Assembly: GCF_900100335.1 (NCBI RefSeq)
Contig: NZ_FNFE01000002.1
Location: forward strand, 372,001 to 436,000
Reading direction: 5' to 3'
DNA length: 64,000 nt
DNA from: Natronorubrum texcoconense
GTDB lineage: Archaea; Halobacteriota; Halobacteria; Halobacteriales; Natrialbaceae
Of this stretch, positions 1-64,000 are shown piece by piece; the first letter of the stretch is position 1, and the number at the start of each line of letters is the position of its first letter. The notes beneath the pieces are model-generated. The model had not been told where the DNA came from, made no database searches, and saw only the letters and a list, made by a program, of their open reading frames with translations. Both the position numbers and the translations under genes were made by a program.

Positions 1-669
1 GTCGCCGACCATGATGTACTTCTCGTAATTCGGCTCCTGTCCCCAGAGCGCAGACTCCGCCAGGGGGTCGTACTCGACGTTCTCGAGTCCCTGCTCTCTG
101 AGGAACGCCGCCAGCTCTTCGGGCGGCCGACCGTCGTACAGCGGCAGGTCGTCGTGGATCTCCTCGTAGCCCTCGAACGTCTCGTCGAAGTCCCAGTGCC
201 CCTCGATTAGGACGAGACGACCGCCGGGATGGACGACGCGCTGCCACTCGTCGATCGCGTTCTCCGGGGTCGGCAGCGTCCAGATGAGGTGGCGCGCAGT
301 CACCAGGTCATAGGTGTCCTCGCGCTGTGCCAAGTTCTCCGCGTCGCCGCGCTGAAACTCGGCGGACAGTTCCGACCGCTCGACCTTCGTTCGCGCCTGC
401 TCAAGCATTTCCGGCGCGAAGTCGACGCCCGTGACGTCGTGGCCGAGCTCCGCTAACAGCAGCGAGATCACGCCGGTGCCACAGCCGACGTCGAGGATCT
501 GCTGTGGGGGATCGCCCGTCCACGGACGCAGCACCGACAGCCACGCCTCGCGTTGTTCCTCGCTGTGAATGCCGTGTTGGCTGTCGTCGTCGAACGACTC
601 GGCGCGGCCGTCCCAGTACTGCTTGACGGTCGCCTTGACCTCCTCGTCGGACTGGGTCGGCTGAGTCAT
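1..669 (-). CDS. class I SAM-dependent methyltransferase (3' part cut by window edge)
   Basis: The reading frame starts at the ATG complementary to 667-669 and stays open to base 1, so the C-terminus lies outside the window; 223 residues are visible. Around residues 58-69 is the SAM-binding motif I (ILDVGCGTGV), followed by GVD (motif for the ribose-binding acid) and a Methyltransf_11-type layout with HPGGRLVLIEG. The substrate cannot be told; it resembles UbiE/ArsM-like small-molecule methyltransferases. Haloarchaea often keep such genes near cobalamin genes, but nothing in the sequence links it functionally to cbiA downstream. Confidence 0.85.
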   Translation of the reverse strand, partial: MTQPTQSDEEVKATVKQYWDGRAESFDDDSQHGIHSEEQREAWLSVLRPWTGDPPQQILDVGCGTGVISLLLAELGHDVTGVDFAPEMLEQARTKVERSELSAEFQRGDAENLAQREDTYDLVTARHLIWTLPTPENAIDEWQRVVHPGGRLVLIEGHWDFDETFEGYEEIHDDLPLYDGRPPEELAAFLREQGLENVEYDPLAESALWGQEPNYEKYIMVGD

Positions 670-972
670 CGTTCACCCTCGCTACTTCGGTTGGTGTACT
701 GTGCCGACAGACCGTGTTCGAACGGCTCGTGTGGGACAGTTCGAATTCGCGTCTCCGTTCCGGATACTCGCCGACTCGAGTCGTGTGGTGATTGCATGGG
801 TGTAGTCGACTGGTCGTTCCCGTTCGCGGTGGGGCGATACCCAGTCACGAATCAGTAATATATCCAACTATGAGAGTATTACAAATAAATCTGCCTCTAT
901 GTATCCGTGCTAAGTGAGGTTAGGGAACGATACGTGCGGAAAAATACAGCGACGGACGTCGGCCGAAATCCG
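670..972. other. gene-free interval
   Basis: About 300 bases with no convincing codon pattern. It contains an AT-rich patch around 857-900 (AATATATCC, ATTACAAATAAAT) that stands out from the GC-rich surroundings. This could hold a promoter or a terminator region between two minus-strand genes. No RNA gene or repeat was recognised. Confidence 0.4.
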
Positions 973-1137
973 TCACTCGTCCTGCTCGTGCTCTCGCAGT
1001 ACCGACGACAGGGTGTTCGAAACCTCCTCGAGCGCGACGGCGTTCGTCTTGCGGAGGTCTCCCTGCTGTGCGTCGCCGAGGTGTCGCAGTGCTTCTCGGA
1101 GGTGATGTTCGGTCTCGTGTTCGGTTTCGTCGGGCAT
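973..1137 (-). CDS. 54-residue acidic hypothetical protein
   Basis: ATG at 1137 (complement) to TGA at 973-975 gives 54 residues, beginning MPDETEHETEHHLREALRHL and ending LREHEQDE. It is acidic, predicted almost wholly alpha-helical, with heptad-like Leu spacing (LREALRHLGDAQQGDL, ALEEVSNTLSSVL), so it may form a small helical hairpin or coiled coil. Composition matches haloarchaeal coding sequence, unlike the Arg-rich overlapping frames. No family is recognised and no function is proposed. It precedes no obvious operon partner. Confidence 0.6.
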   Translation of the reverse strand: MPDETEHETEHHLREALRHLGDAQQGDLRKTNAVALEEVSNTLSSVLREHEQDE

Positions 1138-1275
1138 GGGAGGGAGACGGTCGTAACCGACTCGAGTACTTACGTTCGTCGGCGGACCCCACTCTCATAC
1201 GGATTGCTGTGAGTCATTTCGGTGCAACCGCAGGATGGTCGCGGTTACACCGGTAAATCGTTACAGCAGACCGTA

Positions 1276-1830
1276 TCACTCGAGGGCGTCCCGAACCGCC
1301 GCCCGACGCTCGGCGAACGTCGGATCGTCGAGGACCGGCGTCGTCGACTCGAGACCGATCTCGACGTCGTCTGCGAGGTCGATCCACGCGCGACAGCCCC
1401 GATAGCTTCCCCGTTCTTCGATAATCCGGGGCGAGTCGAGTTCGCTCACTCGAAGTAACAGCACGCGCAGGTCGCCGTCCGGATCGTACTTGTCGCGCAG
1501 TCCCTCGGGGGTGTAGACATAGTGTCGGGCGAGGGACGCGAGGTCGTCGCTCGAGACGGTGTACTCCCCGCGGACGTCAGCGACAGCACGGATCGGCACC
1601 CCCTCTTCCGGCTTGGCACTGGCTCGGTAGTAGTAGTCCTCGTACCGGGGTTGATAGCGATCCGGTTCCTGATGGGTGTACGCGGGATAGAGCACGAACG
1701 GACCGTCGATCGTGCCCGGATCGAGCGTGGGGTGTCGAACGAGGACCGTCTGAGTGCCCTCGAGTACGGCGTTGACCACCCCGGCACGCTCTTTTAGTGC
1801 GGGTATCGCCGCCGTCTTGGCTTCGCTCAT
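1276..1830 (-). CDS. DUF1802 family protein
   Basis: 184 residues, start ATG at 1830. The sequence has the DUF1802 pattern: an N-terminal LKERAGVVNAVLEGTQTVLVRH segment describing a small beta-rich domain, then FVLYPAYTHQEPDRY, a conserved feature of this family, and a C-terminal acidic helix. The family is found in bacteria and archaea; its function is unknown, and a nuclease-like fold has been suggested only loosely. It is divergent from cbiA with about 105 bases between the starts, so the two share a promoter region. Family call is from motif memory. Confidence 0.75.
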   Translation of the reverse strand: MSEAKTAAIPALKERAGVVNAVLEGTQTVLVRHPTLDPGTIDGPFVLYPAYTHQEPDRYQPRYEDYYYRASAKPEEGVPIRAVADVRGEYTVSSDDLASLARHYVYTPEGLRDKYDPDGDLRVLLLRVSELDSPRIIEERGSYRGCRAWIDLADDVEIGLESTTPVLDDPTFAERRAAVRDALE

Positions 1831-1935
1831 TGGTCTCGCTCGACCGAACGCAGACGAGTCCCAATTCGGTTTCGGTTACTCGAGATCACCGTCCCTACCG
1901 ACGCATTCAAGTTCAGTTGTGCGAACGCAACCACA

Positions 1936-3264
1936 ATGATAAACGGATTCGTCCTCGGCGGCGTCAGCTCCGGCGTCGGGAAGACGGTCGCGACGCTGTC
2001 GATCATTCAGGCGCTCGAGGACGCAGGCTACTCGGTCCAGCCCGCCAAGGCGGGGCCGGACTTCATCGACCCCAGTCACCACGAGGCGATTGCCGGACGA
2101 CCCTCCCGAACGCTCGACCTGTGGCTCTGCGGTGAGGACGGACTCCGACGCAACTACCAGCGCGGCGAGGGAGACGTCTGCGTCGTCGAGGGCGTGATGG
2201 GCCTCTACGACGGCGACGGCTCGAGCACCGCGATGGTCGCCGAAGCGCTCGACATTCCCGTCGTGCTCGTCGTCGACGCGAAAGCGGGCATGGAGAGCGT
2301 CGCGGCGACCGCGCTCGGATTCCAGCAGTACGCGAAGGCGATCGGCCGCGACGTCGAGGTTGCCGGAATCGTCGCCCAGCGCGCCCACGGCGGCCGCCAC
2401 GAGCAAGGCATCCGCGACGCGCTCCCGGATGACCTCGAGTTCTTCGGTCGAATCCCGCCGAATCCGGAACTCGAGATCCCGGATCGACACCTCGGTCTCG
2501 AGATGGGCGAGGAAGCCGCGCTGCCGAAAGCGGCGCTCCGGGAGGCTGCGGAGTCGCTCGAGGCCGAGCGTCTGGCAGCGGTGGCGAGCGAGCCATCCGC
2601 TCCCGACGGGTCGAGTTCGTCCGAAGAACCTGCTCAGTCCGGCGATCCGATCGACGCCACCGTCGCCGTCGCGGACGACGCCGCCTTCTGCTTTCGGTAT
2701 CCCGCAACCATCGAACGGTTCCGCGAGCGGGCCGAACTGGTCACGTTCTCGCCCGTCGCGGGCGATCCCGTCCCCGATTGCGACGGCGTCTACCTGCCCG
2801 GCGGCTACCCCGAACTTCACGCCGCGGAACTCGAGTCCTCAGGCACCCTCTCGGAACTCGGCGAGTTGGCCAGCGAGGGACTGCCAGTCCTCGGCGAGTG
2901 CGGCGGCTTGATGGCGATGGGTCAGTCGCTGACGACAGCGGAGGGCGACCACCACGAGATGGCCGGTATCCTCCCGGCGGACGTCACGATGCACGACCGC
3001 TATCAAGCGCTCGATCACGTCGAACTCGAGGCGAGCGAGGGAACGCTGACGGCCAACGCCGGCGAGACGATTCGCGGCCACGAGTTTCACTACTCGAGCG
3101 CCGACGTCGACGGCGACGCCCGCTTCGCGTTCGAGACGGTGCGAGGGGACGGCATCGACGGCGACCACGACGGCCTGACGGAGTACGAGTCGCTCGGGAC
3201 GTACGTCCACGTTCACGCCGAGAGCGGGGCGTTTGATCGGTTCCTCGAGCGGATCGACGAGTAG
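1936..3264 (+). CDS. cbiA: cobyrinate a,c-diamide synthase CbiA
   Basis: 442 residues. It amidates the a and c side chains of cobyrinate using glutamine and ATP in the cytoplasm. The N-terminal P-loop ATPase (dethiobiotin-synthetase-like) shows GGVSSGVGKT at 8-17, then KAGPDFIDPSHH and VEGVMGLYDG. The C-terminal class I-like glutamine amidotransferase shows LPGGYPELHA and the nucleophile Cys322 in GECGGLM, with a His-containing YVHVHAES near the end. A low-complexity Ser/Glu linker (about 217-235) joins the two domains, a usual haloarchaeal insertion. It stands apart from the main cbi operon at 6406 but belongs to the same pathway. Confidence 0.95.
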   Translation: MINGFVLGGVSSGVGKTVATLSIIQALEDAGYSVQPAKAGPDFIDPSHHEAIAGRPSRTLDLWLCGEDGLRRNYQRGEGDVCVVEGVMGLYDGDGSSTAMVAEALDIPVVLVVDAKAGMESVAATALGFQQYAKAIGRDVEVAGIVAQRAHGGRHEQGIRDALPDDLEFFGRIPPNPELEIPDRHLGLEMGEEAALPKAALREAAESLEAERLAAVASEPSAPDGSSSSEEPAQSGDPIDATVAVADDAAFCFRYPATIERFRERAELVTFSPVAGDPVPDCDGVYLPGGYPELHAAELESSGTLSELGELASEGLPVLGECGGLMAMGQSLTTAEGDHHEMAGILPADVTMHDRYQALDHVELEASEGTLTANAGETIRGHEFHYSSADVDGDARFAFETVRGDGIDGDHDGLTEYESLGTYVHVHAESGAFDRFLERIDE

Positions 3265-3357
3265 ACCGATCCCTCTCATGTCGATCCCGCGGCCGTTTCC
3301 CGGTTCCGGACGGTCCATCGACCCAGATTTATCACGGGACGGCGACAAGAACCTGGC

Positions 3358-4278
3358 ATGCCGGCTGCCACGCCGACGAGCGTCGTTCTCCCCACTACCG
3401 GCTGGACCGACGCCTGCGAGGAAATCGTCGAACAGCTTCGGCCGAGAGACGAGTTGCTCGTGGTTTGCGACGCCGAACGCGAGTCGGTCGCCGACCGCAT
3501 CGAGGGCTGTCCGGACAACGCCAGGCTGGTGATCGCGGGCGAACCCGAACGCTGTTCCGGCAAGGCCAACGCGATCGCCGCCGGCATGGAGGCCGCCGAA
3601 CACGATCGGATCGTCTGGACCGACGACGACTTCCACCATCCGCCGGAGTGGCTCGAAACCCTCCGAGCCGACTACGATAGACACGGGCCGACGACGGAGC
3701 TCCCGGTTTTCGTCGGTCGAGATCCGCTGGCCGTACTGCTGGAACCGATATTCGTCCTCAACGCCACGTTGGGGGTCTATTTCACAGCGATTCCGTGGGC
3801 CGGTGCCGTCGTCTTCGAACGCGACGACATCGACGAAGCGACCTTTCTCGACGACCTTCGTCGGACGGTGAGCGACGACGGTCTCCTCGCCGAGTACGCC
3901 GACGTCACTGCTGTCAGGCGGACGCGGCGCGTCGATATCGGCGGGTCAATCCGCGAATCGCTCGAAAACACCGCCAGGTTCGCGCAGATCGTCCGCTACT
4001 GTGTGCCGTTTGGCACTGCGACGCAAGCCGCGGCCGGCGCGCTTCTCACCGCCGTCTGCCTCCTGTTTCCGCTGCCCGCGCTGGTGCTGTCGACACTCGC
4101 GATGGGTGCCGTCTACGTCACATTCGGTATTCGCCGGTGGACATTCCTCCTGACGTACGCGGTGTTGCTGGCGTCGATCCCGCTCTTGCTCTACGGCCTC
4201 GCTCGTCGAACGTTCATCTGGGGCGGTCGGCGGTATCGCTGGCGAAGCAAATTCGACGTGACGGTGGAGTCCGAGTGA
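3358..4278 (+). CDS. membrane-anchored GT2-like glycosyltransferase
   Basis: 306 residues. The N-terminal GT-A fold carries SGKANAI at 67-73, typical of ceramide glucosyltransferase-like GT2 enzymes, and a DxD-type TDDDF at 88-92 for nucleotide-sugar and metal binding. The C-terminal third (about 215-290) has two or three hydrophobic helices (LLTAVCLLFPLPALVLSTLAM, TFLLTYAVLLASIPLLLYGL) that would anchor it in the membrane with the active site in the cytoplasm. The acceptor is unknown; lipid or polyprenyl glycosylation is plausible. It sits between cbiA and phaB without an obvious functional link. Confidence 0.75.
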   Translation: MPAATPTSVVLPTTGWTDACEEIVEQLRPRDELLVVCDAERESVADRIEGCPDNARLVIAGEPERCSGKANAIAAGMEAAEHDRIVWTDDDFHHPPEWLETLRADYDRHGPTTELPVFVGRDPLAVLLEPIFVLNATLGVYFTAIPWAGAVVFERDDIDEATFLDDLRRTVSDDGLLAEYADVTAVRRTRRVDIGGSIRESLENTARFAQIVRYCVPFGTATQAAAGALLTAVCLLFPLPALVLSTLAMGAVYVTFGIRRWTFLLTYAVLLASIPLLLYGLARRTFIWGGRRYRWRSKFDVTVESE

Positions 4279-4379
4279 GGACGGTGGCTACTGATTTTGA
4301 ACTAACGTTCGACGTGGCATTCATCGATTCCAACCATTAGTCAAACGGTTAACACCAATGCCGATGTAGGCCCAATCGT

Positions 4380-5162
4380 ATGTCCGAATCAGTCCAGCGA
4401 CTCGAGCCGCTAGACCAGCGACCACTGGCCGACAGAACCTGCCTCGTTACGGGATCCTCGCGCGGTATCGGCCGCGATATCGCGTTCGAACTCGCCCGCT
4501 GTGGGGCCGACGTGGCGGTGAACTACCGATCGGCAGAAGAGAAGGCCCGCGAGGTCACGGAGACTATCGAGGCTAACGACGAGACGGCCGTTCCCGTACA
4601 GGCGGATATCTCCGAACCGGCGGAGGTCGAAGCGATGGCCGAGACGGTCCGCGACGAACTGGGCGGGATCGACGTACTCGTCAACAACGCCGGGATCACC
4701 ATCGACCGAAAGTTCGAAGACATGACTCACGAGGACTGGCAGACGGTCATCGACGTCAACCTGAACGGGACGTTCAACTGCACGAAGGCCTTCTTCGACG
4801 ACATCAAGGCCTCTGACAACGGCCGCCTCATCAACATCTCGAGCGTCGTCGGCCAGCAGGGCAACTACGGGCAGGCCAACTACGCGACGTCGAAGGGTGG
4901 CCTGTTCGCGTTCACCCGAACGCTGGCGCTGGAACTCGCCGCGCACAACTCCACGGCGAACTGTGTCGCGCCCGGCTTTACCCAGACGGACATGCTCGAG
5001 AAGGTTCCCGAACGGGTCCAGGACAAGATCCGGGAGGATATCCCGCTGAACCGGTTCGCCCAGACCGAAGATATCGTCGGTATGATCCGGTTTCTCACCA
5101 GCGACTACGCGGAGTACATGACGGGGCAGGTGATCGGCATCAACGGCGGGATGGAGTGGTAA
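4380..5162 (+). CDS. phaB: SDR, acetoacetyl-CoA reductase PhaB / 3-oxoacyl reductase
   Basis: 260 residues, classical short-chain dehydrogenase. Cofactor motif TGSSRGIG at 24-31, NNAG at 102-105, and the catalytic Ser154/155, Tyr168, Lys172 (YATSK) are all present. The basic residue of SSRG and the NYR at 48-50 fit NADPH use. Its closest remembered relatives are haloarchaeal PhaB proteins that reduce acetoacetyl-CoA to 3-hydroxybutyryl-CoA for polyhydroxyalkanoate synthesis; a FabG-like reductase is the alternative. No phaEC genes lie next to it in this window, so the PHA role is inference from family alone. Confidence 0.7.
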   Translation: MSESVQRLEPLDQRPLADRTCLVTGSSRGIGRDIAFELARCGADVAVNYRSAEEKAREVTETIEANDETAVPVQADISEPAEVEAMAETVRDELGGIDVLVNNAGITIDRKFEDMTHEDWQTVIDVNLNGTFNCTKAFFDDIKASDNGRLINISSVVGQQGNYGQANYATSKGGLFAFTRTLALELAAHNSTANCVAPGFTQTDMLEKVPERVQDKIREDIPLNRFAQTEDIVGMIRFLTSDYAEYMTGQVIGINGGMEW

Positions 5163-5261
5163 CGAGAGTTGTCTTACGAAGTTTTGGCTCGAACGGCGAA
5201 CTCGGTCCGGATCATCCCTGCAGCGGACAATCTGGATAAACGACGTTGAACCACGAATCTG

Positions 5262-5267
5262 TTTTTT
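5262..5267 (+). terminator. T-rich terminator candidate after the phaB-like gene
   Basis: A run of six T in a short AT-rich patch about 100 bases past the stop codon. Archaeal termination commonly uses T-tracts; no strong hairpin precedes it. Confidence 0.35.
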
Positions 5268-5307
5268 CCACGAACTTTCATTTCGGGGGAGGTGATCTAG
5301 CAACCGT

Positions 5308-6234
5308 ATGCCAATAGAGTACAGTAACCGTGAGAAATCGTACCAACTGTATCGGAAGGGGAAGCAGGAAGGGACGTGGGACCCGGACGAGTTCGACTTT
5401 GCGGCCGACAGGGCCGACTGGAAACAGTTCTCCGACGCGGAGAAACAGCGCTTTCTCGCCTCGTGTGCGGCCTTTTACGACGGCGAGGAGGACGTGACGC
5501 GGACGCTCGCGCCGTACATGATGGCGCTCGACGCGCTCGAGAACGACGAGATGCCGTTCGACACCGTCCAGGAGGAGATCTACCTGGCCCAGCAGGTCTA
5601 CGAGGAAGCGAAGCACACCGATCTCTTCAGTCGGTACTTCGAGGAGGTGTTCGAGACCCAGGACACCGAACCGCACCGCGTCGGTGGCTATCAGGAGCAG
5701 GGGTACAGCACGGACGATCTGTACGACACCGCGGACACTCTCTTGGCCGCGATCAATAGCGGCGACCAGCGAGAACTCGTCTACGCGCTCGGCGAGGCCT
5801 ACCTGAACTACATGGGGATCGTCGAGGCGCAACTCGCTCGCGGCGGCTATCTGAGCTTCGACCAGATGATCGAACTGAAAGCCGAGGAGATGGGGCGAGA
5901 GGTCGTCCTCGAGTCGTTCCAGACGGCCATCGGGAAGGTCAGACAGGACGAAACCCGCCACATCGAGAACGGCCGCTGGATCATGCGGAAGCTGGCCGAG
6001 GCCGAACCCGACATCGTACAGGACGTCTACGAACCCCGGATCGAGGAGTATGTCGAGAACCGGCTTCTCGGTGCACCGCCGGAAGAGATGCCGTTCGAGG
6101 GTTACGACCAGAGGAAGATCGGCAAACAGACGATGCAGTACCTGCAGGACACCGTCGATTACATCGGCGCCGATCGGTTCGAGGAGTACGACGACGTTCG
6201 TCGAGTCGTACAGACCCGGCGCGCCGCGGACTGA
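5308..6234 (+). CDS. R2-like ligand-binding oxidase (R2lox), annotated often as RNR subunit beta
   Basis: 308 residues, a four-helix ferritin-like di-metal protein. Candidate metal ligands are Glu61, Glu100, His103 (EAKH), Glu173 (IVE) and Glu215, His218 (DETRH). Spacing matches R2lox (Mn/Fe oxidases) better than true ribonucleotide reductase R2. In particular Val63 and Tyr168 sit exactly where R2lox proteins form the Val-Tyr ether cross-link (two after the first Glu, five before the third-helix Glu). Length near 300 also fits R2lox. No large subunit nrdA lies nearby, and haloarchaea generally use class II reductases. The physiological substrate of R2lox is unknown. R2 identity remains a weaker alternative. 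Confidence 0.75.
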   Translation: MPIEYSNREKSYQLYRKGKQEGTWDPDEFDFAADRADWKQFSDAEKQRFLASCAAFYDGEEDVTRTLAPYMMALDALENDEMPFDTVQEEIYLAQQVYEEAKHTDLFSRYFEEVFETQDTEPHRVGGYQEQGYSTDDLYDTADTLLAAINSGDQRELVYALGEAYLNYMGIVEAQLARGGYLSFDQMIELKAEEMGREVVLESFQTAIGKVRQDETRHIENGRWIMRKLAEAEPDIVQDVYEPRIEEYVENRLLGAPPEEMPFEGYDQRKIGKQTMQYLQDTVDYIGADRFEEYDDVRRVVQTRRAAD

Positions 6235-6363
6235 GTCCTTCGTTGCTTCGTCTCCCCTCGCTGAGCACCCACATTGTTCGATGGTCTCGACAGTCACGGG
6301 CCCGTGAACAAATCGCGTTGTTCTACTCCAACTCCATGTGGGCAATCGTAGTTTCTCTACTCC

Positions 6364-6377
6364 AAACAAAATTGTTT
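6364..6377 (+). promoter_or_regulatory. cbiT: AT-rich inverted repeat at the cbi operon promoter
   Basis: AAACAA, two A, TTGTTT: a 6-bp inverted repeat in the only AT-rich patch before cbiT, 29 bases upstream of the ATG at 6406. It covers the expected TATA position, so it may be the promoter and perhaps a repressor or activator site. No known regulator is assigned. Confidence 0.4.
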
Positions 6378-6405
6378 TAGGGACGGGCTCTGTTCCCACA
6401 GGGTG

Positions 6406-7020
6406 ATGCCACCCATCGCGCTTCCACACGATGCGAAGGCCGGACCGACCAAGTCTGAGGTCCGCGCCGTCGTCCACTCGAAGCTCGCACTCGAGGACGA
6501 CGATCACTTCGCGGAGGTCGGCTCCTGTACGGGGGCCGTCACGATCGAAGCCGCACAGCGAGCCGGGCGGGTGACCGCACTCGAGCGGAAACCGGAACGA
6601 CTCGAGACGACCGAGAAGAACCTCGCGGCCAACGCGGAGTCGGTACGGGCCGACGTCGAACTGCGCAACGAGGAAGCGCCCGAGGGACTGCCCGACGACG
6701 CCGACGCGCTCTTTCTGGGCGGGAGCCGGAACTTCGAGGCCGTGTTGGATCACGCCGTCGCAACCGAAATCGACCGGGTCGTGATGAACGTCTCGCGACT
6801 CGAGGTTGCAGGCAAGGCGACGGAAGCCTTCCGCGAGCGGGATATCTTAGAGGAGGTCGTCCAGTTCCAGGTGAGCCACGGCTACGAACTCGCCGGGGCG
6901 ACGAGTTTCAATTCGGACAACCCGGTTTACATGCTGGTCGGAAGCGCGACGCCGGAGTCGGATGACGAAGACGACGGTGGGAAGAAGATCGCTGCGGATG
7001 GACGCGGAGGGTCTCGATGA
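6406..7020 (+). CDS. cbiT: cobalt-precorrin-6B/7 C15-methyltransferase (decarboxylating) CbiT
   Basis: 204 residues. A Rossmann-fold SAM methyltransferase that methylates C15 and decarboxylates the acetate side chain on ring C. Motif I reads VGSCTGAVTIEAA, the CbiT variant of GxGTGxxTIE, followed by LERKPER and NNxxAN-like features (EKNLAAN). Start: an in-frame GTG precedes directly at 6403, but the ATG at 6406 is preferred. The C-terminal 20 residues are a charged tail typical of the clade. It opens the corrin operon; its stop overlaps the cbiL start by four bases (ATGA). Confidence 0.93.
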   Translation: MPPIALPHDAKAGPTKSEVRAVVHSKLALEDDDHFAEVGSCTGAVTIEAAQRAGRVTALERKPERLETTEKNLAANAESVRADVELRNEEAPEGLPDDADALFLGGSRNFEAVLDHAVATEIDRVVMNVSRLEVAGKATEAFRERDILEEVVQFQVSHGYELAGATSFNSDNPVYMLVGSATPESDDEDDGGKKIAADGRGGSR

Positions 7021-7835
7021 CGCTCTTCGGCGTCGGACTCGGTCCCGGCGAGGCCGATCTCGTGACGGTTCGCGGCAAGCAGGTGCTCGAGAACGCGGAC
7101 GTGGTCTACTCGCCCGGCCGCCTCTCGCGATCGGTCGCCCTCGAGCACGTCGACGAGTCGAAGATCGGGGACCTCGATTTCCCGATGACGAAAGACGAGG
7201 AGAAGCTTCGGTCGGCGTGGAAGGAAGCCGCGGCTGAGATCGCGCCGAACGCACGCGAGGGCGACGTCGCCTTCGTCACGCTTGGCGATCCGAACGTCTA
7301 CTCGACCTTCGGGCACTTGCGCCGGACGATCGACGCCTTTCATCCGGACGTCGAACTCGAGATCGTCCCCGGTGTGAGCGCCGTAACCGCGTTCGCGACC
7401 GCGATGGGCGTCGAGATCGAAGCCGGCGCGGGTCTCTCGCTTCGCGAGGCCGCGAACGGCCACAGCCCGACCGGTCCGGACCGGATGATTCTGTTCAAGG
7501 TCACCGACGCGCCGGCGACCCACGAGGGGCTCGTCGAAGCCAGCTACGACGTGACATACGGCCGCCGGCTGTTCATGGAACAGGGCGAGACGCTGGTGAC
7601 GGACGACCCCGCGGAGATCGACGAGCGAGACTACTACACGCTGGCGTACGCCGTGAAGGAGGATCTCGAGGTCGAGCAGGCGACGGCGGCGTTCCAGCAG
7701 GAGGGCAACGGAACTGAGGATGCCTCGAGCGAGGACGACTCGACGACGAGCGGCGAACCAGTCGCAGACGGTGGAGAGGTCGTCGTCGAAGAGATGGCGG
7801 AAGGCTGTGCACACGGCGACTGTGGAGGCCACTGA
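7017..7835 (+). CDS. cbiL: cobalt-factor II C20-methyltransferase CbiL
   Basis: 272 residues. Tetrapyrrole methylase fold: GVGLGPGEADLVTVRG at the N-terminus, FVTLGDPNVYSTF, and the EIVPGVSAVTAFA motif that defines SAM-binding C20 enzymes. It adds the second methyl group to the cobalt-containing macrocycle. The last 45 residues are a Ser/Glu linker ending in a Cys/His cluster (Cys264, His266, Cys269, His272; CAHGDCGGH) that is not part of the methylase fold and looks like a metal-binding tag. Separated from cbiF by two bases. Confidence 0.93.
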   Translation: MTLFGVGLGPGEADLVTVRGKQVLENADVVYSPGRLSRSVALEHVDESKIGDLDFPMTKDEEKLRSAWKEAAAEIAPNAREGDVAFVTLGDPNVYSTFGHLRRTIDAFHPDVELEIVPGVSAVTAFATAMGVEIEAGAGLSLREAANGHSPTGPDRMILFKVTDAPATHEGLVEASYDVTYGRRLFMEQGETLVTDDPAEIDERDYYTLAYAVKEDLEVEQATAAFQQEGNGTEDASSEDDSTTSGEPVADGGEVVVEEMAEGCAHGDCGGH

Positions 7836-7837
7836 AC

Positions 7838-8761
7838 ATGACGGAGACAACTACGAACGACGATCCCGACGCAAGCGGCGGCGACCCGCAGGAAGCGATC
7901 GACGCCCAGGGAGCACTTCGCCGCGAGGAACTGGACGACCGAATCTTCGATCACAACGCCGGCGACGAACAGGAGGGGATCCCCTTCGTCGGCGCCGGCC
8001 CTGGCAACCCGCGACTGCTGACAGTCGCCGGGAAGGAACTGCTCGAGGAGGCCGACCTCGTCGTCCACGCGGGCTCGCTGGTCAACAGCGAACTGTTGGA
8101 CGAGTACTGCGCCCACGCCGAGCTGGTCAATTCGGTGGGCAAGGATCTCGAGGAACTCATCCCCCTGATGCGCGACGCCTACGAAGACGGCGAGAACGTA
8201 GTGCGGCTCCACAGCGGCGATCCCGCGATCTACGGGGCCGCACTCGAGCAGATGGACGCCCTCGAGCACGAGGGCGTTCCGACCTACTTCGTGCCGGGCG
8301 TCACCTCGGCCTTCGCTGCGAGCGCGACCCTTCGGACCCAGTTGACGCTCAACGAAGTCTCGAACCACGTCGCGTTCACTCGGCCACAGGGCAAGACCCT
8401 GACCGAGGAGGAAGACCACATCTCCGAGTTCGTCGGCATGGGCGACGTGACGAGCTGTATCTACCTCGGCACCCACGCGGTCCGAGATACGATGGATCGG
8501 CTGCTCGAGGACGGCCACGACCCCGAAACCCCGGTCGGCGTGATCTACCACGCCTCCTGGCCGGACGAGGACGTCATCATCGGGACGGTTGGGAACATCG
8601 CGGACAAGGTTGAGGAGGCCGGCTATCGGGCCTCCGCGATGGTCGTTATCGGCGACGCCGTGACGGGTGCGGGCTACGAGCGATCGTTCCTCTACGGTGA
8701 CTGGGCCAATCGAGGCTCGAGCGATACGAACGAAACGGAAACGCAAGCGGGGGACGACTGA
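7838..8761 (+). CDS. cbiF: cobalt-precorrin-4 C11-methyltransferase CbiF
   Basis: 307 residues, tetrapyrrole methylase. After an acidic N-terminal extension of about 45 residues comes PFVGAGPGNPRLLTVAG, then VVHAGSLVNSELL, RLHSGDPAIYGA and FVPGVTSAFAASA, all hallmarks of CbiF/CobM. It methylates C11 of the contracted ring. The acidic extension (about 1-45) is longer than in bacterial homologues. It is followed by a 213-base gap before cbiG that holds a repetitive element, the largest gap inside the operon. Confidence 0.93.
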   Translation: MTETTTNDDPDASGGDPQEAIDAQGALRREELDDRIFDHNAGDEQEGIPFVGAGPGNPRLLTVAGKELLEEADLVVHAGSLVNSELLDEYCAHAELVNSVGKDLEELIPLMRDAYEDGENVVRLHSGDPAIYGAALEQMDALEHEGVPTYFVPGVTSAFAASATLRTQLTLNEVSNHVAFTRPQGKTLTEEEDHISEFVGMGDVTSCIYLGTHAVRDTMDRLLEDGHDPETPVGVIYHASWPDEDVIIGTVGNIADKVEEAGYRASAMVVIGDAVTGAGYERSFLYGDWANRGSSDTNETETQAGDD

Positions 8762-8790
8762 GATGTCTTGCAGTCACTACCGCGAACACC

Positions 8791-8904
8791 GTGAAAGCCC
8801 CTGGCTCGCTCGACGGCTGCGACTCGCTTCGCTCCTCGCTCCTAACAGTCGCTTCGGTGCTTACATCGTCTCGCTCGCCGAGCGAGCCAGCCCCTTTCAG
8901 CCCC
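8791..8904. repeat. REP/MITE-like inverted-repeat element inside the cbi operon
   Basis: Perfect 12-bp arms CTGGCTCGCTCG (8801-8812) and CGAGCGAGCCAG (8879-8890), extending outward with four mismatches to about 22 bp (GTGAAAG on the left, CTTTCAG on the right). The interior is made of CGCTTCG/GCTCCTCGCTCC-type palindromic words. Elements of this style recur between genes in haloarchaeal genomes as I remember them; copy number cannot be tested from one window. It sits between cbiF and cbiG. Confidence 0.55.
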
Positions 8905-8974
8905 ACCCACGCGGTGGACTGGACGGGTCGATAGGACGTGGACAGTACGGTTTCGGTACGATGGAGGTTTCACA

Positions 8975-9970
8975 ATGAGTTCAGGAAGCACAAATACGGA
9001 CGATACGGATAACTCGAGTACCGATTCCGGCGGCCACTGTTCGACGGCAGATTCGGACGGCGAGGTCGCCGAAGAGATCGCGATCATCTCCTTCGGGCGG
9101 AAGATGGAGACCGCCGAGGAGATCAAGGACGAGATCGGCGACCGGTACGAGACGATCGACATCATCGAGTACCACGGGACGGTCTTCGACGAGTACTGGG
9201 GCGAGTACGACTGCTTCATCGGGCTGATGGCTTCGGGAATCGCGATGCGGAAGACGGCCCATCTGCTCGACGACAAGTGGGACGATCCCGCGATCTGTGT
9301 CGTCGACGAGGAACTGACGTGGGCCATCCCGATCACGGGGGGCCACCACGGCGCGAACCAGGTCGCACAGGATCTGGCGACGATGGGCGCGATTCCGGCG
9401 ATGACCACCGCGAGCGAGGCCGCCGGTAAGCAGGGCGTCGAGTCCCGCGCGAAGGCGATGGACACCCACGTCGTCAACGGCGATTCGACGGTGAAGACGA
9501 ACCTCGCCGTCCTCGACGACAATCTGGGTCCCGTGGAACGACTCGAGGGCCCGAAAGCCGTCCTCGTCGGCGACGACGTAACGGTCCTGAAGCGAAACAA
9601 ACGGGACGGGATCGTCATCGGCACCGGCAGCGTTTCCGGCGCGAGCAAGGACTCCTTCATCGCCGCGTGGGAGGAAGCACTCGAGCAAACGGAGTACGAC
9701 CTCTCGGACGTCGAATTCGTCGGGACTGCAACCCGGAAGGAAGACGAGGAAGGGCTGCTCGAGGCCGCCCAGGAACTCGATCTCGGCGTGGTCGCCTTCG
9801 ACAAGGAGACGCTCCTCGAGCACGAGGGGCCGACACCATCCAAATCGAAGGAGCTGATCGGCTGGCCCGGCGTCTCGGAGGCGAGTGCGATTGCGGGGAG
9901 TGCCGAACAGGAACTGGTGCTCGAGAAGATCGGCTACGAAAACGAGGTTACGGTGGCGATCGGCCGATGA
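8975..9970 (+). CDS. cbiG: cobalt-precorrin-5A hydrolase CbiG
   Basis: 331 residues. CbiG opens the delta-lactone of cobalt-precorrin-5A, releasing acetaldehyde, in the anaerobic (cobalt-early) route. Visible are the mid-domain FIGLMASGIAMRKTAHLL and the VDEELTWAIPITGGHHGAN motif typical of the N-terminal and core domains, plus the C-terminal domain with VIGTGSVSGASKDSF and IGWPGVSEASA. A disordered N-terminal tail of about 30 residues contains GGHC (His21, Cys22). The stop overlaps the next gene by ATGA. Presence of CbiG argues for the cobalt-early pathway. Confidence 0.92.
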   Translation: MSSGSTNTDDTDNSSTDSGGHCSTADSDGEVAEEIAIISFGRKMETAEEIKDEIGDRYETIDIIEYHGTVFDEYWGEYDCFIGLMASGIAMRKTAHLLDDKWDDPAICVVDEELTWAIPITGGHHGANQVAQDLATMGAIPAMTTASEAAGKQGVESRAKAMDTHVVNGDSTVKTNLAVLDDNLGPVERLEGPKAVLVGDDVTVLKRNKRDGIVIGTGSVSGASKDSFIAAWEEALEQTEYDLSDVEFVGTATRKEDEEGLLEAAQELDLGVVAFDKETLLEHEGPTPSKSKELIGWPGVSEASAIAGSAEQELVLEKIGYENEVTVAIGR

Positions 9971-10842
9971 GCGTCGACGATTCAGCTGCCGATACCAGTG
10001 ACGGCACCCCCGACGACCACGGCACCCTCTACGTCGTCGGCATCGGCCCCGGCCTGCCGGATCATATGACCGCGAAAGCCAAGCGGGTCATCGAGTCCTC
10101 GGAGGTCGTCATCGCCTCGAGTCTCTACCAGGAGTTCCTGCGCGACGACGGCACGCTGCCGCCGGAAGACGCCGTCGACGACGAGGGATTTGCGACTCGA
10201 GACGACGGCTTCGAACAGGAGATCGTTCGCTCGACGATGGGCCGCCAGATCGAACTCGCCCGCGCGGCGTTCGACTACGTCCGCGAGGGGAAAGACGTCG
10301 CTCACGTCTCGGGCGGCGACCCCTCCGTCTACGGGAAATCCGACCTCATCTTCAAAATGGCCGAAGAGGAGGACGCGACGGACGTGCCGATCGAAATCGT
10401 TCCCGGCCTCACGGCGGCGCTCGGCGGCTCCGCCAACGTCGGCGCGCCGCTGTGTAACGACTTCTGTACGATCTCGCTGTCGGACAAGTGGCGCGGCTGG
10501 GAGGAGATCGAGGAGAAACTGCGCGCAGCCGCAATTTCGGGCTTTGTAATCGTCCTCTACAACTGCTGGCGCAACTACGAACAGGCCGTCGAAATCGTCC
10601 GCGAGGAGCGGACCGACGATGCCCTCGTGGCCATCGTCAACGATGCGGGCCGCGAAGACGCCGGCCGCAACGGCGAGAGCGAGTTCATTACGACACTCGG
10701 CGAGGCCGCCGACCACGACAACAAGGTCTCCGGGATGGGGACCTCGCTGATCATCGGCAACCACGAGACCGAGACCTGGAGCAACGACGATCGAACGTAC
10801 CTCGTCACCCCCCGCGGCGGGCGTGACGTCGACGACTTCTGA
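9967..10842 (+). CDS. cbiH: cobalt-factor III C17-methyltransferase CbiH (copy 1)
   Basis: 291 residues starting at the ATG that overlaps the cbiG stop; longer upstream reading is through cbiG and is not used. Tetrapyrrole methylase motifs: YVVGIGPGLPDHMTAKAK, VAHVSGGDPSVYGKSD, EIVPGLTAALGGSANVGAPL and the LYNCWR strand. It methylates C17 and drives ring contraction. It is one of two adjacent CbiH paralogues; haloarchaea are known to keep both. The active-site Asp/Ser residues were not compared in detail, so which paralogue is catalytically dominant is not known. Confidence 0.9.
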   Translation: MSVDDSAADTSDGTPDDHGTLYVVGIGPGLPDHMTAKAKRVIESSEVVIASSLYQEFLRDDGTLPPEDAVDDEGFATRDDGFEQEIVRSTMGRQIELARAAFDYVREGKDVAHVSGGDPSVYGKSDLIFKMAEEEDATDVPIEIVPGLTAALGGSANVGAPLCNDFCTISLSDKWRGWEEIEEKLRAAAISGFVIVLYNCWRNYEQAVEIVREERTDDALVAIVNDAGREDAGRNGESEFITTLGEAADHDNKVSGMGTSLIIGNHETETWSNDDRTYLVTPRGGRDVDDF

Positions 10843-10867
10843 CGAATACACACGACACCCTATACCC

Positions 10868-11914
10868 ATGAGCACAGACACCAACGCAGATGCTGACGAC
10901 GAATCGACATCGAAGTGCGGTGCCTCGAGCACGACCGAAACGGAGACAGAGTCCTCGAGCGGTTCGAAGTGCGGTGCCTCCTCGAGTGACACCAGCGACG
11001 ACTCGGGTTCGAAGTGTGGAGCGTCGGGTTCCAGTTCCTCGTCTTCGTCCTCCGGCTCGAACTGTGGCGCCTCGAGTTCGGACGACGACTCGAGCAGCAA
11101 CGAGCAGGAGGTCGGCGCGAAAGTCGACGATTTCGACGCCGACCCGGGCCAGCTGACCGCCGTCGGTCTCGGGCCCGGTCACGCTGAAGGGATGACCGAG
11201 CGCGCGAAGAACGCGTTACTGGATGCCGATCACATCGTCGGCTACACGACCTACATCGAACTGATCCCGGACGAGATCACCGAGCAGGCCGACGACATCT
11301 ACGACACGCCGATGTGCGGCGAGGTCTCCCGAACCGAGGAGTCGATCGACCGCACGCTCGCGGGCAACGACGTCGCCATCGTCGGCAGCGGCGATCCGAA
11401 CGTCTACGCGCTTGCAGGACTGGCGCTCGAGATTCTCGAGTCCAAGGGCGCGACGGCCTCGATGGTCGATTTCGAGGTTATTCCGGGCGTCCCCGCAGCC
11501 CAGTCCTGTGCGGCCCGTCTCGGGGCGCCGCTGGTCAACGACACCGTCTCGGTCTCGCTGTCGGACCACCTGGTCCCGATGCCGGAGATCGAGTCTCGGC
11601 TGCACTCGGTCGCCAGCGAGAACTTCACGATCACGATCTACAATCCGTGGAGCCGCAAGCGCCGGGAGAACTTCCAGAAGTGCTGTGAGATTCTGCTCAC
11701 CCACCGCGACGAGGATACGCCGGTCGGCATCGTCCACGGCGCGGGTCGCGAGGACGAGCAGGTGATGATCACCGAACTCGCCGAACTCGAGGACTTAGGC
11801 GAGAGCGAGATCATCGACATGACGACGACCATCGTTGTCGGCACCGAGGACACCTACGTCTGGGACGACCGGATGGTCACGCCGCGTGGCTACGAGACGA
11901 AGTACGACTACTGA
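10868..11914 (+). CDS. cbiH: CbiH-type C17-methyltransferase (copy 2) with Cys-tag N-terminus
   Basis: 348 residues. From about residue 95 it is a tetrapyrrole methylase: TAVGLGPGHAEGMTERAK, VAIVGSGDPNVYALAG, EVIPGVPAAQSCAARLGAPL, IYNPWSRKR, and a C-terminal TPRGYETKY. These are closer to the standard CbiH/CobJ consensus than copy 1. The first 85 residues are a low-complexity Ser/Asp/Thr region with four repeats of the form S(K/N)CGAS, with Cys17, Cys35, Cys50 and Cys66. Such a tag is absent from bacterial CbiH and may bind cobalt or iron. A 25-base gap separates it from copy 1. Confidence 0.88.
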   Translation: MSTDTNADADDESTSKCGASSTTETETESSSGSKCGASSSDTSDDSGSKCGASGSSSSSSSSGSNCGASSSDDDSSSNEQEVGAKVDDFDADPGQLTAVGLGPGHAEGMTERAKNALLDADHIVGYTTYIELIPDEITEQADDIYDTPMCGEVSRTEESIDRTLAGNDVAIVGSGDPNVYALAGLALEILESKGATASMVDFEVIPGVPAAQSCAARLGAPLVNDTVSVSLSDHLVPMPEIESRLHSVASENFTITIYNPWSRKRRENFQKCCEILLTHRDEDTPVGIVHGAGREDEQVMITELAELEDLGESEIIDMTTTIVVGTEDTYVWDDRMVTPRGYETKYDY

Positions 11915-11950
11915 TTCAACGACGCGACCAGCGAACACACCCAACCCACA

Positions 11951-12217
11951 ATGCCACGATACGAAGTCACCATCGAGAAGGACGCCTGCGACGGCATCTT
12001 CGCCTGTCTAACCCGCGATCCGCGGTTCGTCGAGGGCGAGGACGGCCTCGCGACGATCGATCCGAGCGCGGACCCCGTCTACGACTGCGAGGGCGAGGTC
12101 ACCGACACCGACGAGCGGGTCGTCGCGACGTTCGACGACGACCGCATCGACGAAGCCAAACAGGCCGCCGCGGCCTGTCCGACGGACGCCATCGTCGTCG
12201 AGGAGGTGGCCGAATGA
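11951..12217 (+). CDS. small monocluster ferredoxin
   Basis: 88 residues. The N-terminal ferredoxin half has CDGIFAC (Cys13, Cys19), where the usual middle Cys of CxxCxxC is missing and a fourth-position spacing fits a [3Fe-4S] or labile [4Fe-4S] cluster. The C-terminal ligand is Cys76 in ACPTDAI. Cys46 in an inserted acidic loop (DCEGEV) could substitute as the extra ligand. It likely donates electrons to a corrin-pathway step, for example ring contraction or reduction. Its stop overlaps the start of the next gene (ATGA), so the two are probably translationally coupled. Confidence 0.85.
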   Translation: MPRYEVTIEKDACDGIFACLTRDPRFVEGEDGLATIDPSADPVYDCEGEVTDTDERVVATFDDDRIDEAKQAAAACPTDAIVVEEVAE

Positions 12218-12909
12218 GCGAAACCGAACGGCAGATCGAAGTCCCGGCCGACCCGCTCGCGGGTCACCCCGCGACGGCGTACCTCTGGGGGCACGTCGCC
12301 GGGAGCGGCGACGTTTCGAATGATGGGATCGAAGTCGTCACTAACGACGAGGAGTCCGCACAGGTACTCGCTGCGGTCGCCGGCGGCAGCCTCGAGCACG
12401 AGACGACCAGTCGCGAGTACGCCCACGATACGTCGATCACCCGAACCGAGGACGAGTACACGCTCTCGATCGGCGGAGACGAAGGCGACGACGGGGACAC
12501 GAGCCTACTCGGCCGCAGCGGCGCGCTCGGCCTTCCCGTCGACGGCCGCGGAAACTACCGATTCGGCGCGTTTGCGAGTCACGACCGTGAACTCCTTCGA
12601 GGGTTGCTCGAGGGCTGTGGCACCATCTGCTTCAAGTCCTCGAGCGGCACCGTGGGCATCTCGTTCGTTCACGACGATCAGGACCTGCTCGAACTCACGC
12701 GAGAGCTGATCGCCGACTGCCCGGTAGACGCGCCGATGGGCGACCTCGGCGAGACGTCCTCCGGCGGCTACTGGTTCGGCGTCGACGACGACGCCGCGCC
12801 CGCGTTCGGCACCTGGCTCTACGAGAACTGCGAGGAGACGGGGCTGTTCGCACCGAGTCGCCGCCGCAAACTCGAGCGCAGCCTCGAGCAGGCCGACGCG
12901 TACGAGTAG
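12214..12909 (+). CDS. LAGLIDADG-fold-like cobalamin-operon protein, function unknown
   Basis: 231 residues. It contains two internal motifs resembling LAGLIDADG helices: LWGHVAGSGDV at 24-34 and LRGLLEGCGTI at 128-138. Each is followed by a beta-strand stretch and an amphipathic helix, and the C-terminus WLYENCEETGL with SRRRKLER resembles the end of homing-endonuclease/WhiA-type domains. The acidic catalytic residue expected at position 8 of each motif is Ser31 in the first and Cys135 in the second, so nuclease activity is unlikely. Placed between ferredoxin and cbiX, it is conserved context for haloarchaeal cobalamin operons as far as I recall. Possible roles are tetrapyrrole or RNA binding; both are guesses. 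Confidence 0.65.
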   Translation: MSETERQIEVPADPLAGHPATAYLWGHVAGSGDVSNDGIEVVTNDEESAQVLAAVAGGSLEHETTSREYAHDTSITRTEDEYTLSIGGDEGDDGDTSLLGRSGALGLPVDGRGNYRFGAFASHDRELLRGLLEGCGTICFKSSSGTVGISFVHDDQDLLELTRELIADCPVDAPMGDLGETSSGGYWFGVDDDAAPAFGTWLYENCEETGLFAPSRRRKLERSLEQADAYE

Positions 12910-12966
12910 CCGACCGAGAATCCACAGACAACAGCGATCGAACCGGGCACGATCCGGAACCCCACA

Positions 12967-14208
12967 ATGAGTACACCCGACAACGCCGACGAGACCACGT
13001 CCGCTCGCGCCACGGCCTTCGACGACGAAGCCATCCTGCTGATCGGCCACGGCTCTCGCCGCGAGAAGTCGAACGAACAGGTGCGCGAACTGGCCGCCGC
13101 CCTCGAGTCGCGACTGGGAATCCCGGTCGACGCCGCGTTTCTCGAACTCGCGGAGCCGGCGATCGACGAGGCCATCGCGGAACTCGCGGCCCTCACCTCG
13201 CAGGTGACGGTCGTCCACTGCTCGCTGTTCGCGGCGAGTCACGTCAAGAACGACGTGCCGCTGGCGATCGAACAGGCCCGTGCTGCGTACGACCTCGAGA
13301 TCGACAACGGGGCCCACCTGGGGGTTCACCCCGCGATTCTGGATCTGCTTGACGACCGCGCCGCCGCGGTCGAAGACGAATTAGGCGTCGACCGCGCCGA
13401 AGACGACGTCGCCGTCGTCCTCTGCGGTCGGGGCTCGAGCGATCCGGACGCCAACGGCGACGTGCACAAGCTGGCCCGGCTGCTGTACGAGGGCCGAGAG
13501 TTCGACCGCGTCGAGGCGTCGTTTATCGGCGTGACCGAGCCGACGCTCGAGGAGAGCCTCCACGGGCTCTCCAAACACCGGCCAGACGCCGTGGTGGTCC
13601 TTCCGTACATGCTCGGCGACGGCGTGCTCACCCAGCGCGTTCGGGACTGGACGACGGAGTTCGATGACGAGTATCCGTACGTCGACGCACTCGCTGGCGA
13701 CCCGCTCGGCACCGACTCGAGGCTCCTCGACGTCTTCGCTGACCGCTGGCAGGAGGCCCGCAGCGACAGCGTGGAGATGTCCTGTGACACCTGTAAGTAC
13801 AAGGTGGATCTCGAGGGGTACGAGGAGGACGTCGGCGGCGCGCGAGCGATGCTGCGCGCACTGGCCCACCAGCAGTCCCACGCGGATCGCGAAGACGTCG
13901 ACGACGAACCGCACAGCCACGACGCACCGGGGAAGCACGTCGCGGTCTGTACCAACCAAACCTGTGCGAAGATGGGGTCGCCGGCGGTGCTCGAGCGCCT
14001 TCGACAGGCGGCCCGCGACTCCGACCACTGCGACGCCCGCATCACCCGTACCTCGTGTCTCGGCCGCTGCGGCGACGGGCCGATGGTCGCCGTCTACCCG
14101 GATGGCATCTGGTACGGCGACGTCGCGAGCGAGGACGCCGAGCGGATCGTCGGCGACCATCTCGATCGCGACCGGATCGTCAGCGATCTGGTCGACCAGA
14201 CGCTCTGA
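12967..14208 (+). CDS. cbiX: sirohydrochlorin cobaltochelatase CbiX fused to a [2Fe-2S] thioredoxin-like domain
   Basis: 413 residues. Two CbiX half-domains (about 20-130 and 140-262) form the chelatase that inserts Co2+ into sirohydrochlorin. Candidate metal/catalytic residues are His28 in IGHGSRREKSNEQ and His92 in FAASHVKND. The second half lacks an equivalent His. A linker follows with CDTC (Cys273, Cys276) and a His-rich stretch (SHADRED, PHSHDAPGKH). The C-terminal domain has Cys328-x4-Cys333 and Cys364-x3-Cys368, the pattern of thioredoxin-like [2Fe-2S] ferredoxins. This three-part architecture is the long CbiX type. The chelatase places it early in the pathway, consistent with cobalt-early synthesis. 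Confidence 0.9.
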   Translation: MSTPDNADETTSARATAFDDEAILLIGHGSRREKSNEQVRELAAALESRLGIPVDAAFLELAEPAIDEAIAELAALTSQVTVVHCSLFAASHVKNDVPLAIEQARAAYDLEIDNGAHLGVHPAILDLLDDRAAAVEDELGVDRAEDDVAVVLCGRGSSDPDANGDVHKLARLLYEGREFDRVEASFIGVTEPTLEESLHGLSKHRPDAVVVLPYMLGDGVLTQRVRDWTTEFDDEYPYVDALAGDPLGTDSRLLDVFADRWQEARSDSVEMSCDTCKYKVDLEGYEEDVGGARAMLRALAHQQSHADREDVDDEPHSHDAPGKHVAVCTNQTCAKMGSPAVLERLRQAARDSDHCDARITRTSCLGRCGDGPMVAVYPDGIWYGDVASEDAERIVGDHLDRDRIVSDLVDQTL

Positions 14209-14262
14209 AAGCGGAATCGACACGAAACTATCGGACGCGAACACCACATCTGAAGATCACAC

Positions 14263-14634
14263 ATGAGCTGCCACGAAATCGAAGCGCTACGACTCGGACT
14301 GATGAACGTCCTCGGCGTCGGGGACCAGAGTACCCGCGACCACGCCGAGAAGGAACTCGAGGGCCACCTCGAGGGTCCCATCGAGGCCCTCGTCGAGGCC
14401 GAGAGCCTCACGGCGATCGAACGCCACCTCGACGCCGCACTCGTCGACTTAGAGGAGGAGGTCGCCGGAATGGATACCGATGATCCCGAGTACGACTATA
14501 CGCAGGGACGGCTGCTCGAAGTCCGCAACGCCGAACGGACGATTCAGCGACTGACCGCGCAAGGCGAGAGCATCGTCGACGGACTCGGTGAGTCCCACGA
14601 CATGCTTCACGAGACCTTCCCGGTCGAGGACTGA
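14263..14634 (+). CDS. DUF3209 family protein
   Basis: 123 residues beginning MSCHEIEALRLGLMNVLG, the signature of DUF3209 proteins seen in haloarchaeal and some bacterial cobalamin loci. It is all-helical, with Cys3 and His4 at the extreme N-terminus, potentially a metal site. Function is unknown; position directly after cbiX suggests a helper for cobalt chelation or delivery. The next gene starts two bases after its stop. Confidence 0.85.
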   Translation: MSCHEIEALRLGLMNVLGVGDQSTRDHAEKELEGHLEGPIEALVEAESLTAIERHLDAALVDLEEEVAGMDTDDPEYDYTQGRLLEVRNAERTIQRLTAQGESIVDGLGESHDMLHETFPVED

Positions 14635-14636
14635 CC

Positions 14637-15947
14637 ATGGCCGGGACTGCTAACGCCGACCGCGAAGAGGAACGGGAACAGTCGCTCGAGTTCCAGTCGA
14701 TCCCGCTGGGTGAGATCGAGACGGCCCGGAGTCGCCACATGTGGACACGATCTGCGGTCCACGTCGTTTCGGGTGGCGACCTCGTCGTCACGGGCGAGTG
14801 GGACGGGACCGTGACCGCTCGCGAGATCGGATCGGGATCGGAGTCGCTCGAGAGCCGCTGGGCCGTCGATCACCCGGACCACGCCGTTGGCATCACGACG
14901 ATCGAGAGCGATGGCGGCGACGGAACCGTCGTCGTCGCCGGCCGCGGCGAAACCGGGACGATCGCGGGCTACGACGCCGCGACGGGCGAACAAGAGTGGC
15001 GGTACGACACGGTCGACGACCTCGGCGAGGCCGTCAAAGACACCGTCTTCTATCTGCCCTACGTCGTCTCAATCGAAACGGGAACCGATGCCGACGGCAC
15101 CCAACGGCTCTACGCCGCCGCGCGACGCTACGAGCGCGACGGTGAAACCCGCCAGTGGCACAGCACCGTCTACGCGTTCGAGCCCGATGGATCGATCCGC
15201 TGGACGTACGAGACCGACGCCTCGCCCATCGCGATGGATCTGGACGAGACGGGCGAGCGTCTGGCGGTCGGCTACAATCGCTGTATGGGTGACCACGACA
15301 CCGGACTCGTCGTCCTCGAGACCGAGACGGGAGACCTCGAGTGGACCTGGGACCCCGGCACGGAGGGAGACCGACGCGTCGGCGACGTGTCCTTCGACGG
15401 CGACTCGATCGCGGTCTCGAGTCACGGCGACAAACGAGGCTATCTGCTCGGTCCCGGCGGGGCCGAGCGGTGGCGCGTGGATCTGGCGATCGAGACCGAT
15501 ATCGGCGACGAGACGCTCTACGCGTATCCGAACCACGCTACTGCGAACGACGGTCGCGTGACGTTCGTGACCGGCAACACCTACGCCGTCGAGAGCCGCG
15601 AGACCGAACGTCGCCATCCCAACGAACACCGAATCGCGACGTACGACGTCGACGGCGAGTTGCGATGGGACGACGAGGTTCGCGGATTCGTACACGGTCT
15701 GGACGATGACGGCGACACGGTCGTCGCGCCCTGCGCGCAGAGCTTCCGCGTCCGCGACCCCGAGACGCACGCCGTCCGTTGGTTCGACCGCGAGTCCGGC
15801 CTGATCGGAATCGAACGCCTCGAGGGAATTGCCACCGCTGCCGCCGCAGCCGACGGGACGCTCGCGGCGATCGAAGAACCGGTCGAGTACCACGACGAAG
15901 GGCAGACGCGTGGCGAGTACGCCCTGCACGTCGCCTCGCTCGAGTAG
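14637..15947 (+). CDS. PQQ/WD-like beta-propeller protein of the cobalamin operon
   Basis: 436 residues forming repeated beta-propeller blades of the form VxxxxxxGxVxAxDxxTGExxWxY: GYDAATGEQEWRYDTV near residue 115, VYAFEPDGSIRWTYET near 180, VVLETETGDLEWTWDPG near 230, IATYDVDGELRWDDEV near 340. No signal peptide, so a cytoplasmic location is expected. Such proteins accompany haloarchaeal cbi operons; the role is unknown, possibly a scaffold. It is the last gene of the run, with 150 bases before the next gene. Confidence 0.8.
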   Translation: MAGTANADREEEREQSLEFQSIPLGEIETARSRHMWTRSAVHVVSGGDLVVTGEWDGTVTAREIGSGSESLESRWAVDHPDHAVGITTIESDGGDGTVVVAGRGETGTIAGYDAATGEQEWRYDTVDDLGEAVKDTVFYLPYVVSIETGTDADGTQRLYAAARRYERDGETRQWHSTVYAFEPDGSIRWTYETDASPIAMDLDETGERLAVGYNRCMGDHDTGLVVLETETGDLEWTWDPGTEGDRRVGDVSFDGDSIAVSSHGDKRGYLLGPGGAERWRVDLAIETDIGDETLYAYPNHATANDGRVTFVTGNTYAVESRETERRHPNEHRIATYDVDGELRWDDEVRGFVHGLDDDGDTVVAPCAQSFRVRDPETHAVRWFDRESGLIGIERLEGIATAAAAADGTLAAIEEPVEYHDEGQTRGEYALHVASLE

Positions 15948-16073
15948 GTCGACGGAAACTATCGGTTTGAAACCTAGTTTGAGGGTCTCGTTCGCCCTCC
16001 TAGAGAGCCGTCTGGCTCACAATCGTTCTGTACGACCAACAGTCGCATACGCAAGGCCAATTACCACAACGCT

Positions 16074-16087
16074 AACTCACGTGAGTT
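16074..16087. promoter_or_regulatory. 14-bp perfect palindrome upstream of acidic-cluster gene 1
   Basis: AACTCAC followed directly by GTGAGTT, centred on a CACGTG core, ends 10 bases before the ATG at 16098. It overlaps the place where TATA or initiator elements would lie, which is a common arrangement for an archaeal operator. No such palindrome was seen before the other genes examined. The regulator is unknown. Confidence 0.45.
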
Positions 16088-16097
16088 TGCCCGTATA

Positions 16098-17531
16098 ATG
16101 ACAACGGGCCTAGAAGATGTTGGCTCCGAGGAGTGTTCCGATCCGAAGGAGGTCGAGGACTCCTCGAGTCACTGTCACGGCGGTGAGCAAGCGGAGCTAA
16201 CGGATCGCAGACTGATGACCGACGGCGGTCAAGCGGAGATGGCAGACGAGGACGCCGAAGAAGAATCGGCCGAGGAAGAATCGACCGAAGTGGAAGAAAC
16301 CGGTGAGGGTGACGACGCTTCGACCGACGAGGAAACCGAAGAGAGCGAAGACGAAACAGAAGCCCAAGAGGAGGGCGAAGAAGACGAGAGCGAAGCCGAA
16401 GAGCAGGAAGTTGACGAAGCAGAGTCTGAAGACGAAGAAGATGAGAGCGAAGCCGAATCTGAGGACGAAGAGACAGCAGCGGAAGAAACCGAGAGCGGCG
16501 ACGAAGCGGACGAAACGGAAGAAGCGGAAGAGCCGGAAATCTCGGACGAAGAAGCCGAAGAACCGGAAGTAGCGGCCGAAGCAGCGGACGAAGAAGGTGA
16601 GGAGGAGGCAGAAGCCGAAGAAGACGAGGACGAACTGGACGCCACCGGCGACCTCGTCGAAGACGACCGTGAGGAGGGCCACGCCGACGACGCCGAAGTG
16701 GTGTACGAGAGCGACGACGCCTCCGGCGTCCTGCACCTCGACCTCGACGGGCTGTTTCTCGACCTGCTCGGTCTCGAGGTCAACCTGAACCCGGTTACGC
16801 TCGATATCTCGGCCCGCCCCGGTGAGAACAATCTGCTCGGGAACCTCCTCTCTGCGGTGACGGGTCTGCTGGACGGACCCGGTGCGATGCTGGACAAGGC
16901 GAAGTCGCTGCTGAAGAAGCCGCTGGAACTGCTCAAAAAGGTTCCTGGGAAGGCGAAGGAGCTACTCAGCGGTCTGCTCGAGAAACCGAAGAAACTGCTC
17001 AGCGGTCTGCTCGAGAAGCCGAAGAAGTTCCTCAGCGGATTGCTGAGCAAACCGAAGGAACTGTTGAGCAAGCTCCTCGGAATCGGTGGCGAAGAGGCAG
17101 CAGACGAAGACGCTGCGGCGGACGAAAAAGGTGAGGAGGAAGCCGAATCCGGCGGTCGCCTCTCCTCGCTCGCGAGTTGGCTGAAGGGAATCGTCAGCAA
17201 GCCCGTCGAGTGGCTCCGCGGGCTCTTCGGCGGTGCAGACGAGGAGCCGGCCACCGAAGATGAAGCAGAAGCCGACAAGGGCGAAGAAAGCGACGCCGAG
17301 CCGGCGGACGAAGAGGAGACTGCAGAAGAGGAGTCTCCGGGACGGATCTCTGCGGCGACAAGTTGGCTGAAGGAGAAGCTACTCGGCCTCGTCCCTGGAC
17401 TCCCAGTCGAAGACCTCGTGGCGGCGGTCGTGAGCCAGGTAATCGAACAGGTGATCGAGCAGTTAGAACCGGACGACCAACAGGACGAATCGGGTGACCA
17501 GCCCGAGGCACAATCACAGGAGGCAGCCTAA
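16098..17531 (+). CDS. ultra-acidic protein with LNLDL-type domain and Lys/Leu amphipathic repeats
   Basis: 477 residues in distinct blocks. 1-47: N-terminus with HCH (25-27). 48-200: almost uninterrupted Asp/Glu/Ser/Ala, built largely on GAA codons. 211-260: a compact hydrophobic domain (VLHLDLDGLFLDLLGLEVNL, NLLGNLLSAVTGLLDG) resembling a segment I remember from many bacterial secreted hypothetical proteins. 268-328: 11-residue repeats of KPKKLLSGLLE type, cationic and amphipathic. 353-378 and 415-433: Trp-containing amphipathic helices. 436-456: hydrophobic helix. There is no signal peptide. An alternative ATG lies at 16215. It is first in a four-gene run; no known family covers the whole protein. 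Confidence 0.75.
   Translation: MTTGLEDVGSEECSDPKEVEDSSSHCHGGEQAELTDRRLMTDGGQAEMADEDAEEESAEEESTEVEETGEGDDASTDEETEESEDETEAQEEGEEDESEAEEQEVDEAESEDEEDESEAESEDEETAAEETESGDEADETEEAEEPEISDEEAEEPEVAAEAADEEGEEEAEAEEDEDELDATGDLVEDDREEGHADDAEVVYESDDASGVLHLDLDGLFLDLLGLEVNLNPVTLDISARPGENNLLGNLLSAVTGLLDGPGAMLDKAKSLLKKPLELLKKVPGKAKELLSGLLEKPKKLLSGLLEKPKKFLSGLLSKPKELLSKLLGIGGEEAADEDAAADEKGEEEAESGGRLSSLASWLKGIVSKPVEWLRGLFGGADEEPATEDEAEADKGEESDAEPADEEETAEEESPGRISAATSWLKEKLLGLVPGLPVEDLVAAVVSQVIEQVIEQLEPDDQQDESGDQPEAQSQEAA
16962..17061 (+). repeat. 33-bp in-frame tandem repeats (three to four copies)
   Basis: Successive units of the form CTGCTCAGCGGTCTGCTCGA plus GAARCCGAAGAA encode the 11-residue unit KPKKLLSGLLE. 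The central two copies are nearly identical at DNA level, while the flanking copies have diverged, consistent with recent unit duplication. Confidence 0.75.
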
Positions 17532-17533
17532 TC

Positions 17534-18076
17534 ATGAGCGAAGAATCTGAATCATCATCGATAGCGCAGCGCATCGATTTCGAAAAAGTCACCGAGAACG
17601 TCGACGTCGACGAACTAATCGAGGGAACCCAGTGGGAAGACGAGATCGACGAGGACCAGCCGCTGGGGGAAGCCCTCGGCGGACAGATCGGTGCGCTCGT
17701 CGGCCGAAAGGTCGGCGAGTCCATCGGGCGGACGATCGGCGATATGGTCGTCGACGAACTCCTCAGCCCCGACGAGGAGCCCGAAATTGAGGCCGACGAA
17801 GACGATGACGAAGAGGCGGACGAGGAAGAAGCGGAAGACGAAGATGCCGAAGAAGACAGCGACGACGAGGAAGCGGAGTCCGACGACGAAACTGAAGACG
17901 AAGAAGAGGAAGAAGCCGACGAGTCCGAAGCGGAAGAGACGGACGAGTCCGCGGACGAAGGCTCCGAGGAGGACGACGAAGCGTCGGCAGACGAGGGTGA
18001 GGAGGACAGCGACGACGACTCGAGCGGGGAGACAGAGGCCGGAGACGACTCAGCGGAAGAGGACGAGGAGGAGTGA
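17534..18076 (+). CDS. glycine-zipper ultra-acidic protein (paralogue A)
   Basis: 180 residues. After a short acidic start comes VTENVDVDELIEGTQWEDEID (about 19-39), then a perfect glycine zipper with Gly at 45, 49, 53, 57, 61, 65 and 69, the other positions being Ala, Leu, Val, Ile, Ser and Arg. From about 79 to the end it is nearly pure Asp/Glu/Ser/Ala. GxxxG zippers mediate tight helix packing in membranes or amyloid-like assemblies. The N-terminal half aligns with the next gene, so they are tandem paralogues. It starts two bases after the stop of the previous gene. No function is known. Confidence 0.75.
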   Translation: MSEESESSSIAQRIDFEKVTENVDVDELIEGTQWEDEIDEDQPLGEALGGQIGALVGRKVGESIGRTIGDMVVDELLSPDEEPEIEADEDDDEEADEEEAEDEDAEEDSDDEEAESDDETEDEEEEEADESEAEETDESADEGSEEDDEASADEGEEDSDDDSSGETEAGDDSAEEDEEE

Positions 18077-18133
18077 CCATGGCGACGAACCACCCTTCCG
18101 ACGCGGAAACGAGTGCCCGTCGAGGTGTAGCCC

Positions 18134-19138
18134 ATGAGTGACGGCGGGCTCAAAGAGATGGTCGCCCGGGAGGTAAGCGACCAGATCGACGTGGCCGATC
18201 TGCTCGGCGACGGGAGCCTCGAGGACAACATCGACGGCGGCGACATCGGCGCCGCGGTGGGTCGCGAGTTCGGCGAGCGCGTCGGTCGTGAACTCGGCGC
18301 CTCGATCGGCCGCGGGATCCACGAATCGATCGCCGCGGGGATCGAGGAGGAGAAAGACCGCAAGGAGGTACAGTCGGACCTCAAGTCGGCGATCCGCGAC
18401 GGTATCGCGGAAACGGTCGAACAGAACGAGGCCAAGGAGTCAGTCAAGTCGCTCGCCCAGAGCGCGACCGAGGGAAGCGATCTCGAGGGACTCCTCGAGA
18501 GCGACTCCGAAGCGGAATCGGAGTCCGAGAGCGACGGCGAATCCGAGGAGACGGAGTCCGATGCGGCGGACTCGATCGAGTCGGTCGTCGAGGAGGTCAG
18601 CGAGAGCAGCGGACTCGACGAGTTCCTCGAGGCCGACGAGGCGTCCGAGGAGGAGGCAGATGCCGAAGACGACGGGGCTGAATCCGAAGACGAGGAGTCG
18701 GATGCCGACGAGATGGACGACGAAGCGGCGGAGGAAGCGGACGTTGAAGACGAGGAGACCGACGCTGAAGACGAAGAGACGGATTCAGCGGACGAAGAGG
18801 GTGACACCGAAGACGAAGCGGCGGAGTCCGAAAGCGAGGACGACGGCGGGGAGGAGTCCGAATCGACGGACGAGTCCGAGGCCGACGACGTCGACGAGGA
18901 GAGCGCCGGCGAGGACTCCGATGCCTCCGTCGAAGATATCGAGGATCTGCGACGAGACACCCTCGAGGACTTCCTCGGCGTCATGTCCTACGAGGATCTG
19001 CAGTCGGTGGCCAAAGACGTCGACGTGAAGGCGAACCTTAGCCGCGAGGAGATGACCGAAGAGATCATCGCAGCGGTGACGGACGAGGACGACGAGTCGA
19101 ACGACGAGAACTCGGAAGCGGAAGCCGAAGCCGAGTAA
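18134..19138 (+). CDS. glycine-zipper ultra-acidic protein with Rho_N/SAP-like C-terminus (paralogue B)
   Basis: 334 residues. N-terminal REVSDQIDVADLLGDGSLED aligns with paralogue A. A glycine zipper follows with Gly at 35, 39, 43, 47, 51, 55 and 59 (seven steps, same number as A), interleaved with Arg/Glu, then a helical segment to about 120. Residues about 123-270 are a Glu/Asp/Ser low-complexity region. About 272-318 is a folded segment (DTLEDFLGVMSYEDLQSVAK, LSREEMTEEIIAAV) that resembles a Rho N-terminal or SAP-like helix-extended-helix domain, which often binds nucleic acid. This suggests a link between a self-assembling module and DNA or RNA; that is inference. Confidence 0.75.
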   Translation: MSDGGLKEMVAREVSDQIDVADLLGDGSLEDNIDGGDIGAAVGREFGERVGRELGASIGRGIHESIAAGIEEEKDRKEVQSDLKSAIRDGIAETVEQNEAKESVKSLAQSATEGSDLEGLLESDSEAESESESDGESEETESDAADSIESVVEEVSESSGLDEFLEADEASEEEADAEDDGAESEDEESDADEMDDEAAEEADVEDEETDAEDEETDSADEEGDTEDEAAESESEDDGGEESESTDESEADDVDEESAGEDSDASVEDIEDLRRDTLEDFLGVMSYEDLQSVAKDVDVKANLSREEMTEEIIAAVTDEDDESNDENSEAEAEAE

Positions 19139-19229
19139 CCGACCGTCGTCCCTCGAGCGTTCACCGTCCGAGATCACCGGTACTGCGAACCGACGGCCGA
19201 ACGCCGACCGACAGCGACAGAGAGACACT

Positions 19230-20300
19230 ATGAGCCAAGACCTCCACGAACAGGTGAGCGAGATACTGCACGACGCCGAGACAGCGAGCGGTTCGATGAT
19301 CACCGACGACGAGTCGGACGGACCCGACCTGCTCGAGACCGCCGAGCGGGCGAGCGACCTCCTCGAGTCGTCCGACCCGGACGACCTCCTCGAGGCGGTC
19401 GGGCTGGACGAACTGCCGGACGGCAGCGAACCCGACTCGCTTCCGGCGGCTATCGCACAGGGTGACCCCGAACAGGTCGAAGAACTCCAACGGCTGCTCC
19501 ACCTCGGAAATCTCGCCGACGGGGACGACGGTGGTGCGCTCGAGGGGGCCGTCGGAGCGATACAGCAGTCGATCGACGACGGCGAGGACGAGGCGACGGA
19601 CGAATCCGCGACGGCGGCGGACGATGGTGGCGACTCCGACGATGCGTCGGAGGCTGACGAAGACGTTGATGAAGACGCGGACGAATCCGAGAGCGAAGAG
19701 GGGGTCGTCCAGAAAGCGGTCGAATCAGTCACCGGCGACGATGACAGCGATGCGTCGGCCGACGGCGAAGCAGACGAAGGTGAATCAGGCGAGGGCGGGA
19801 TCGTCCAGGAGGCGGTCGAGTCGGTTACCGGCGACGACGGTGACGAATCGGAACGCGAGGGTGGCGGGGCTCGAGAGGCCGTCGAATCGGTCGCTGAAGG
19901 TGCCAGCGACGCTCTCGGGAGCGACGATGCGGACGAAGCCGAGTCCGGCGACGAAGACGGCGAATCCGATGAGGAAACGGGCGACAGCATCGGCGACCAG
20001 CTCAGATCGACGATGGAGTCGACGTTCTCGGACGTCGGCGACGACCTCGAGGGACTCCAGGAGCGACTGCAGGAACGGTCTGCTAGCTCCGTCGGCAGCG
20101 AGACCGACGACGCAGACGATGCGGAAGCCGACGAGGAGGACGAAGACGACGGGCTACTCGGCTCGGGACTCGGCTCGGATCAGGACCGCGGGACGTCCTC
20201 CGGCGGGGCGACGCGCCACTCCACGATGGCACCACCGCCATCGGAGCGCGCCGATATGAAAGGGACCGCCCGTCACTCGACGATGCCCGACAAACACTGA
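19230..20300 (+). CDS. ultra-acidic repeat protein with basic RHSTM tail
   Basis: 356 residues. 1-120 is a helical, Leu-rich acidic domain (DLLETAERASDLLESSDPDD, QVEELQRLLHLGNL). Then come three repeats separated by acidic linkers: VVQKAVESVTGDD at 159-171, IVQEAVESVTGDD at 191-203, and a worn AREAVESVAEG at 214-224. A further helix lies at about 253-283. The C-terminus switches to basic character with RHSTM twice (329-333 and 348-352) around APPPSERADMKG. The tail looks like a short recognition or packaging peptide. It closes the acidic cluster; there is no homologue I can name. Confidence 0.7.
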   Translation: MSQDLHEQVSEILHDAETASGSMITDDESDGPDLLETAERASDLLESSDPDDLLEAVGLDELPDGSEPDSLPAAIAQGDPEQVEELQRLLHLGNLADGDDGGALEGAVGAIQQSIDDGEDEATDESATAADDGGDSDDASEADEDVDEDADESESEEGVVQKAVESVTGDDDSDASADGEADEGESGEGGIVQEAVESVTGDDGDESEREGGGAREAVESVAEGASDALGSDDADEAESGDEDGESDEETGDSIGDQLRSTMESTFSDVGDDLEGLQERLQERSASSVGSETDDADDAEADEEDEDDGLLGSGLGSDQDRGTSSGGATRHSTMAPPPSERADMKGTARHSTMPDKH

Positions 20301-20387
20301 TCGTCACCTCGAGCCACACCGCACACCGCGTGTAGCCGGCACAGGACCGCTGAACCCTTATCCGCCGTCCCGACGTTCGGAACGAAT

Positions 20388-20864
20388 ATGAGACACGTTA
20401 GCGAGACGCAGGTCCACGAGTGGCTGGACGAGACGGCGATTCGCGACGTGACCGCCCACACCGACGAGGAGACGGCGTTCAACCTGCAGGTCGAACTCTC
20501 ACAGCTGCCGGTCCACGTCATCAAGGAAGGCGAGTGGGATCCGGTCAGAATCGTCGGTCGGAGCGGCTTCGACACCGAACGGACGAAAGACCTCCTCCGG
20601 GACGATCAGCGGCGAAGCGAACTCCTCGAGTACGTCGGACCGATGCTGGCGGCGACGCCCGGGTTCTACACGTTTCTCGACTCGGCGGGGGAGTCCTGCC
20701 AGCTTCGACGCGCCGAGACCGTCCAAGTCGAGTACCGGCTCTACCCCGACGGGGCCAGCCAGCAGGCGCTGATGGACGCCGTGATGGCCATCGCGACGAG
20801 CATGCGCTACGTCAGAAACGTCGTCGCGGTGGTCGGCGCTCGAGCGCCGGCAGACGACGAGTGA
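20388..20864 (+). CDS. YbjN / secretion-chaperone-like protein (possibly DUF2299)
   Basis: 158 residues. The alternation of an N-terminal helix (VHEWLDE), beta-strands (NLQVELSQLPVHVIKEG, VRIVGRSGF), a long helix and a C-terminal helix (ALMDAVMAIATSMRYVRNVV) fits the YbjN/type III chaperone-like fold; DUF2299 is the archaeal family I think of, with limited certainty. It has its own probable promoter (CTTATCC near 20357, about 30 bases before the ATG). It is therefore likely a separate unit from the acidic cluster, though adjacency may be meaningful. Confidence 0.6.
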   Translation: MRHVSETQVHEWLDETAIRDVTAHTDEETAFNLQVELSQLPVHVIKEGEWDPVRIVGRSGFDTERTKDLLRDDQRRSELLEYVGPMLAATPGFYTFLDSAGESCQLRRAETVQVEYRLYPDGASQQALMDAVMAIATSMRYVRNVVAVVGARAPADDE

Positions 20865-20900
20865 CGGAGGACCACGTGAGTCTCGGCACGGCGAGTCAGA

Positions 20901-21119
20901 TCAGTCGTCTTGCTTCCAGTCGTCGATGAAGAGCCGAACCCCCATGATAGGGATGAACAGGAAAAACGCGAGCATCACCGCGCCGACGAACACGGCGTTG
21001 ACGAACCGCGGAGAGAGTTCGAGCGAGACGGTCCCCCACGCGATGAGAAATCCGCCGCCAAGCGAGACGGCCACGAGGACGAGCAGATCAGTCCGAGTTA
21101 CCGGGACTTCCTCGGTCAT
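20901..21119 (-). CDS. small two-TM membrane protein
   Basis: 72 residues, MTEEVPVTRTDLLVLVAVSL onward, with two hydrophobic helices (LLVLVAVSLGGGFLIAWG and AVFVGAVMLAFFLFIPIMGV) and a charged C-terminus (DDWKQDD). An upstream in-frame ATG at 21143 lies inside the TATA-like sequence supplied by the adjacent repeat, so 21119 is the better start: the TATA box then sits about 25 bases upstream, a leaderless arrangement. Function is unknown. Confidence 0.65.
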   Translation of the reverse strand: MTEEVPVTRTDLLVLVAVSLGGGFLIAWGTVSLELSPRFVNAVFVGAVMLAFFLFIPIMGVRLFIDDWKQDD

Positions 21120-21144
21120 AGCTGCGTCTACGTCCCGCGGCATA

Positions 21145-21228
21145 TATAGTAGACACTGAAAGTCAATGCACACCCGGTCGCTGGACAGCGTTGCGATCGG
21201 TGTGTAAATCGTTTCAGTGTCTACTATA
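21145..21228. mobile_element. 84-bp MITE-like element with 17-bp perfect terminal inverted repeats
   Basis: Left arm TATAGTAGACACTGAAA at 21145-21161 and right arm TTTCAGTGTCTACTATA at 21212-21228 are exact reverse complements. The 50-base interior also has an imperfect inner inverted pair (GCACACCCGGTC and GATCGGTGTGT). There is no coding capacity. Size and structure fit a miniature inverted-repeat element mobilised by a full-size insertion sequence elsewhere. No clear target-site duplication is visible. Its left end provides a TATA-like sequence to the neighbouring minus-strand gene. Confidence 0.7.
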
Positions 21229-21319
21229 GTGCGACGAGGTTTCGGCCGAACCCGAACGGTCGCGCCGGTGTGCTCGCATCGGGCGTAGGGCTTTGGTTCA
21301 GCGGGGCAAACGAGCAGGC

Positions 21320-21757
21320 ATGTACGACGCGATCCTCGTCGCGACGGACGGGAGCGAGACGGCGGCCGAGGCCGTCGAACACGCGATCGAACTCGCCCGA
21401 CAGGTCGACGCCACGCTGAGCGCGATCGCCGTCCTCGAGAGCCGAACCGAGTACGACAACGCCATCGTCGATCCAGAGACGGTCGATCGACGACGCCGGG
21501 AGCAGGCCGCGGCGACGCTCGGAGAGATCGTGGAATCCGGAGACGACGCCGGGGTCCAGGTCGAGACGGCGATTCGGAACGGCGTCCCGTCCGAGGAGAT
21601 CGTCGCGTACGCCGACGAGCAGGCTGTTGACGCGATCGTTATCGGGGCGCGCGGCCGCTCGTCGCTCCGCGGCGCGCTCCTCGGAAGCACCGTCGACCGG
21701 GTGGTCAGAACCGCGCCCCAAGCGGTACTGGTCGTCGGTGGTGACAGCAGCCAGTAA
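21320..21757 (+). CDS. universal stress protein (UspA family)
   Basis: 145 residues from ATG 21320 (MYDAILVATDGS); upstream in-frame codons are not typical. The UspA fold has the ATP-binding signature GARGRSSLRGALLGS (G-2x-G-9x-G-S) and a C-terminal APQAVLVV strand. These nucleotide-binding dimers are linked to stress or energy-state responses. About 90 bases downstream of the MITE. The next gene is a second, degenerate Usp. Confidence 0.9.
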   Translation: MYDAILVATDGSETAAEAVEHAIELARQVDATLSAIAVLESRTEYDNAIVDPETVDRRRREQAAATLGEIVESGDDAGVQVETAIRNGVPSEEIVAYADEQAVDAIVIGARGRSSLRGALLGSTVDRVVRTAPQAVLVVGGDSSQ

Positions 21758-21816
21758 CGCCTCGACTCGTTGTCGGAGGCCGAACATTTACCTCGAGTGT
21801 CGTCGCAGATAGTGGC

Positions 21817-22311
21817 ATGACGTTACTCGTCCCCTTCGATGCATCGCCGCTCGCGAGCAAAGCGCTCGAGAAAGCCTCGACGTTCGGCGACCTCCTCGAC
21901 GAGGAACTCGTCGTGCTGACGGTGATCCCCGACGACGCGGAGTACGCGAGAGATCGAGGGTGGATTACGGAGGGAGAGCCGTTCAACGCCGACGCCATCG
22001 AAACGGGTATTCAGAACCGAGCGAGCGAGATCGCACCGGAGGCGACCTACCGGACGGAGCGCGTCAGCTCCGACGAACCGACGGCGACGTCGACGACGAA
22101 CGTCGTCCGAGAGATCAGGCGTATCGCCGCCGAAATCGGTGCCTCGGTGGTGTTCATCGGCTCGGAGAACGCCGGCTCGGTGATCGCCCCGCAGTCGAGC
22201 GTCGGCAACCCCGTCGCCAGCGACCACCGCTACGACGTGTACGTCGTCCGCGAACCCGGCGGAGAGATCGATCCCGCGGAGCTGGCGGACATCGACTCGA
22301 CGATCGACTGA
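21817..22311 (+). CDS. UspA-like protein with degenerate ATP loop
   Basis: 164 residues starting MTLLVPFDASPLASKALEKA, the first strand-helix of the UspA fold. The second half has VVFIGSENAGSVIAPQSSVG, where the normal G-2x-G-9x-G-S phosphate loop is not well preserved, so ATP binding is doubtful. HRYDVYVVREPGG forms the last strand. Follows the first Usp by 59 bases and precedes acs, suggesting coupling with acetate metabolism, an inference from order only. Confidence 0.8.
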   Translation: MTLLVPFDASPLASKALEKASTFGDLLDEELVVLTVIPDDAEYARDRGWITEGEPFNADAIETGIQNRASEIAPEATYRTERVSSDEPTATSTTNVVREIRRIAAEIGASVVFIGSENAGSVIAPQSSVGNPVASDHRYDVYVVREPGGEIDPAELADIDSTID

Positions 22312-22418
22312 GCCGACGAACGCCCGACCCGTCCACCGAGGCACGTCCTCGGTCGAAGCGAGAACGGGAGGGTAGAAACCCCAGGCTGCGCAGCCGAGAT
22401 CCACAGACGGGAGGAACG

Positions 22419-22426
22419 TTTATTCC
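22419..22426 (+). promoter_or_regulatory. acs: TATA-like box of the first acs
   Basis: TTTATTCC ends 27 bases before the ATG at 22454, the spacing of a leaderless haloarchaeal promoter. Confidence 0.5.
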
Positions 22427-22453
22427 GCTGACTGTCCTCGGTTCGAACGTACT

Positions 22454-24430
<1,977 letters not shown>

Positions 24431-24442
24431 GCTGATTTAGAA

Positions 24443-24475
24443 CCTGTTTCGCTGATTCAAATGAGGCGAAACGGG
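24443..24475. promoter_or_regulatory. 10-bp inverted repeat between acs and the Bat-type regulator
   Basis: CCTGTTTCGC at 24443-24452 and GCGAAACGGG at 24466-24475 are complementary except for one G-T pair, with a 13-base spacer. It lies just after the acs stop and before a TATA-like AATTATATT (24539-24547) that precedes the regulator ATG at 24571. It may be an mRNA 3' hairpin or an operator. Confidence 0.4.
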
Positions 24476-24570
24476 ATAGCGAGCCGATGGCGGTGGAAGA
24501 ATCGCGTTCCGAGTTGTAATCGACGGGAGCGTCGATAGAATTATATTCGCGCCACTTGAACGAGCGAACA

Positions 24571-26823
24571 ATGAGTCTCGAGGAGCCGGACTCGGCGACG
24601 CTCTCGCGGAGCCAGTACGAGTCGCTCCTCGACGCCGCCGAAACCTACCGCGAGGCGCTCGTCGTCCGCCTCTGTGGCGACGTCGGGCTTCGACCGACGG
24701 AGCTCACCGAACTCACTGTCGACGACGTCGAACAGGTCCGCATCGATCCACCACGATACCTCGTTCGGGTGCCGGCCGTCGACGACGGCTCGGGACGGAC
24801 CGCCTACCTGCCGACCCACGTCGAGCGAGAACTGCGCCGGTACGCCCGGAGCAACAGGCTGTCGACCGACGACCGGATCTTTCCCGTCACGGCGCGCCGG
24901 CTCCAGATGCTGGTGTCGGAGGTCGCGGATCGGGCCGCCGAGTTCCTCGACCAGCCGACGCTCGCCGACGTCTCGACGAGCGATCTCCGGCAGTACTTCG
25001 CTCGAACCGCGCTCGTCGACCACGCGGTCAACCCGCGCGTCGTCAAGACCGTCGGCGGCTGGCGGAGCTTCGAGGCCCTCGAGCCCTACCTCCCCGAGCC
25101 GACGGACGCGGAGATCGTCGACGCCTTCGACGCCGCGGAACGACCGTCGGGTCCCGGTCGCGGCGGATCGGGAGCCAGAACCGGGCCGATGGTGAGCGAC
25201 GACAGCGTTATCCGCCTGCTGCTCGCCGCGAGCGACCGGTACGCCCTGTTGCGACTCGACGCCGACGGCTACGTCGAGCGCTGGAACCGGAGCGCGGCCG
25301 CCATGTTCGGCTACCGGGCCGGCGAGATCGTCGGCACGCACGTTTCGACGTTCTACACGGACGAGGCCGTCGACGACGGCGTTCCCGAGCGGACGCTCGC
25401 CGCGGCGCTCGAGGACTCCGGCACCGAGACCGACGGGTGGCGCATTCACGAGGACGGCACGCGGTTCCGGGCGACCGAAGTCGTCTCGCCGCTACGAGAC
25501 GAGCAGGGCCGCCACCGCGGGTTCGCCGTCTTCGTCCGCGACGCCTCGGCCGTCCGCGAGGAGATCGAGTCGGTCCGGGCGCGCCGGGACGAACTCGAGG
25601 ATCGTTACGCGGTTGCGACGGCCCATCGTGCGGTCACTCGATCGCTGTTCGAATCGACCGATCACGAGGAGATCGAGACCGATACCTGCGCCGCGCTGGC
25701 GGACGGCCGAGCCTACGAGTGCGCCTGGATCGACCGGGCGACGCACTCGAACCAGCGAGGGGAGTGGCGGGTCTCGAGCGGGATCGACCCCGACGCCGTC
25801 ACCCACCTGGTTCCGGATCGGTGGCGCGAGACGTCCGCGACGACTGCCGATCTCGTCGGCGAACGGACGAGTGACGAGAGCGAGGCGACGGTCTCGGTCG
25901 CGACCGACGTTTCGCTCACGACGGATCGGGACGACAGCAGTGAGTCGAGCGACGAGAGCGGCGCCCTCGCACGCGTCCCGCTAGTCTACGGCGACACGGT
26001 GTACGGGACGCTCTCGGTCGTGAGCGAACGGGACGGGGCGTTCGACGCGGACGAACGCCAGTGGCTCGAGACGATCGGCCAGCAGGTCGGCTACGCCATC
26101 GCGGCGGTTCGTCGGCGCAACCTCCTGCTCTCGGATCGCGTCGTCGAACTCGAACTCACCTGCCGCGACGAAGACTCCTTTTTCGTCGACGCCTCGCGCC
26201 GACTCGGCTGTCGGTTCGAACTCGATTCGCTCGTGCCGCTCGGGGAGACGACGCAGCTGTACTACCTGCGCCTCGAGGGGGCGTCGCCGGCCGACGTATT
26301 CGACCTCGCCGCGGACGAACCCGGGATCGAGGACTGCCGACTGATCGAGACCTACGAGGGCGGATGGCGCGTCGAGTTCGTCATCGACGGCTCCTGTCCG
26401 ATCGTCACGCTCATCGAGTACGGCACCACCGTCCTCGACGCGCGATTCGAGGGTGGAACCGCGACGATCACGACCGAGTGTGCGGCCGACGCCGACTTGC
26501 GGACGATCGTCGACGGCCTGCGCGCCGTGTTCCCCGACTCCGAACTGGTCGGGAAACGCGAGGTCGAACGGACCGTCCAAACCGCCCGCGAGTTCCAGAA
26601 GGGACTCGAGGAGCGGCTGACCGACCGCCAGGAGGCGGCGCTTCGAGCGGCGTACTTCGGCGGCTACTACGACTGGCCGCGCGAGAGTACGGCCGAAGAG
26701 ATCGCCGACGCGATGGGGATCTCCTCGCCGACGCTCCACAATCACCTGCGAAAGGGCCAACACGAACTCCTGCGAACCTTCTTCGACGATCCGGACGACG
26801 GCGGATCGGATAACGCCACGTAA
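24571..26823 (+). CDS. Bat-type regulator: integrase-like + PAS + GAF + BAT + HTH_10
   Basis: 750 residues from ATG 24571; an in-frame TTG at 24556 is less likely. 1-178 resembles a tyrosine-recombinase catalytic domain: Arg41 in GLRPTEL, Arg140 in SDLRQYF and Tyr173 are where catalytic residues lie, but both His are replaced (Ser138, Gln141). It is therefore probably only a DNA-binding or dimerisation module. About 205-330 is PAS (ALLRLDADGYVERWNRSAAA), 350-510 GAF, 525-670 the Bat domain, and 690-745 HTH_10 (LTDRQEAALRAAYFGGYYDW, ISSPTLHNHLRKGQ). Between two acs genes, so likely senses redox or energy state to control acetate use; that is inference. Confidence 0.8.
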   Translation: MSLEEPDSATLSRSQYESLLDAAETYREALVVRLCGDVGLRPTELTELTVDDVEQVRIDPPRYLVRVPAVDDGSGRTAYLPTHVERELRRYARSNRLSTDDRIFPVTARRLQMLVSEVADRAAEFLDQPTLADVSTSDLRQYFARTALVDHAVNPRVVKTVGGWRSFEALEPYLPEPTDAEIVDAFDAAERPSGPGRGGSGARTGPMVSDDSVIRLLLAASDRYALLRLDADGYVERWNRSAAAMFGYRAGEIVGTHVSTFYTDEAVDDGVPERTLAAALEDSGTETDGWRIHEDGTRFRATEVVSPLRDEQGRHRGFAVFVRDASAVREEIESVRARRDELEDRYAVATAHRAVTRSLFESTDHEEIETDTCAALADGRAYECAWIDRATHSNQRGEWRVSSGIDPDAVTHLVPDRWRETSATTADLVGERTSDESEATVSVATDVSLTTDRDDSSESSDESGALARVPLVYGDTVYGTLSVVSERDGAFDADERQWLETIGQQVGYAIAAVRRRNLLLSDRVVELELTCRDEDSFFVDASRRLGCRFELDSLVPLGETTQLYYLRLEGASPADVFDLAADEPGIEDCRLIETYEGGWRVEFVIDGSCPIVTLIEYGTTVLDARFEGGTATITTECAADADLRTIVDGLRAVFPDSELVGKREVERTVQTAREFQKGLEERLTDRQEAALRAAYFGGYYDWPRESTAEEIADAMGISSPTLHNHLRKGQHELLRTFFDDPDDGGSDNAT

Positions 26824-27051
26824 CAGTCCGGCGACGAACGCCGTCGGGTCGACACTAAACCTCTAGAGGGACGGCCTTGCGCCTGCGTGGTTACGCTCGT
26901 CGTCGGCCCGGTCGATTCGCGGGTGATCCGCGCCGCCGCGCCGCGCGACCGCTCAGCGGGGGGACCCTCCCCCATATAATCGACTATAGTATCCTAATAC
27001 AGTCAATATCCTCTAGTTATTCGACCCGATTTTGCACAACTAGATGCCGAC

Positions 27052-27060
27052 TTTACTATA
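27052..27060 (+). promoter_or_regulatory. acs: TATA-like box of the second acs
   Basis: TTTACTATA ends 26 bases before the ATG at 27087. It is preceded by a long AT-rich stretch (26976-27040) including ATATAATCGACTATAGTATCC, which may hold further regulator sites. Confidence 0.55.
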
Positions 27061-27086
27061 CCGGTTGTGTATTGAGTTGGTGTATC

Positions 27087-29063
<1,977 letters not shown>

Positions 29064-29134
29064 GTCGACCGGCTTCTTTCACACGAAATCACAGTCACGA
29101 AAACACAGACAGCGACACACACGGACAACACTAC

Positions 29135-29542
29135 ATGTCAGACAATAGCTCTCAAGGTTCGGAGCCGACCGCCGAAACGGACGGCGGTGTCACGACGGAA
29201 GCGTACCTCGATAAGGAAATAAACATATTCAAGCCGGCGACGCCGTTCATGCGGGATCACCTGCGGGTGATCTGGCTCTCGTTCGTCGCGTGGATCATCG
29301 TCGTCTTCGGCCCGACGACGGCAACGCTGCTCGCACCGGACCTCATGACCGGGACGACCGTCCTGAACGGGTTCCCGCTCCACTTCGTCATGACGGCGAT
29401 CTTCACGCCGCTCGCGGCCTTGCTGCTCTCGGTCGCCTACGCCATGCAGCGCGACCGCCTCGACAGCAAGTACGATATCTCTCACGACGAGGAAACCGAG
29501 TCCGGCAGCGCCGTCGCCGCGGACGGAGGTGAGTCCGAATGA
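29135..29542 (+). CDS. DUF4212 small subunit of a sodium:solute symporter
   Basis: 135 residues. DUF4212 proteins have two TM helices (VIWLSFVAWIIVVFGPTTATLL and VMTAIFTPLAALLLSVAYAM, here about 46-65 and 85-108) and precede an SSS-family transporter, as here. The N-terminal region carries YLDKEINIFKPATPFMRDHL, a family feature. It probably stabilises the large subunit in the membrane. Stop overlaps the next start (ATGA). Confidence 0.9.
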   Translation: MSDNSSQGSEPTAETDGGVTTEAYLDKEINIFKPATPFMRDHLRVIWLSFVAWIIVVFGPTTATLLAPDLMTGTTVLNGFPLHFVMTAIFTPLAALLLSVAYAMQRDRLDSKYDISHDEETESGSAVAADGGESE

Positions 29543-31200
29543 TCGAGGCGGTCGATCCGGTGATCCTCCAGGAGACCGCCCTCGACGTGGGTGAGTTCAA
29601 ACTGGTTCCGGCACTGACGGTCGCCGCGATGCTGGCGCTGTTCCTCGGCGTCGGCTACTTCTTCCGGGTCGCCGCGGTCGACGAGCTGTGGGTCGCCGGA
29701 CGATCCATCGGCTCGATCGAGAACGGGATGGCGATCGGTGCCAACTGGATGAGCGCCGCGTCGTACCTCGGCGTCGCGGCGCTCGTCGCGACGGCGGGCT
29801 ACTTCGGCCTGGCGTACGTCGTCGGCTGGACGACGGGCTACTTCATCCTGCTCATCTTCCTGGCCGCCCAGTTCCGCCGATTCGGGAAGTATACGGCCCC
29901 CGACTTCGTCGGTGACCGGTTTTACTCCGACTGGGCGCGCGGAATCGCCGCGTTCACCACGCTCGCGATCGCGTTCACCTACGCGATCGGTCAGGCGAGC
30001 GGAATGGGATTGATGGCCCAGTACATCTTCGGCATCTCCTACGAGGCCGGCGTCATCCTGCTGATGGCCGTCACCATCGGCTACGTCGCGCTCTCGGGCA
30101 TGCTGGGGACGACGAAGAACATGGCCATCCAGTACGTCATCCTCATCATCGCCTTCACCCTCGGCCTATACGCCACCGGCTGGACCCAGGGTTGGTCCAC
30201 CGCGCTGCCGTACTTGGAAGCCGGGCCGCAGGTCGCCGAAGCGGCGAGCATCGAAGCGCAGTTCGTCGAGCCGTTCGCGAACGCGAGCTACTACGCCTGG
30301 ATCGCCCTGGCGTTCAGTCTGATCGTGGGGACCTGCGGACTGCCCCACGTCCTCGTGCGGTTCTACACGGTCGACAACGAGCGCACCGCGCGCTGGTCGA
30401 CCGTCTGGGGCCTGTTCTTCATCTGCCTGCTGTACTGGGGAACGGCCACCTACGCCGCGTTCGGCGGACTGCTATACGCCGACGGTCCCGGTGACGGCAC
30501 CTTCACCGGTATGGCGGGTGCCGAAGCCGACGCGCTGGTCGTGTTGACCGCCCAACTCGCCGACCTGCCAACGTGGCTCGTCGGACTTGTCGCGGCCGGT
30601 GCGGTCGCCGCGGCGCTCGCGACGACGGCCGGACTGTTCATCACCGCCTCCTCGGCGGCGGCCCACGACATCTACACCAATCTGTACAAGGAAGACGCGA
30701 CCCAGCGCGAGCAGATGATCGTCGGCCGTGCGACGATCGTCGGAATCGGTATCCTCGTCGCGCTCATCGGCCTGAACCCGCCGGCGCTGATCGGCGAACT
30801 CGTCGCGATGTCGTTCGCGATCGCCGGCACCGTCTTCTTCCCCGTGTTCTTCCTCGGGCTCTGGTGGGAAAACACGACTCGAGAGGGCGCCCTCTCGGGG
30901 ATGATCGTCGGCATCCTGATCTCGTTCGGGGCGATCCTGAACGACACCGCGATTCCGATGTACACCGGCGTCGAAGAGGCGGTCCTTCCCGGAGTCGCGA
31001 CCTACCTTCCGGGTACCTCGTCGGCGCTCATCGGCGTGCCGGTCGTCTTCACTGTGATCATCGTCGTCTCGGTGGTCACGGACGAACCGCCACAGCACAT
31101 CAAGCGCCTCGTCCGCCAGTGTCACAGCCCCGAACCGATGAGCCAGATGGAATCGGCCGAAGACGCCGCCGCTAACGGCGGCACCCCAGCAGACGACTAA
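29539..31200 (+). CDS. sodium:solute symporter, acetate-type (VC_2705 family)
   Basis: 553 residues, about 13 TM helices of the LeuT-like fold. Features: VAGRSIGSIENGMAIGANWM, YLGVAALVATAGYFGLAYVV, ALATTAGLFITASSAAAHDI (an SSS signature), and a long hydrophilic C-terminus. Paired with DUF4212 and directly after acs, the likely substrate is acetate or another short carboxylate, imported with Na+. The next gene is UspA, two bases after the stop, so it is probably in the same transcript. Confidence 0.9.
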   Translation: MIEAVDPVILQETALDVGEFKLVPALTVAAMLALFLGVGYFFRVAAVDELWVAGRSIGSIENGMAIGANWMSAASYLGVAALVATAGYFGLAYVVGWTTGYFILLIFLAAQFRRFGKYTAPDFVGDRFYSDWARGIAAFTTLAIAFTYAIGQASGMGLMAQYIFGISYEAGVILLMAVTIGYVALSGMLGTTKNMAIQYVILIIAFTLGLYATGWTQGWSTALPYLEAGPQVAEAASIEAQFVEPFANASYYAWIALAFSLIVGTCGLPHVLVRFYTVDNERTARWSTVWGLFFICLLYWGTATYAAFGGLLYADGPGDGTFTGMAGAEADALVVLTAQLADLPTWLVGLVAAGAVAAALATTAGLFITASSAAAHDIYTNLYKEDATQREQMIVGRATIVGIGILVALIGLNPPALIGELVAMSFAIAGTVFFPVFFLGLWWENTTREGALSGMIVGILISFGAILNDTAIPMYTGVEEAVLPGVATYLPGTSSALIGVPVVFTVIIVVSVVTDEPPQHIKRLVRQCHSPEPMSQMESAEDAAANGGTPADD

Positions 31201-31202
31201 CC

Positions 31203-31661
31203 ATGTACGATACGATACTCGTTCCCACTGACGGTAGCGACGTTGCAGCGAACGCGGTCCACCACGCGATCGATCTGGCCGAGAAATACGACGCCGCCGT
31301 CCACGCGTTGTACGTCGTCGACACCAGCGCGATGGACATCAGCCTCGGCACCGAACAGGTCGACCGCATCCGACAGGGCAAGTACGACGAGATGCCCGAA
31401 GTACAGGAGCGCGCCAACAAGGCGACCGGCAGCGTCGCCAGTCAGGCGCGCGAACGCGGCCTCGAGGTGACCGAATCCGTCGTCGCCGGCCAGCCCCACA
31501 GCCGGATCGCGGACTACGCCGCAAACCACGACGTCGACCTCATCGTCATGGGGTCGGCCGGCCGCGGCGGCGTCAAACGCGTCCTGCTCGGCAGCGTCGC
31601 CGAGCGGACCCTGCGGACGACCGACATTCCGGTCCTCGTGGTCGACATCCGGGAGGATTGA
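31203..31661 (+). CDS. universal stress protein (UspA family)
   Basis: 152 residues. MYDTILVPTDGSDVAANAVH is the standard first strand and helix, and GSAGRGGVKRVLLGSVAERT is the intact ATP loop (G-2x-G-9x-G-S). It is the last gene of the acs-DUF4212-SSS unit and is followed by a clear intrinsic terminator. Usp proteins beside SSS transporters are frequent and may regulate transporter activity; this is an inference from context. Confidence 0.92.
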   Translation: MYDTILVPTDGSDVAANAVHHAIDLAEKYDAAVHALYVVDTSAMDISLGTEQVDRIRQGKYDEMPEVQERANKATGSVASQARERGLEVTESVVAGQPHSRIADYAANHDVDLIVMGSAGRGGVKRVLLGSVAERTLRTTDIPVLVVDIRED

Positions 31662-31670
31662 CATCGGACT

Positions 31671-31711
31671 CGAGTCGAGTTTCCTCCTGTGACCGCTCGA
31701 CTCGCTTTTTT
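31671..31711 (+). terminator. intrinsic hairpin terminator
   Basis: CGAGTCGAG (31671-31679) and CTCGACTCG (31696-31704) pair perfectly over 9 bp with a 16-base loop, then a C and six T (31706-31711). Right after the UspA stop, it ends the acetate transport operon. Confidence 0.7.
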
Positions 31712-31754
31712 GCGATGCGCTCAGTTCGAGACGCGAGCGGTGAGTCCGCCGCGA

Positions 31755-31970
31755 TCAGCGCTCCGACGTCGCCAACTCGAGGCTCATAAAGAAGAGGAAG
31801 TAGGCGGCGATCCCCGCAAGCATGAACAGGTAGTACGCCCAGTCGGGGCCCTCGAGGACGCGAAAGATGAGGTCGACGACCGTCACCCAGACGATCGCGA
31901 ACACCAGATCGACCAGCAGCCCCCAACGGTCCTCCCGGGCCTCCCGGATCCATTCGCGAACGCTCGTCAT
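31755..31970 (-). CDS. small two-TM membrane protein
   Basis: 71 residues, MTSVREWIREAREDRWGLLV then two TM helices (DLVFAIVWVTVVDLIFRVL and YYLFMLAGIAAYFLFFMSLEL). The amphipathic, charged N-terminus and short length resemble haloarchaeal hypothetical membrane proteins. The function is not known. Confidence 0.75.
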   Translation of the reverse strand: MTSVREWIREAREDRWGLLVDLVFAIVWVTVVDLIFRVLEGPDWAYYLFMLAGIAAYFLFFMSLELATSER

Positions 31971-32059
31971 CGCCCGGTCACCCGCCGGCGTGCGAGGTCG
32001 GTCATTACGTGATCCTTTCGCAGGGGATCGAAAAAGCTTATCGACGACCGGAGCGCCGG

Positions 32060-32536
32060 TTACTCGTCCCAGTACGCTACGTCGTCGTCGATTCGATAGT
32101 AGCCGTCGAACGTCCGTTCATCGCGGCCGCCCGGCGGCGAGCCGACGAAGACGCCGAACTTCTCCATCTCGGGGTAGACGGTGAGGTCCGGCTCGTTCAT
32201 CGTCGAGATCATCAGGTATCGGAGCGGTTCCTCGCCGTCGTTGACGATTCGATGGCCGCCGTTTTCGTCCGCCGGGAGGGTGACGAAGTCCCCGGCCGCC
32301 AGCGGCTCCTCGCCGGTCTCGGCTCGAAGCAGTCCCTCGCCCGCCAGCACGTACAGCGCCTCCTCGTTCGCCGTGTGGTAGTGGTAGGGCCACGAGCGCA
32401 TCCCCGGCGGAAGTTCGTAGAGGCTACAGCCGAGGTCGTCGGCCTCGACGGCGCTCGAGAGCTCCTTGCGTCGGAACGCGGTCTTCCCGTGATCGTACTC
32501 CCGCCAGTCGACGTTCGATTCGTTGATCTTCTCCAT
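32060..32536 (-). CDS. cupin-domain protein
   Basis: 158 residues. The metal-binding cupin motif 1 is present: His52, His54, Glu59 with YVLAGEG after it, and motif 2 is HRIVNDGEEPLRYLMIS with a His. One small beta-barrel, cytoplasmic. The family includes isomerases, oxygenases and sensors; substrate cannot be assigned. It stands alone on the minus strand, with start ATG at 32536. Confidence 0.85.
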   Translation of the reverse strand: MEKINESNVDWREYDHGKTAFRRKELSSAVEADDLGCSLYELPPGMRSWPYHYHTANEEALYVLAGEGLLRAETGEEPLAAGDFVTLPADENGGHRIVNDGEEPLRYLMISTMNEPDLTVYPEMEKFGVFVGSPPGGRDERTFDGYYRIDDDVAYWDE

Positions 32537-32621
32537 ACGGTCGGACAGAACACGTCACCGAAAGAAGGTTTGGGAGGAAAGGGTCGCGCACTCGGCGGAG
32601 TCGTCGAGTCGGAGTCGGCGG

Positions 32622-33812
32622 CTATTCGGCGGCAGGAAGCGTGAAGAAAAACGTCGATCCGTCGCCGGGTTCGGAGTCGACCCAGATTTCTCCATCGTGA
32701 CGCTCGACGATCCGCTTGCACAGCGCGAGCCCGATCCCCGACCCAGCGTGTTCGTCGACCGAGTGTAGGCGCTGGAAGATGCCGAAGATTCGATCGGTCT
32801 CGTCGGGATCCACGCCGATCCCCTCGTCTCGGACAGAAATCGTCCACGTCGACTCTTCTCGAGTCGCCGAGACGTGAATCCGCGGCAGTTCGTCGCCGCT
32901 GTACTCGATCGCGTTGCTCACCAGGTTCTGGAAGAGTTGCTGTAACTGCCGTTCGTCTCCGTCAACGGCGGGTAACGGCTCTCGAGTGATCTCGGTGTCG
33001 GTCTCGTCGATCTTGAGCTGCAGATCCGTGAGGACGTCGTCGAGAACGGCGTCCAGATCGACGGGGTCAAACTGGCCGCCCTGCGTGCCGACCCGCGAGT
33101 ACTCGAGCAGGCCGTCGATCATCTCGCGCATGCGATCGGCCCCGTCGACGGCGTACTCGATAAACTCCTCGCCGTCCTCGTCGAGTTCGTCGCCGTAGCG
33201 ATCCTCGAGCAACTGGAGGTAGCTTGTCACCATACGGAGTGGTTCCTGGAGGTCGTGGGAGGCCGCGTACGCGAACTGCTCGAGTCGGTCGTTCGACGCC
33301 TCGAGCTGCGTGATCGCCCGCTCGAGGCGGTCCTCAGTTTCTTTCAACCGATCGTTCTGCTCTTCGACCGTTCGAGCGTGGGTGAGCGCCCGCGCCTCGT
33401 GGACGCCGATTCCCAGGCCTGCGATGGAGCCGATCGACAACAGGACCGCCTGCGTCCCGAACGTGTAGTTGACGGTGACGCCCGGGTGGAGGATGCGCAG
33501 CCCGACCACGAGACCCATAACGGCGATGCCGCCGAAGACCCACGTCACAATCCGCGGGTAGAGTTCGGACGGAATCGTCGAGGTGGGTAACCAGCGGCCG
33601 ACGTACAGCATGATCAGCCCCGGCGTGCTGAGCAAGACCAGATCGAGCACCGCCTCGAGAAACCCACCAGTACCGATCAACGCGGCGAACGATCTGACGA
33701 TTGAACTGGTGAGAAGCAACACACCGAGTACGGGAATAACGAGGTGCCAGCGGGTCGTCTCGTCCCGATAAGAGTCAGGAAGTATGTCGAGTTCGAGAGA
33801 GCCCACACCCAT
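32622..33812 (-). CDS. membrane sensor histidine kinase
   Basis: 396 residues from ATG 33812; a longer start at 33860 would sit only a few bases below the TATA-like ATTTAAAC (33868-33875), so 33812 is preferred. The N-terminal half has four to six hydrophobic segments (WHLVIPVLGVLLL, FLEAVLDLVLLSTPGLIMLY, IVTWVFGGIAVMGLVVGLRI, AVLLSIGSIAGLGIG). A coiled coil (EEQNDRLKETEDRLERAI) follows, then a HisKA domain with His in YAASHDLQEPLRM and a HATPase_c domain with N box NLVSNAIEYSG, G1 DEGIGVDPDET and G2 GSGIGLALCKRI. It may pair with a regulator outside this stretch. The sensed signal is unknown. Confidence 0.9.
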   Translation of the reverse strand: MGVGSLELDILPDSYRDETTRWHLVIPVLGVLLLTSSIVRSFAALIGTGGFLEAVLDLVLLSTPGLIMLYVGRWLPTSTIPSELYPRIVTWVFGGIAVMGLVVGLRILHPGVTVNYTFGTQAVLLSIGSIAGLGIGVHEARALTHARTVEEQNDRLKETEDRLERAITQLEASNDRLEQFAYAASHDLQEPLRMVTSYLQLLEDRYGDELDEDGEEFIEYAVDGADRMREMIDGLLEYSRVGTQGGQFDPVDLDAVLDDVLTDLQLKIDETDTEITREPLPAVDGDERQLQQLFQNLVSNAIEYSGDELPRIHVSATREESTWTISVRDEGIGVDPDETDRIFGIFQRLHSVDEHAGSGIGLALCKRIVERHDGEIWVDSEPGDGSTFFFTLPAAE

Positions 33813-33877
33813 TACGGGTACATACGAACGGCGGCGCTGTTTAGCGTCGCTTTTTCGCACACAATCCGTTTAAATAC

Positions 33878-34537
33878 TCAGCGGGAAGATTTCTCCAAGT
33901 CCGAGAGGGAACTCCCGAGGATTTGATTGATACCGCGTCGAAGTCGAGAGCCGACGGCTTGCTGCGTGATGCCGAGTTCCTCGCCGAGTTCGTCCATCGT
34001 CACCTCCCGCGGGGAGTTGAAGTAGCCGCGGTTGTAGGCGAGTACCAGCGCTTCTTGCTGCGAATCGGTCAGCGCCGCTTCGGGCTTCGTCTCTATCGGC
34101 GTGAGCGCGTGCAACTTCGTCAGCGTGATCGGAATCTCGAGTTCTCTGCACCGTCGCTGGAAGGACGCGATATCGCTTCGGTCGTCCCCGCGGATCTCGA
34201 ACGTCCACTGCTGGTTCGTTCCGACCGCTTCGATGAGCGCGATATTCGTCTCCGTCAGCGTGTTCAGAACGCCGGCGTAATCCAGCGTCCACTCGATGCG
34301 CAACAGGTGCTCGTCCTCGACGGAATCGACGAGCTGGATCCCCTTCACCCCCGGATGCGCGGCAAACGAATTCTCGATGTCCTCGGCGGCAGTCCCGCGA
34401 ACCCAGAAGTAGGGAACGACCACGTCACGTGCCGGGATGATTCGCTCCAGTTCGACCGTCACTCCCGGCAGTTGTTCGAAGACGCTCCCCAACGGGAACT
34501 CCTCGGACGGAACCGTAAACGTCGCCTCGGTAGCCAT
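33878..34537 (-). CDS. HTH_10 (bacterio-opsin activator type) transcription regulator
   Basis: 219 residues. N-terminal sensing domain of the haloarchaeal HTH_10 family, then the C-terminal HTH: LTDSQQEALVLAYNRGYFNS, MDELGEELGITQQAVGSRLRRGI. The DNA-binding helix is the last 55 residues. Divergent from Trm56 at 34683 and close to the kinase gene; whether the kinase and this regulator cooperate is not shown. The ligand is unknown. Confidence 0.88.
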   Translation of the reverse strand: MATEATFTVPSEEFPLGSVFEQLPGVTVELERIIPARDVVVPYFWVRGTAAEDIENSFAAHPGVKGIQLVDSVEDEHLLRIEWTLDYAGVLNTLTETNIALIEAVGTNQQWTFEIRGDDRSDIASFQRRCRELEIPITLTKLHALTPIETKPEAALTDSQQEALVLAYNRGYFNSPREVTMDELGEELGITQQAVGSRLRRGINQILGSSLSDLEKSSR

Positions 34538-34682
34538 GCTCCGACCGTTATCTCCGCCGGTAAATATCTGCTACGGGGTTCGTTAGACGTCCATCCGACG
34601 CCGATACGAAACGACACCGCATGCGAGCCTGCGTCGCTACCAAAACGAAACCCCCTAACCTCGCCCGGGAGTCCACTCGAGC

Positions 34683-35231
34683 ATGCACGACGACAGCGAG
34701 GTCGCCGTCCTCCGACTCGGCCACCGGCCCGGTCGAGACGAGCGGATGACGACCCACGTCGGTCTGACCGCGCGGGCGCTGGGTGCCGACCGCGTCTGGG
34801 TCCCCGACAACGCCGGCCAGTCCAGAGACACCGTCGCGGACATCACCGACCGGTTCGGCGGCCCCTTCGAGGTCGATCTCACGGACTCGCCGCAGGGAAT
34901 CATCCGCAACTGGGAGGGGCGGGTCGTCCACCTCACGATGTACGGCGAGCAGGTACAGGACGTCGAGAACGACATTCGAGCCGCCCACCGGGATGACGGC
35001 AACCCCATCCTCGTCGTCGTCGGGGCCGAGAAGGTCCCGTTCGACGTCTACGAGGAAGCCGACTGGAACGTCGGCGTGACGAACCAGCCCCACTCCGAGG
35101 TTGCCGGCCTGGCCGTCTTTCTCGACCGGCTGTTCGAGGGTCGCGAACTCGAGCGCGAGTGGGAGGACGCGGACCGAGAAGTGATTCCGATGGAGACCGG
35201 CAAGCGCGTCGAGTCGACGGACGAAGAGTAA
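34683..35231 (+). CDS. trm56: tRNA (cytidine(56)-2'-O)-methyltransferase Trm56
   Basis: 182 residues. SPOUT-class methyltransferase that methylates the ribose of C56 in the T-loop of archaeal tRNAs, using SAM. Recognised by VLRLGHRPGRDERMTTHVGL at the N-terminus, the ILVVVGAEKVPFDVYEEADW strand-loop and VTNQPHSEVAGLAVFLDRL in the knotted C-terminal region. Archaea-specific and normally single copy, so a housekeeping gene. Confidence 0.92.
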   Translation: MHDDSEVAVLRLGHRPGRDERMTTHVGLTARALGADRVWVPDNAGQSRDTVADITDRFGGPFEVDLTDSPQGIIRNWEGRVVHLTMYGEQVQDVENDIRAAHRDDGNPILVVVGAEKVPFDVYEEADWNVGVTNQPHSEVAGLAVFLDRLFEGRELEREWEDADREVIPMETGKRVESTDEE

Positions 35232-35240
35232 CGAACGAAC

Positions 35241-35909
35241 TCAACCGGACGGCCGAAACAGTCGAAACGGCCGGAGCAGTCGTCGGCCGACCGTCCGAAC
35301 GACGTGTCGAGCCATCGCGACGGCACCCATCTCGTTCTCGTCGATCACGTAGCCGTTGCCGACCCGTTCGATCGGACCCGACTCGCCGTGAGTCTCGAGA
35401 AGACCCTCGAAGTCGGATTCGGTGAGCCCCGTCCGCGACTGGATCTCCGCGGCGGTGAGCGGTCGATCGGCCTCACGGAGCGTCTCGATCAGCCAGCGGT
35501 TGTGCTCTCCCAGCAGGAGCAGTTCGTCGTTCGATATGTCTTGCTCGTCCTCGCTCCGCTCGTCGGGAGGGGTGCCGTTGCGCCACGCGTCGACCCCGTC
35601 GAGTACGATCCAGGCCCCGACGACGGCGAGCGCCGGGCCGAGCCAGGAGTCGTCGGTTAGGACGCCGTAGCCGCCGGCGGCGAGGACGATCGAGCCGAGT
35701 ACGACGGTCGCGAGTGCGGGCTCGATGTCGAGTCCCGCCGCATCCGCGGTCGTTCGAACGAGCGGTGTGACGACGACGATTCCGAGGACGACCGCGACCG
35801 CGGACGACTCGAGACCGAGCGCGTAGAGTACGCCGAGGAGGACGACCGCGCCGACGAGATCCGCCGTGTCGATCCCCTCGCGGAACCGGGCTGCGAACTG
35901 TCGGACCAT
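35241..35909 (-). CDS. membrane protein with C-terminal winged-helix domain
   Basis: 222 residues from ATG 35909; a longer frame to 36083 is Arg-rich upstream and lacks a promoter, so it is rejected. 20-130: four hydrophobic segments (LVGAVVLLGVLYALGLESSA, VAVVLGIVVVTPLVR, LATVVLGSIVLAAGGYG, WLGPALAVVGAWIVL). 150-200: a winged-helix-like segment (ELLLLGEHNRWLIETLREAD, PLTAAEIQSRTGLTESDFEG). Its C-terminus is basic (RTVGRRLLRPFRLFRPS), unusual here and probably membrane- or nucleic-acid-facing. No named family. Confidence 0.7.
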   Translation of the reverse strand: MVRQFAARFREGIDTADLVGAVVLLGVLYALGLESSAVAVVLGIVVVTPLVRTTADAAGLDIEPALATVVLGSIVLAAGGYGVLTDDSWLGPALAVVGAWIVLDGVDAWRNGTPPDERSEDEQDISNDELLLLGEHNRWLIETLREADRPLTAAEIQSRTGLTESDFEGLLETHGESGPIERVGNGYVIDENEMGAVAMARHVVRTVGRRLLRPFRLFRPSG

Positions 35910-36204
35910 TTGCACCAACGTAGACACTATCGTTCTTAACAGTATCGAGGATTCGGGGCTGACTCGTAAATCGCCGTGCGAACCGGTCTCGAGTCGGCGA
36001 GCAGCGATCGAAGTCGAATTGTCAGCACGCACTCCGGGGAACACGCGGCGAGCGGACGGGGGATGTCGAACCGCCGCGGACAACAGGTGACGAACTGCTG
36101 TGGACGAGTGGTGACGTGTGCCGTCGCACGACCCGAAGGGTGAGACGGGGACGGCCCGACCGACGAAGGGCTAGTTTTTCACCGTCTGCGAACGCAGCAG
36201 GCGT

Positions 36205-36438
36205 ATGGACTCAGACTCGCCGCTTCCCCGGACGCCGATCGAGTGGTTCATGCTCGCCCCGGCGCTCGCCGTCATCAACGGAATCGTCCTGCTCGCGACC
36301 GGCCACACGCTTTTCGAGGCGATCGCGATGGGCGTCTTCTACGGGTTCGCGATGGCGTTCGTCGTCCTGCTTCTCGCCGTCACCTGGAACGTGCTCCGGA
36401 ACAGGGGTAACGCGTCGGATGCGGACTCGACGGAGTAG
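36205..36438 (+). CDS. small two-TM membrane protein
   Basis: 77 residues with two hydrophobic stretches (MLAPALAVINGIVLLATGHTL and AMGVFYGFAMAFVVLLLAVTW) and an acidic C-terminus. Coding composition fits the strand. No recognised family; function unknown. Confidence 0.7.
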   Translation: MDSDSPLPRTPIEWFMLAPALAVINGIVLLATGHTLFEAIAMGVFYGFAMAFVVLLLAVTWNVLRNRGNASDADSTE

Positions 36439-36477
36439 CTGCCACGGCCATCTGGCCACAGCGGTTCCCGCTTCCGC

Positions 36478-37470
36478 TCAGTCAGTCCGGTAGAACCGAA
36501 CGCCGTCCTCGAGATCGTACGTCACCGCTCCCCGATTCTCGAGCGTGCCGAGCGCCCCCATCGTATCCAACACGGGAGCCATGTAGCGAACGCTACCGGC
36601 CCGCTCATCGGCGACCGACAGCGGCGTCGCGGGTTCGACCGCGGCGAGCGCCGCTTCGGTCTCCGCGACCAGGCTATCGAGTCGGTCGCGCGTGAGTCCG
36701 ACGACCCGGTTGGGGTCCTCGAACGTCGGCCCGTGGCCGGGGAAGGCGTGGGTCGCCGTCGTCTCCAATAGGCGATCCATCGCGTCGTAGTAGCGATCGA
36801 CGCCGTCGTAGGTCTCCCAGTGGATCCCGGCGTGGAACGTCCCGGCACGGAAGGATTCGATCAGCGCGTCGCCGGAGAAGAGGACGGTTGCCCCCTCGAG
36901 CGTCGTCTCGAAACTCAGGTGGTTCAGTTCGTGACCCGGCGTCGCCAACGATCGAAACTCGCAGTCGCCGACCGAAAACGCGGCGTTCGGGTCGATCGGC
37001 TCGGTCGTCGCCGGGTCGAGCAGTTCGACGTCGCGCCGCAGCGACTCGAGTTCCTCGTCGACGATCTCTTCGCCCTTTTTATCGGTGTACCCCACCGACC
37101 GCGCGGTTTCGCGTACCGCCTCGCGGACCGTCTCGGGGTCGCGCTCGAGTCGGTCGAGGGCCGCCCGCGGCGCGTGAACCGTCGCGCCGGCCTCTCGCAG
37201 CGTGCCGGCCTGCCCGAGATGGTCGCTGTGGGCGTGCGTGACGAGCACGTGGTCGATGTCGTCGATCGTGTAGTCGAACTGCTCGAGGCCGGCCGCGAGC
37301 TCCGCCTCGCCCGCATCGGTCGGCGTGCCGGCGTCGATCATGATCGGTTCGGGTCCGTCGATCACGTACGCGGCGACGTGTTTCGGGGGCCACGGCACGT
37401 CGAACTCGAGGCGATGGATCGTCGAGAAGAGACGATCGCCTCGGCAGGCGCCTTCGGCGTCGGTATCCAT
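36478..37470 (-). CDS. MBL-fold metallo-hydrolase
   Basis: 330 residues. Metallo-beta-lactamase fold with the HxHxDH motif at His79-Ala-His81-Ser-Asp83-His84 (VTHAHSDHLGQ), a second metal ligand in TPGHELNHLSFET, and a further His in AFPGHGPTFEDPNR. A C-terminal winged-helix-like tail follows (VLDTMGALGTLENRGAVTYD), typical of MBL hydrolases related to LACTB2/RNase Z-like families. The substrate cannot be told. Divergent from tfe. Confidence 0.9.
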   Translation of the reverse strand: MDTDAEGACRGDRLFSTIHRLEFDVPWPPKHVAAYVIDGPEPIMIDAGTPTDAGEAELAAGLEQFDYTIDDIDHVLVTHAHSDHLGQAGTLREAGATVHAPRAALDRLERDPETVREAVRETARSVGYTDKKGEEIVDEELESLRRDVELLDPATTEPIDPNAAFSVGDCEFRSLATPGHELNHLSFETTLEGATVLFSGDALIESFRAGTFHAGIHWETYDGVDRYYDAMDRLLETTATHAFPGHGPTFEDPNRVVGLTRDRLDSLVAETEAALAAVEPATPLSVADERAGSVRYMAPVLDTMGALGTLENRGAVTYDLEDGVRFYRTD

Positions 37471-37606
37471 TGACTCGAAGACGGCGGTCCGGAAAGGTGA
37501 AGGTTACTCTCTGCTGCGAGCGCCTCCCGCGGATGCACACCCGAGGTGGTCGCACGGCGAACCAGTGTAATAAGACTTAATGGCTTCATGCCGTTACACG
37601 TAGGTA

Positions 37607-38131
37607 ATGGCTTTTGAGGACCTGCTCGAGGATCCAGTCATCCAGAAGTACTTGCACGAGCTGGTCGGTCCCAAGGGGATGCCCGTCGCGGCCGCGCCGC
37701 CTGACGGGGAAGTGACCGACGAGGAGCTTGCGGAGGATCTGGATCTCGAGTTGAACGACGTGCGGCGGGCGCTGTTTATCCTGTACGAGAACGATCTGGC
37801 CACCTACCGACGGCTGCGCGACGAGGATTCGGGGTGGCTCACCTACCTCTGGACGTTCGAGTACGGCAACATCCCGGAGAACTTAGAGGAGGAGATGTAT
37901 CGGCTTCACGACGCCTTAGAAGACCGTCGGGAGTACGAGCGCAACCACGAGTTCTACCTCTGTGAGATCTGTTCCATCCGCTTCGAGTTCGGCGAGGCGA
38001 TGGACTTCGGCTTCGAGTGCCCCGAGTGTGGCTCGCCGCTGGAATCGATGGACAACGACCGCCTCGTCAACTCGATGGACGACCGCCTCGACTCGCTCGA
38101 GGACGAACTCAACATCGACGCGGACGCCTAA
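37607..38131 (+). CDS. tfe: transcription factor E (TFE alpha)
   Basis: 174 residues. The N-terminal winged helix (about 1-95: DPVIQKYLHELVG, ALFILYENDLATYRRL) and the C-terminal zinc ribbon with CEICSIRF and CPECGSPL place it as archaeal TFIIE-alpha homologue. It stabilises the open complex with TBP, TFB and RNA polymerase. Its stop overlaps the start of the DUF2110 gene. An essential-type housekeeping gene. Confidence 0.95.
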   Translation: MAFEDLLEDPVIQKYLHELVGPKGMPVAAAPPDGEVTDEELAEDLDLELNDVRRALFILYENDLATYRRLRDEDSGWLTYLWTFEYGNIPENLEEEMYRLHDALEDRREYERNHEFYLCEICSIRFEFGEAMDFGFECPECGSPLESMDNDRLVNSMDDRLDSLEDELNIDADA

Positions 38132-38826
38132 TGGTAGTTCTCGCAACCAAACTCTACATCGAAGGCGACGCTCGCGACCGCGCGCTGGACTCGCTGCGCT
38201 CGCTCGTGAACAACGAAATCGGCGATCTCGACGTCGAGTTCGAGATCGGTATCCGCCACGACGACTTCCCGAGCGTGACGATCGAAGGCGAGGACGCCAC
38301 GGTCGCGCGCAACGTCCTCCGCGAGGAGTTCGGCGAGATCGTCCCCGACCTCGAGGTCGGCGAGACCTACGTCGGCACGCTCGAGTCGTGGGACGAGGAC
38401 GGCTTCGTGCTCGACGCCGGACAGGGCGAGGGCGTTCGGATTCCGACCGAGGAACTCGGCCTCGGTCCGGGGTCGGCGATCCAGATCCGCGAACGGTACG
38501 GACTGGTTCAACATCTCCCGTTGCGGTTCGTCTACGGCACCGGCAACGGCGACGACGGCGGTGACCCACCGCGACTCGCCGAGGAAGAACAGGATCGCCT
38601 CTACGAGTGGACCCGCGGGAACGGCCGACTCAACGTCAACAGCGCGACTCGCGCAGAGGTTCGGGCGACGCTCAACCGTGCGGGCCACGCCCAGGACTAC
38701 GTCACGGTCGAGCGACTCGGACTCCTCGAGCAGAGTGTAATCTGCCCAGAAGACACCGACCCGCCCGGCCTGCTGGCGAGCGTCGGCGAGTACCTCCCGG
38801 CGGAGCTCCGCTGTGTCGTCCCATAA
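38131..38826 (+). CDS. DUF2110 family protein
   Basis: 231 residues from ATG 38131, which overlaps the TAA of tfe. The N-terminal alpha/beta region (VLATKLYIEGDARDRALDSL) and a central S1-like beta segment (VGETYVGTLESWDEDGFVLD) are followed by a helical HhH-like C-terminal part (INVNSATR-type: LNVNSATRAEVRATLNRAGH). DUF2110 proteins accompany tfe in haloarchaea as I recall; a role in transcription or RNA binding is plausible only by context. Confidence 0.85.
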   Translation: MVVLATKLYIEGDARDRALDSLRSLVNNEIGDLDVEFEIGIRHDDFPSVTIEGEDATVARNVLREEFGEIVPDLEVGETYVGTLESWDEDGFVLDAGQGEGVRIPTEELGLGPGSAIQIRERYGLVQHLPLRFVYGTGNGDDGGDPPRLAEEEQDRLYEWTRGNGRLNVNSATRAEVRATLNRAGHAQDYVTVERLGLLEQSVICPEDTDPPGLLASVGEYLPAELRCVVP

Positions 38827-38827
38827 C

Positions 38828-39601
38828 ATGAATCGACGGCTCGTTCTCGCGGTGCTCGCGGTCGGCTTGCTCGTCGGTCTAGCCGGCTGCTCGATGTTCT
38901 TCGGCGGCATCTCCGACGAGGACCTCGACCAAGAGCAGGAGTACGACGACTTACGAGACAGTGACGCCGACGTCGCCATCGACCTCGAGAGCGGGAGCCT
39001 GATCAGCAGCGGCGAGTTCCGTGCGGTCTACGAGCTGGAAGACAGGGAGTCGCTCTCGCTGTACCGATCGAACATCTACAGTGATCGAGCCCTCGATATC
39101 CACAGCGTCCGCTACTGGTATCCCAACGGGACGGAGGTGACCGGCTCGGAGCTGGACGTCGATCAGAGCCAGACGAGCACCGACGTCCGGGTTCCGGACG
39201 GCAACGGCACGCTCGCGTTCTCGGGTGACGCCGACCGCAAGTCGTTCACGCTGCCGGCCTACGTCGAGGGCTCCTACGAGGTGACGATTCCCGAAGGACA
39301 CCGGACCACCGCCTTCCTGTTCGGCGACGTCAATCCCGGCGGCTACGAACGGGAGGTCGTCGACGACCGAGAACGACTCACCTGGGACGAGATGGATAGC
39401 ACGCTCAACTTGCAGTACTACCTCACTCGCGACATCCCGCTGTTCATCGGCCTGGTGGCGGTCGTCACCACCGTCGGCGGCATCGGGATCGCCTACTACT
39501 ACCGAAAGGTCAAGCGACTCCGGGAACAGCGCGAGGAGATGGGGTTAGACGTGGATATCGACGACGATTCCAACGACGGGCCGCCGCCGGGCATGAAGTG
39601 A
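38828..39601 (+). CDS. DUF5803-type lipoprotein
   Basis: 257 residues from ATG 38828. The N-terminus is a signal peptide with a lipobox LAGC (Cys21), so it is likely lipid-anchored outside the membrane. The body is beta-rich; near the end comes a TM helix (DIPLFIGLVAVVTTVGGIGI, about residues 205-225) and a charged C-terminal tail, so it spans the membrane with the tail inside. It follows DUF2110 with one base between, in a tfe-DUF2110-DUF5803 run. Function unknown. Confidence 0.8.
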   Translation: MNRRLVLAVLAVGLLVGLAGCSMFFGGISDEDLDQEQEYDDLRDSDADVAIDLESGSLISSGEFRAVYELEDRESLSLYRSNIYSDRALDIHSVRYWYPNGTEVTGSELDVDQSQTSTDVRVPDGNGTLAFSGDADRKSFTLPAYVEGSYEVTIPEGHRTTAFLFGDVNPGGYEREVVDDRERLTWDEMDSTLNLQYYLTRDIPLFIGLVAVVTTVGGIGIAYYYRKVKRLREQREEMGLDVDIDDDSNDGPPPGMK

Positions 39602-39662
39602 GGTCGGCGACCCGCTCGTCACTTCGTTCGATACCGACGGAGAACAGCACCGATACGGAGCG

Positions 39663-40121
39663 TTAGCCGTGAATCGCCTGTTCGTCGAGCCACACAACGT
39701 CCTCGCCGTCGATCTCGAGGCGCCCCTTGACGTGGAGCATGTGTCGGCCCATTCGCGTCTCCTCGAGATCGCTCGGCCGGATCGTCCGCGTGACGTCGAC
39801 GTCGTCGACGAGCCAGCCATAGTAGGCGTCGTCGGCGTCGGTGACGCGAAAGACGAGGAGCTTCGGCTCGTCGACGCGGGCCGTCGTTCGAACCGACGAC
39901 GTAAACGCCCTCGGGAGGTCGACCACCCGCACTCGTTCGCCCCCGACCGAAACCGAGCCAGCGTTCCACGGATCGTCCGCCGTGGCGATCGACTCGTCGT
40001 CGGTCACGCCGAAGACGGACGCGACGGCGTCGGCTCTGACGCAGTATCGGTCGTCCTCGAGATCGAAGGTAAGAACGCTAACGGGATCGTCGGAATCGTC
40101 GGGCGTTGTCGCCGATGCCAT
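39663..40121 (-). CDS. cheW: CheW-like coupling protein (second copy, divergent)
   Basis: 152 residues from ATG 40121; the longer minus frame to 40739 runs antisense through the other cheW and is rejected. CheW-fold: DPVSVLTFDLEDDRYCVRAD, VDLPRAFT, LLVFRVTDADDAYYGWLVDD, then HVKGRLEIDGEDVVWLDEQA. It couples receptors to CheA, or could bind CheA-like partners outside. A TATA-like sequence lies at 40145-40154 on the minus strand, 24 bases from the start. Confidence 0.8.
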   Translation of the reverse strand: MASATTPDDSDDPVSVLTFDLEDDRYCVRADAVASVFGVTDDESIATADDPWNAGSVSVGGERVRVVDLPRAFTSSVRTTARVDEPKLLVFRVTDADDAYYGWLVDDVDVTRTIRPSDLEETRMGRHMLHVKGRLEIDGEDVVWLDEQAIHG

Positions 40122-40268
40122 GCTGCTACAAAATTTAGGAGGGGGAAAATAAACAGTTCGGGTTCGCTGGTCCGGACCGATCAGTCGTGTGGCGACTGCG
40201 GCCAGCGCAGTGTGACGCGCCGTGGGAGTCAACGTTTTAGTGTTGGAATGTGATGGACGAGCAAGAAC

Positions 40269-41069
40269 ATGGTACCGGATCTCTCCGAAAAACTTCTCGG
40301 AATCGATATCGACGATGCCGACGACCCCGATCGTCGGAACGCGGACGGCCCGGACGAGGACGAAGTGGAACTCGAACAGTTCGTCTACTTCGGGCTGGGC
40401 GACGACCGATTCGCGCTGCCGGTCGACGCGATTCGAACGCTCGCCGAGGTCTCCGAACAGGTGACGCGAGTCCCGCGCTCCCCCGACGCGATCGAGGGCA
40501 TGATCGACCTTCGGGGAGAGATCACCGCCGTGATCGACCCGCACGTTCACTTTCCGGGCCTCGCAACCGACGAGCAGGTCGGGCGGGAACGACTGCTGGT
40601 GCTCGACCGGCCGGCCGACCAGCAGTCGGTCGCGATTCGCGTCGACGACGTGATGGGCGTCGAAACGGTTCCCGTGAGCGACGTCCACGACGAAGCGTCG
40701 CTGGAGGAGTCCCCGCTTTCTGGCGATGCACTCGCCCACCCGCTCGTGGTCGCCCTCATCGAACAGGAACGCGAGGTGGCCCCCGACGTCGACCGGCTCG
40801 TCTCCTCGAGTCAGCCGGAGACAGCTATCGCGTCCGAAACCGGCGGCGAGACCGATTTTGGCGGTGCCACCGCACTGTCGCCACCGGCAGGCGAGTCACC
40901 GGACGGTCCCGGAACCGTCGTCGGGAAACCCTTCGAACTCGAGACCGACGAGTCGGCGGAGTCGGAGCCCGTCGAGGCCGACGACGAACGGGCCCGAGAA
41001 CTCGTCGTCGACGGCACGCCGCTGCTCGACGTCGAGAACCTGCTGTTGGCATCCGGACAGCAAGCGTAG
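40269..41069 (+). CDS. cheW: CheW coupling protein with C-terminal extension
   Basis: 266 residues. 35-170 is the CheW fold: EQFVYFGLGDDRFALPVDAI, VTRVPRSPDAIEGMIDLRGE, VLDRPADQQSVAIRVDDV. The C-terminal 95 residues are acidic linker ending in a short helix VVDGTPLLDVENLLLASGQ, likely a contact or second CheW half. It links MCP receptors to CheA. A hairpin and a palindrome follow before cheY. Confidence 0.9.
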   Translation: MVPDLSEKLLGIDIDDADDPDRRNADGPDEDEVELEQFVYFGLGDDRFALPVDAIRTLAEVSEQVTRVPRSPDAIEGMIDLRGEITAVIDPHVHFPGLATDEQVGRERLLVLDRPADQQSVAIRVDDVMGVETVPVSDVHDEASLEESPLSGDALAHPLVVALIEQEREVAPDVDRLVSSSQPETAIASETGGETDFGGATALSPPAGESPDGPGTVVGKPFELETDESAESEPVEADDERARELVVDGTPLLDVENLLLASGQQA

Positions 41070-41110
41070 CTGACTGGGTCGAAACCGCGTTTTCAGATGT
41101 CGTCGTCTGA

Positions 41111-41128
41111 ACGGGGTCTTTGCCCCGT
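41111..41128 (+). terminator. small hairpin after cheW
   Basis: ACGGGG, TCTTTG, CCCCGT: a perfect 6-bp stem 42 bases past the cheW stop, with no long T-run. Possible attenuator or mRNA 3' end. Confidence 0.35.
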
Positions 41129-41137
41129 ATTCGACAC

Positions 41138-41153
41138 TTATCACGACTGATAA
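41138..41153. promoter_or_regulatory. cheY: palindrome upstream of cheY
   Basis: TTATCA, CGAC, TGATAA: perfect 6-bp arms with a 4-base centre, 56 bases before the cheY ATG, in an AT-rich stretch. An operator candidate for the cheY-cheB-cheA operon. Confidence 0.4.
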
Positions 41154-41209
41154 TCGAGAGACAGCATTTATGGTAGTTGTATTTCTATCAGCGTTTGGTG
41201 TACTACTGA

Positions 41210-41572
41210 ATGTCGACAGGGGTGCTCATCGTGGACGATTCTCATTTTATGCGGAATCTACTGCGCCAAATTTTGGAACAGGATTACCGCATTCTCGGAG
41301 AAGCGTCCAACGGCGCCGAAGCAGTCAAACTGTACAAAGAACACGACCCCGATATCGTGATGATGGACATCGTGATGCCCAAGTGCAACGGCATCAAGGC
41401 GACCGCCGCGATCAAGAAGATCGATCCGGACGCCCGAGTCATCATGTGTACGAGCGTCGGGCAGCGTGAGAAAATGAAACTTGCCGTGAAAGCTGGTGCG
41501 GACGGCTACGTGACGAAACCGTTCGAAGAACCCAGCGTCAGAAAGGCTCTCACAGACGTCGCGACTGCATGA
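41210..41572 (+). CDS. cheY: chemotaxis response regulator CheY
   Basis: 120 residues, single receiver domain. Acidic pocket Asp9, Asp10, phospho-acceptor Asp53 (MMDIVMP), Thr81 and Lys103 (VTKPF). It carries the phosphoryl group from CheA to the archaellum motor adaptor. Its stop overlaps cheB (ATGA), so they are translated together. Confidence 0.95.
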   Translation: MSTGVLIVDDSHFMRNLLRQILEQDYRILGEASNGAEAVKLYKEHDPDIVMMDIVMPKCNGIKATAAIKKIDPDARVIMCTSVGQREKMKLAVKAGADGYVTKPFEEPSVRKALTDVATA

Positions 41573-42822
41573 CGCGAGTACTCGTTGTCGACGACTCACA
41601 GTTCATGCGGACAGTCGTCGACAACGCACTCACGGAGGCTGGCTACGACGTCGAGACCGCGACGAACGGGTCGGAAGCGATCGAAACGGCCGCCGCGTAC
41701 GATCCGGATATCGTCACGATGGACGTCGAGATGCCCGAACTGGGCGGTATCGACGCCGTCGAGCGAATTATGGCGAGGAACCCGACGCTAATCTTGATGC
41801 TGAGCGTTCATACTGAGCAGGGAACGGAGACGACGCTCGACGCCCTCGAGCGCGGCGCGATCGATTTCCTCCACAAACCCGACGGCTCGGACGGACGAAC
41901 GCTCGCCGATCTCAGCAGCGAGGTCGTCGCGAAAGTCGACGAACTCGCGAACGCGAACGTCTCCTCGATCGCACTCGCTCGCGCTTCAGCGTCCGCGTAC
42001 GCGACGCGGTCGTCCCGGGCGAACCGCGACGTGGCCACGGGACGGGCAGTCGCCGGAGCCGGAGCCGGAGCCGACTCGCGAGGCTCCCTCGAAGTCAGCG
42101 GCGGATCGACGACGAATCGACCGGCTGGCCCCGACGCCCAACGAGCGTTCAGCCCGGGATCCGGAGCCGGCAGCAAGAGCGAATCCGACGAGGATCCGGA
42201 ACCGATCGAACTCGAGGGCGATCACGCGGACGATCCGACCGTCGTCCTCGGCGCCTCGACCGGCGGCCCGAAGATCGTCGAGGCACTGTTCGAACGGCTC
42301 CCGGCCGACCTCGGTGCCAAGGTGCTGGTCGTCCAGCACATGCCCGAGGGCTTTACCGAACGGTTCGCCGAGCGGCTCGACCGCCTCAGCGAGTACGACG
42401 TTCGCGAAGCGAGCGACGGCGAACTGGTTCGCGCCGGCGAGGCGGCGATCGCCCCCGGCGACGCCCACCTCGAGGTCGCGAACAACGTCGGCGGCCGCCT
42501 TCGCGTTCGACTCGACGACGGCGAGCGGATCCACGGCGTGCGTCCGGCGATCGACGTGACGATGCAGTCGGCGGCCGAAACGGCTGTCGACCCGATCTGT
42601 GGCGTCGTGCTGACCGGGATGGGCCGTGACGGAGCTGCGGGAATCGAATCGATCAAGCGTGCCGGCGGGCACACCATCGCACAGGACGAAGCGACGAGTC
42701 CGGTCTTTGGCATCCCCTGTCAGGCTATTCAGACGGGCTGTGTCGACGATATCGCACCCGCGACCGAACTCGTCGAGACGATCGTCGACGCGTTCGACAC
42801 GGACGGTGAGACCGATGAGTGA
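41569..42822 (+). CDS. cheB: protein-glutamate methylesterase CheB
   Basis: 417 residues. Receiver 1-120 with Asp52; linker about 130-215, rich in Ser/Ala/Gly; methylesterase domain about 222-410 with catalytic Ser230 (GASTGGP), His257 (VQHMPEGF) and Asp354 (GMGRDGAAG). It removes methyl groups from MCP receptors after phosphorylation by CheA. Stop overlaps cheA by 8 bases. Confidence 0.94.
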   Translation: MTRVLVVDDSQFMRTVVDNALTEAGYDVETATNGSEAIETAAAYDPDIVTMDVEMPELGGIDAVERIMARNPTLILMLSVHTEQGTETTLDALERGAIDFLHKPDGSDGRTLADLSSEVVAKVDELANANVSSIALARASASAYATRSSRANRDVATGRAVAGAGAGADSRGSLEVSGGSTTNRPAGPDAQRAFSPGSGAGSKSESDEDPEPIELEGDHADDPTVVLGASTGGPKIVEALFERLPADLGAKVLVVQHMPEGFTERFAERLDRLSEYDVREASDGELVRAGEAAIAPGDAHLEVANNVGGRLRVRLDDGERIHGVRPAIDVTMQSAAETAVDPICGVVLTGMGRDGAAGIESIKRAGGHTIAQDEATSPVFGIPCQAIQTGCVDDIAPATELVETIVDAFDTDGETDE

Positions 42823-45800
42823 CTATCTAACCGACTTCGTTCAGGAGAGCGAAGAACGAATTACGGAGCTGAACAACGCGTTGCTCACGCTCGAGCGTGA
42901 TCCGACCGACGACGACGCGATGGAGAACATCTTCCGCGTCGCTCACACGCTCAAGGGCAACTGTGGCGCGATGGGACTCGAGTCGGCGAGCGATCTCGCA
43001 CACGCGATCGAGGACCTCCTCGATGCCGTCCGGCAAGACGAACTCGAGGTGACGCCCGAACTGATGGACGCCATCTTCGACGGCGTCGACGAACTCGAGA
43101 CGATGGTCGACGAGGTGTCGGCCGAGGGTGAGATCGAAACCGATCCGACGGCGACGATCGAAGCGCTCCGTGAGCATCTCGGCGACGATGCCGACGCGGT
43201 CGGCATTGGCGTCCCGACGCCGAGCGAAATCGAGTCCGTCCTCGAGCGGTTCGAGCCGCCGGCGGACGACGAACACAACGCGTATCTGGTCCGGCTCGAT
43301 ATCGCGGACCGTCCGAACGTCAACAACGGCGAACTCGTCGTCGACGCGCTCATCGACGCGTTCGATCTCATCGGCACCGAGCCGCCGCGAGCGGAGATCG
43401 AAGCCGACACGTACGGCGGACAGTTCGACGCCGTCTTCGGCAGCGCCGTCGGCGAGACCGCGATTACGTCGGGTCTCGAGCCGGTCGAGGAGGTCGACGA
43501 GTTCGAACTGGTCAACGTGACCGAGCAGTTCGAACGCGTTGCCGGCGCGGCCAGCGAGGGCGACGCGGAGTCGGGCGGCGACACACCGACAGCCCAGCCG
43601 GGTGACGCGATCTCTTCGGAAGAAGCGCAGGATCTCGAGGTCGACGAACTGCTCGACGAGTTCGACGAGTTCGACGACTTAGACGAGATGGTCGAGGACG
43701 TCGGCGACGACGAACTCGACGCGTTCGACGACATGGGCGACGCCGGGACGTTCGACGACCTCCTCGAGGACGACGAACTGGCCGACGAATCGGGCGTCGA
43801 CGCCGATACGGACGCTGATACGGGCTCCGAACCCGACGAGGCCACACCCGCGAACGACGAAGCGGACGTCGACGACGCGAACGCCGTCTTCAACGAACTC
43901 AAAAGCGAGGTCGAGATGGTCGGCTTCGACGAACTGCAGGACGAACTCGACGAACTCGAGTTCGACGAGTTCGACGACGACGACGAGGTCGGGATGGACG
44001 AACTCATCGGCGACGAGGTCGACATCGACGATACCTCGTTCCTCGACGACGAGGAGCCGACCGAGGCGACCATCGACGATATGCTGGTCGAGTCGGGCGA
44101 GGAGTCCGAGTCGACAGCTGTGACGGCGGACGCGACAACGGCGCAAAACGAGGCCGATTTGTCGCCAGCGGACGAGGCGACGGAAACCGGCCTCGAGAGC
44201 GAAACGGGTCTCGAATCCGACGACAGCGATATCGCGGTCGACGACGGATCGACACCGGATGCAGAGACGGCGGATTCGGAGTCGCCAGTCGAAACCGAAC
44301 CGGCGACCGACCTCGAGGCGGACGCCGCCGCTGAACCCGAGATCGATTCCGATTCGGATACCGAATCCACGGACGAGGAACTCGAGGCGGATACCGAATC
44401 CGAACCGGACATCGAGTCCGAGACCGCTGTCGGTTCCGAACCGGACGCCGCGTTCGGCGAGGGAGACGAGAGCGAACCCGACGTGACTACCGAACCCGAC
44501 TCACCACTGTCGGAGTCGGAAGCAGTCGATGCAGCCGACGACGATGATCCCGTATCGGCGGCGGACGCCGAAAACGGCGTCTCCGAGTCGGTCGAACCAG
44601 ACGCGGACGCGGTTGAGACGGACGACGACGCGGCCGAGGCGAGCGAGGTATCCGCCCCGGATGGCCCTGCGACGGAGACCGAAGACGACTCCCCGTCCTC
44701 GGTCGAGACGGACGACGAAGAGCCGAGCGATGCGGCGGACGACGGTGATGCAATCACCGCCGACGCTGCGGACGGACTCGACGACGCGGACAGTACAGCC
44801 GAATCGGACGACGAGACCGAGTTCGAAGACGAGTTCGGCACGGCTCTCGAGGACGAGTTCGACTCGACGATGTCGTTCGACGACGGCACCGACACGGAGT
44901 CGTTCGACGACGACGATGACGCGGGCGTGGAGGACGCGGATCCGTTCGCCGACGACGCCTTCGACGACGAGTTGGAGGGCGACCTGTTCGCCGACGATTC
45001 GTTTACCGACGACGTCTTCGAGGACGACACCGACTTCGCCGATGCGGACGACGGTGACGCGTTCGGTGACGTCTCGGCGACACCGGACGACGAGACGTTC
45101 GGCATCGACGACGACGGATTCGATGCGACAGCGTCGAGTTCGTCGGAGAGCGAGACGACGGCCGCCTCGTTCGACGACGCTGCTGCCGAGACCGGCGGCG
45201 ATGCAGACGAGGACGTCGTCCGTCGGATCGACGAACCGACGCTCGAGGTGCCGGACATCTCGATCTCGGAAACGGACGAGCGACCCGACGCCGACCAGCA
45301 GACAGACGAGATCCAGTCCGTCCGCGTCGACGTCGAACAGATCGACTCGCTGCTCACGCTCGTCGAAGGGCTGGTCACGAGTCGCGTTCGGCTCCGGCAC
45401 GCGGTGACCGAAAGCGAAGATACCGGGGCGCTCGAGACGGAACTCGACGACCTGGAGGATCTGACGACGGAACTCCAAGAGACCGTGATGGACGTCCGAC
45501 TCGTCCCGCTACAGACGGTGACGAACCGCCTGCCGCGGGTCGTCCGCGACATCGCGCGTGATCAGGACAAAGCGGTCGCGTTCGAGATGTCCGGCGAGGA
45601 CGTCGAACTCGACCGGAGTATCCTCGATCGAATCGGCGATCCGCTGATCCACCTGGTTCGAAACGCCGTCGATCACGGCATCGAACCGCCCGAAGAGCGC
45701 GAGGCCGCAGAGAAGCCCCGTGACGGCGCCGTCGAGGTGCACGCCGATCGCTCGCGCGACCGCGTGACGATCACGGTCGAAGACGACGGGAGCGGGCTCG

Positions 45801-46444
45801 ACCCCGACCGCCTCCGCTCGGAGGCCGTCGAGGCCGAGATCCTCACCGAGGACGAAGCCGCCGACCTGCCGGACCAAGCGGCCTACGAACTGATCTTCCA
45901 CCCCGGGCTCTCGACTGCCGACGAGGTGACGGACGTCAGCGGCCGCGGCGTCGGGATGGACGTCGTCAAACGAACGATCGAGGACCTCGAGGGAACCGTC
46001 GCGATCGACAGCGAGGCCGGCGAGGGGACGACCGTCACGATGACGCTTCCCGTCTCGGTCGCGATCGACGACATCCTATTCGTCGAGTGCGGCGGCGAGG
46101 AGTTCGGCGTCCCGACGAAGACCGTTCTGGACATCGAACCCGCAGACAGACTGGAGACGGTCGATGGCGAACCCGTCCTCGCCGACGGTACCGACGAGTA
46201 TCCGGTCGTTCGCCTCGACGAGACCCTCGAGACGCCTCGAGCCGGTGCGAACGGGGACGGCATGCTCGTCCGCATTCGCAACGACGTTCGGCCGGTAGCC
46301 CTCCACTGTGACCACGTCCACGGGCAACAGGAAGTCGTCGTCAAGCCCTTTGAGGGCTTTATGAGCGACATTCCGGGGCTCAGCGGTGCGACGGTACGGG
46401 GGCGGGGGGAGGTAGTCAACATTCTTGACGTGACGACACTATGA
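42815..46444 (+). CDS. cheA: chemotaxis histidine kinase CheA with very long acidic linker
   Basis: 1209 residues from ATG 42815. P1 HPt domain 1-110, phospho-His44 (VAHTLKGNCGAMG). P2-like CheY/CheB-binding region about 145-240. About 245-830 is an Asp/Glu-rich low-complexity linker of roughly 590 residues, far longer than in bacterial CheA. P3 dimerisation from about 833 (VDVEQIDSLLTLVEGLV), P4 ATPase with N box HLVRNAVDHGIE near 947, DDGSGLDPDR, GRGVGMDVV, and P5 CheW-like about 1080-1209. Autophosphorylates in response to receptors and feeds CheY/CheB. Confidence 0.94.
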   Translation: MSDYLTDFVQESEERITELNNALLTLERDPTDDDAMENIFRVAHTLKGNCGAMGLESASDLAHAIEDLLDAVRQDELEVTPELMDAIFDGVDELETMVDEVSAEGEIETDPTATIEALREHLGDDADAVGIGVPTPSEIESVLERFEPPADDEHNAYLVRLDIADRPNVNNGELVVDALIDAFDLIGTEPPRAEIEADTYGGQFDAVFGSAVGETAITSGLEPVEEVDEFELVNVTEQFERVAGAASEGDAESGGDTPTAQPGDAISSEEAQDLEVDELLDEFDEFDDLDEMVEDVGDDELDAFDDMGDAGTFDDLLEDDELADESGVDADTDADTGSEPDEATPANDEADVDDANAVFNELKSEVEMVGFDELQDELDELEFDEFDDDDEVGMDELIGDEVDIDDTSFLDDEEPTEATIDDMLVESGEESESTAVTADATTAQNEADLSPADEATETGLESETGLESDDSDIAVDDGSTPDAETADSESPVETEPATDLEADAAAEPEIDSDSDTESTDEELEADTESEPDIESETAVGSEPDAAFGEGDESEPDVTTEPDSPLSESEAVDAADDDDPVSAADAENGVSESVEPDADAVETDDDAAEASEVSAPDGPATETEDDSPSSVETDDEEPSDAADDGDAITADAADGLDDADSTAESDDETEFEDEFGTALEDEFDSTMSFDDGTDTESFDDDDDAGVEDADPFADDAFDDELEGDLFADDSFTDDVFEDDTDFADADDGDAFGDVSATPDDETFGIDDDGFDATASSSSESETTAASFDDAAAETGGDADEDVVRRIDEPTLEVPDISISETDERPDADQQTDEIQSVRVDVEQIDSLLTLVEGLVTSRVRLRHAVTESEDTGALETELDDLEDLTTELQETVMDVRLVPLQTVTNRLPRVVRDIARDQDKAVAFEMSGEDVELDRSILDRIGDPLIHLVRNAVDHGIEPPEEREAAEKPRDGAVEVHADRSRDRVTITVEDDGSGLDPDRLRSEAVEAEILTEDEAADLPDQAAYELIFHPGLSTADEVTDVSGRGVGMDVVKRTIEDLEGTVAIDSEAGEGTTVTMTLPVSVAIDDILFVECGGEEFGVPTKTVLDIEPADRLETVDGEPVLADGTDEYPVVRLDETLETPRAGANGDGMLVRIRNDVRPVALHCDHVHGQQEVVVKPFEGFMSDIPGLSGATVRGRGEVVNILDVTTL

Positions 46445-46478
46445 CAATGAACGAATACCCACACCCACGGAGGAACCC

Positions 46479-47084
46479 ATGACGCTAATGGTCGACATTC
46501 GAAAGCTGAGTTTCATCAACGAAATGGCAAAGGTCGGGACGAACGGCGTCGCCGACAACATGAGTAAACTGACCGGCGAGAACGCCCAGATGGAGGTGAC
46601 GAAGACGAACTTCGTCGACGTCGACGACATCGAATCACAGCTCGACGCCGGCAAACGCGTCGGCGTTCGAGTTCGACTACTCGACCCACCGCACGGGCAC
46701 ATCCTCATTCTCTTCCCCGAAGCGAGCGCGAAGAAGATCACGGCGATCATGCTGCGTGACGTCGTCGACGACATGGGCGACGTCTCGGGGAAGATGGCCC
46801 GAAGCGCCGTCGAGGAGATGGGGAACATGATGGCGAGTGGCTTCATCGACGGCTGGGCGGACGTCCTCGGGCGCGCGATCGATATCGCGGCCCCACAGCT
46901 CGTCTACGCACCGACAGGAGACATCGTCACCCGGACGGCCGGGCTCGGCGGCGACGATCTCGCACTGTTCTTCGACTCGGATCTGACCGTTCCGAGCTAC
47001 CAGATCGAGGCCGAAATCTACGCGTTCCCCGATCTCGAGGAGTTCGTCGAAATGGTCAACGGCATCGAAGTCCAACCCGCATGA
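46479..47084 (+). CDS. cheC: CheC family CheY-P phosphatase
   Basis: 201 residues. Two CheC half-motifs: the first (NEMAKVG at about 14-20) has Lys18 where Asn is normal, while the second is intact (Glu113, Asn116 in VEEMGNMM). It dephosphorylates CheY-P and may bind CheD. Start ATG 46479 has a Shine-Dalgarno-like GGAGG about 9 bases upstream; an ATG at 46488 is also possible. Stop overlaps the next cheC (ATGA). Confidence 0.9.
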   Translation: MTLMVDIRKLSFINEMAKVGTNGVADNMSKLTGENAQMEVTKTNFVDVDDIESQLDAGKRVGVRVRLLDPPHGHILILFPEASAKKITAIMLRDVVDDMGDVSGKMARSAVEEMGNMMASGFIDGWADVLGRAIDIAAPQLVYAPTGDIVTRTAGLGGDDLALFFDSDLTVPSYQIEAEIYAFPDLEEFVEMVNGIEVQPA

Positions 47085-48340
47085 AACTCGACGTCAACGC
47101 ACTTGGAACGTTCTATCGAATGGCCCGGGAAGGTGCCGGGCTCGCCGCGGGTCGACTGACCCACATGACAGAGGTCGAGACGCAGGTCGGCGTCACGAAA
47201 CTCAACTTCATGCGCGGCCGCGAAATTCGGCGCGATTTCGAGGACGCAACCGAGAAAGTCGCCGTCCGCGTCAAACTCACCGGCGCCATCGAGGGCTACT
47301 CGATGGTCGTCTTCGAGCGCGAGAATGCGCTTCGAGTCGTCGAAACGCTGCTCGCGGACTCCGACTCGGAGACCGATATCGACGTCGACGCGGGCGAGTT
47401 CGACGAGATGACCCAGAGCGCCGTAACCGAAGTCGGCCACATCATGAACAGCGGGTTCATCGACGGCTGGGCCGACGTCTTAGAGACCGTTATCGACGTC
47501 TCGACGCCCGAGTTCGTCGAGGGCGTGACGGCCGAGCCCTTCTTCGGTGAGGTCGACGAGACCCCGGACGAGGACGATCTCGCCTTGCTCTTCCAGAGCA
47601 GTATCGAGACCGTCGGCACCGAAATCGGCTTCAGCCACTACCTCTTCCCGAAGCGAGAGTCGATGGCCGCACTCCTCGATCGCCTGCGGACCAGCGGCGG
47701 CATCGAGTACGACAAACTCGACGGCTTCGATCGGATGGCCGAACGTGGCGCCGAGGAGGTCGCCAAGACGGCGACGACGCTGACCGGCATCGACACCAGC
47801 GTCGAGATTCGCCGGCTGAACTTCGTCTCGCTCGAGGCGATTCCCGAGCAGGTGGCCGACGAGACGCTCGTCGGCGTTGCCTTCGAGTTCGACGGGATGC
47901 CGAGCGGCTATCTGCTCTTCCTGTTCGACGAGGAGTCCGCCCACGAGATCGTCGATGCGATGGTTCCCATGGAGGTCGACGAGGACGGCTTCGGCGAGAT
48001 GGGAACGAGTGCGATCAAGGAACTGGGCAACATCATGGCGAGTGGCTTCTTGGACGGCTGGGCCAACGTTCTCGACACGACGATCGACCACTCGACGCCG
48101 GAGTTCATCCACGATATGGGTGCCGCAGCGGTCGATCCCGTGATCATCCAACTCGGCGAGAATCAGGAGTTCGCGTTCGTCTTCGACACGGTCGTGATGG
48201 CCGACGGTCGGGAGTTCGACTGTGAGGTGTACGCGATCCCCGACGAAAACGACCTCGAACGCGCGCTGAACAACCTCGACGTCGATCGGATCGAAGAGAC
48301 GCCGACGACGGCGGAATTCCAGGAACTCGAGAACTCATGA
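47081..48340 (+). CDS. cheC: double CheC-domain protein
   Basis: 419 residues: two CheC units in tandem (about 1-205 and 210-400). In the first unit the phosphatase motif reads TEVGHIM, with His120 in place of Asn; in the second it is intact (Glu314, Asn317 in KELGNIM). So probably only the second half acts as a CheY-P phosphatase and the first is regulatory. Operon position between cheC and cheD, overlapping both by ATGA. Confidence 0.88.
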   Translation: MKLDVNALGTFYRMAREGAGLAAGRLTHMTEVETQVGVTKLNFMRGREIRRDFEDATEKVAVRVKLTGAIEGYSMVVFERENALRVVETLLADSDSETDIDVDAGEFDEMTQSAVTEVGHIMNSGFIDGWADVLETVIDVSTPEFVEGVTAEPFFGEVDETPDEDDLALLFQSSIETVGTEIGFSHYLFPKRESMAALLDRLRTSGGIEYDKLDGFDRMAERGAEEVAKTATTLTGIDTSVEIRRLNFVSLEAIPEQVADETLVGVAFEFDGMPSGYLLFLFDEESAHEIVDAMVPMEVDEDGFGEMGTSAIKELGNIMASGFLDGWANVLDTTIDHSTPEFIHDMGAAAVDPVIIQLGENQEFAFVFDTVVMADGREFDCEVYAIPDENDLERALNNLDVDRIEETPTTAEFQELENS

Positions 48341-48858
48341 AGACGTACGGATCCGAACCGGGCGCGCCAACGCCGGTCCAGGTCGGCATCTCCGAACTGG
48401 TCGTCAGCGAGGGCGACGATACACTGAAATCCTACGGGCTGGGCTCGTGTCTCGCGATCGCGCTGTACGATCCGGAGAGCGACATCGGTGGACTAGCTCA
48501 CGTTATGCTGCCGGACGGCGACGCTGCCGATAACAGCGACCGGAAACCCGGCAAGTACGCCGATACGGCGATCCGTGCGCTGCTGCGACGAATGGTCGAA
48601 CAGGGTGCCAGCTACACCACCGTCGAGTCAAAAATCGCCGGCGGCAGCGATATGTTCGAGTTCGAGAGCTTCGGCGACGGCGTCGGACAGCGAAACATCG
48701 TCGCCGCGAAAGCAGAGCTCGAGAAACTCGGCGTCCCACTGGTCGCCGAAGACGTCGGTGGTGAGTACGGCCGAACCGTCGAGTTTACCCCAGGAACGGG
48801 GTCCCTCGTCGTCAAGACGGCCGACGAACGCGCCGAGAACGGAGTGACGGAACTGTGA
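48337..48858 (+). CDS. cheD: chemoreceptor glutamine deamidase CheD
   Basis: 173 residues. CheD catalytic residues: Cys38 in GLGSCLAI and His55 in GLAHVMLPD, with KIAGGSDMF completing the site. It deamidates Gln on receptors and binds CheC in known systems. Stop overlaps cheR by four bases. Confidence 0.93.
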   Translation: MKTYGSEPGAPTPVQVGISELVVSEGDDTLKSYGLGSCLAIALYDPESDIGGLAHVMLPDGDAADNSDRKPGKYADTAIRALLRRMVEQGASYTTVESKIAGGSDMFEFESFGDGVGQRNIVAAKAELEKLGVPLVAEDVGGEYGRTVEFTPGTGSLVVKTADERAENGVTEL

Positions 48859-49703
48859 CCGACGACGCGTTCGACGCCCTCCTCACGTTCGTCGAGGACG
48901 AACTGGCGTTCGCGACGAGCCACTACAACGACAGCTACCTCGATCGACGCGTCTCCTCGCGCATGCGCCGGACCCGAAGCGACACCTACGCCGACTACCT
49001 CGAATTACTGCGGGCCGATGCCGACGAACAGCAGGCCCTGCTCGAGGCGATGAGCATCAACGTCACCGGCTTCTTCCGAAACCCGGACGTCTGGGCCGGA
49101 ATCCGTGAGGTTCTTCGATCGCTCACAGCAGCCAACGAGACGGTCCGCGTCTGGAGTGCGGCCTGTGCCGACGGCCGCGAACCCTACTCCGTCTCGATGC
49201 TCGCACACGACGACTCCGATATCGACGAGTCGTCCCTCCGAGTTCTCGGCACCGACATCAGCGAACCCGCACTCGAGACGGCCCGAAACGGCGTCTACGA
49301 GGAGTCCCGAACCGTCGATTTCGACGACCAGCTCTCGTTTTTGGACGACTGTACCGACTACGTCGAACAGGACGGTCGCATCTACCGGATCGCAGCCGAC
49401 GTCAAACGGACCGTGGACTTCGAGCGACACGATCTGATCAACGACGATCCGAAGACGGGGTTCGATCTCGTCATCTGTCGCAACCTGTTCATCTACATCG
49501 ACAACGAGTACAAAGAGCCGATGCTCCGGACGATCGCCAGATCGCTCCGGGAGGACGGCTACCTCGTCATCGGCAAGGCGGAGACGATCCCGCCGACGCT
49601 AAAATCCGCCTTTTCGGTTCGCGACGCCCGGCTTCGGATCTACCACCGAGAGCCCCTGGAAACCAACCGGCTCTCGCGGGAGCAACCGCAGTCCAACACG
49701 TGA
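48855..49703 (+). CDS. cheR: chemotaxis methyltransferase CheR
   Basis: 282 residues starting with GTG at 48855, inside the cheD stop. The N-terminal four-helix domain (DRRVSSRMRRTRSDTYADYL), SAM-binding motif VWSAACADGREPYSVSM, and NLFIYIDNEYKEPMLRTIAR identify CheR, which methylates MCP glutamates. It ends the che operon. Confidence 0.93.
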   Translation: MTDDAFDALLTFVEDELAFATSHYNDSYLDRRVSSRMRRTRSDTYADYLELLRADADEQQALLEAMSINVTGFFRNPDVWAGIREVLRSLTAANETVRVWSAACADGREPYSVSMLAHDDSDIDESSLRVLGTDISEPALETARNGVYEESRTVDFDDQLSFLDDCTDYVEQDGRIYRIAADVKRTVDFERHDLINDDPKTGFDLVICRNLFIYIDNEYKEPMLRTIARSLREDGYLVIGKAETIPPTLKSAFSVRDARLRIYHREPLETNRLSREQPQSNT

Positions 49704-49820
49704 CTGTCGGTACCAGCATCGACCAACGCGGCCGCGTTCCCGCCGCTCGTGTTGGGTGATGTTCCGACTGCTGAAAGACACACGGATGCTTACATACCGC
49801 TATGCCGAATACCACCGTAG

Positions 49821-51125
49821 ATGAGTGTACTCGATCTCGACGCGTACGTCACCCGCTCCCGGGCGCTCGTCGACTCGACCCCGCCGTCGACGCGTCGGGA
49901 AACCCGTACCTGGCTCGTCGATCCCCTCCTCGAGACGCTGGGCTGGGACGTCCACGCCGACTCCTGTGTGACCGATACGGTCGTCGACGGGACCCGTCTC
50001 GAGTACGTCTGTTCGGTCGACGGCGTGCCCGCGTTGCTCGTTGCCGTCGATTCCTTCGGTGAGTCACTCGAGAAGTCCCGCGCCGTCGCCTTACTCGAGA
50101 CGATGGCGTGGACGGGGGTCGATCGAGCGATCTACACCAACGGCCGCGACTTCCTGCTGCTGGCCGGAACGACCGACGTCGAACGACTGGCCTGTCGGCT
50201 CTCCTCCCTCACCGATCACGAATCGGCCATCGCCCACTACACGCGCGACGCCGTCGGTCGGTCCCTCGAGCGACACTCCCGCGAGTTCGTCGCTCGCCAA
50301 CTCGCCATCGAACGATCGAATCTGGCCGACGCGATCGTCGATGAGTTGACGGACGCTACCGAACAAGGCGACGCCTACGCGAGCGAGTTCGAGTCCGCGG
50401 CCGATCGGTTTCTCGAGCGACTCGTCGCCTCGTTCGCCGACGGGGGGTCCGGCGGTGCTGTCGCGGAACTCGACTCGGCCGGCAGCGACGACGTTTCGGT
50501 CGAGTTCTCCGATCCATCGGCTTCGGACGCCGAAGCGGACCGATCGAGCGGCGAACGCTCGACGTCGCTCGGCGAGGGATACATCCGGCGCGAACGGACC
50601 GACGAGCCCACGCCCCCGGAGGAAGTCGACGACGCACGGTCCACCGGAACGGACTCGAGTGTACCCAACGCGAGCGACTCCGACTCCGTAGCCGACACCG
50701 GAGCCAGCACGGAGTCGGACGCCGTCGACTCGGATGCGGCGCAGCCGTCCGACGAGACGGGTGACGAAACCGAGACCGAAGGTGACGGCGAGTACGTCGT
50801 CCGATTCTTCAACGACCGCGGCTCGGTCGGTGCGATCGGTCACTCGAGTGCGGATCAGGCGCTCGTCGCCACCACGGAGTACCTCTTCGAGCGCGGGCTC
50901 TCGGGCGTCACCGTCCCCTGGCATCCCGACGACGAGGACGAACGCGCCGTCCTGCACGAGTCGCCGACTCATCCCGACGGAACGCCCATGTCCGAGCCAC
51001 AGCAGCTATCGAACGGGCTCTACCTCGAAACGGCCGGCGACGCGGACGAACGGGCGGCGCGCGTCGACGCGCTGGTGGCTCGAGCCGGCTTGCGGGCGAT
51101 GCTTACTGGGGACTGGGAGGAGTGA
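49821..51125 (+). CDS. degenerate HsdR-N-like nuclease-domain protein
   Basis: 434 residues. 1-170 resembles the N-terminal domain of type I restriction R subunits: TRTWLVDPLLETLGWDVHAD, a beta-turn-beta with VDGVPALLVAVDSF. There the catalytic ExK normally found in VDGKPVAxxEAK is replaced by VxD, so the nuclease is probably inactive. 225-330 is an acidic linker. 331-434 is a small C-terminal domain (VRFFNDRGSVGAIGHSSADQ, YLFERGLSGVTVPWH, DALVARAGLRAML). Standalone between che and pil operons; the function is unknown. Confidence 0.7.
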   Translation: MSVLDLDAYVTRSRALVDSTPPSTRRETRTWLVDPLLETLGWDVHADSCVTDTVVDGTRLEYVCSVDGVPALLVAVDSFGESLEKSRAVALLETMAWTGVDRAIYTNGRDFLLLAGTTDVERLACRLSSLTDHESAIAHYTRDAVGRSLERHSREFVARQLAIERSNLADAIVDELTDATEQGDAYASEFESAADRFLERLVASFADGGSGGAVAELDSAGSDDVSVEFSDPSASDAEADRSSGERSTSLGEGYIRRERTDEPTPPEEVDDARSTGTDSSVPNASDSDSVADTGASTESDAVDSDAAQPSDETGDETETEGDGEYVVRFFNDRGSVGAIGHSSADQALVATTEYLFERGLSGVTVPWHPDDEDERAVLHESPTHPDGTPMSEPQQLSNGLYLETAGDADERAARVDALVARAGLRAMLTGDWEE

Positions 51126-51161
51126 GGTTGCTCGAAAAGAGTTGGAAAGACGACGCCGAGA

Positions 51162-51938
51162 TCAGAACGTTATCTCGGCTTCGACGATCGTTACGACGAG
51201 TCGGTCGGGTTCTACGCAGTTGCCCTCATCCCAGCCGTTACTGTTGAGAGCGGATTCCCACGCAGTGTCATACTGACTGTCCGTACTGCTGGCCTCGATC
51301 GAGACCGTATCACCATCATTAACGTCAATAACAGTGGAATATCGCTCATTGACACTCATCGTAACGCCAAGTCCCTCACTGCTCTGTATCGAGTGGTCTC
51401 CGCCGGTGATACTAACCAGTGAGATTATCGCCGTTTCATCCTTGCAGGTAATCCGTGGCTGTTTGAGAACGGCACTTCCGGACTCGTCCGCACGGACGAG
51501 CCCACCTCCCTCGTAGGCGACTGAGTCGCCCCCATCGTGGTACCTAAATTCGCCTAAATTAACCGTAGAGTCGGTTCCAAGGTCGAACTGTTCGTATTCG
51601 TCCTCAAGTTGCTCATCGCCAATCTCGATATCGATTGCCGTCCCGTCACCGCTCGTCGTCACCGTTCCCTCACGCATCGAAATCTCACCGTAGCGCTGAT
51701 CGACGCCGCTGTAGCGCAACACGTCGTTGAAGTTGTCCGAAAGAGCGTCCATCGCGCGCTCGGCATTTGTGAGCTGTTCGTTCTCCTGATAGTCGTGCAT
51801 CGCCTGGAAGCCGACGGTGTACAACAGCCCGACCGAGACGAGGATCATGCCGAAGACGAGCACGAACGCGACCACTTCGGAGACAGCACGGTCGTCGAAT
51901 CGCGTCTTCGGACTCGAGTCGACTCGCCGATCGATCAT
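51162..51938 (-). CDS. archaellin/pilin-like satellite, DUF7289 type
   Basis: 258 residues. Near the N-terminus, after a basic start, comes RAVSEVVAFVLVFGMILVSV, a class III signal/type IV pilin-like TM helix, and then an acidic beta-rich ectodomain. Last gene of the pilB run; the start overlaps the previous stop. Likely a minor pilin or pseudopilin of the same apparatus. The DUF name is from memory. Confidence 0.75.
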   Translation of the reverse strand: MIDRRVDSSPKTRFDDRAVSEVVAFVLVFGMILVSVGLLYTVGFQAMHDYQENEQLTNAERAMDALSDNFNDVLRYSGVDQRYGEISMREGTVTTSGDGTAIDIEIGDEQLEDEYEQFDLGTDSTVNLGEFRYHDGGDSVAYEGGGLVRADESGSAVLKQPRITCKDETAIISLVSITGGDHSIQSSEGLGVTMSVNERYSTVIDVNDGDTVSIEASSTDSQYDTAWESALNSNGWDEGNCVEPDRLVVTIVEAEITF

Positions 51939-52438
51939 CGGTCACCACCGGCGAGCGTGATCCCGTCGTCACTATCGTACGTAATTTCGACCGATCCACC
52001 GGTCACCGAAGTTTCACTCTCGATTCTATCGTCATCGATCGCGACCGGAACGTGAACCGTAACGTCGACATCGTATGAGGTCAATTTCACACACGGATTC
52101 GAGTCGTCGAGAAGCGGAGCCTCCTCGCAGGTTGTTCCCTGAAGTAACTCGATGGTATATTGGGAGTTCGCAATCGTCCGCGGGTGGTCGGCGACGATCG
52201 TCGCAGTATCCTCGTCCTTGTCCTCGTCTACGATCCGGTCGACGTTGTCGATTTCGCCGGCGAGCCGTTCGCCCACGGTCTCGAGCGAGGTTTCGGTCGA
52301 TCGCTCCGTTTGCGAATCCAGCATCGCATTACCTGCCAGTAACAGCATCGCGATGAGAATCGTCGTGATGGCGATCGTCAGGACGTGCGTGAGCGCGACG
52401 GACATCCCGCGGTCGGTCTCCCGTGCTGGACCGATCAT
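51935..52438 (-). CDS. pilin-like satellite, DUF7266 type
   Basis: 167 residues from ATG 52438 (overlaps the previous stop by ATGA; GTG at 52447 is possible). The N-terminus MIGPARETDRGMSVALTHVLTI carries one TM helix (SVALTHVLTIAITTILIAMLL), then acidic ectodomain with Cys pair (TTCEE, NPCVKL). Probable minor pilin or assembly factor. Confidence 0.72.
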   Translation of the reverse strand: MIGPARETDRGMSVALTHVLTIAITTILIAMLLLAGNAMLDSQTERSTETSLETVGERLAGEIDNVDRIVDEDKDEDTATIVADHPRTIANSQYTIELLQGTTCEEAPLLDDSNPCVKLTSYDVDVTVHVPVAIDDDRIESETSVTGGSVEITYDSDDGITLAGGDR

Positions 52439-52896
52439 GATGGACACCCAGCTTCGATCGTCCGTTCCTGTTCGTAGCTGAGATCAGTTGAGTCGTACGT
52501 TATATCGACTGTCGCATTTTCTTCGGGATAGATATTATCTTCGGTGACATCGATATGTACTGCTGTTGGACTCGAATGAGCTGTCGAATTCTGGTACGTT
52601 CCCGCAAATGCCGTAATGTTCTCTTCGACTTGGCTACTGTTCCCTTCTGTCTTCTCAAGGACGCAACCGATCCCCTGCGTAATCTCGAGTTCGGTCTTCT
52701 CTGCAGTGCTCGCACTCTGACCCGTATCGGCCGACGAAAGCGTCTCGGTGTAGAGTACGCCGTTGAAGATGACGACGACACCGAGGATGATGAACGCAAG
52801 CGTGATCGCCCCAATAAGGATTACTTGACCTCGATCCCGCTGCTCACCACCGCCTGGACGTGTATGCTCTTGCTCTCGCATTCGGTCAACTACCAT
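52435..52896 (-). CDS. pilin-like satellite, DUF7261 type
   Basis: 153 residues from ATG 52896 overlapping the previous stop. An RGQVILIGAITLAFIILGVVVI stretch is the single TM/pilin-like helix; the rest is Thr/Glu-rich with three Asn-X-Thr/Ser sites typical of exported haloarchaeal proteins (NSSQ, NSTA, NATV). Cys residues could pair. Role is inferred from the pil operon. Confidence 0.72.
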   Translation of the reverse strand: MVVDRMREQEHTRPGGGEQRDRGQVILIGAITLAFIILGVVVIFNGVLYTETLSSADTGQSASTAEKTELEITQGIGCVLEKTEGNSSQVEENITAFAGTYQNSTAHSSPTAVHIDVTEDNIYPEENATVDITYDSTDLSYEQERTIEAGCPS

Positions 52897-53495
52897 ACGG
52901 AAACTCGCACCTCCACAACGTTGTACACGTTACTCGAATCGTCCAGAGCAGTGACCGGATAGTTGGACGTATTCCGGAGTTCAGTGTCATCATTTTCAGA
53001 GTATGTAAGCTCGTCGTCCTCAAATAGTGTCACAGTATAACTTGCTGTCACCGATTCAGATTCTCCCTGGTAGACGAGGTCCTCACTTTCATACGCATTT
53101 TCGCTCTCGTTCCAGTAGACCAGTTCGACGTTGTAGCTCTGGCCACTCGACGTGAACCGGTCCGAGAGGATTTCACCAAGAGTGAACTCGTAGAACACTG
53201 ATTCGTCGGATCCGTCGTAGTGGTCACCACTGTCCGTATCGGGCCACTCATCGTTTTCTTCGTCATAGTGTCGAATCATCTCTGAAAGGTTGCCATCCTC
53301 TGCTGCAATCACCAGTGCGTCTTCCGCCTCCTGTTGCATCTGTGCCTCAACCGTCCGATCCGCCAGCCCGCCGGTCGTCGGCGTAATGACGATCGACTGT
53401 AGCGCGAACAGAAGCGCCATCAGAACGATCATCGCGCTGATGAATCCCTCGAGGGTGTAGGCCTGTCCACGATCGGTTGTAGTGTTGTCTCGCAT
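52890..53495 (-). CDS. pilin-like satellite, DUF7288 type
   Basis: 201 residues from ATG 53495 (MRDNTTTDRGQAYTLEGF); the longer start 53543 would overlap the upstream gene by 44 bases. The RGQAYTLEGFISAMIVLMAL helix resembles a type IV pilin N-terminus, and the ectodomain is acidic and beta-rich. Belongs to the pilB-pilC operon. Confidence 0.72.
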   Translation of the reverse strand: MRDNTTTDRGQAYTLEGFISAMIVLMALLFALQSIVITPTTGGLADRTVEAQMQQEAEDALVIAAEDGNLSEMIRHYDEENDEWPDTDSGDHYDGSDESVFYEFTLGEILSDRFTSSGQSYNVELVYWNESENAYESEDLVYQGESESVTASYTVTLFEDDELTYSENDDTELRNTSNYPVTALDDSSNVYNVVEVRVSVW

Positions 53496-53499
53496 GATA

Positions 53500-54015
53500 T
53501 CACCAAATCCGTACGACGAGTCGGCACGCTGGATCACAGTCATCAGGGCCGTCTTCGACCGTCACGATCCGAGCCGAACTAGCCGCCGACTGGTCGTCGT
53601 ACTCAGGCCCGAAGCCCTTGACCGTCGTACTCTCGTTGAGCGGTTGGAGGCTCACGTTCACCCGTTGGATGGGATCTCCATCTTGGTTCGTACGGAGGCC
53701 CAATGCCTTGGAGACGTTATGATCATCATCGTAATTTTCCAACTGATTGCCGTCGATCTCGTTTGCTGTTCCATCGGAGAGATTGTGCACGAGCCGATCC
53801 GCAACCCGATCAGCCTGTGCCGTCTGCCCGCCGCTGGTCGACGAGTCGAACGGCGTCAACATCGTCGGGAGAAACGAGAAGACGAACGCGACGGCGAGGA
53901 TGAACACGCCAATCCCGACGATAAAGTCCTGCGTGGTCTGGCCGCGGTCACGCAGCGAGAGCGACACCGTCCGCGAGCGGCGGCCTCGTCCGTTTCGAGG
54001 TCGATCTCGAGTCAT
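53500..54015 (-). CDS. pilin-like satellite, DUF7287 type
   Basis: 171 residues from ATG 54015. A basic N-terminus (MTRDRPRNGRGRRSRTVSL) precedes RGQTTQDFIVGIGVFILAVA, a pilin-like TM helix, and an exported-type ectodomain. First gene after pilC with a one-base gap. Likely a minor pilin. Confidence 0.75.
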   Translation of the reverse strand: MTRDRPRNGRGRRSRTVSLSLRDRGQTTQDFIVGIGVFILAVAFVFSFLPTMLTPFDSSTSGGQTAQADRVADRLVHNLSDGTANEIDGNQLENYDDDHNVSKALGLRTNQDGDPIQRVNVSLQPLNESTTVKGFGPEYDDQSAASSARIVTVEDGPDDCDPACRLVVRIW

Positions 54016-54016
54016 C

Positions 54017-56089
54017 TTAGGCCACCAGTGTCCAGCCGACCAAAGCAATCGTCGCCAGTCCGACGGCGTATTTCAGGCCGCTCAGGATGTCGGCGTCCCG
54101 GATGTAGCCGCAGATGAACCCGGAGATGATCGCCTGCATGGTGACGGCGTGGAAGAACAACACCGCCAGCATGTCGACCTGAATGTTCTCGCTCAGGTCG
54201 GCATCCGCGAGTTCACCACCGCCAGCACCACCAGCATCTGCGGTGTCGGCATCTCCGCTGCCGGCTTCCAGTCCCGCCATCGTATCGATGAACTGCGTCT
54301 TGAGGATCGCGATCACCGCGAGGACGGTCAGGAACGTCATGATGATGATCACGACCTGCATTCGGGTCCGGGACTTGCGTTCCCGTTCGATATCGTCGTG
54401 ATTCTCGCTGGCGCGTGCGGCCGTTCGGAGCACGTCCGAGATCTGGTTCGACGCCTCTTGGGCTTCGGTGATCAGGCGAGTCGTCCGGGCGAGTCGGGGG
54501 ATGTGGTACTTGTTGTTGAACTCGAGGAGCGCGTCTTTCAGGCTCGTTCCGTAGTTGACCTTCGTGTGCATCATCTCGAACTCACGGGCCAGTTTACCGC
54601 TCGTCGTGTCGGAGACGGCCTTGAGCGACTCGAGCAGCGTCAGTCCGGTGTCGTTCGAACTCGAGAGCTTGCGCAGGTCCTCGGACAGCTGACTGACGAC
54701 GGCGTTTCGGTGGCGAACGTTCCACTCGCGGAAGACCGCAAGCGGGATCGCCATGACGTACAGCGGGACGTAGATGTAGAGGAACGTCCCCCAGATTGGA
54801 TTGTCGAGGAGTTGCTCCCACGAGAGCGGTGCCGAGCCGTTCATCATGGCGGTCGCGATGATCACGAGCGACGCCGGCAGCGTCAACGCGAGCGTGAACA
54901 GGGGGTTATCCCGGAAGAAGATGTGTGGCTTCTGGAGGACCTCCATCGTCTCGTACGTTCCCTCCCGATTCTTGATGCGGTCGAAGACGCTGTGTTCGCC
55001 CGTGAACTGCTCGACGAGACCGAGGTTGAGCAGCCCCTGATCGCGCGGGGTCTCGATGCGTCGGTCGTTACCGCCCATCGAGAGGTAGCCGTCACCCGGT
55101 TCGTCGTGTTTGACCGTCGAAACAAGCACCAGAAAGCCGATCCCGGTCAGCGGAATGAGACCGTAGACGGTCATATACAGCATCTGGTTCGAGACCTCCG
55201 CATCGGGAATCATCTGCATGACGACCATGATGATGATCAAGAGCAGCGGGAACAGCGACAGCGTCATGTACATCTCGCCGAACAGTTCGAGGGTCTCGAG
55301 CGTGAGCTCCTGTTCCTGCTTGGCGGTTCGCATGTGCTTTTCCTTTTTGTCCTCGAGGAAGCTTTCCATGTCACCGCCGCTGTTGACGATCGAGAGCATG
55401 TCCGTCAGAAACTGGGAGAGTTCGTCGCTGGGCGTCTCGAGCGCCTGTGTTCGGATCGCCGTTCGGTAGTCGACGTCGAAGTACTCGGTCTCCTTGACGA
55501 TGCTCTGGAACTCCTTTGCGACTTCGCCGTAGGTGTCGTCGGCCTCTGCCATCGCCTCGATGATTTCGAGCTGGTTGAGTCCGCCGACCGACAGCGCGTA
55601 CATGAACGAGACCGAGTCGGTCATCAGCATGTTGATCTCGCGCTTGCGGGCAGATGCGCGGGAGTACGGAATCGCAACTAACGAGCCAAAACCGAGGGCG
55701 AAGCCGATCGAGCCGAAGACGAGTCCGGTGACGAAGACGAGCGCCGGCACCCGAAGCAGTTCGATGAGTTCGAGGATCGCCTCGCTGCTGACCGGGAATC
55801 CGAGAATGTTATCGACCTGGATGAGACCGGTCGCGAAGAGGGCGTATCCAAGGAGCAGTCCGAGCAGCCACAGTGCCAGCCCGCTAATGAAGCCGATTCC
55901 GAGCGCTCGAGAGAGGTACAGTTCGACCGTATCGGTCATCCGAGCCTGTGCGAGCTTCGTCTCGACGTCGGTGACGAACTCGCTGTCCTCGCTGAACAGC
56001 CAGTCGTACAGGGGGTAGAACGTATCACCCAGGACGTCGGAGCTACCCGATACGCCACCGGAGCCCCCGCCGCCGGTTTGGAGGCTCAT
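54017..56089 (-). CDS. pilC: type IV pilus inner-membrane platform PilC (TadC/T2SSF)
   Basis: 690 residues. Two T2SSF domains (about 165-330 and 425-610) with seven or more TM helices in total: AEDLRKLSSSNDTGLTLLES-type loops, TDMLSIVNSGGDMESFLEDK, FLILVSTVKH. It forms the membrane platform on which PilB drives pilin extrusion. The start overlaps pilB's stop. Contains a long hydrophilic middle segment (about 330-400). Confidence 0.93.
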   Translation of the reverse strand: MSLQTGGGGSGGVSGSSDVLGDTFYPLYDWLFSEDSEFVTDVETKLAQARMTDTVELYLSRALGIGFISGLALWLLGLLLGYALFATGLIQVDNILGFPVSSEAILELIELLRVPALVFVTGLVFGSIGFALGFGSLVAIPYSRASARKREINMLMTDSVSFMYALSVGGLNQLEIIEAMAEADDTYGEVAKEFQSIVKETEYFDVDYRTAIRTQALETPSDELSQFLTDMLSIVNSGGDMESFLEDKKEKHMRTAKQEQELTLETLELFGEMYMTLSLFPLLLIIIMVVMQMIPDAEVSNQMLYMTVYGLIPLTGIGFLVLVSTVKHDEPGDGYLSMGGNDRRIETPRDQGLLNLGLVEQFTGEHSVFDRIKNREGTYETMEVLQKPHIFFRDNPLFTLALTLPASLVIIATAMMNGSAPLSWEQLLDNPIWGTFLYIYVPLYVMAIPLAVFREWNVRHRNAVVSQLSEDLRKLSSSNDTGLTLLESLKAVSDTTSGKLAREFEMMHTKVNYGTSLKDALLEFNNKYHIPRLARTTRLITEAQEASNQISDVLRTAARASENHDDIERERKSRTRMQVVIIIMTFLTVLAVIAILKTQFIDTMAGLEAGSGDADTADAGGAGGGELADADLSENIQVDMLAVLFFHAVTMQAIISGFICGYIRDADILSGLKYAVGLATIALVGWTLVA

Positions 56090-59000
56090 GAGTCCGTCTC
56101 CTCGCTATCGTCGAACAGCGATCCATCGTCGCCGTCGTCTTCGTTCTCGTCCCCGTCGGTGTCGTTGGGGCCCTTGAAGATCGAATCGGCCGTCTCAGTT
56201 TGTTCAGTGTCGCCGAACAGCGATCCATCGTCGCCGTCGTCCGGAACGTCGCCATCGTCGTCGGCAAAAATCGGATCGGCGTCGTTTCCGAAGATCGATT
56301 CCGATTGCTCGACGTCGTCGGCGTCCGGTTCGCCGGGCGAGTTTGCCGCTGGTTCGTCGGCTACATCGCGAGATTCGTCATCCAGCGATTCGGAAGGGCG
56401 GTCGTCGTCTTCCGACGTCGCTGCGTTTGGCTCGCTGTCGACGATACTTTGCGGACCGTCACCGGTGTCACCACCGGACTCGATCCCGTCGCGCCCCGTC
56501 TCGTTGACGCTCGCTTCCTGCTCGTCTGCCAGCGGCTCGTCACTGCGGCTGCCATCATCGGCCCGTGCCGTGTCGGGTTCGCTCGACTCCTCGGACTCGT
56601 CTGTCCGTTCCGGCGTTTCGTCCGCCGACGGCACGTCCAGTTCGATCGTCGGTGCCTCGACGCTCTCCGCGTCTTCCGGTACCGACTCCGAGTCGTCGCT
56701 CGCCGCCAGCGTCGAGTCGTCGTCCGTTTCTGCCGCTGTGGCGTCGTCAGCGGTCTCGATCTGGTCGCTGAAGTCGCCTGCTACGTCGTCGGACGCCTCG
56801 GGATCGAAGATCGACTCGAGATCGCCCTCGGGGAACATCGAGTCGAAGTCCGAGGTGTCGGAGGTCGACTCCGACATGGCTTCGGTCGCTGCCGGCGACG
56901 TCTCACCGGCGTCGAGCCGATCGATCGTCTCATCCATGTCGTCGAACAGCCCGCCCATATCACCGTCTTCGGGGTCGTCGGTGGGGAGGACTGTCATCTC
57001 CTCGCCGGACTGTGACGCGGCCGGCGTGGATTCGGCTCCGGCACTCGTCGCCGGGGCGGGTGGCGTTTCGGCTTCCGCCGGCTCCTGACTACCCGTGTCG
57101 AGTCCGCCCGTTTCCGTACTCCGATCGGCGGGACTCGCGGACGAACTCCCACCGGAATCGGCGGCCGTCGCTTCGGTGGCCGTCCCGCCGGTGGCACTCG
57201 CGCCTCCGTCCTCCGACCCGATATCGAAGCCGGTGTCGTCACTGAGCCACGCCGGTTCGGTCTCTCCCTCTTGCGATCCGGCTCCGAACCCGCTCGAGCC
57301 GTCGCCGAGTTCCCACTCGTCGTCTCCGATGGTCTCGTCGACCTCGCCGGCGAACTCGAACTCGTCGGCGTCGGCGCGGTCGACCTCGATCGGGTCCGCC
57401 TCCTCGACCTCGCCGAGCGAACTCGCGAGTCCGCTCGGTACCTTGCCGCGGTACTCCTCGAACAGCGACTCCTCGGCGCGCTCGAGAATGTCCATCGAGA
57501 GGTTGTACGTCTCGTCGCTCGCGTCCGGGCGGGGAACGAGTTCTTCCTTTTCGGGGTCGACGTCGATCAGGACGCTCTCCATCTCCCGGAGGTCCTCGAG
57601 ACTGTCCTCGAGTTGGCCGTTCGCGATGAGTGTCAGGATCGTGTCCGGGTCGTTGATGAACGCCTGGGCGGTCGCTGCGACCTCTGCGTACGTGTTCAGC
57701 CCGTTCTTGATGAGGTAGGCGAGGATGACCTCGCGTTTGAACAGCTCCTCCTCGAGTTTCTCGTTGCTCCAGCCGCGGTCGAACTGGATCTCGTCTAAGG
57801 TGTTCGAGTCCCCCATCTTGAGGTACTCGTCGGTCTCGGCCTGCCACTGGTAGACGTCCTGGACGTTGATCTCGTCGTGTTCGGCCTCGTAGTGGTTGAT
57901 CTCCGTGAGGGATTTGTTTCGTCGAACCTTCCGGCCCTGAACCCGGGTCTGGGTCTGGATCGACACCAGGTCCAGCGCGGTGAACATCGTCTTCGAGACG
58001 TTGATCGGGTCCGTCGTGAACCGTTTGAGAACTTCGTCGACGGAGTCCGCGTGGAAGGTGGTGTAGGTGGTGTGACCCGTCGACATGACCTGGAAGAGGG
58101 TTCGACCCTCCTCACCACGGATCTCACCCATCACGATGTAGTCGGGCCGCTGACGCAGTGCGGCTTCCAGCAGGTCGAACTCGTCGACGTCACCCTGCTC
58201 GTCGTCGGCGAACGAGGGGCGAGTGACGCTCGCGATCCAGTTCCGCTGGGGAAGCTCGACCTCGCGGGTGTCCTCGATGGAGACGATCTTCGCGCTCGAG
58301 GGGATGAACAGCGAGACCGCGTTCAACGAGGTGGTCTTCCCGGACGCGGTACCGCCCGCGAAGATCAGGCTCTTGTGGTTCTCGATGCAGAGCCAGAGGA
58401 ACGCCATCTCGTCCAGACTGAACGTGTTCCAGTTGATGAGGTCGATCGGCGTGAACGGAACGTCCTTGAACTGGCGGATGGTGTAGTTGGTCCCGTGGTC
58501 GGAGACCTCCTTGCCCAGGGTTAACTGCGCACGCGAGCCGTCGGGCAGCGTCGCGTCGACTTGCGGAAGTCGCTTACTGATACCCTTGCCCGAGCGCTGG
58601 GCGAGTTTGACGACGAAGTCGTCGAGTTCGTCCTCGCCGTGGTAGATGTTCGAGATGATCTGCTCGTACTCGGAGTGGTAGACGAAGACCGGGGAGTTGT
58701 AGCCGTCGACGGAGATGTCCTCCACGTTGATGTCGTGTTTGATGCCGTCGATGCGCTCGTAGCCGATGAAGTTCCGTTTGAGCTGGTAGAGCAGCTTCTC
58801 GACCTGGTACTCGTTTAACGTGTCCGGATCGTCCGCGAGAATAGCCGGCTCCGGTCGAACCTCGATCCCCTCGAGCTGTGTCGGCCCCGACGCTTCCTCA
58901 GCTTCCTCGTCGCTGTCGAGTAAGTTCTGGAGCGTCTCGAGGATGCCCTCCTGTGTGCTCCCGGAGGTCTTCTCGAAGAGGTCGTACCGTTTCAGCAGGC

Positions 59001-59988
59001 GTCGCGTCTCGTCTTCGATGACGACCCGTCGGCCGTCCTCGGTCGCTTTCTCCTTGATTCCATCTTCGGAGTACTTGATCGCCGTCCTGAGTTTGCCCGA
59101 GAGGAACTCCTGCAGTTCGATCTCGATCTCGTTCAGGTACGGCTCGATCATGTAGTACTTCTTCTCGTTTTCCTTCTCCGAGTGGAAGATGACGACGTAC
59201 GCGTAGGGTTTGTTGACCCAGTAGCGTTCGACCTCACGGAAGTGAGTCTTCTTGTCCATCGGAACAGCCTTCTCGAGGTCGTAGCGGTTGGAGACGGTGG
59301 TGTTTCCGTCGGCCGTCGAGAAGAACTCGTCTTCGTCGATATCGTCCTGAATGTTGACGGTCCGCTCCTCGACGAGTTCGTCCAGTTCCATCGCGACTTC
59401 GTCACCGGCGAACAGCCGCTGCTCTAACGTGTCGGGGTCGAACCCGAGCGCTTCCTCCTCGTCGTGACGGACGATCTCGCCGTCGCTGTCACGCGGCCGG
59501 GAGCCGTCGTCTTCGTAGTAGTACTCCCACTTGTAGTGCTCCCACGTCCAGACGTCTTTGGTGACCGGCGTCGTCTCCGGATCGACGTAGTCGAGAAACG
59601 TCTCCTGAAGCGCGTCGGCGTTGTCGCCCGCGACTGGCAGCAGAGTCGATCGGAGATCGTCCGGATGAAAGCCGAGATAGGTCGCGGGATCGAACTCGAC
59701 CCGATCCCAGTCGTCCCCGGTTGGGACCGAGTGTCGGGCCGATTCGTCGGTGTCGAGCCCCAGTTGGTCGTCGCCCGTCGGTTCGTCGGGATACAGCGTC
59801 GAAATCTCGTCGCCGTACCCGTACTCGTCCATGAACGTTTCCCACGTGTACTCGCCGACGTGAGCGCCGGGACTCGAATCCGAGTCCGTGCCCGGCGCGT
59901 GAGACCGGTTGTCCGCCGACCCGGAGTCGGATGCCTCCTCATCAGAAAAGTCCCCGGCATCCGACTGGTCGGCCTCGTCAATAGCCAT
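56086..59988 (-). CDS. pilB: type IV pilus/secretion ATPase PilB with long acidic C-terminal tail
   Basis: 1300 residues from ATG 59988; an in-frame GTG at 59997 is a less likely start. About 80-250 is an N-terminal domain; the ATPase core spans about 400-760 with Walker A GGTASGKT at 545-552 (Lys551), an Asp-box IEDTREVELP, Walker B MGEIRGEEG and a His-box STGHTTYTTFHAD. About 860-1300 is a 440-residue Asp/Glu/Ser/Thr low-complexity tail with repeated GSLF/SIF short motifs (GSLFGD, SIFGND, SIFKGP, GSLFDD). Drives pilin assembly with pilC next to it. The core is standard; the tail length is unusual. Confidence 0.93.
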   Translation of the reverse strand: MAIDEADQSDAGDFSDEEASDSGSADNRSHAPGTDSDSSPGAHVGEYTWETFMDEYGYGDEISTLYPDEPTGDDQLGLDTDESARHSVPTGDDWDRVEFDPATYLGFHPDDLRSTLLPVAGDNADALQETFLDYVDPETTPVTKDVWTWEHYKWEYYYEDDGSRPRDSDGEIVRHDEEEALGFDPDTLEQRLFAGDEVAMELDELVEERTVNIQDDIDEDEFFSTADGNTTVSNRYDLEKAVPMDKKTHFREVERYWVNKPYAYVVIFHSEKENEKKYYMIEPYLNEIEIELQEFLSGKLRTAIKYSEDGIKEKATEDGRRVVIEDETRRLLKRYDLFEKTSGSTQEGILETLQNLLDSDEEAEEASGPTQLEGIEVRPEPAILADDPDTLNEYQVEKLLYQLKRNFIGYERIDGIKHDINVEDISVDGYNSPVFVYHSEYEQIISNIYHGEDELDDFVVKLAQRSGKGISKRLPQVDATLPDGSRAQLTLGKEVSDHGTNYTIRQFKDVPFTPIDLINWNTFSLDEMAFLWLCIENHKSLIFAGGTASGKTTSLNAVSLFIPSSAKIVSIEDTREVELPQRNWIASVTRPSFADDEQGDVDEFDLLEAALRQRPDYIVMGEIRGEEGRTLFQVMSTGHTTYTTFHADSVDEVLKRFTTDPINVSKTMFTALDLVSIQTQTRVQGRKVRRNKSLTEINHYEAEHDEINVQDVYQWQAETDEYLKMGDSNTLDEIQFDRGWSNEKLEEELFKREVILAYLIKNGLNTYAEVAATAQAFINDPDTILTLIANGQLEDSLEDLREMESVLIDVDPEKEELVPRPDASDETYNLSMDILERAEESLFEEYRGKVPSGLASSLGEVEEADPIEVDRADADEFEFAGEVDETIGDDEWELGDGSSGFGAGSQEGETEPAWLSDDTGFDIGSEDGGASATGGTATEATAADSGGSSSASPADRSTETGGLDTGSQEPAEAETPPAPATSAGAESTPAASQSGEEMTVLPTDDPEDGDMGGLFDDMDETIDRLDAGETSPAATEAMSESTSDTSDFDSMFPEGDLESIFDPEASDDVAGDFSDQIETADDATAAETDDDSTLAASDDSESVPEDAESVEAPTIELDVPSADETPERTDESEESSEPDTARADDGSRSDEPLADEQEASVNETGRDGIESGGDTGDGPQSIVDSEPNAATSEDDDRPSESLDDESRDVADEPAANSPGEPDADDVEQSESIFGNDADPIFADDDGDVPDDGDDGSLFGDTEQTETADSIFKGPNDTDGDENEDDGDDGSLFDDSEETDS
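56112..56241 (-). repeat. 28-bp direct repeat in the pilB tail
   Basis: The 28-base sequence at 56112-56139 recurs exactly at 56214-56241 and encodes the acidic DDGDDGSLF unit twice, showing recent duplication within the disordered tail. Confidence 0.6.
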
Positions 59989-60389
59989 TGTCGTCACCCA
60001 AACGCTTACCCTTCAAAAAATTCATCCACACATTACCACTTCTGATAACTCCGCGTACAAGGCTGCGTACCCGTCGTATTGCTACGTGTTTATTTGTTGC
60101 CATTCTTACAGTCACAGTACGAACACTCCGGTTGATTACCCCTACTTGTCTAACGATACTATTTATAATGTTGGACGAAATTATCAGTCGAGTCGATCCG
60201 AGCGTACGATCGAGCCATCCCTGACTGGTACAACGAGTGCGCCGGGGAGAACAAATATGCGGTCAGCACCAGTATCGATCGACCGATGACCACCACGCCG
60301 CAACAGGCTCGATCGGCCGAGGATTCCCGTCGAAGCGCGCCCACCCGACACGACGGAACGGATTCGTCGTCCGAACGGGTGATCTCGCG
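59989..60389. other. intergenic region between pilB and the SDR gene
   Basis: About 400 bases with no plausible gene. It is AT-rich at 60010-60180 and holds ATTTATAAT at 60161-60169, readable as a TATA box in either direction. The pilB leader would then be about 150 bases, or the SDR leader about 200. The last 150 bases are GC-rich with no coding pattern (Arg/His-rich only). Confidence 0.45.
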
Positions 60390-61157
60390 ATGACCGAGCA
60401 GTTCAGCCTCGAAGGACAGGTTGCCATCGTCACTGGCGGTGGACGCGGTATCGGCCGGGCTATCGCACTCGGTCTCGCCGATGCCGGGGCCGCGGTGGTC
60501 CCGTCGGCGCGCTCGGCCGACGAAATCGAGGGTGTTGCCGACGAAATCGAAGCCAACGGCGGCGATGCACTGGCCGTTCCCGCGGACGTGACCGACTCGG
60601 ACGCGGTTACCGACGTGATCGAGCGGGCCGACGACGTGTTCGGCGGCATCGACGTCGTCGTCAACAACGCCGGATTCAACCCCGGCGACGCGCTCGGCCG
60701 GCCCGAGGACGTCGCCACCGAAAGCCTCGACCGCGTTCTCGACGTCAACCTCAACGGTGCCTACGAGGTGACCGCCGCGGCGGCCGACCATCTCCACGAG
60801 AGCGACGGCGGGTCGGTGATCAACGTCGCGAGCGTCGGCGGTCTCGTCGGTCTCCCCCGACAACACCCCTACGTCGCCTCGAAACACGGCCTCGTCGGCC
60901 TCACGAAAAGCCTCTCTCTCGACTGGGCGCCCGAGGTCAGGGTCAACGCCGTCGCACCGGGGTACGTCTCGACGGAGCTGACCGAAGAGCTCGAGTCGAA
61001 CGACCGTCTCAGACAGTCGATCATCGATCGAACGCCATTGGACCGGTTCGCCGAGCCCGACGAGATCGCCGGCCCGGTCGTCTTCCTCGCCAGCGACGCG
61101 GCGAGCTACGTGACGGGCTCGTGTCTCGCGGTCGACGGCGGCTGGACGTCCCGGTAG
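60390..61157 (+). CDS. short-chain dehydrogenase/reductase
   Basis: 255 residues from ATG 60390. Classical SDR: cofactor loop TGGGRGIGRA (15-24), NNAGFN, and the catalytic YVASK. Resembles FabG/3-oxoacyl reductase or glucose-dehydrogenase-like SDRs; the substrate is not clear. The next gene is an acyl-CoA dehydrogenase, so a role in fatty-acyl metabolism is plausible. Confidence 0.88.
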   Translation: MTEQFSLEGQVAIVTGGGRGIGRAIALGLADAGAAVVPSARSADEIEGVADEIEANGGDALAVPADVTDSDAVTDVIERADDVFGGIDVVVNNAGFNPGDALGRPEDVATESLDRVLDVNLNGAYEVTAAAADHLHESDGGSVINVASVGGLVGLPRQHPYVASKHGLVGLTKSLSLDWAPEVRVNAVAPGYVSTELTEELESNDRLRQSIIDRTPLDRFAEPDEIAGPVVFLASDAASYVTGSCLAVDGGWTSR

Positions 61158-61255
61158 TCTGCAGACCAACCCCTGTACGGGGACTCTCTTCCATCAGTAG
61201 TCCTCACGGCAGTGTCTGAAACCAATGTATTCTTTCACGCGGTATACCTGAGTTA

Positions 61256-61264
61256 TTATAAATA
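61256..61264 (+). promoter_or_regulatory. TATA box for the acyl-CoA dehydrogenase gene
   Basis: TTATAAATA, 70 bases before the ATG at 61335, in a short AT-rich patch. Suggests a leadered transcript. Confidence 0.5.
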
Positions 61265-61334
61265 CCTTTGGGAGTCTTCCACACGCCCGGGAACTCCCTC
61301 CCGCGCCTATCGTACGGCCGCGAGAAGGACTCGT

Positions 61335-62654
61335 ATGCAGTACTCCGACTCGAAGCAGGCACAGGAGCTCGCCGACCGCGCGCACGAACTGATGGAGGAG
61401 GTCGTTCTCCCGCTCGAGCGGGAGCGACCGGGCGGCATGGCCGTCTCGAGTGGCACCGTCGCGGATCTCCGCGAATCGGCCCGCGAGTACGGCGTCTACG
61501 CACCCCAGATCCCCGAAGCGTACGGCGGAATGGGGATGAGCTTCCGCGACGCGTTGCCCGTCTTCGAGGAGGCCGGCCGCAGCCTGCTCGGCGCCGCCGC
61601 GATGCGCGTCGACGCTCCGGACGAGGGCAACATGCACCTGCTGGAGCTCGCGGGCGACAACATTCAGAAGGAGACCTATCTCGAGCCCCTCGTCCAGGGA
61701 GAAATCACCTCCGGCTTCTCGATGACCGAACCGCTGCAGGGGGCCGGCTCGGATCCGAAGATGATCCAGACCACCGCCGAAAAACGCGAGGCGCAGGGCG
61801 CCTCGGAACGGAGCGGCATCGCCGCGGAGAAAGACTCCGCCGAGGAAACCTCGGCTACTCGAGACGGCGACGAGTGGGTCATCGACGGTCACAAGTGGTG
61901 GACGTCCAACGGCGTCGAGGCCGATATCCTCATCGTCCTCGCACGAACCGATCCGGACGCCCACCCCTACGAGGGCTGTTCGCTGTTTCTCGTCCCGTCC
62001 GATGCTGACGGCGTCGACGTCGTTCGCGACGTTCCCCACATGGGCGGCGGAACCCGCGGTACCTCCCACGCCGAAATCGTCTACGAAAACGTTCGCGTGC
62101 CGGAGGAACACCTGCTCGGCGAACTAAATCAGGGCTTTACTCACGCTCAGGAACGACTCGGCCCCGCTCGTCTCACCCACTGCATGCGCTTTTCGGGCAT
62201 GGCCCAGCGCTCCCTCGAGATCGCGAAAGCGTACATCAGCGAGCGCGAGGGCTTCGGGTCGACGCTCTCGGACAAGCAGTCGCTGCGCTATCGGATCGCC
62301 GACGCCGAAACCAGACTGCACGTCGCCCGAACCGCGATCCGCGACGCGGCCGACCGAATCGACGCGGGCGAGGAAGCGCGCATCCCCGTCTCGATGTGCA
62401 AAGTCTTCACCGCGAACATCACGCAGGAGGCGATCGATCTCGCGGTCCAATGCTGTGGCGCCAATGGCATCGGAAAAGACCTCCCGCTCGCTGATTTCTA
62501 CGAGGCCGTCCGTACGTTTCGGATTGTCGACGGTGCCGACGAAGTCCACCGGCGCGTCATCGCTCGCGACGCGTTCGAAGGCACACACGACGAAGAACTC
62601 GAGCCCTTGACCCGCTTCGGCGAGCCAAACACGCGGCGCGCCGACGGGCACTGA
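61335..62654 (+). CDS. acyl-CoA dehydrogenase
   Basis: 439 residues from ATG 61335; the longer frame from 61212 crosses the promoter and is rejected. FAD flavoprotein: GFSMTEPLQGAGSDPKMIQT (FAD/substrate signature), WVIDGHKWWTSNGVEADILI, CCGANGIGKDLPLADFYEAV and FRIVDGADEVHRRVIAR. An acidic insert of about 30 residues (EKREAQGASER to about TRDG) lies between the signature and the next strand. Oxidises acyl-CoA; chain length is unknown. ETF would be the electron acceptor. Confidence 0.9.
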   Translation: MQYSDSKQAQELADRAHELMEEVVLPLERERPGGMAVSSGTVADLRESAREYGVYAPQIPEAYGGMGMSFRDALPVFEEAGRSLLGAAAMRVDAPDEGNMHLLELAGDNIQKETYLEPLVQGEITSGFSMTEPLQGAGSDPKMIQTTAEKREAQGASERSGIAAEKDSAEETSATRDGDEWVIDGHKWWTSNGVEADILIVLARTDPDAHPYEGCSLFLVPSDADGVDVVRDVPHMGGGTRGTSHAEIVYENVRVPEEHLLGELNQGFTHAQERLGPARLTHCMRFSGMAQRSLEIAKAYISEREGFGSTLSDKQSLRYRIADAETRLHVARTAIRDAADRIDAGEEARIPVSMCKVFTANITQEAIDLAVQCCGANGIGKDLPLADFYEAVRTFRIVDGADEVHRRVIARDAFEGTHDEELEPLTRFGEPNTRRADGH

Positions 62655-62806
62655 CTCGCGGCTCACGATCGACGGACTGTCGCCGTTTCTCTCGACTCTC
62701 GTTTTTGACGGAGCGCTCGAGTCGGTCGATATCTGTTGGCTCGAGTACCTTCCTGACGGTTAGTCTCGAGAGTAAGAGGTCCGAGCGGCCGCTCGCGACG
62801 GATTAC

Positions 62807-62830
62807 GGGCGTGGCGGGATTCGAACCACG
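62807..62830 (-). repeat. partial duplicate of the tRNA-Arg 3' end
   Basis: GGGCGTGGCGGGATTCGAAC matches the acceptor and T-arm end of the tRNA at 62903-62975 with one to two changes over the first 20 bases. No tRNA body is attached. This is the pattern left by integration or excision at a tRNA 3' end. Confidence 0.55.
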
Positions 62831-62902
62831 GTCGTTCCGCTTCGCTCCACTCCCTGATTCGAATCCCGTTCCCGTCCGCTCCTCACGTCCGTTCGTCGCG
62901 GA

Positions 62903-62975
62903 CGGGCGTGACGGGATTCGAACCCGCGATCAGAAGGTTAGGAACCTCCTGCCCTCTCCGCTAGGCCACACGCCC
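62903..62975 (-). tRNA. tRNA-Arg(CCU)
   Basis: 73 bases on the minus strand. Acceptor stem GGGCGTG pairs with CACGCCC; anticodon loop TTCCTAA gives CCU, closed by GGAGG/CCTTC (one G-U); the T-loop is TTCGAAT on a GCGGG/CCCGT stem. Encodes the tRNA reading AGG. No intron is visible and CCA is not encoded. Confidence 0.9.
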
Positions 62976-62988
62976 CGTCAGAAAAGCG

Positions 62989-63318
62989 TTAGTTCGATTC
63001 CGTTTCGGTCTCTTCCTCAGTGACCGGCTCCGTATCGACGAAGTCGTCGTCGTCGGAATCGGTGTCGAGTTCCCCTTCGGCCTTGGCGGCGGCGAACTCC
63101 TCCTCTTCACCCTCTTCGAACCCTGCTTCGCGCATCTCCTCGAGTTCGGTTTCAACCTTTTCACGACCCTTCTGGAACTCGCCCATGGCCTCACCAGTCG
63201 ATCGGGCCAGCTTCGGGATCTTGTTCGCCCCGAAGAGCAGAATGGCGATGAAAAGGATGATCAGTAGTTCCGGACCCCCTGGAATAGGGGCAAACAGCGG
63301 TGCGATTTCGACTACCAT
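62989..63318 (-). CDS. tatA: Sec-independent protein translocase TatA
   Basis: 109 residues. A short N-terminal TM helix (GGPELLIILFIAILLFGANK, with the family's FG at its end), an amphipathic helix (IPKLARSTGEAMGEFQKG), and an acidic tail (about 60-109). Builds the twin-arginine translocation channel for folded proteins, the main export route in haloarchaea. A TATA box precedes it. Confidence 0.93.
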   Translation of the reverse strand: MVVEIAPLFAPIPGGPELLIILFIAILLFGANKIPKLARSTGEAMGEFQKGREKVETELEEMREAGFEEGEEEEFAAAKAEGELDTDSDDDDFVDTEPVTEEETETESN

Positions 63319-63635
63319 CTCTATGCGTGGCTAGTCCGCTGGCAATTATAACCTTTTTGGACCACTTAGAAAAACAAGTATCGCCGAAAGTCCGTTTGAG
63401 AGCGGTTTTCGAGCTAATTGTACGCTCCTGTCCCTGGAATATAGCTCCAGTTTTCGAACTGACCCAACACGTCAGCTGGTCGCCGAGCGAAGCGACACAC
63501 GGCAGTATCGACCGCGAAGCAGCAGATTCGGTCGACTCGAGGGCGAACGATTGGGACCAAGGTTGCGCCCGCGCCCACCAGTGATCCGTTCCGCGAACGA
63601 AACTGACTTTCCGAGTTATCGTCAATCTACGGCTG
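63319..63635. other. intergenic region
   Basis: About 317 bases with no gene that I can support. It contains the tatA promoter at 63344-63351, and the rest is unremarkable. The overlapping frames here are shadows. Confidence 0.4.
63344..63351 (-). promoter_or_regulatory. tatA: TATA box of tatA
   Basis: TTATAATT on the minus strand, 25-33 bases upstream of the ATG at 63318, consistent with a leaderless transcript. Confidence 0.55.
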
Positions 63636-64000
63636 ATGCCAGAAACCGGAGATGCTGCGCCCGACTTCACTGCACCGCTCGCAAACGGCGACGTCGACTC
63701 CTTCACCCTCTCGGAGCGCCTCGAGAGCGAGGCCCCGATCGTCCTCGCCTTTTTCCCCGGCGCGTTCACCAGCGTCTGTACGACCGAGATGTGTGCGTTC
63801 CAGGACCGACTCGCCTCGTTCAACGACCTCGACGCCAGCGTCTACGGCGTCAGCCGCGACTCGCCGTTCACGCTCAACGAGTTCCGCGACCAGAACGATC
63901 TCGAGTTCGGGCTCATCAGCGACTACAACAAGGAGATCATCGACGACTACGGCGTCGCGATGGACTTCGCCGACCTCGGGGTCTACGGCGTCGCCAAGCG
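63636..64000 (+). CDS. peroxiredoxin / redoxin-domain protein (5' part, cut by window end)
   Basis: 121 residues visible from ATG 63636. Thioredoxin-fold peroxiredoxin: APDFTAPLANGDVDSFTLSE, then FFPGAFTSVCTTEMCAFQD containing the peroxidatic Cys (TSVC) and a second Cys five residues on, typical of AhpC/BCP-type enzymes. Likely reduces peroxides. The 3' end is outside the window. Confidence 0.9.
   Translation, partial: MPETGDAAPDFTAPLANGDVDSFTLSERLESEAPIVLAFFPGAFTSVCTTEMCAFQDRLASFNDLDASVYGVSRDSPFTLNEFRDQNDLEFGLISDYNKEIIDDYGVAMDFADLGVYGVAK

Follow-up and report, generated by a model that had tools for sequence, protein, structure and literature searches.

Why does the second CbiH paralogue of a haloarchaeal B12 operon carry a run of short cysteine repeats ahead of its catalytic domain? 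The question is raised by the DNA analysed here, a stretch of 64,000 nucleotides hereafter called the window. A first-pass annotation had proposed that Cys/His tags on CbiH2, CbiL, CbiG, CbiX and a DUF3209 protein pass cobalt or a cobalt-tetrapyrrole along the pathway, or protect it in high salt, an interpretation that is partly supported by the results below. In PMC3403918 the early-cobalt ("anaerobic") B12 route is described as used by haloarchaea, at least by Halobacterium in air, and in PMC8305020 the B12 pathway of Haloferax is given with two gaps and four unassigned cluster genes. A conserved and countable thiol motif on a key enzyme, together with related operons devoid of the motif, is amenable to direct genetic test in Haloferax volcanii. 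If the motif does bind a cobalt-tetrapyrrole, corrinoid chemistry would gain a new short ligand motif. The arm that bears it may help oxygen-shy chemistry to run in air.

Results and Discussion

The Early-Cobalt Operon and the CbiH2 Arm

The + strand of the window contains a haloarchaeal early-cobalt B12 operon in the order cbiT-cbiL-cbiF-cbiG-cbiH1-cbiH2-fdx-HYP-cbiX-DUF3209, where fdx encodes a small ferredoxin that the first-pass annotation had not mentioned (Table 1). The identical order, ferredoxin included, is found in the annotation of Natronococcus occultus. By eye, the HYP protein contains a LAGLIDADG-like stretch, LLRGLLEGCGTICFK. Downstream of the operon, positions 16098–20300 of the same strand encode very acidic low-complexity proteins in a row.

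Table 1. Features of the early-cobalt operon, with their positions in the window.
Feature	Position	Strand	Evidence or remark
CbiL tail CAHGDCGGH	7806..7832	+	not conserved
CbiG, N-terminus GGHCST...DSDGE (Cys22; GGHC = residues 19-22)	8975..9970	+	Pfam match
CbiH1 paralogue, without Cys arm	9967..10842	+	NCBIfam TIGR01466, 194 bits
CbiH2, whole, 348 aa, ATG at 10868	10868..11914	+	
CbiH2 N-terminal arm, residues 1-85, predicted disordered	10868..11122	+	sequence; AF2 pLDDT about 30
SKCGAS repeat 1, Cys17	10910..10927	+	
SKCGAS repeat 2, Cys35	10964..10981	+	
SKCGAS repeat 3, Cys50	11009..11026	+	
SNCGAS repeat 4, Cys66	11057..11074	+	
CbiH2 catalytic core (TP_methylase; cobJ_cbiH), including stop	11123..11914	+	PF00590 and TIGR01466 above curated cut-off; Foldseek
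3-Cys mono-cluster ferredoxin gene, 88 aa, directly after cbiH2	11951..12217	+	ORF; Pfam Fer4_15, 53.8 bits
HYP, conserved operon protein of unknown family	12214..12909	+	no Pfam or NCBIfam match
CbiX cobaltochelatase; C-terminal 2Fe-2S thioredoxin-like domain ~13930-14151	12967..14208	+	Pfam
DUF3209 protein, start MSCH (Cys3)	14263..14634	+	PF11483, 169.8 bits

CbiH2 scored 305.7 bits on TIGR01466 (cut-off 246.35) over residues 96–343, which places it in that family, and the score of the CbiH1 paralogue lay below the cut-off of 246. The arm-bearing paralogue is the one that fits the ring-contracting family, and its predicted activity is C17 methylation and ring contraction of cobalt-factor III. 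The best Foldseek match of the 263-residue core was 2zvb (Thermus CbiH), followed by 3nut (CobJ). The last residue, 348, closes the sequence YETKYDY and falls at the end of the domain, leaving no C-terminal extension. At the other end, an AF2 pLDDT of about 30 across residues 1–82 predicts disorder, and residues 1–85 gave no Pfam match at E values up to 1.

The positions given by the first-pass annotation for the four S(K/N)CGAS repeats were confirmed exactly. Tandem Repeats Finder detected no DNA array in the arm-coding stretch, and the copies diverge mainly at synonymous third positions (TGC/TGT, GGT/GGA/GGC, GCC/GCG, TCG/TCC); the repeat thus appears to be kept as protein and does not resemble a fresh duplication. 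In 20,000 shuffles of the window arm S(K/N)CGAS never occurred more than once, compared with the four copies observed. The pattern (K/N)CG(A/G) had 14 DNA matches in the same genome, four in cbiH2 and ten as scattered singles, and 24 in the reversed control; the absence of a second cluster rules out KCGAS as a genome-wide tag.

Conservation of the Cysteine Motif

In the order to which the window belongs, 199 of 392 genomes had cbiH2 at E 1e-60. Arms were read from part of these; 281 fetched loci gave 207 distinct haloarchaeal CbiH2 sequences, a sample weighted to the window's family. C-G-(A/G/S/T/V) was present in 193 of the 207, nine had Cys only outside this form, and five had no Cys. Among the 193, arms with one, two, three, four and five copies numbered 3, 13, 66, 101 and 10, respectively. 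The core of the motif is constant; copy number and the length and sequence of the linkers drift. Since copies vary from one to five, a fixed metal site is unlikely, and one made of four Cys is disfavoured. One typical haloarchaeal cbiH2 with four repeats came from a metagenome-assembled record titled Salinivenus (L194), probably a mis-binned contig.

Residue statistics were taken from 100 operons fetched on purpose, with 355 arm cysteines. C-G-(A/G) accounted for 334 of these, the shuffling expectation being 6.7 (maximum 16 in 500 shuffles). Position +1 was Gly in 346, position +2 Ala or Gly in 343 and position −2 Ser in 325; Lys occupied position −1 in 202, and it makes up 4.3% of arm residues overall. 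Cysteine content was 4.6% in the arm versus 0.17–0.27% in the tails of the co-encoded CbiT and CbiF. In Halonotius and Halohasta CGA is changed to CTA, with the Cys retained. The repeat pattern is real and beyond chance.

Fourteen CbiH homologues from outside the order start near the core and have no such arm. No published description of the motif was found in the literature searched, mostly open-access papers. According to PMC6821194, His-rich low-complexity regions are over-represented in cobalamin proteins, with Cys under-represented in them, so a Cys-bearing arm on CbiH2 is unusual.

Genes Accompanying the Arm

Among 112 operons compared, six had neither a CG motif in CbiH2 nor an adjacent ferredoxin (L274 and L276–L280, from genomes G133, G135, G160, G282, G340 and G372; the one Cys of L278 lies outside the motif). 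The ferredoxin, HYP, DUF3209, the CbiX 2Fe-2S domain and the CbiG Cys were each found in 0/6 of these; in the other 106 operons they were found in 105, 104, 104, 104 and 102, respectively. A whole-genome search gave DUF3209 above cut-off in 26/26 sampled Cys-arm haloarchaea and in 0/6 motif-less genomes, and one Cys-arm genome (G134) has its DUF3209 copy elsewhere in the genome.

The ferredoxin, which follows cbiH2 in 105 of the 112 operons, keeps only C-(D/E)-G-(I/V)-F-A-C and C-P in the alignment of all 105, its canonical second Cys being replaced by Ile or Val. This replacement is a trait of [3Fe-4S]-type ferredoxins. In Halospeciosus flavus the cbiH2 stop reads TGG, and CbiH2 and the ferredoxin form one reading frame; the two loci concerned (L105 and L204) are identical across this stretch and were counted as one organism. 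The fusion may be genuine or may stem from a sequencing error. Haloquadratum keeps the CbiH2 repeats with neither an adjacent ferredoxin nor the CbiG Cys, which rules out a strict dependence of the arm on the ferredoxin.

The oxygen-reductase marker COX1 (PF00115) was absent from G133, G135, G160 and G282, four of a first set of 32 CbiH2-bearing haloarchaea; the remaining 28 have it. In a further set it was present in 80/80 genomes, and all 77 arms read there had the motif (three arms were unread). Among the 109 genomes with both COX1 and arm data, the four COX1-negative ones are all motif-less; of the 105 COX1-positive ones, 103 have a Cys arm (seven without the CG form) and two, G340 and G372, have none. 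These two counter-examples belong to one genus. The COX1-negative genomes, small and without COX1, may correspond to the anaerobic sulfur-respiring haloarchaea that they resemble.

In a CbiH2 tree of 75 sequences the motif-less six formed one group next to the outgroup (SH-aLRT 75, long branches). Within the tree g40 and g61 join at 98; they come from separate families, f12 and f4, and their union is indicative of transfer or of an older operon type having been retained. Since the motif-less rows group together and are not independent, the oxygen association may reflect a single event; resting on few events, the association of the arm with COX1 is suggestive. A conserved arm, predicted to be disordered and linked to the ferredoxin, DUF3209 and CbiX-ferredoxin set, is absent from the four sampled CbiH2-bearing COX1-negative haloarchaea.

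The high-salt protection put forward by the first-pass annotation fares poorly here. The motif-less operons are also haloarchaeal, and the split follows the oxygen-reductase marker better, if imperfectly. Salt as the main driver of the tags was rejected on account of these halophilic members of the order. Transfer of cobalt or a cobalt-tetrapyrrole from enzyme to enzyme, the other suggestion of that annotation, stays a candidate role.

Comparison with Known Systems

The core of CbiH2 is common to the CbiH/CobJ C17-methyltransferases, which act on precorrin-3B or cobalt-factor III (TIGR01466; 2zvb, 3nut). The 85-residue N-terminal polycysteine arm sets CbiH2 apart from the Thermus gene and from the 14 homologues examined outside the order, which have none. 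CbiH60 of Bacillus megaterium, which like haloarchaeal CbiH2 has extra sequence beyond the core, is the closest enzyme with an extension. Its extension is C-terminal and is said to hold a [4Fe-4S] centre, whereas that of haloarchaeal CbiH2 is N-terminal and predicted to be disordered, has a variable number of Cys and leaves the ferredoxin to a separate gene. Table 3 of PMC8305020 gives a 45% match of Haloferax CbiH2 to the N-terminal part of CbiH60 (O87689).

The nearest working analogy is to the heme regulatory (CP) motifs, described in PMC6356037 as surface Cys motifs binding a metallotetrapyrrole, which are likewise short and centred on Cys. The arm motif is not of the Cys-Pro type, since the residue after the arm Cys is Gly in nearly every case and never Pro, and the putative tetrapyrrole of the CbiH2 arm would hold cobalt. 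CbiX-L of B. megaterium, another early-cobalt enzyme, also has an accessory tail of metal ligands, in the form of a C-terminal Fe-S centre and a His-rich region, but the CbiH2 arm has Cys in place of His and sits on the ring-contracting enzyme rather than on the chelatase. The role of the CbiX-L tail is left open in PMC7689651, where metal storage is proposed for the His-rich region.

Possible Function of the Arm

A repeated exposed Cys that usually adjoins Lys and has small residues on either side, a flexible acidic arm on the ring-contracting enzyme, the linkage to Fe-S proteins and the absence of the arm where COX1 is absent are best accommodated by thiolates that bind or reduce a cobalt-tetrapyrrole. 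The N-terminus of haloarchaeal CbiH2 would be a flexible polythiol arm, in which each S-K/N-C-G-A-S repeat would present one solvent-exposed Cys, usually beside Lys, within an acidic and Cys-poor linker. At the ring-contraction step the thiols would act on the cobalt-tetrapyrrole, the thiolate serving as a reversible axial cobalt ligand and the Lys meeting a side-chain carboxylate; additionally or instead, the thiols may give reducing power, with the ferredoxin of the adjacent gene as electron partner. Cobalt-factor III and cobalt-precorrin-4 would thereby be retained at the enzyme in their reduced state even while the cell respires oxygen. That a thiolate arm holds or reduces the cobalt-tetrapyrrole, and so makes the "anaerobic" ring contraction possible in aerobes, is the reading we adopt tentatively, aware that it may well prove wrong; cobalt or corrinoid binding, the redox action and the oxygen rationale are all features that we infer. 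Against this reading, aerobic Thermus has the CbiX-ferredoxin and DUF3209, and its CbiH has no Cys arm.

A wider form of the proposal takes S-K-C-G-A-S as a thiolate motif for cobalt-tetrapyrroles that would parallel the heme regulatory motifs, present one to five times on the ring-contracting enzyme and acting with the 3-Cys ferredoxin to enable the oxygen-sensitive early-cobalt route in air. The arm would then be part of an "oxygen module", comprising the ferredoxin, the CbiX-ferredoxin fusion, DUF3209 and the Cys-tagged CbiG, that is missing in haloarchaea without oxygen respiration. In this full form the proposal is doubtful.

Alternatively, S-K-C-G-A-S could serve as a short linear docking motif whose repetition raises avidity, recruiting CbiG, the ferredoxin, CbiX or DUF3209 to CbiH2, with the Cys as part of a recognition surface. 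A fixed six-residue core with variable copy number and drifting linkers is typical of repeated docking motifs, and the arm does co-occur with a set of partner genes, but none of these is universal: among the 106 Cys-arm operons the ferredoxin is missing from one, HYP, DUF3209 and the CbiX-ferredoxin from two each, and the CbiG Cys from four. Moreover, the near-invariant residue is Cys, which is atypical for a docking motif, and it is the Cys that survives in the C-T-A form of Halonotius and Halohasta. We regard docking as unlikely.

Less probable still is a cobalt store or chaperone, in which the arm thiols would buffer Co(II) for CbiX and so replace the His-rich CbiX tail of other organisms. 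The His-rich CbiX tails of the six motif-less operons and the short His linkers of most Cys-arm operons are consistent with such a replacement, as are the storage role proposed for CbiX-L and the use of thiols by CobW to bind Co(II), both from PMC7689651. The arm, however, is placed on a methyltransferase two steps past the chelatase, one operon (L134) joins a Cys arm with a His-rich tail on CbiX, and in some species one or two Cys are enough, too few for storage.

The missing second Cys of the ferredoxin, its place beside cbiH2 and the single fusion of the two would also suit an arm Cys that supplies the absent ligand to the 3-Cys cluster, docking the ferredoxin or converting [3Fe-4S] to [4Fe-4S] near the active site; what CbiH60 reportedly has in its Fe-S extension would here be split between two proteins. 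This arrangement, with its putative cluster type, seems quite improbable, and the arm of Haloquadratum without an adjacent ferredoxin tells against it. Neutral drift of a halophilic Ser/Asp-rich low-complexity extension with Cys by chance, for which only the free length and sequence of the linkers would speak, is excluded by the shuffle counts, and the tails of neighbouring proteins are almost Cys-free.

Other Cysteine and Histidine Tags in the Pathway

All the remaining tags listed by the first-pass annotation, namely CAHGDCGGH at the end of CbiL, GGHC in CbiG, CDTC in CbiX and MSCH in DUF3209, are present in the window, and its own refuting condition, that close relatives able to make cobalamin lack the tags, separates them. 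As with the CbiH2 motif, the N-terminal Cys of CbiG is kept, occurring in 102 of 112 operons in a stretch like (G/S)HC(S/K)(T/A)PDSDGE. The CbiL tag falls to this condition: of 87 tails, 27 have at least two Cys, 23 have one and 37 have none. CDTC is ordinary domain sequence rather than a tag, being present in CbiX with and without a CbiH2 arm and also in Thermus, and Leptospira has CDNC. On conservation, the CbiL tail and the CbiX CDTC were ruled out as members of one tag system with CbiH2.

The His-rich linker that the first-pass annotation lists with CDTC for CbiX is weak (PHSHDAP). Long His-rich CbiX tails were found in other operons and not in the window: the six motif-less operons have such a tail and no 2Fe-2S domain, and L134 combines it with a Cys arm.

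Of 99 haloarchaeal DUF3209 matches, 98 start with M(S/T/A)C, the exception having HDLSRN at the aligned place. The Cys reaches bacteria, with MACHEL in Thermus and, in an upstream reading of the gene, ACHEI in Leptospira, where the annotated start seems about a dozen codons late and drops this conserved stretch. Two bacterial phyla likewise pair DUF3209 with an adjacent CbiX that has a ferredoxin domain, on Thermus pTT27 (L318) and on a Leptospira plasmid (L319). A 26-residue piece of DUF3209 lies at 25373–25450 of contig C12 in genome G113, which has no CbiH2 at E 1e-60, and might be what is left of a B12 operon since lost.
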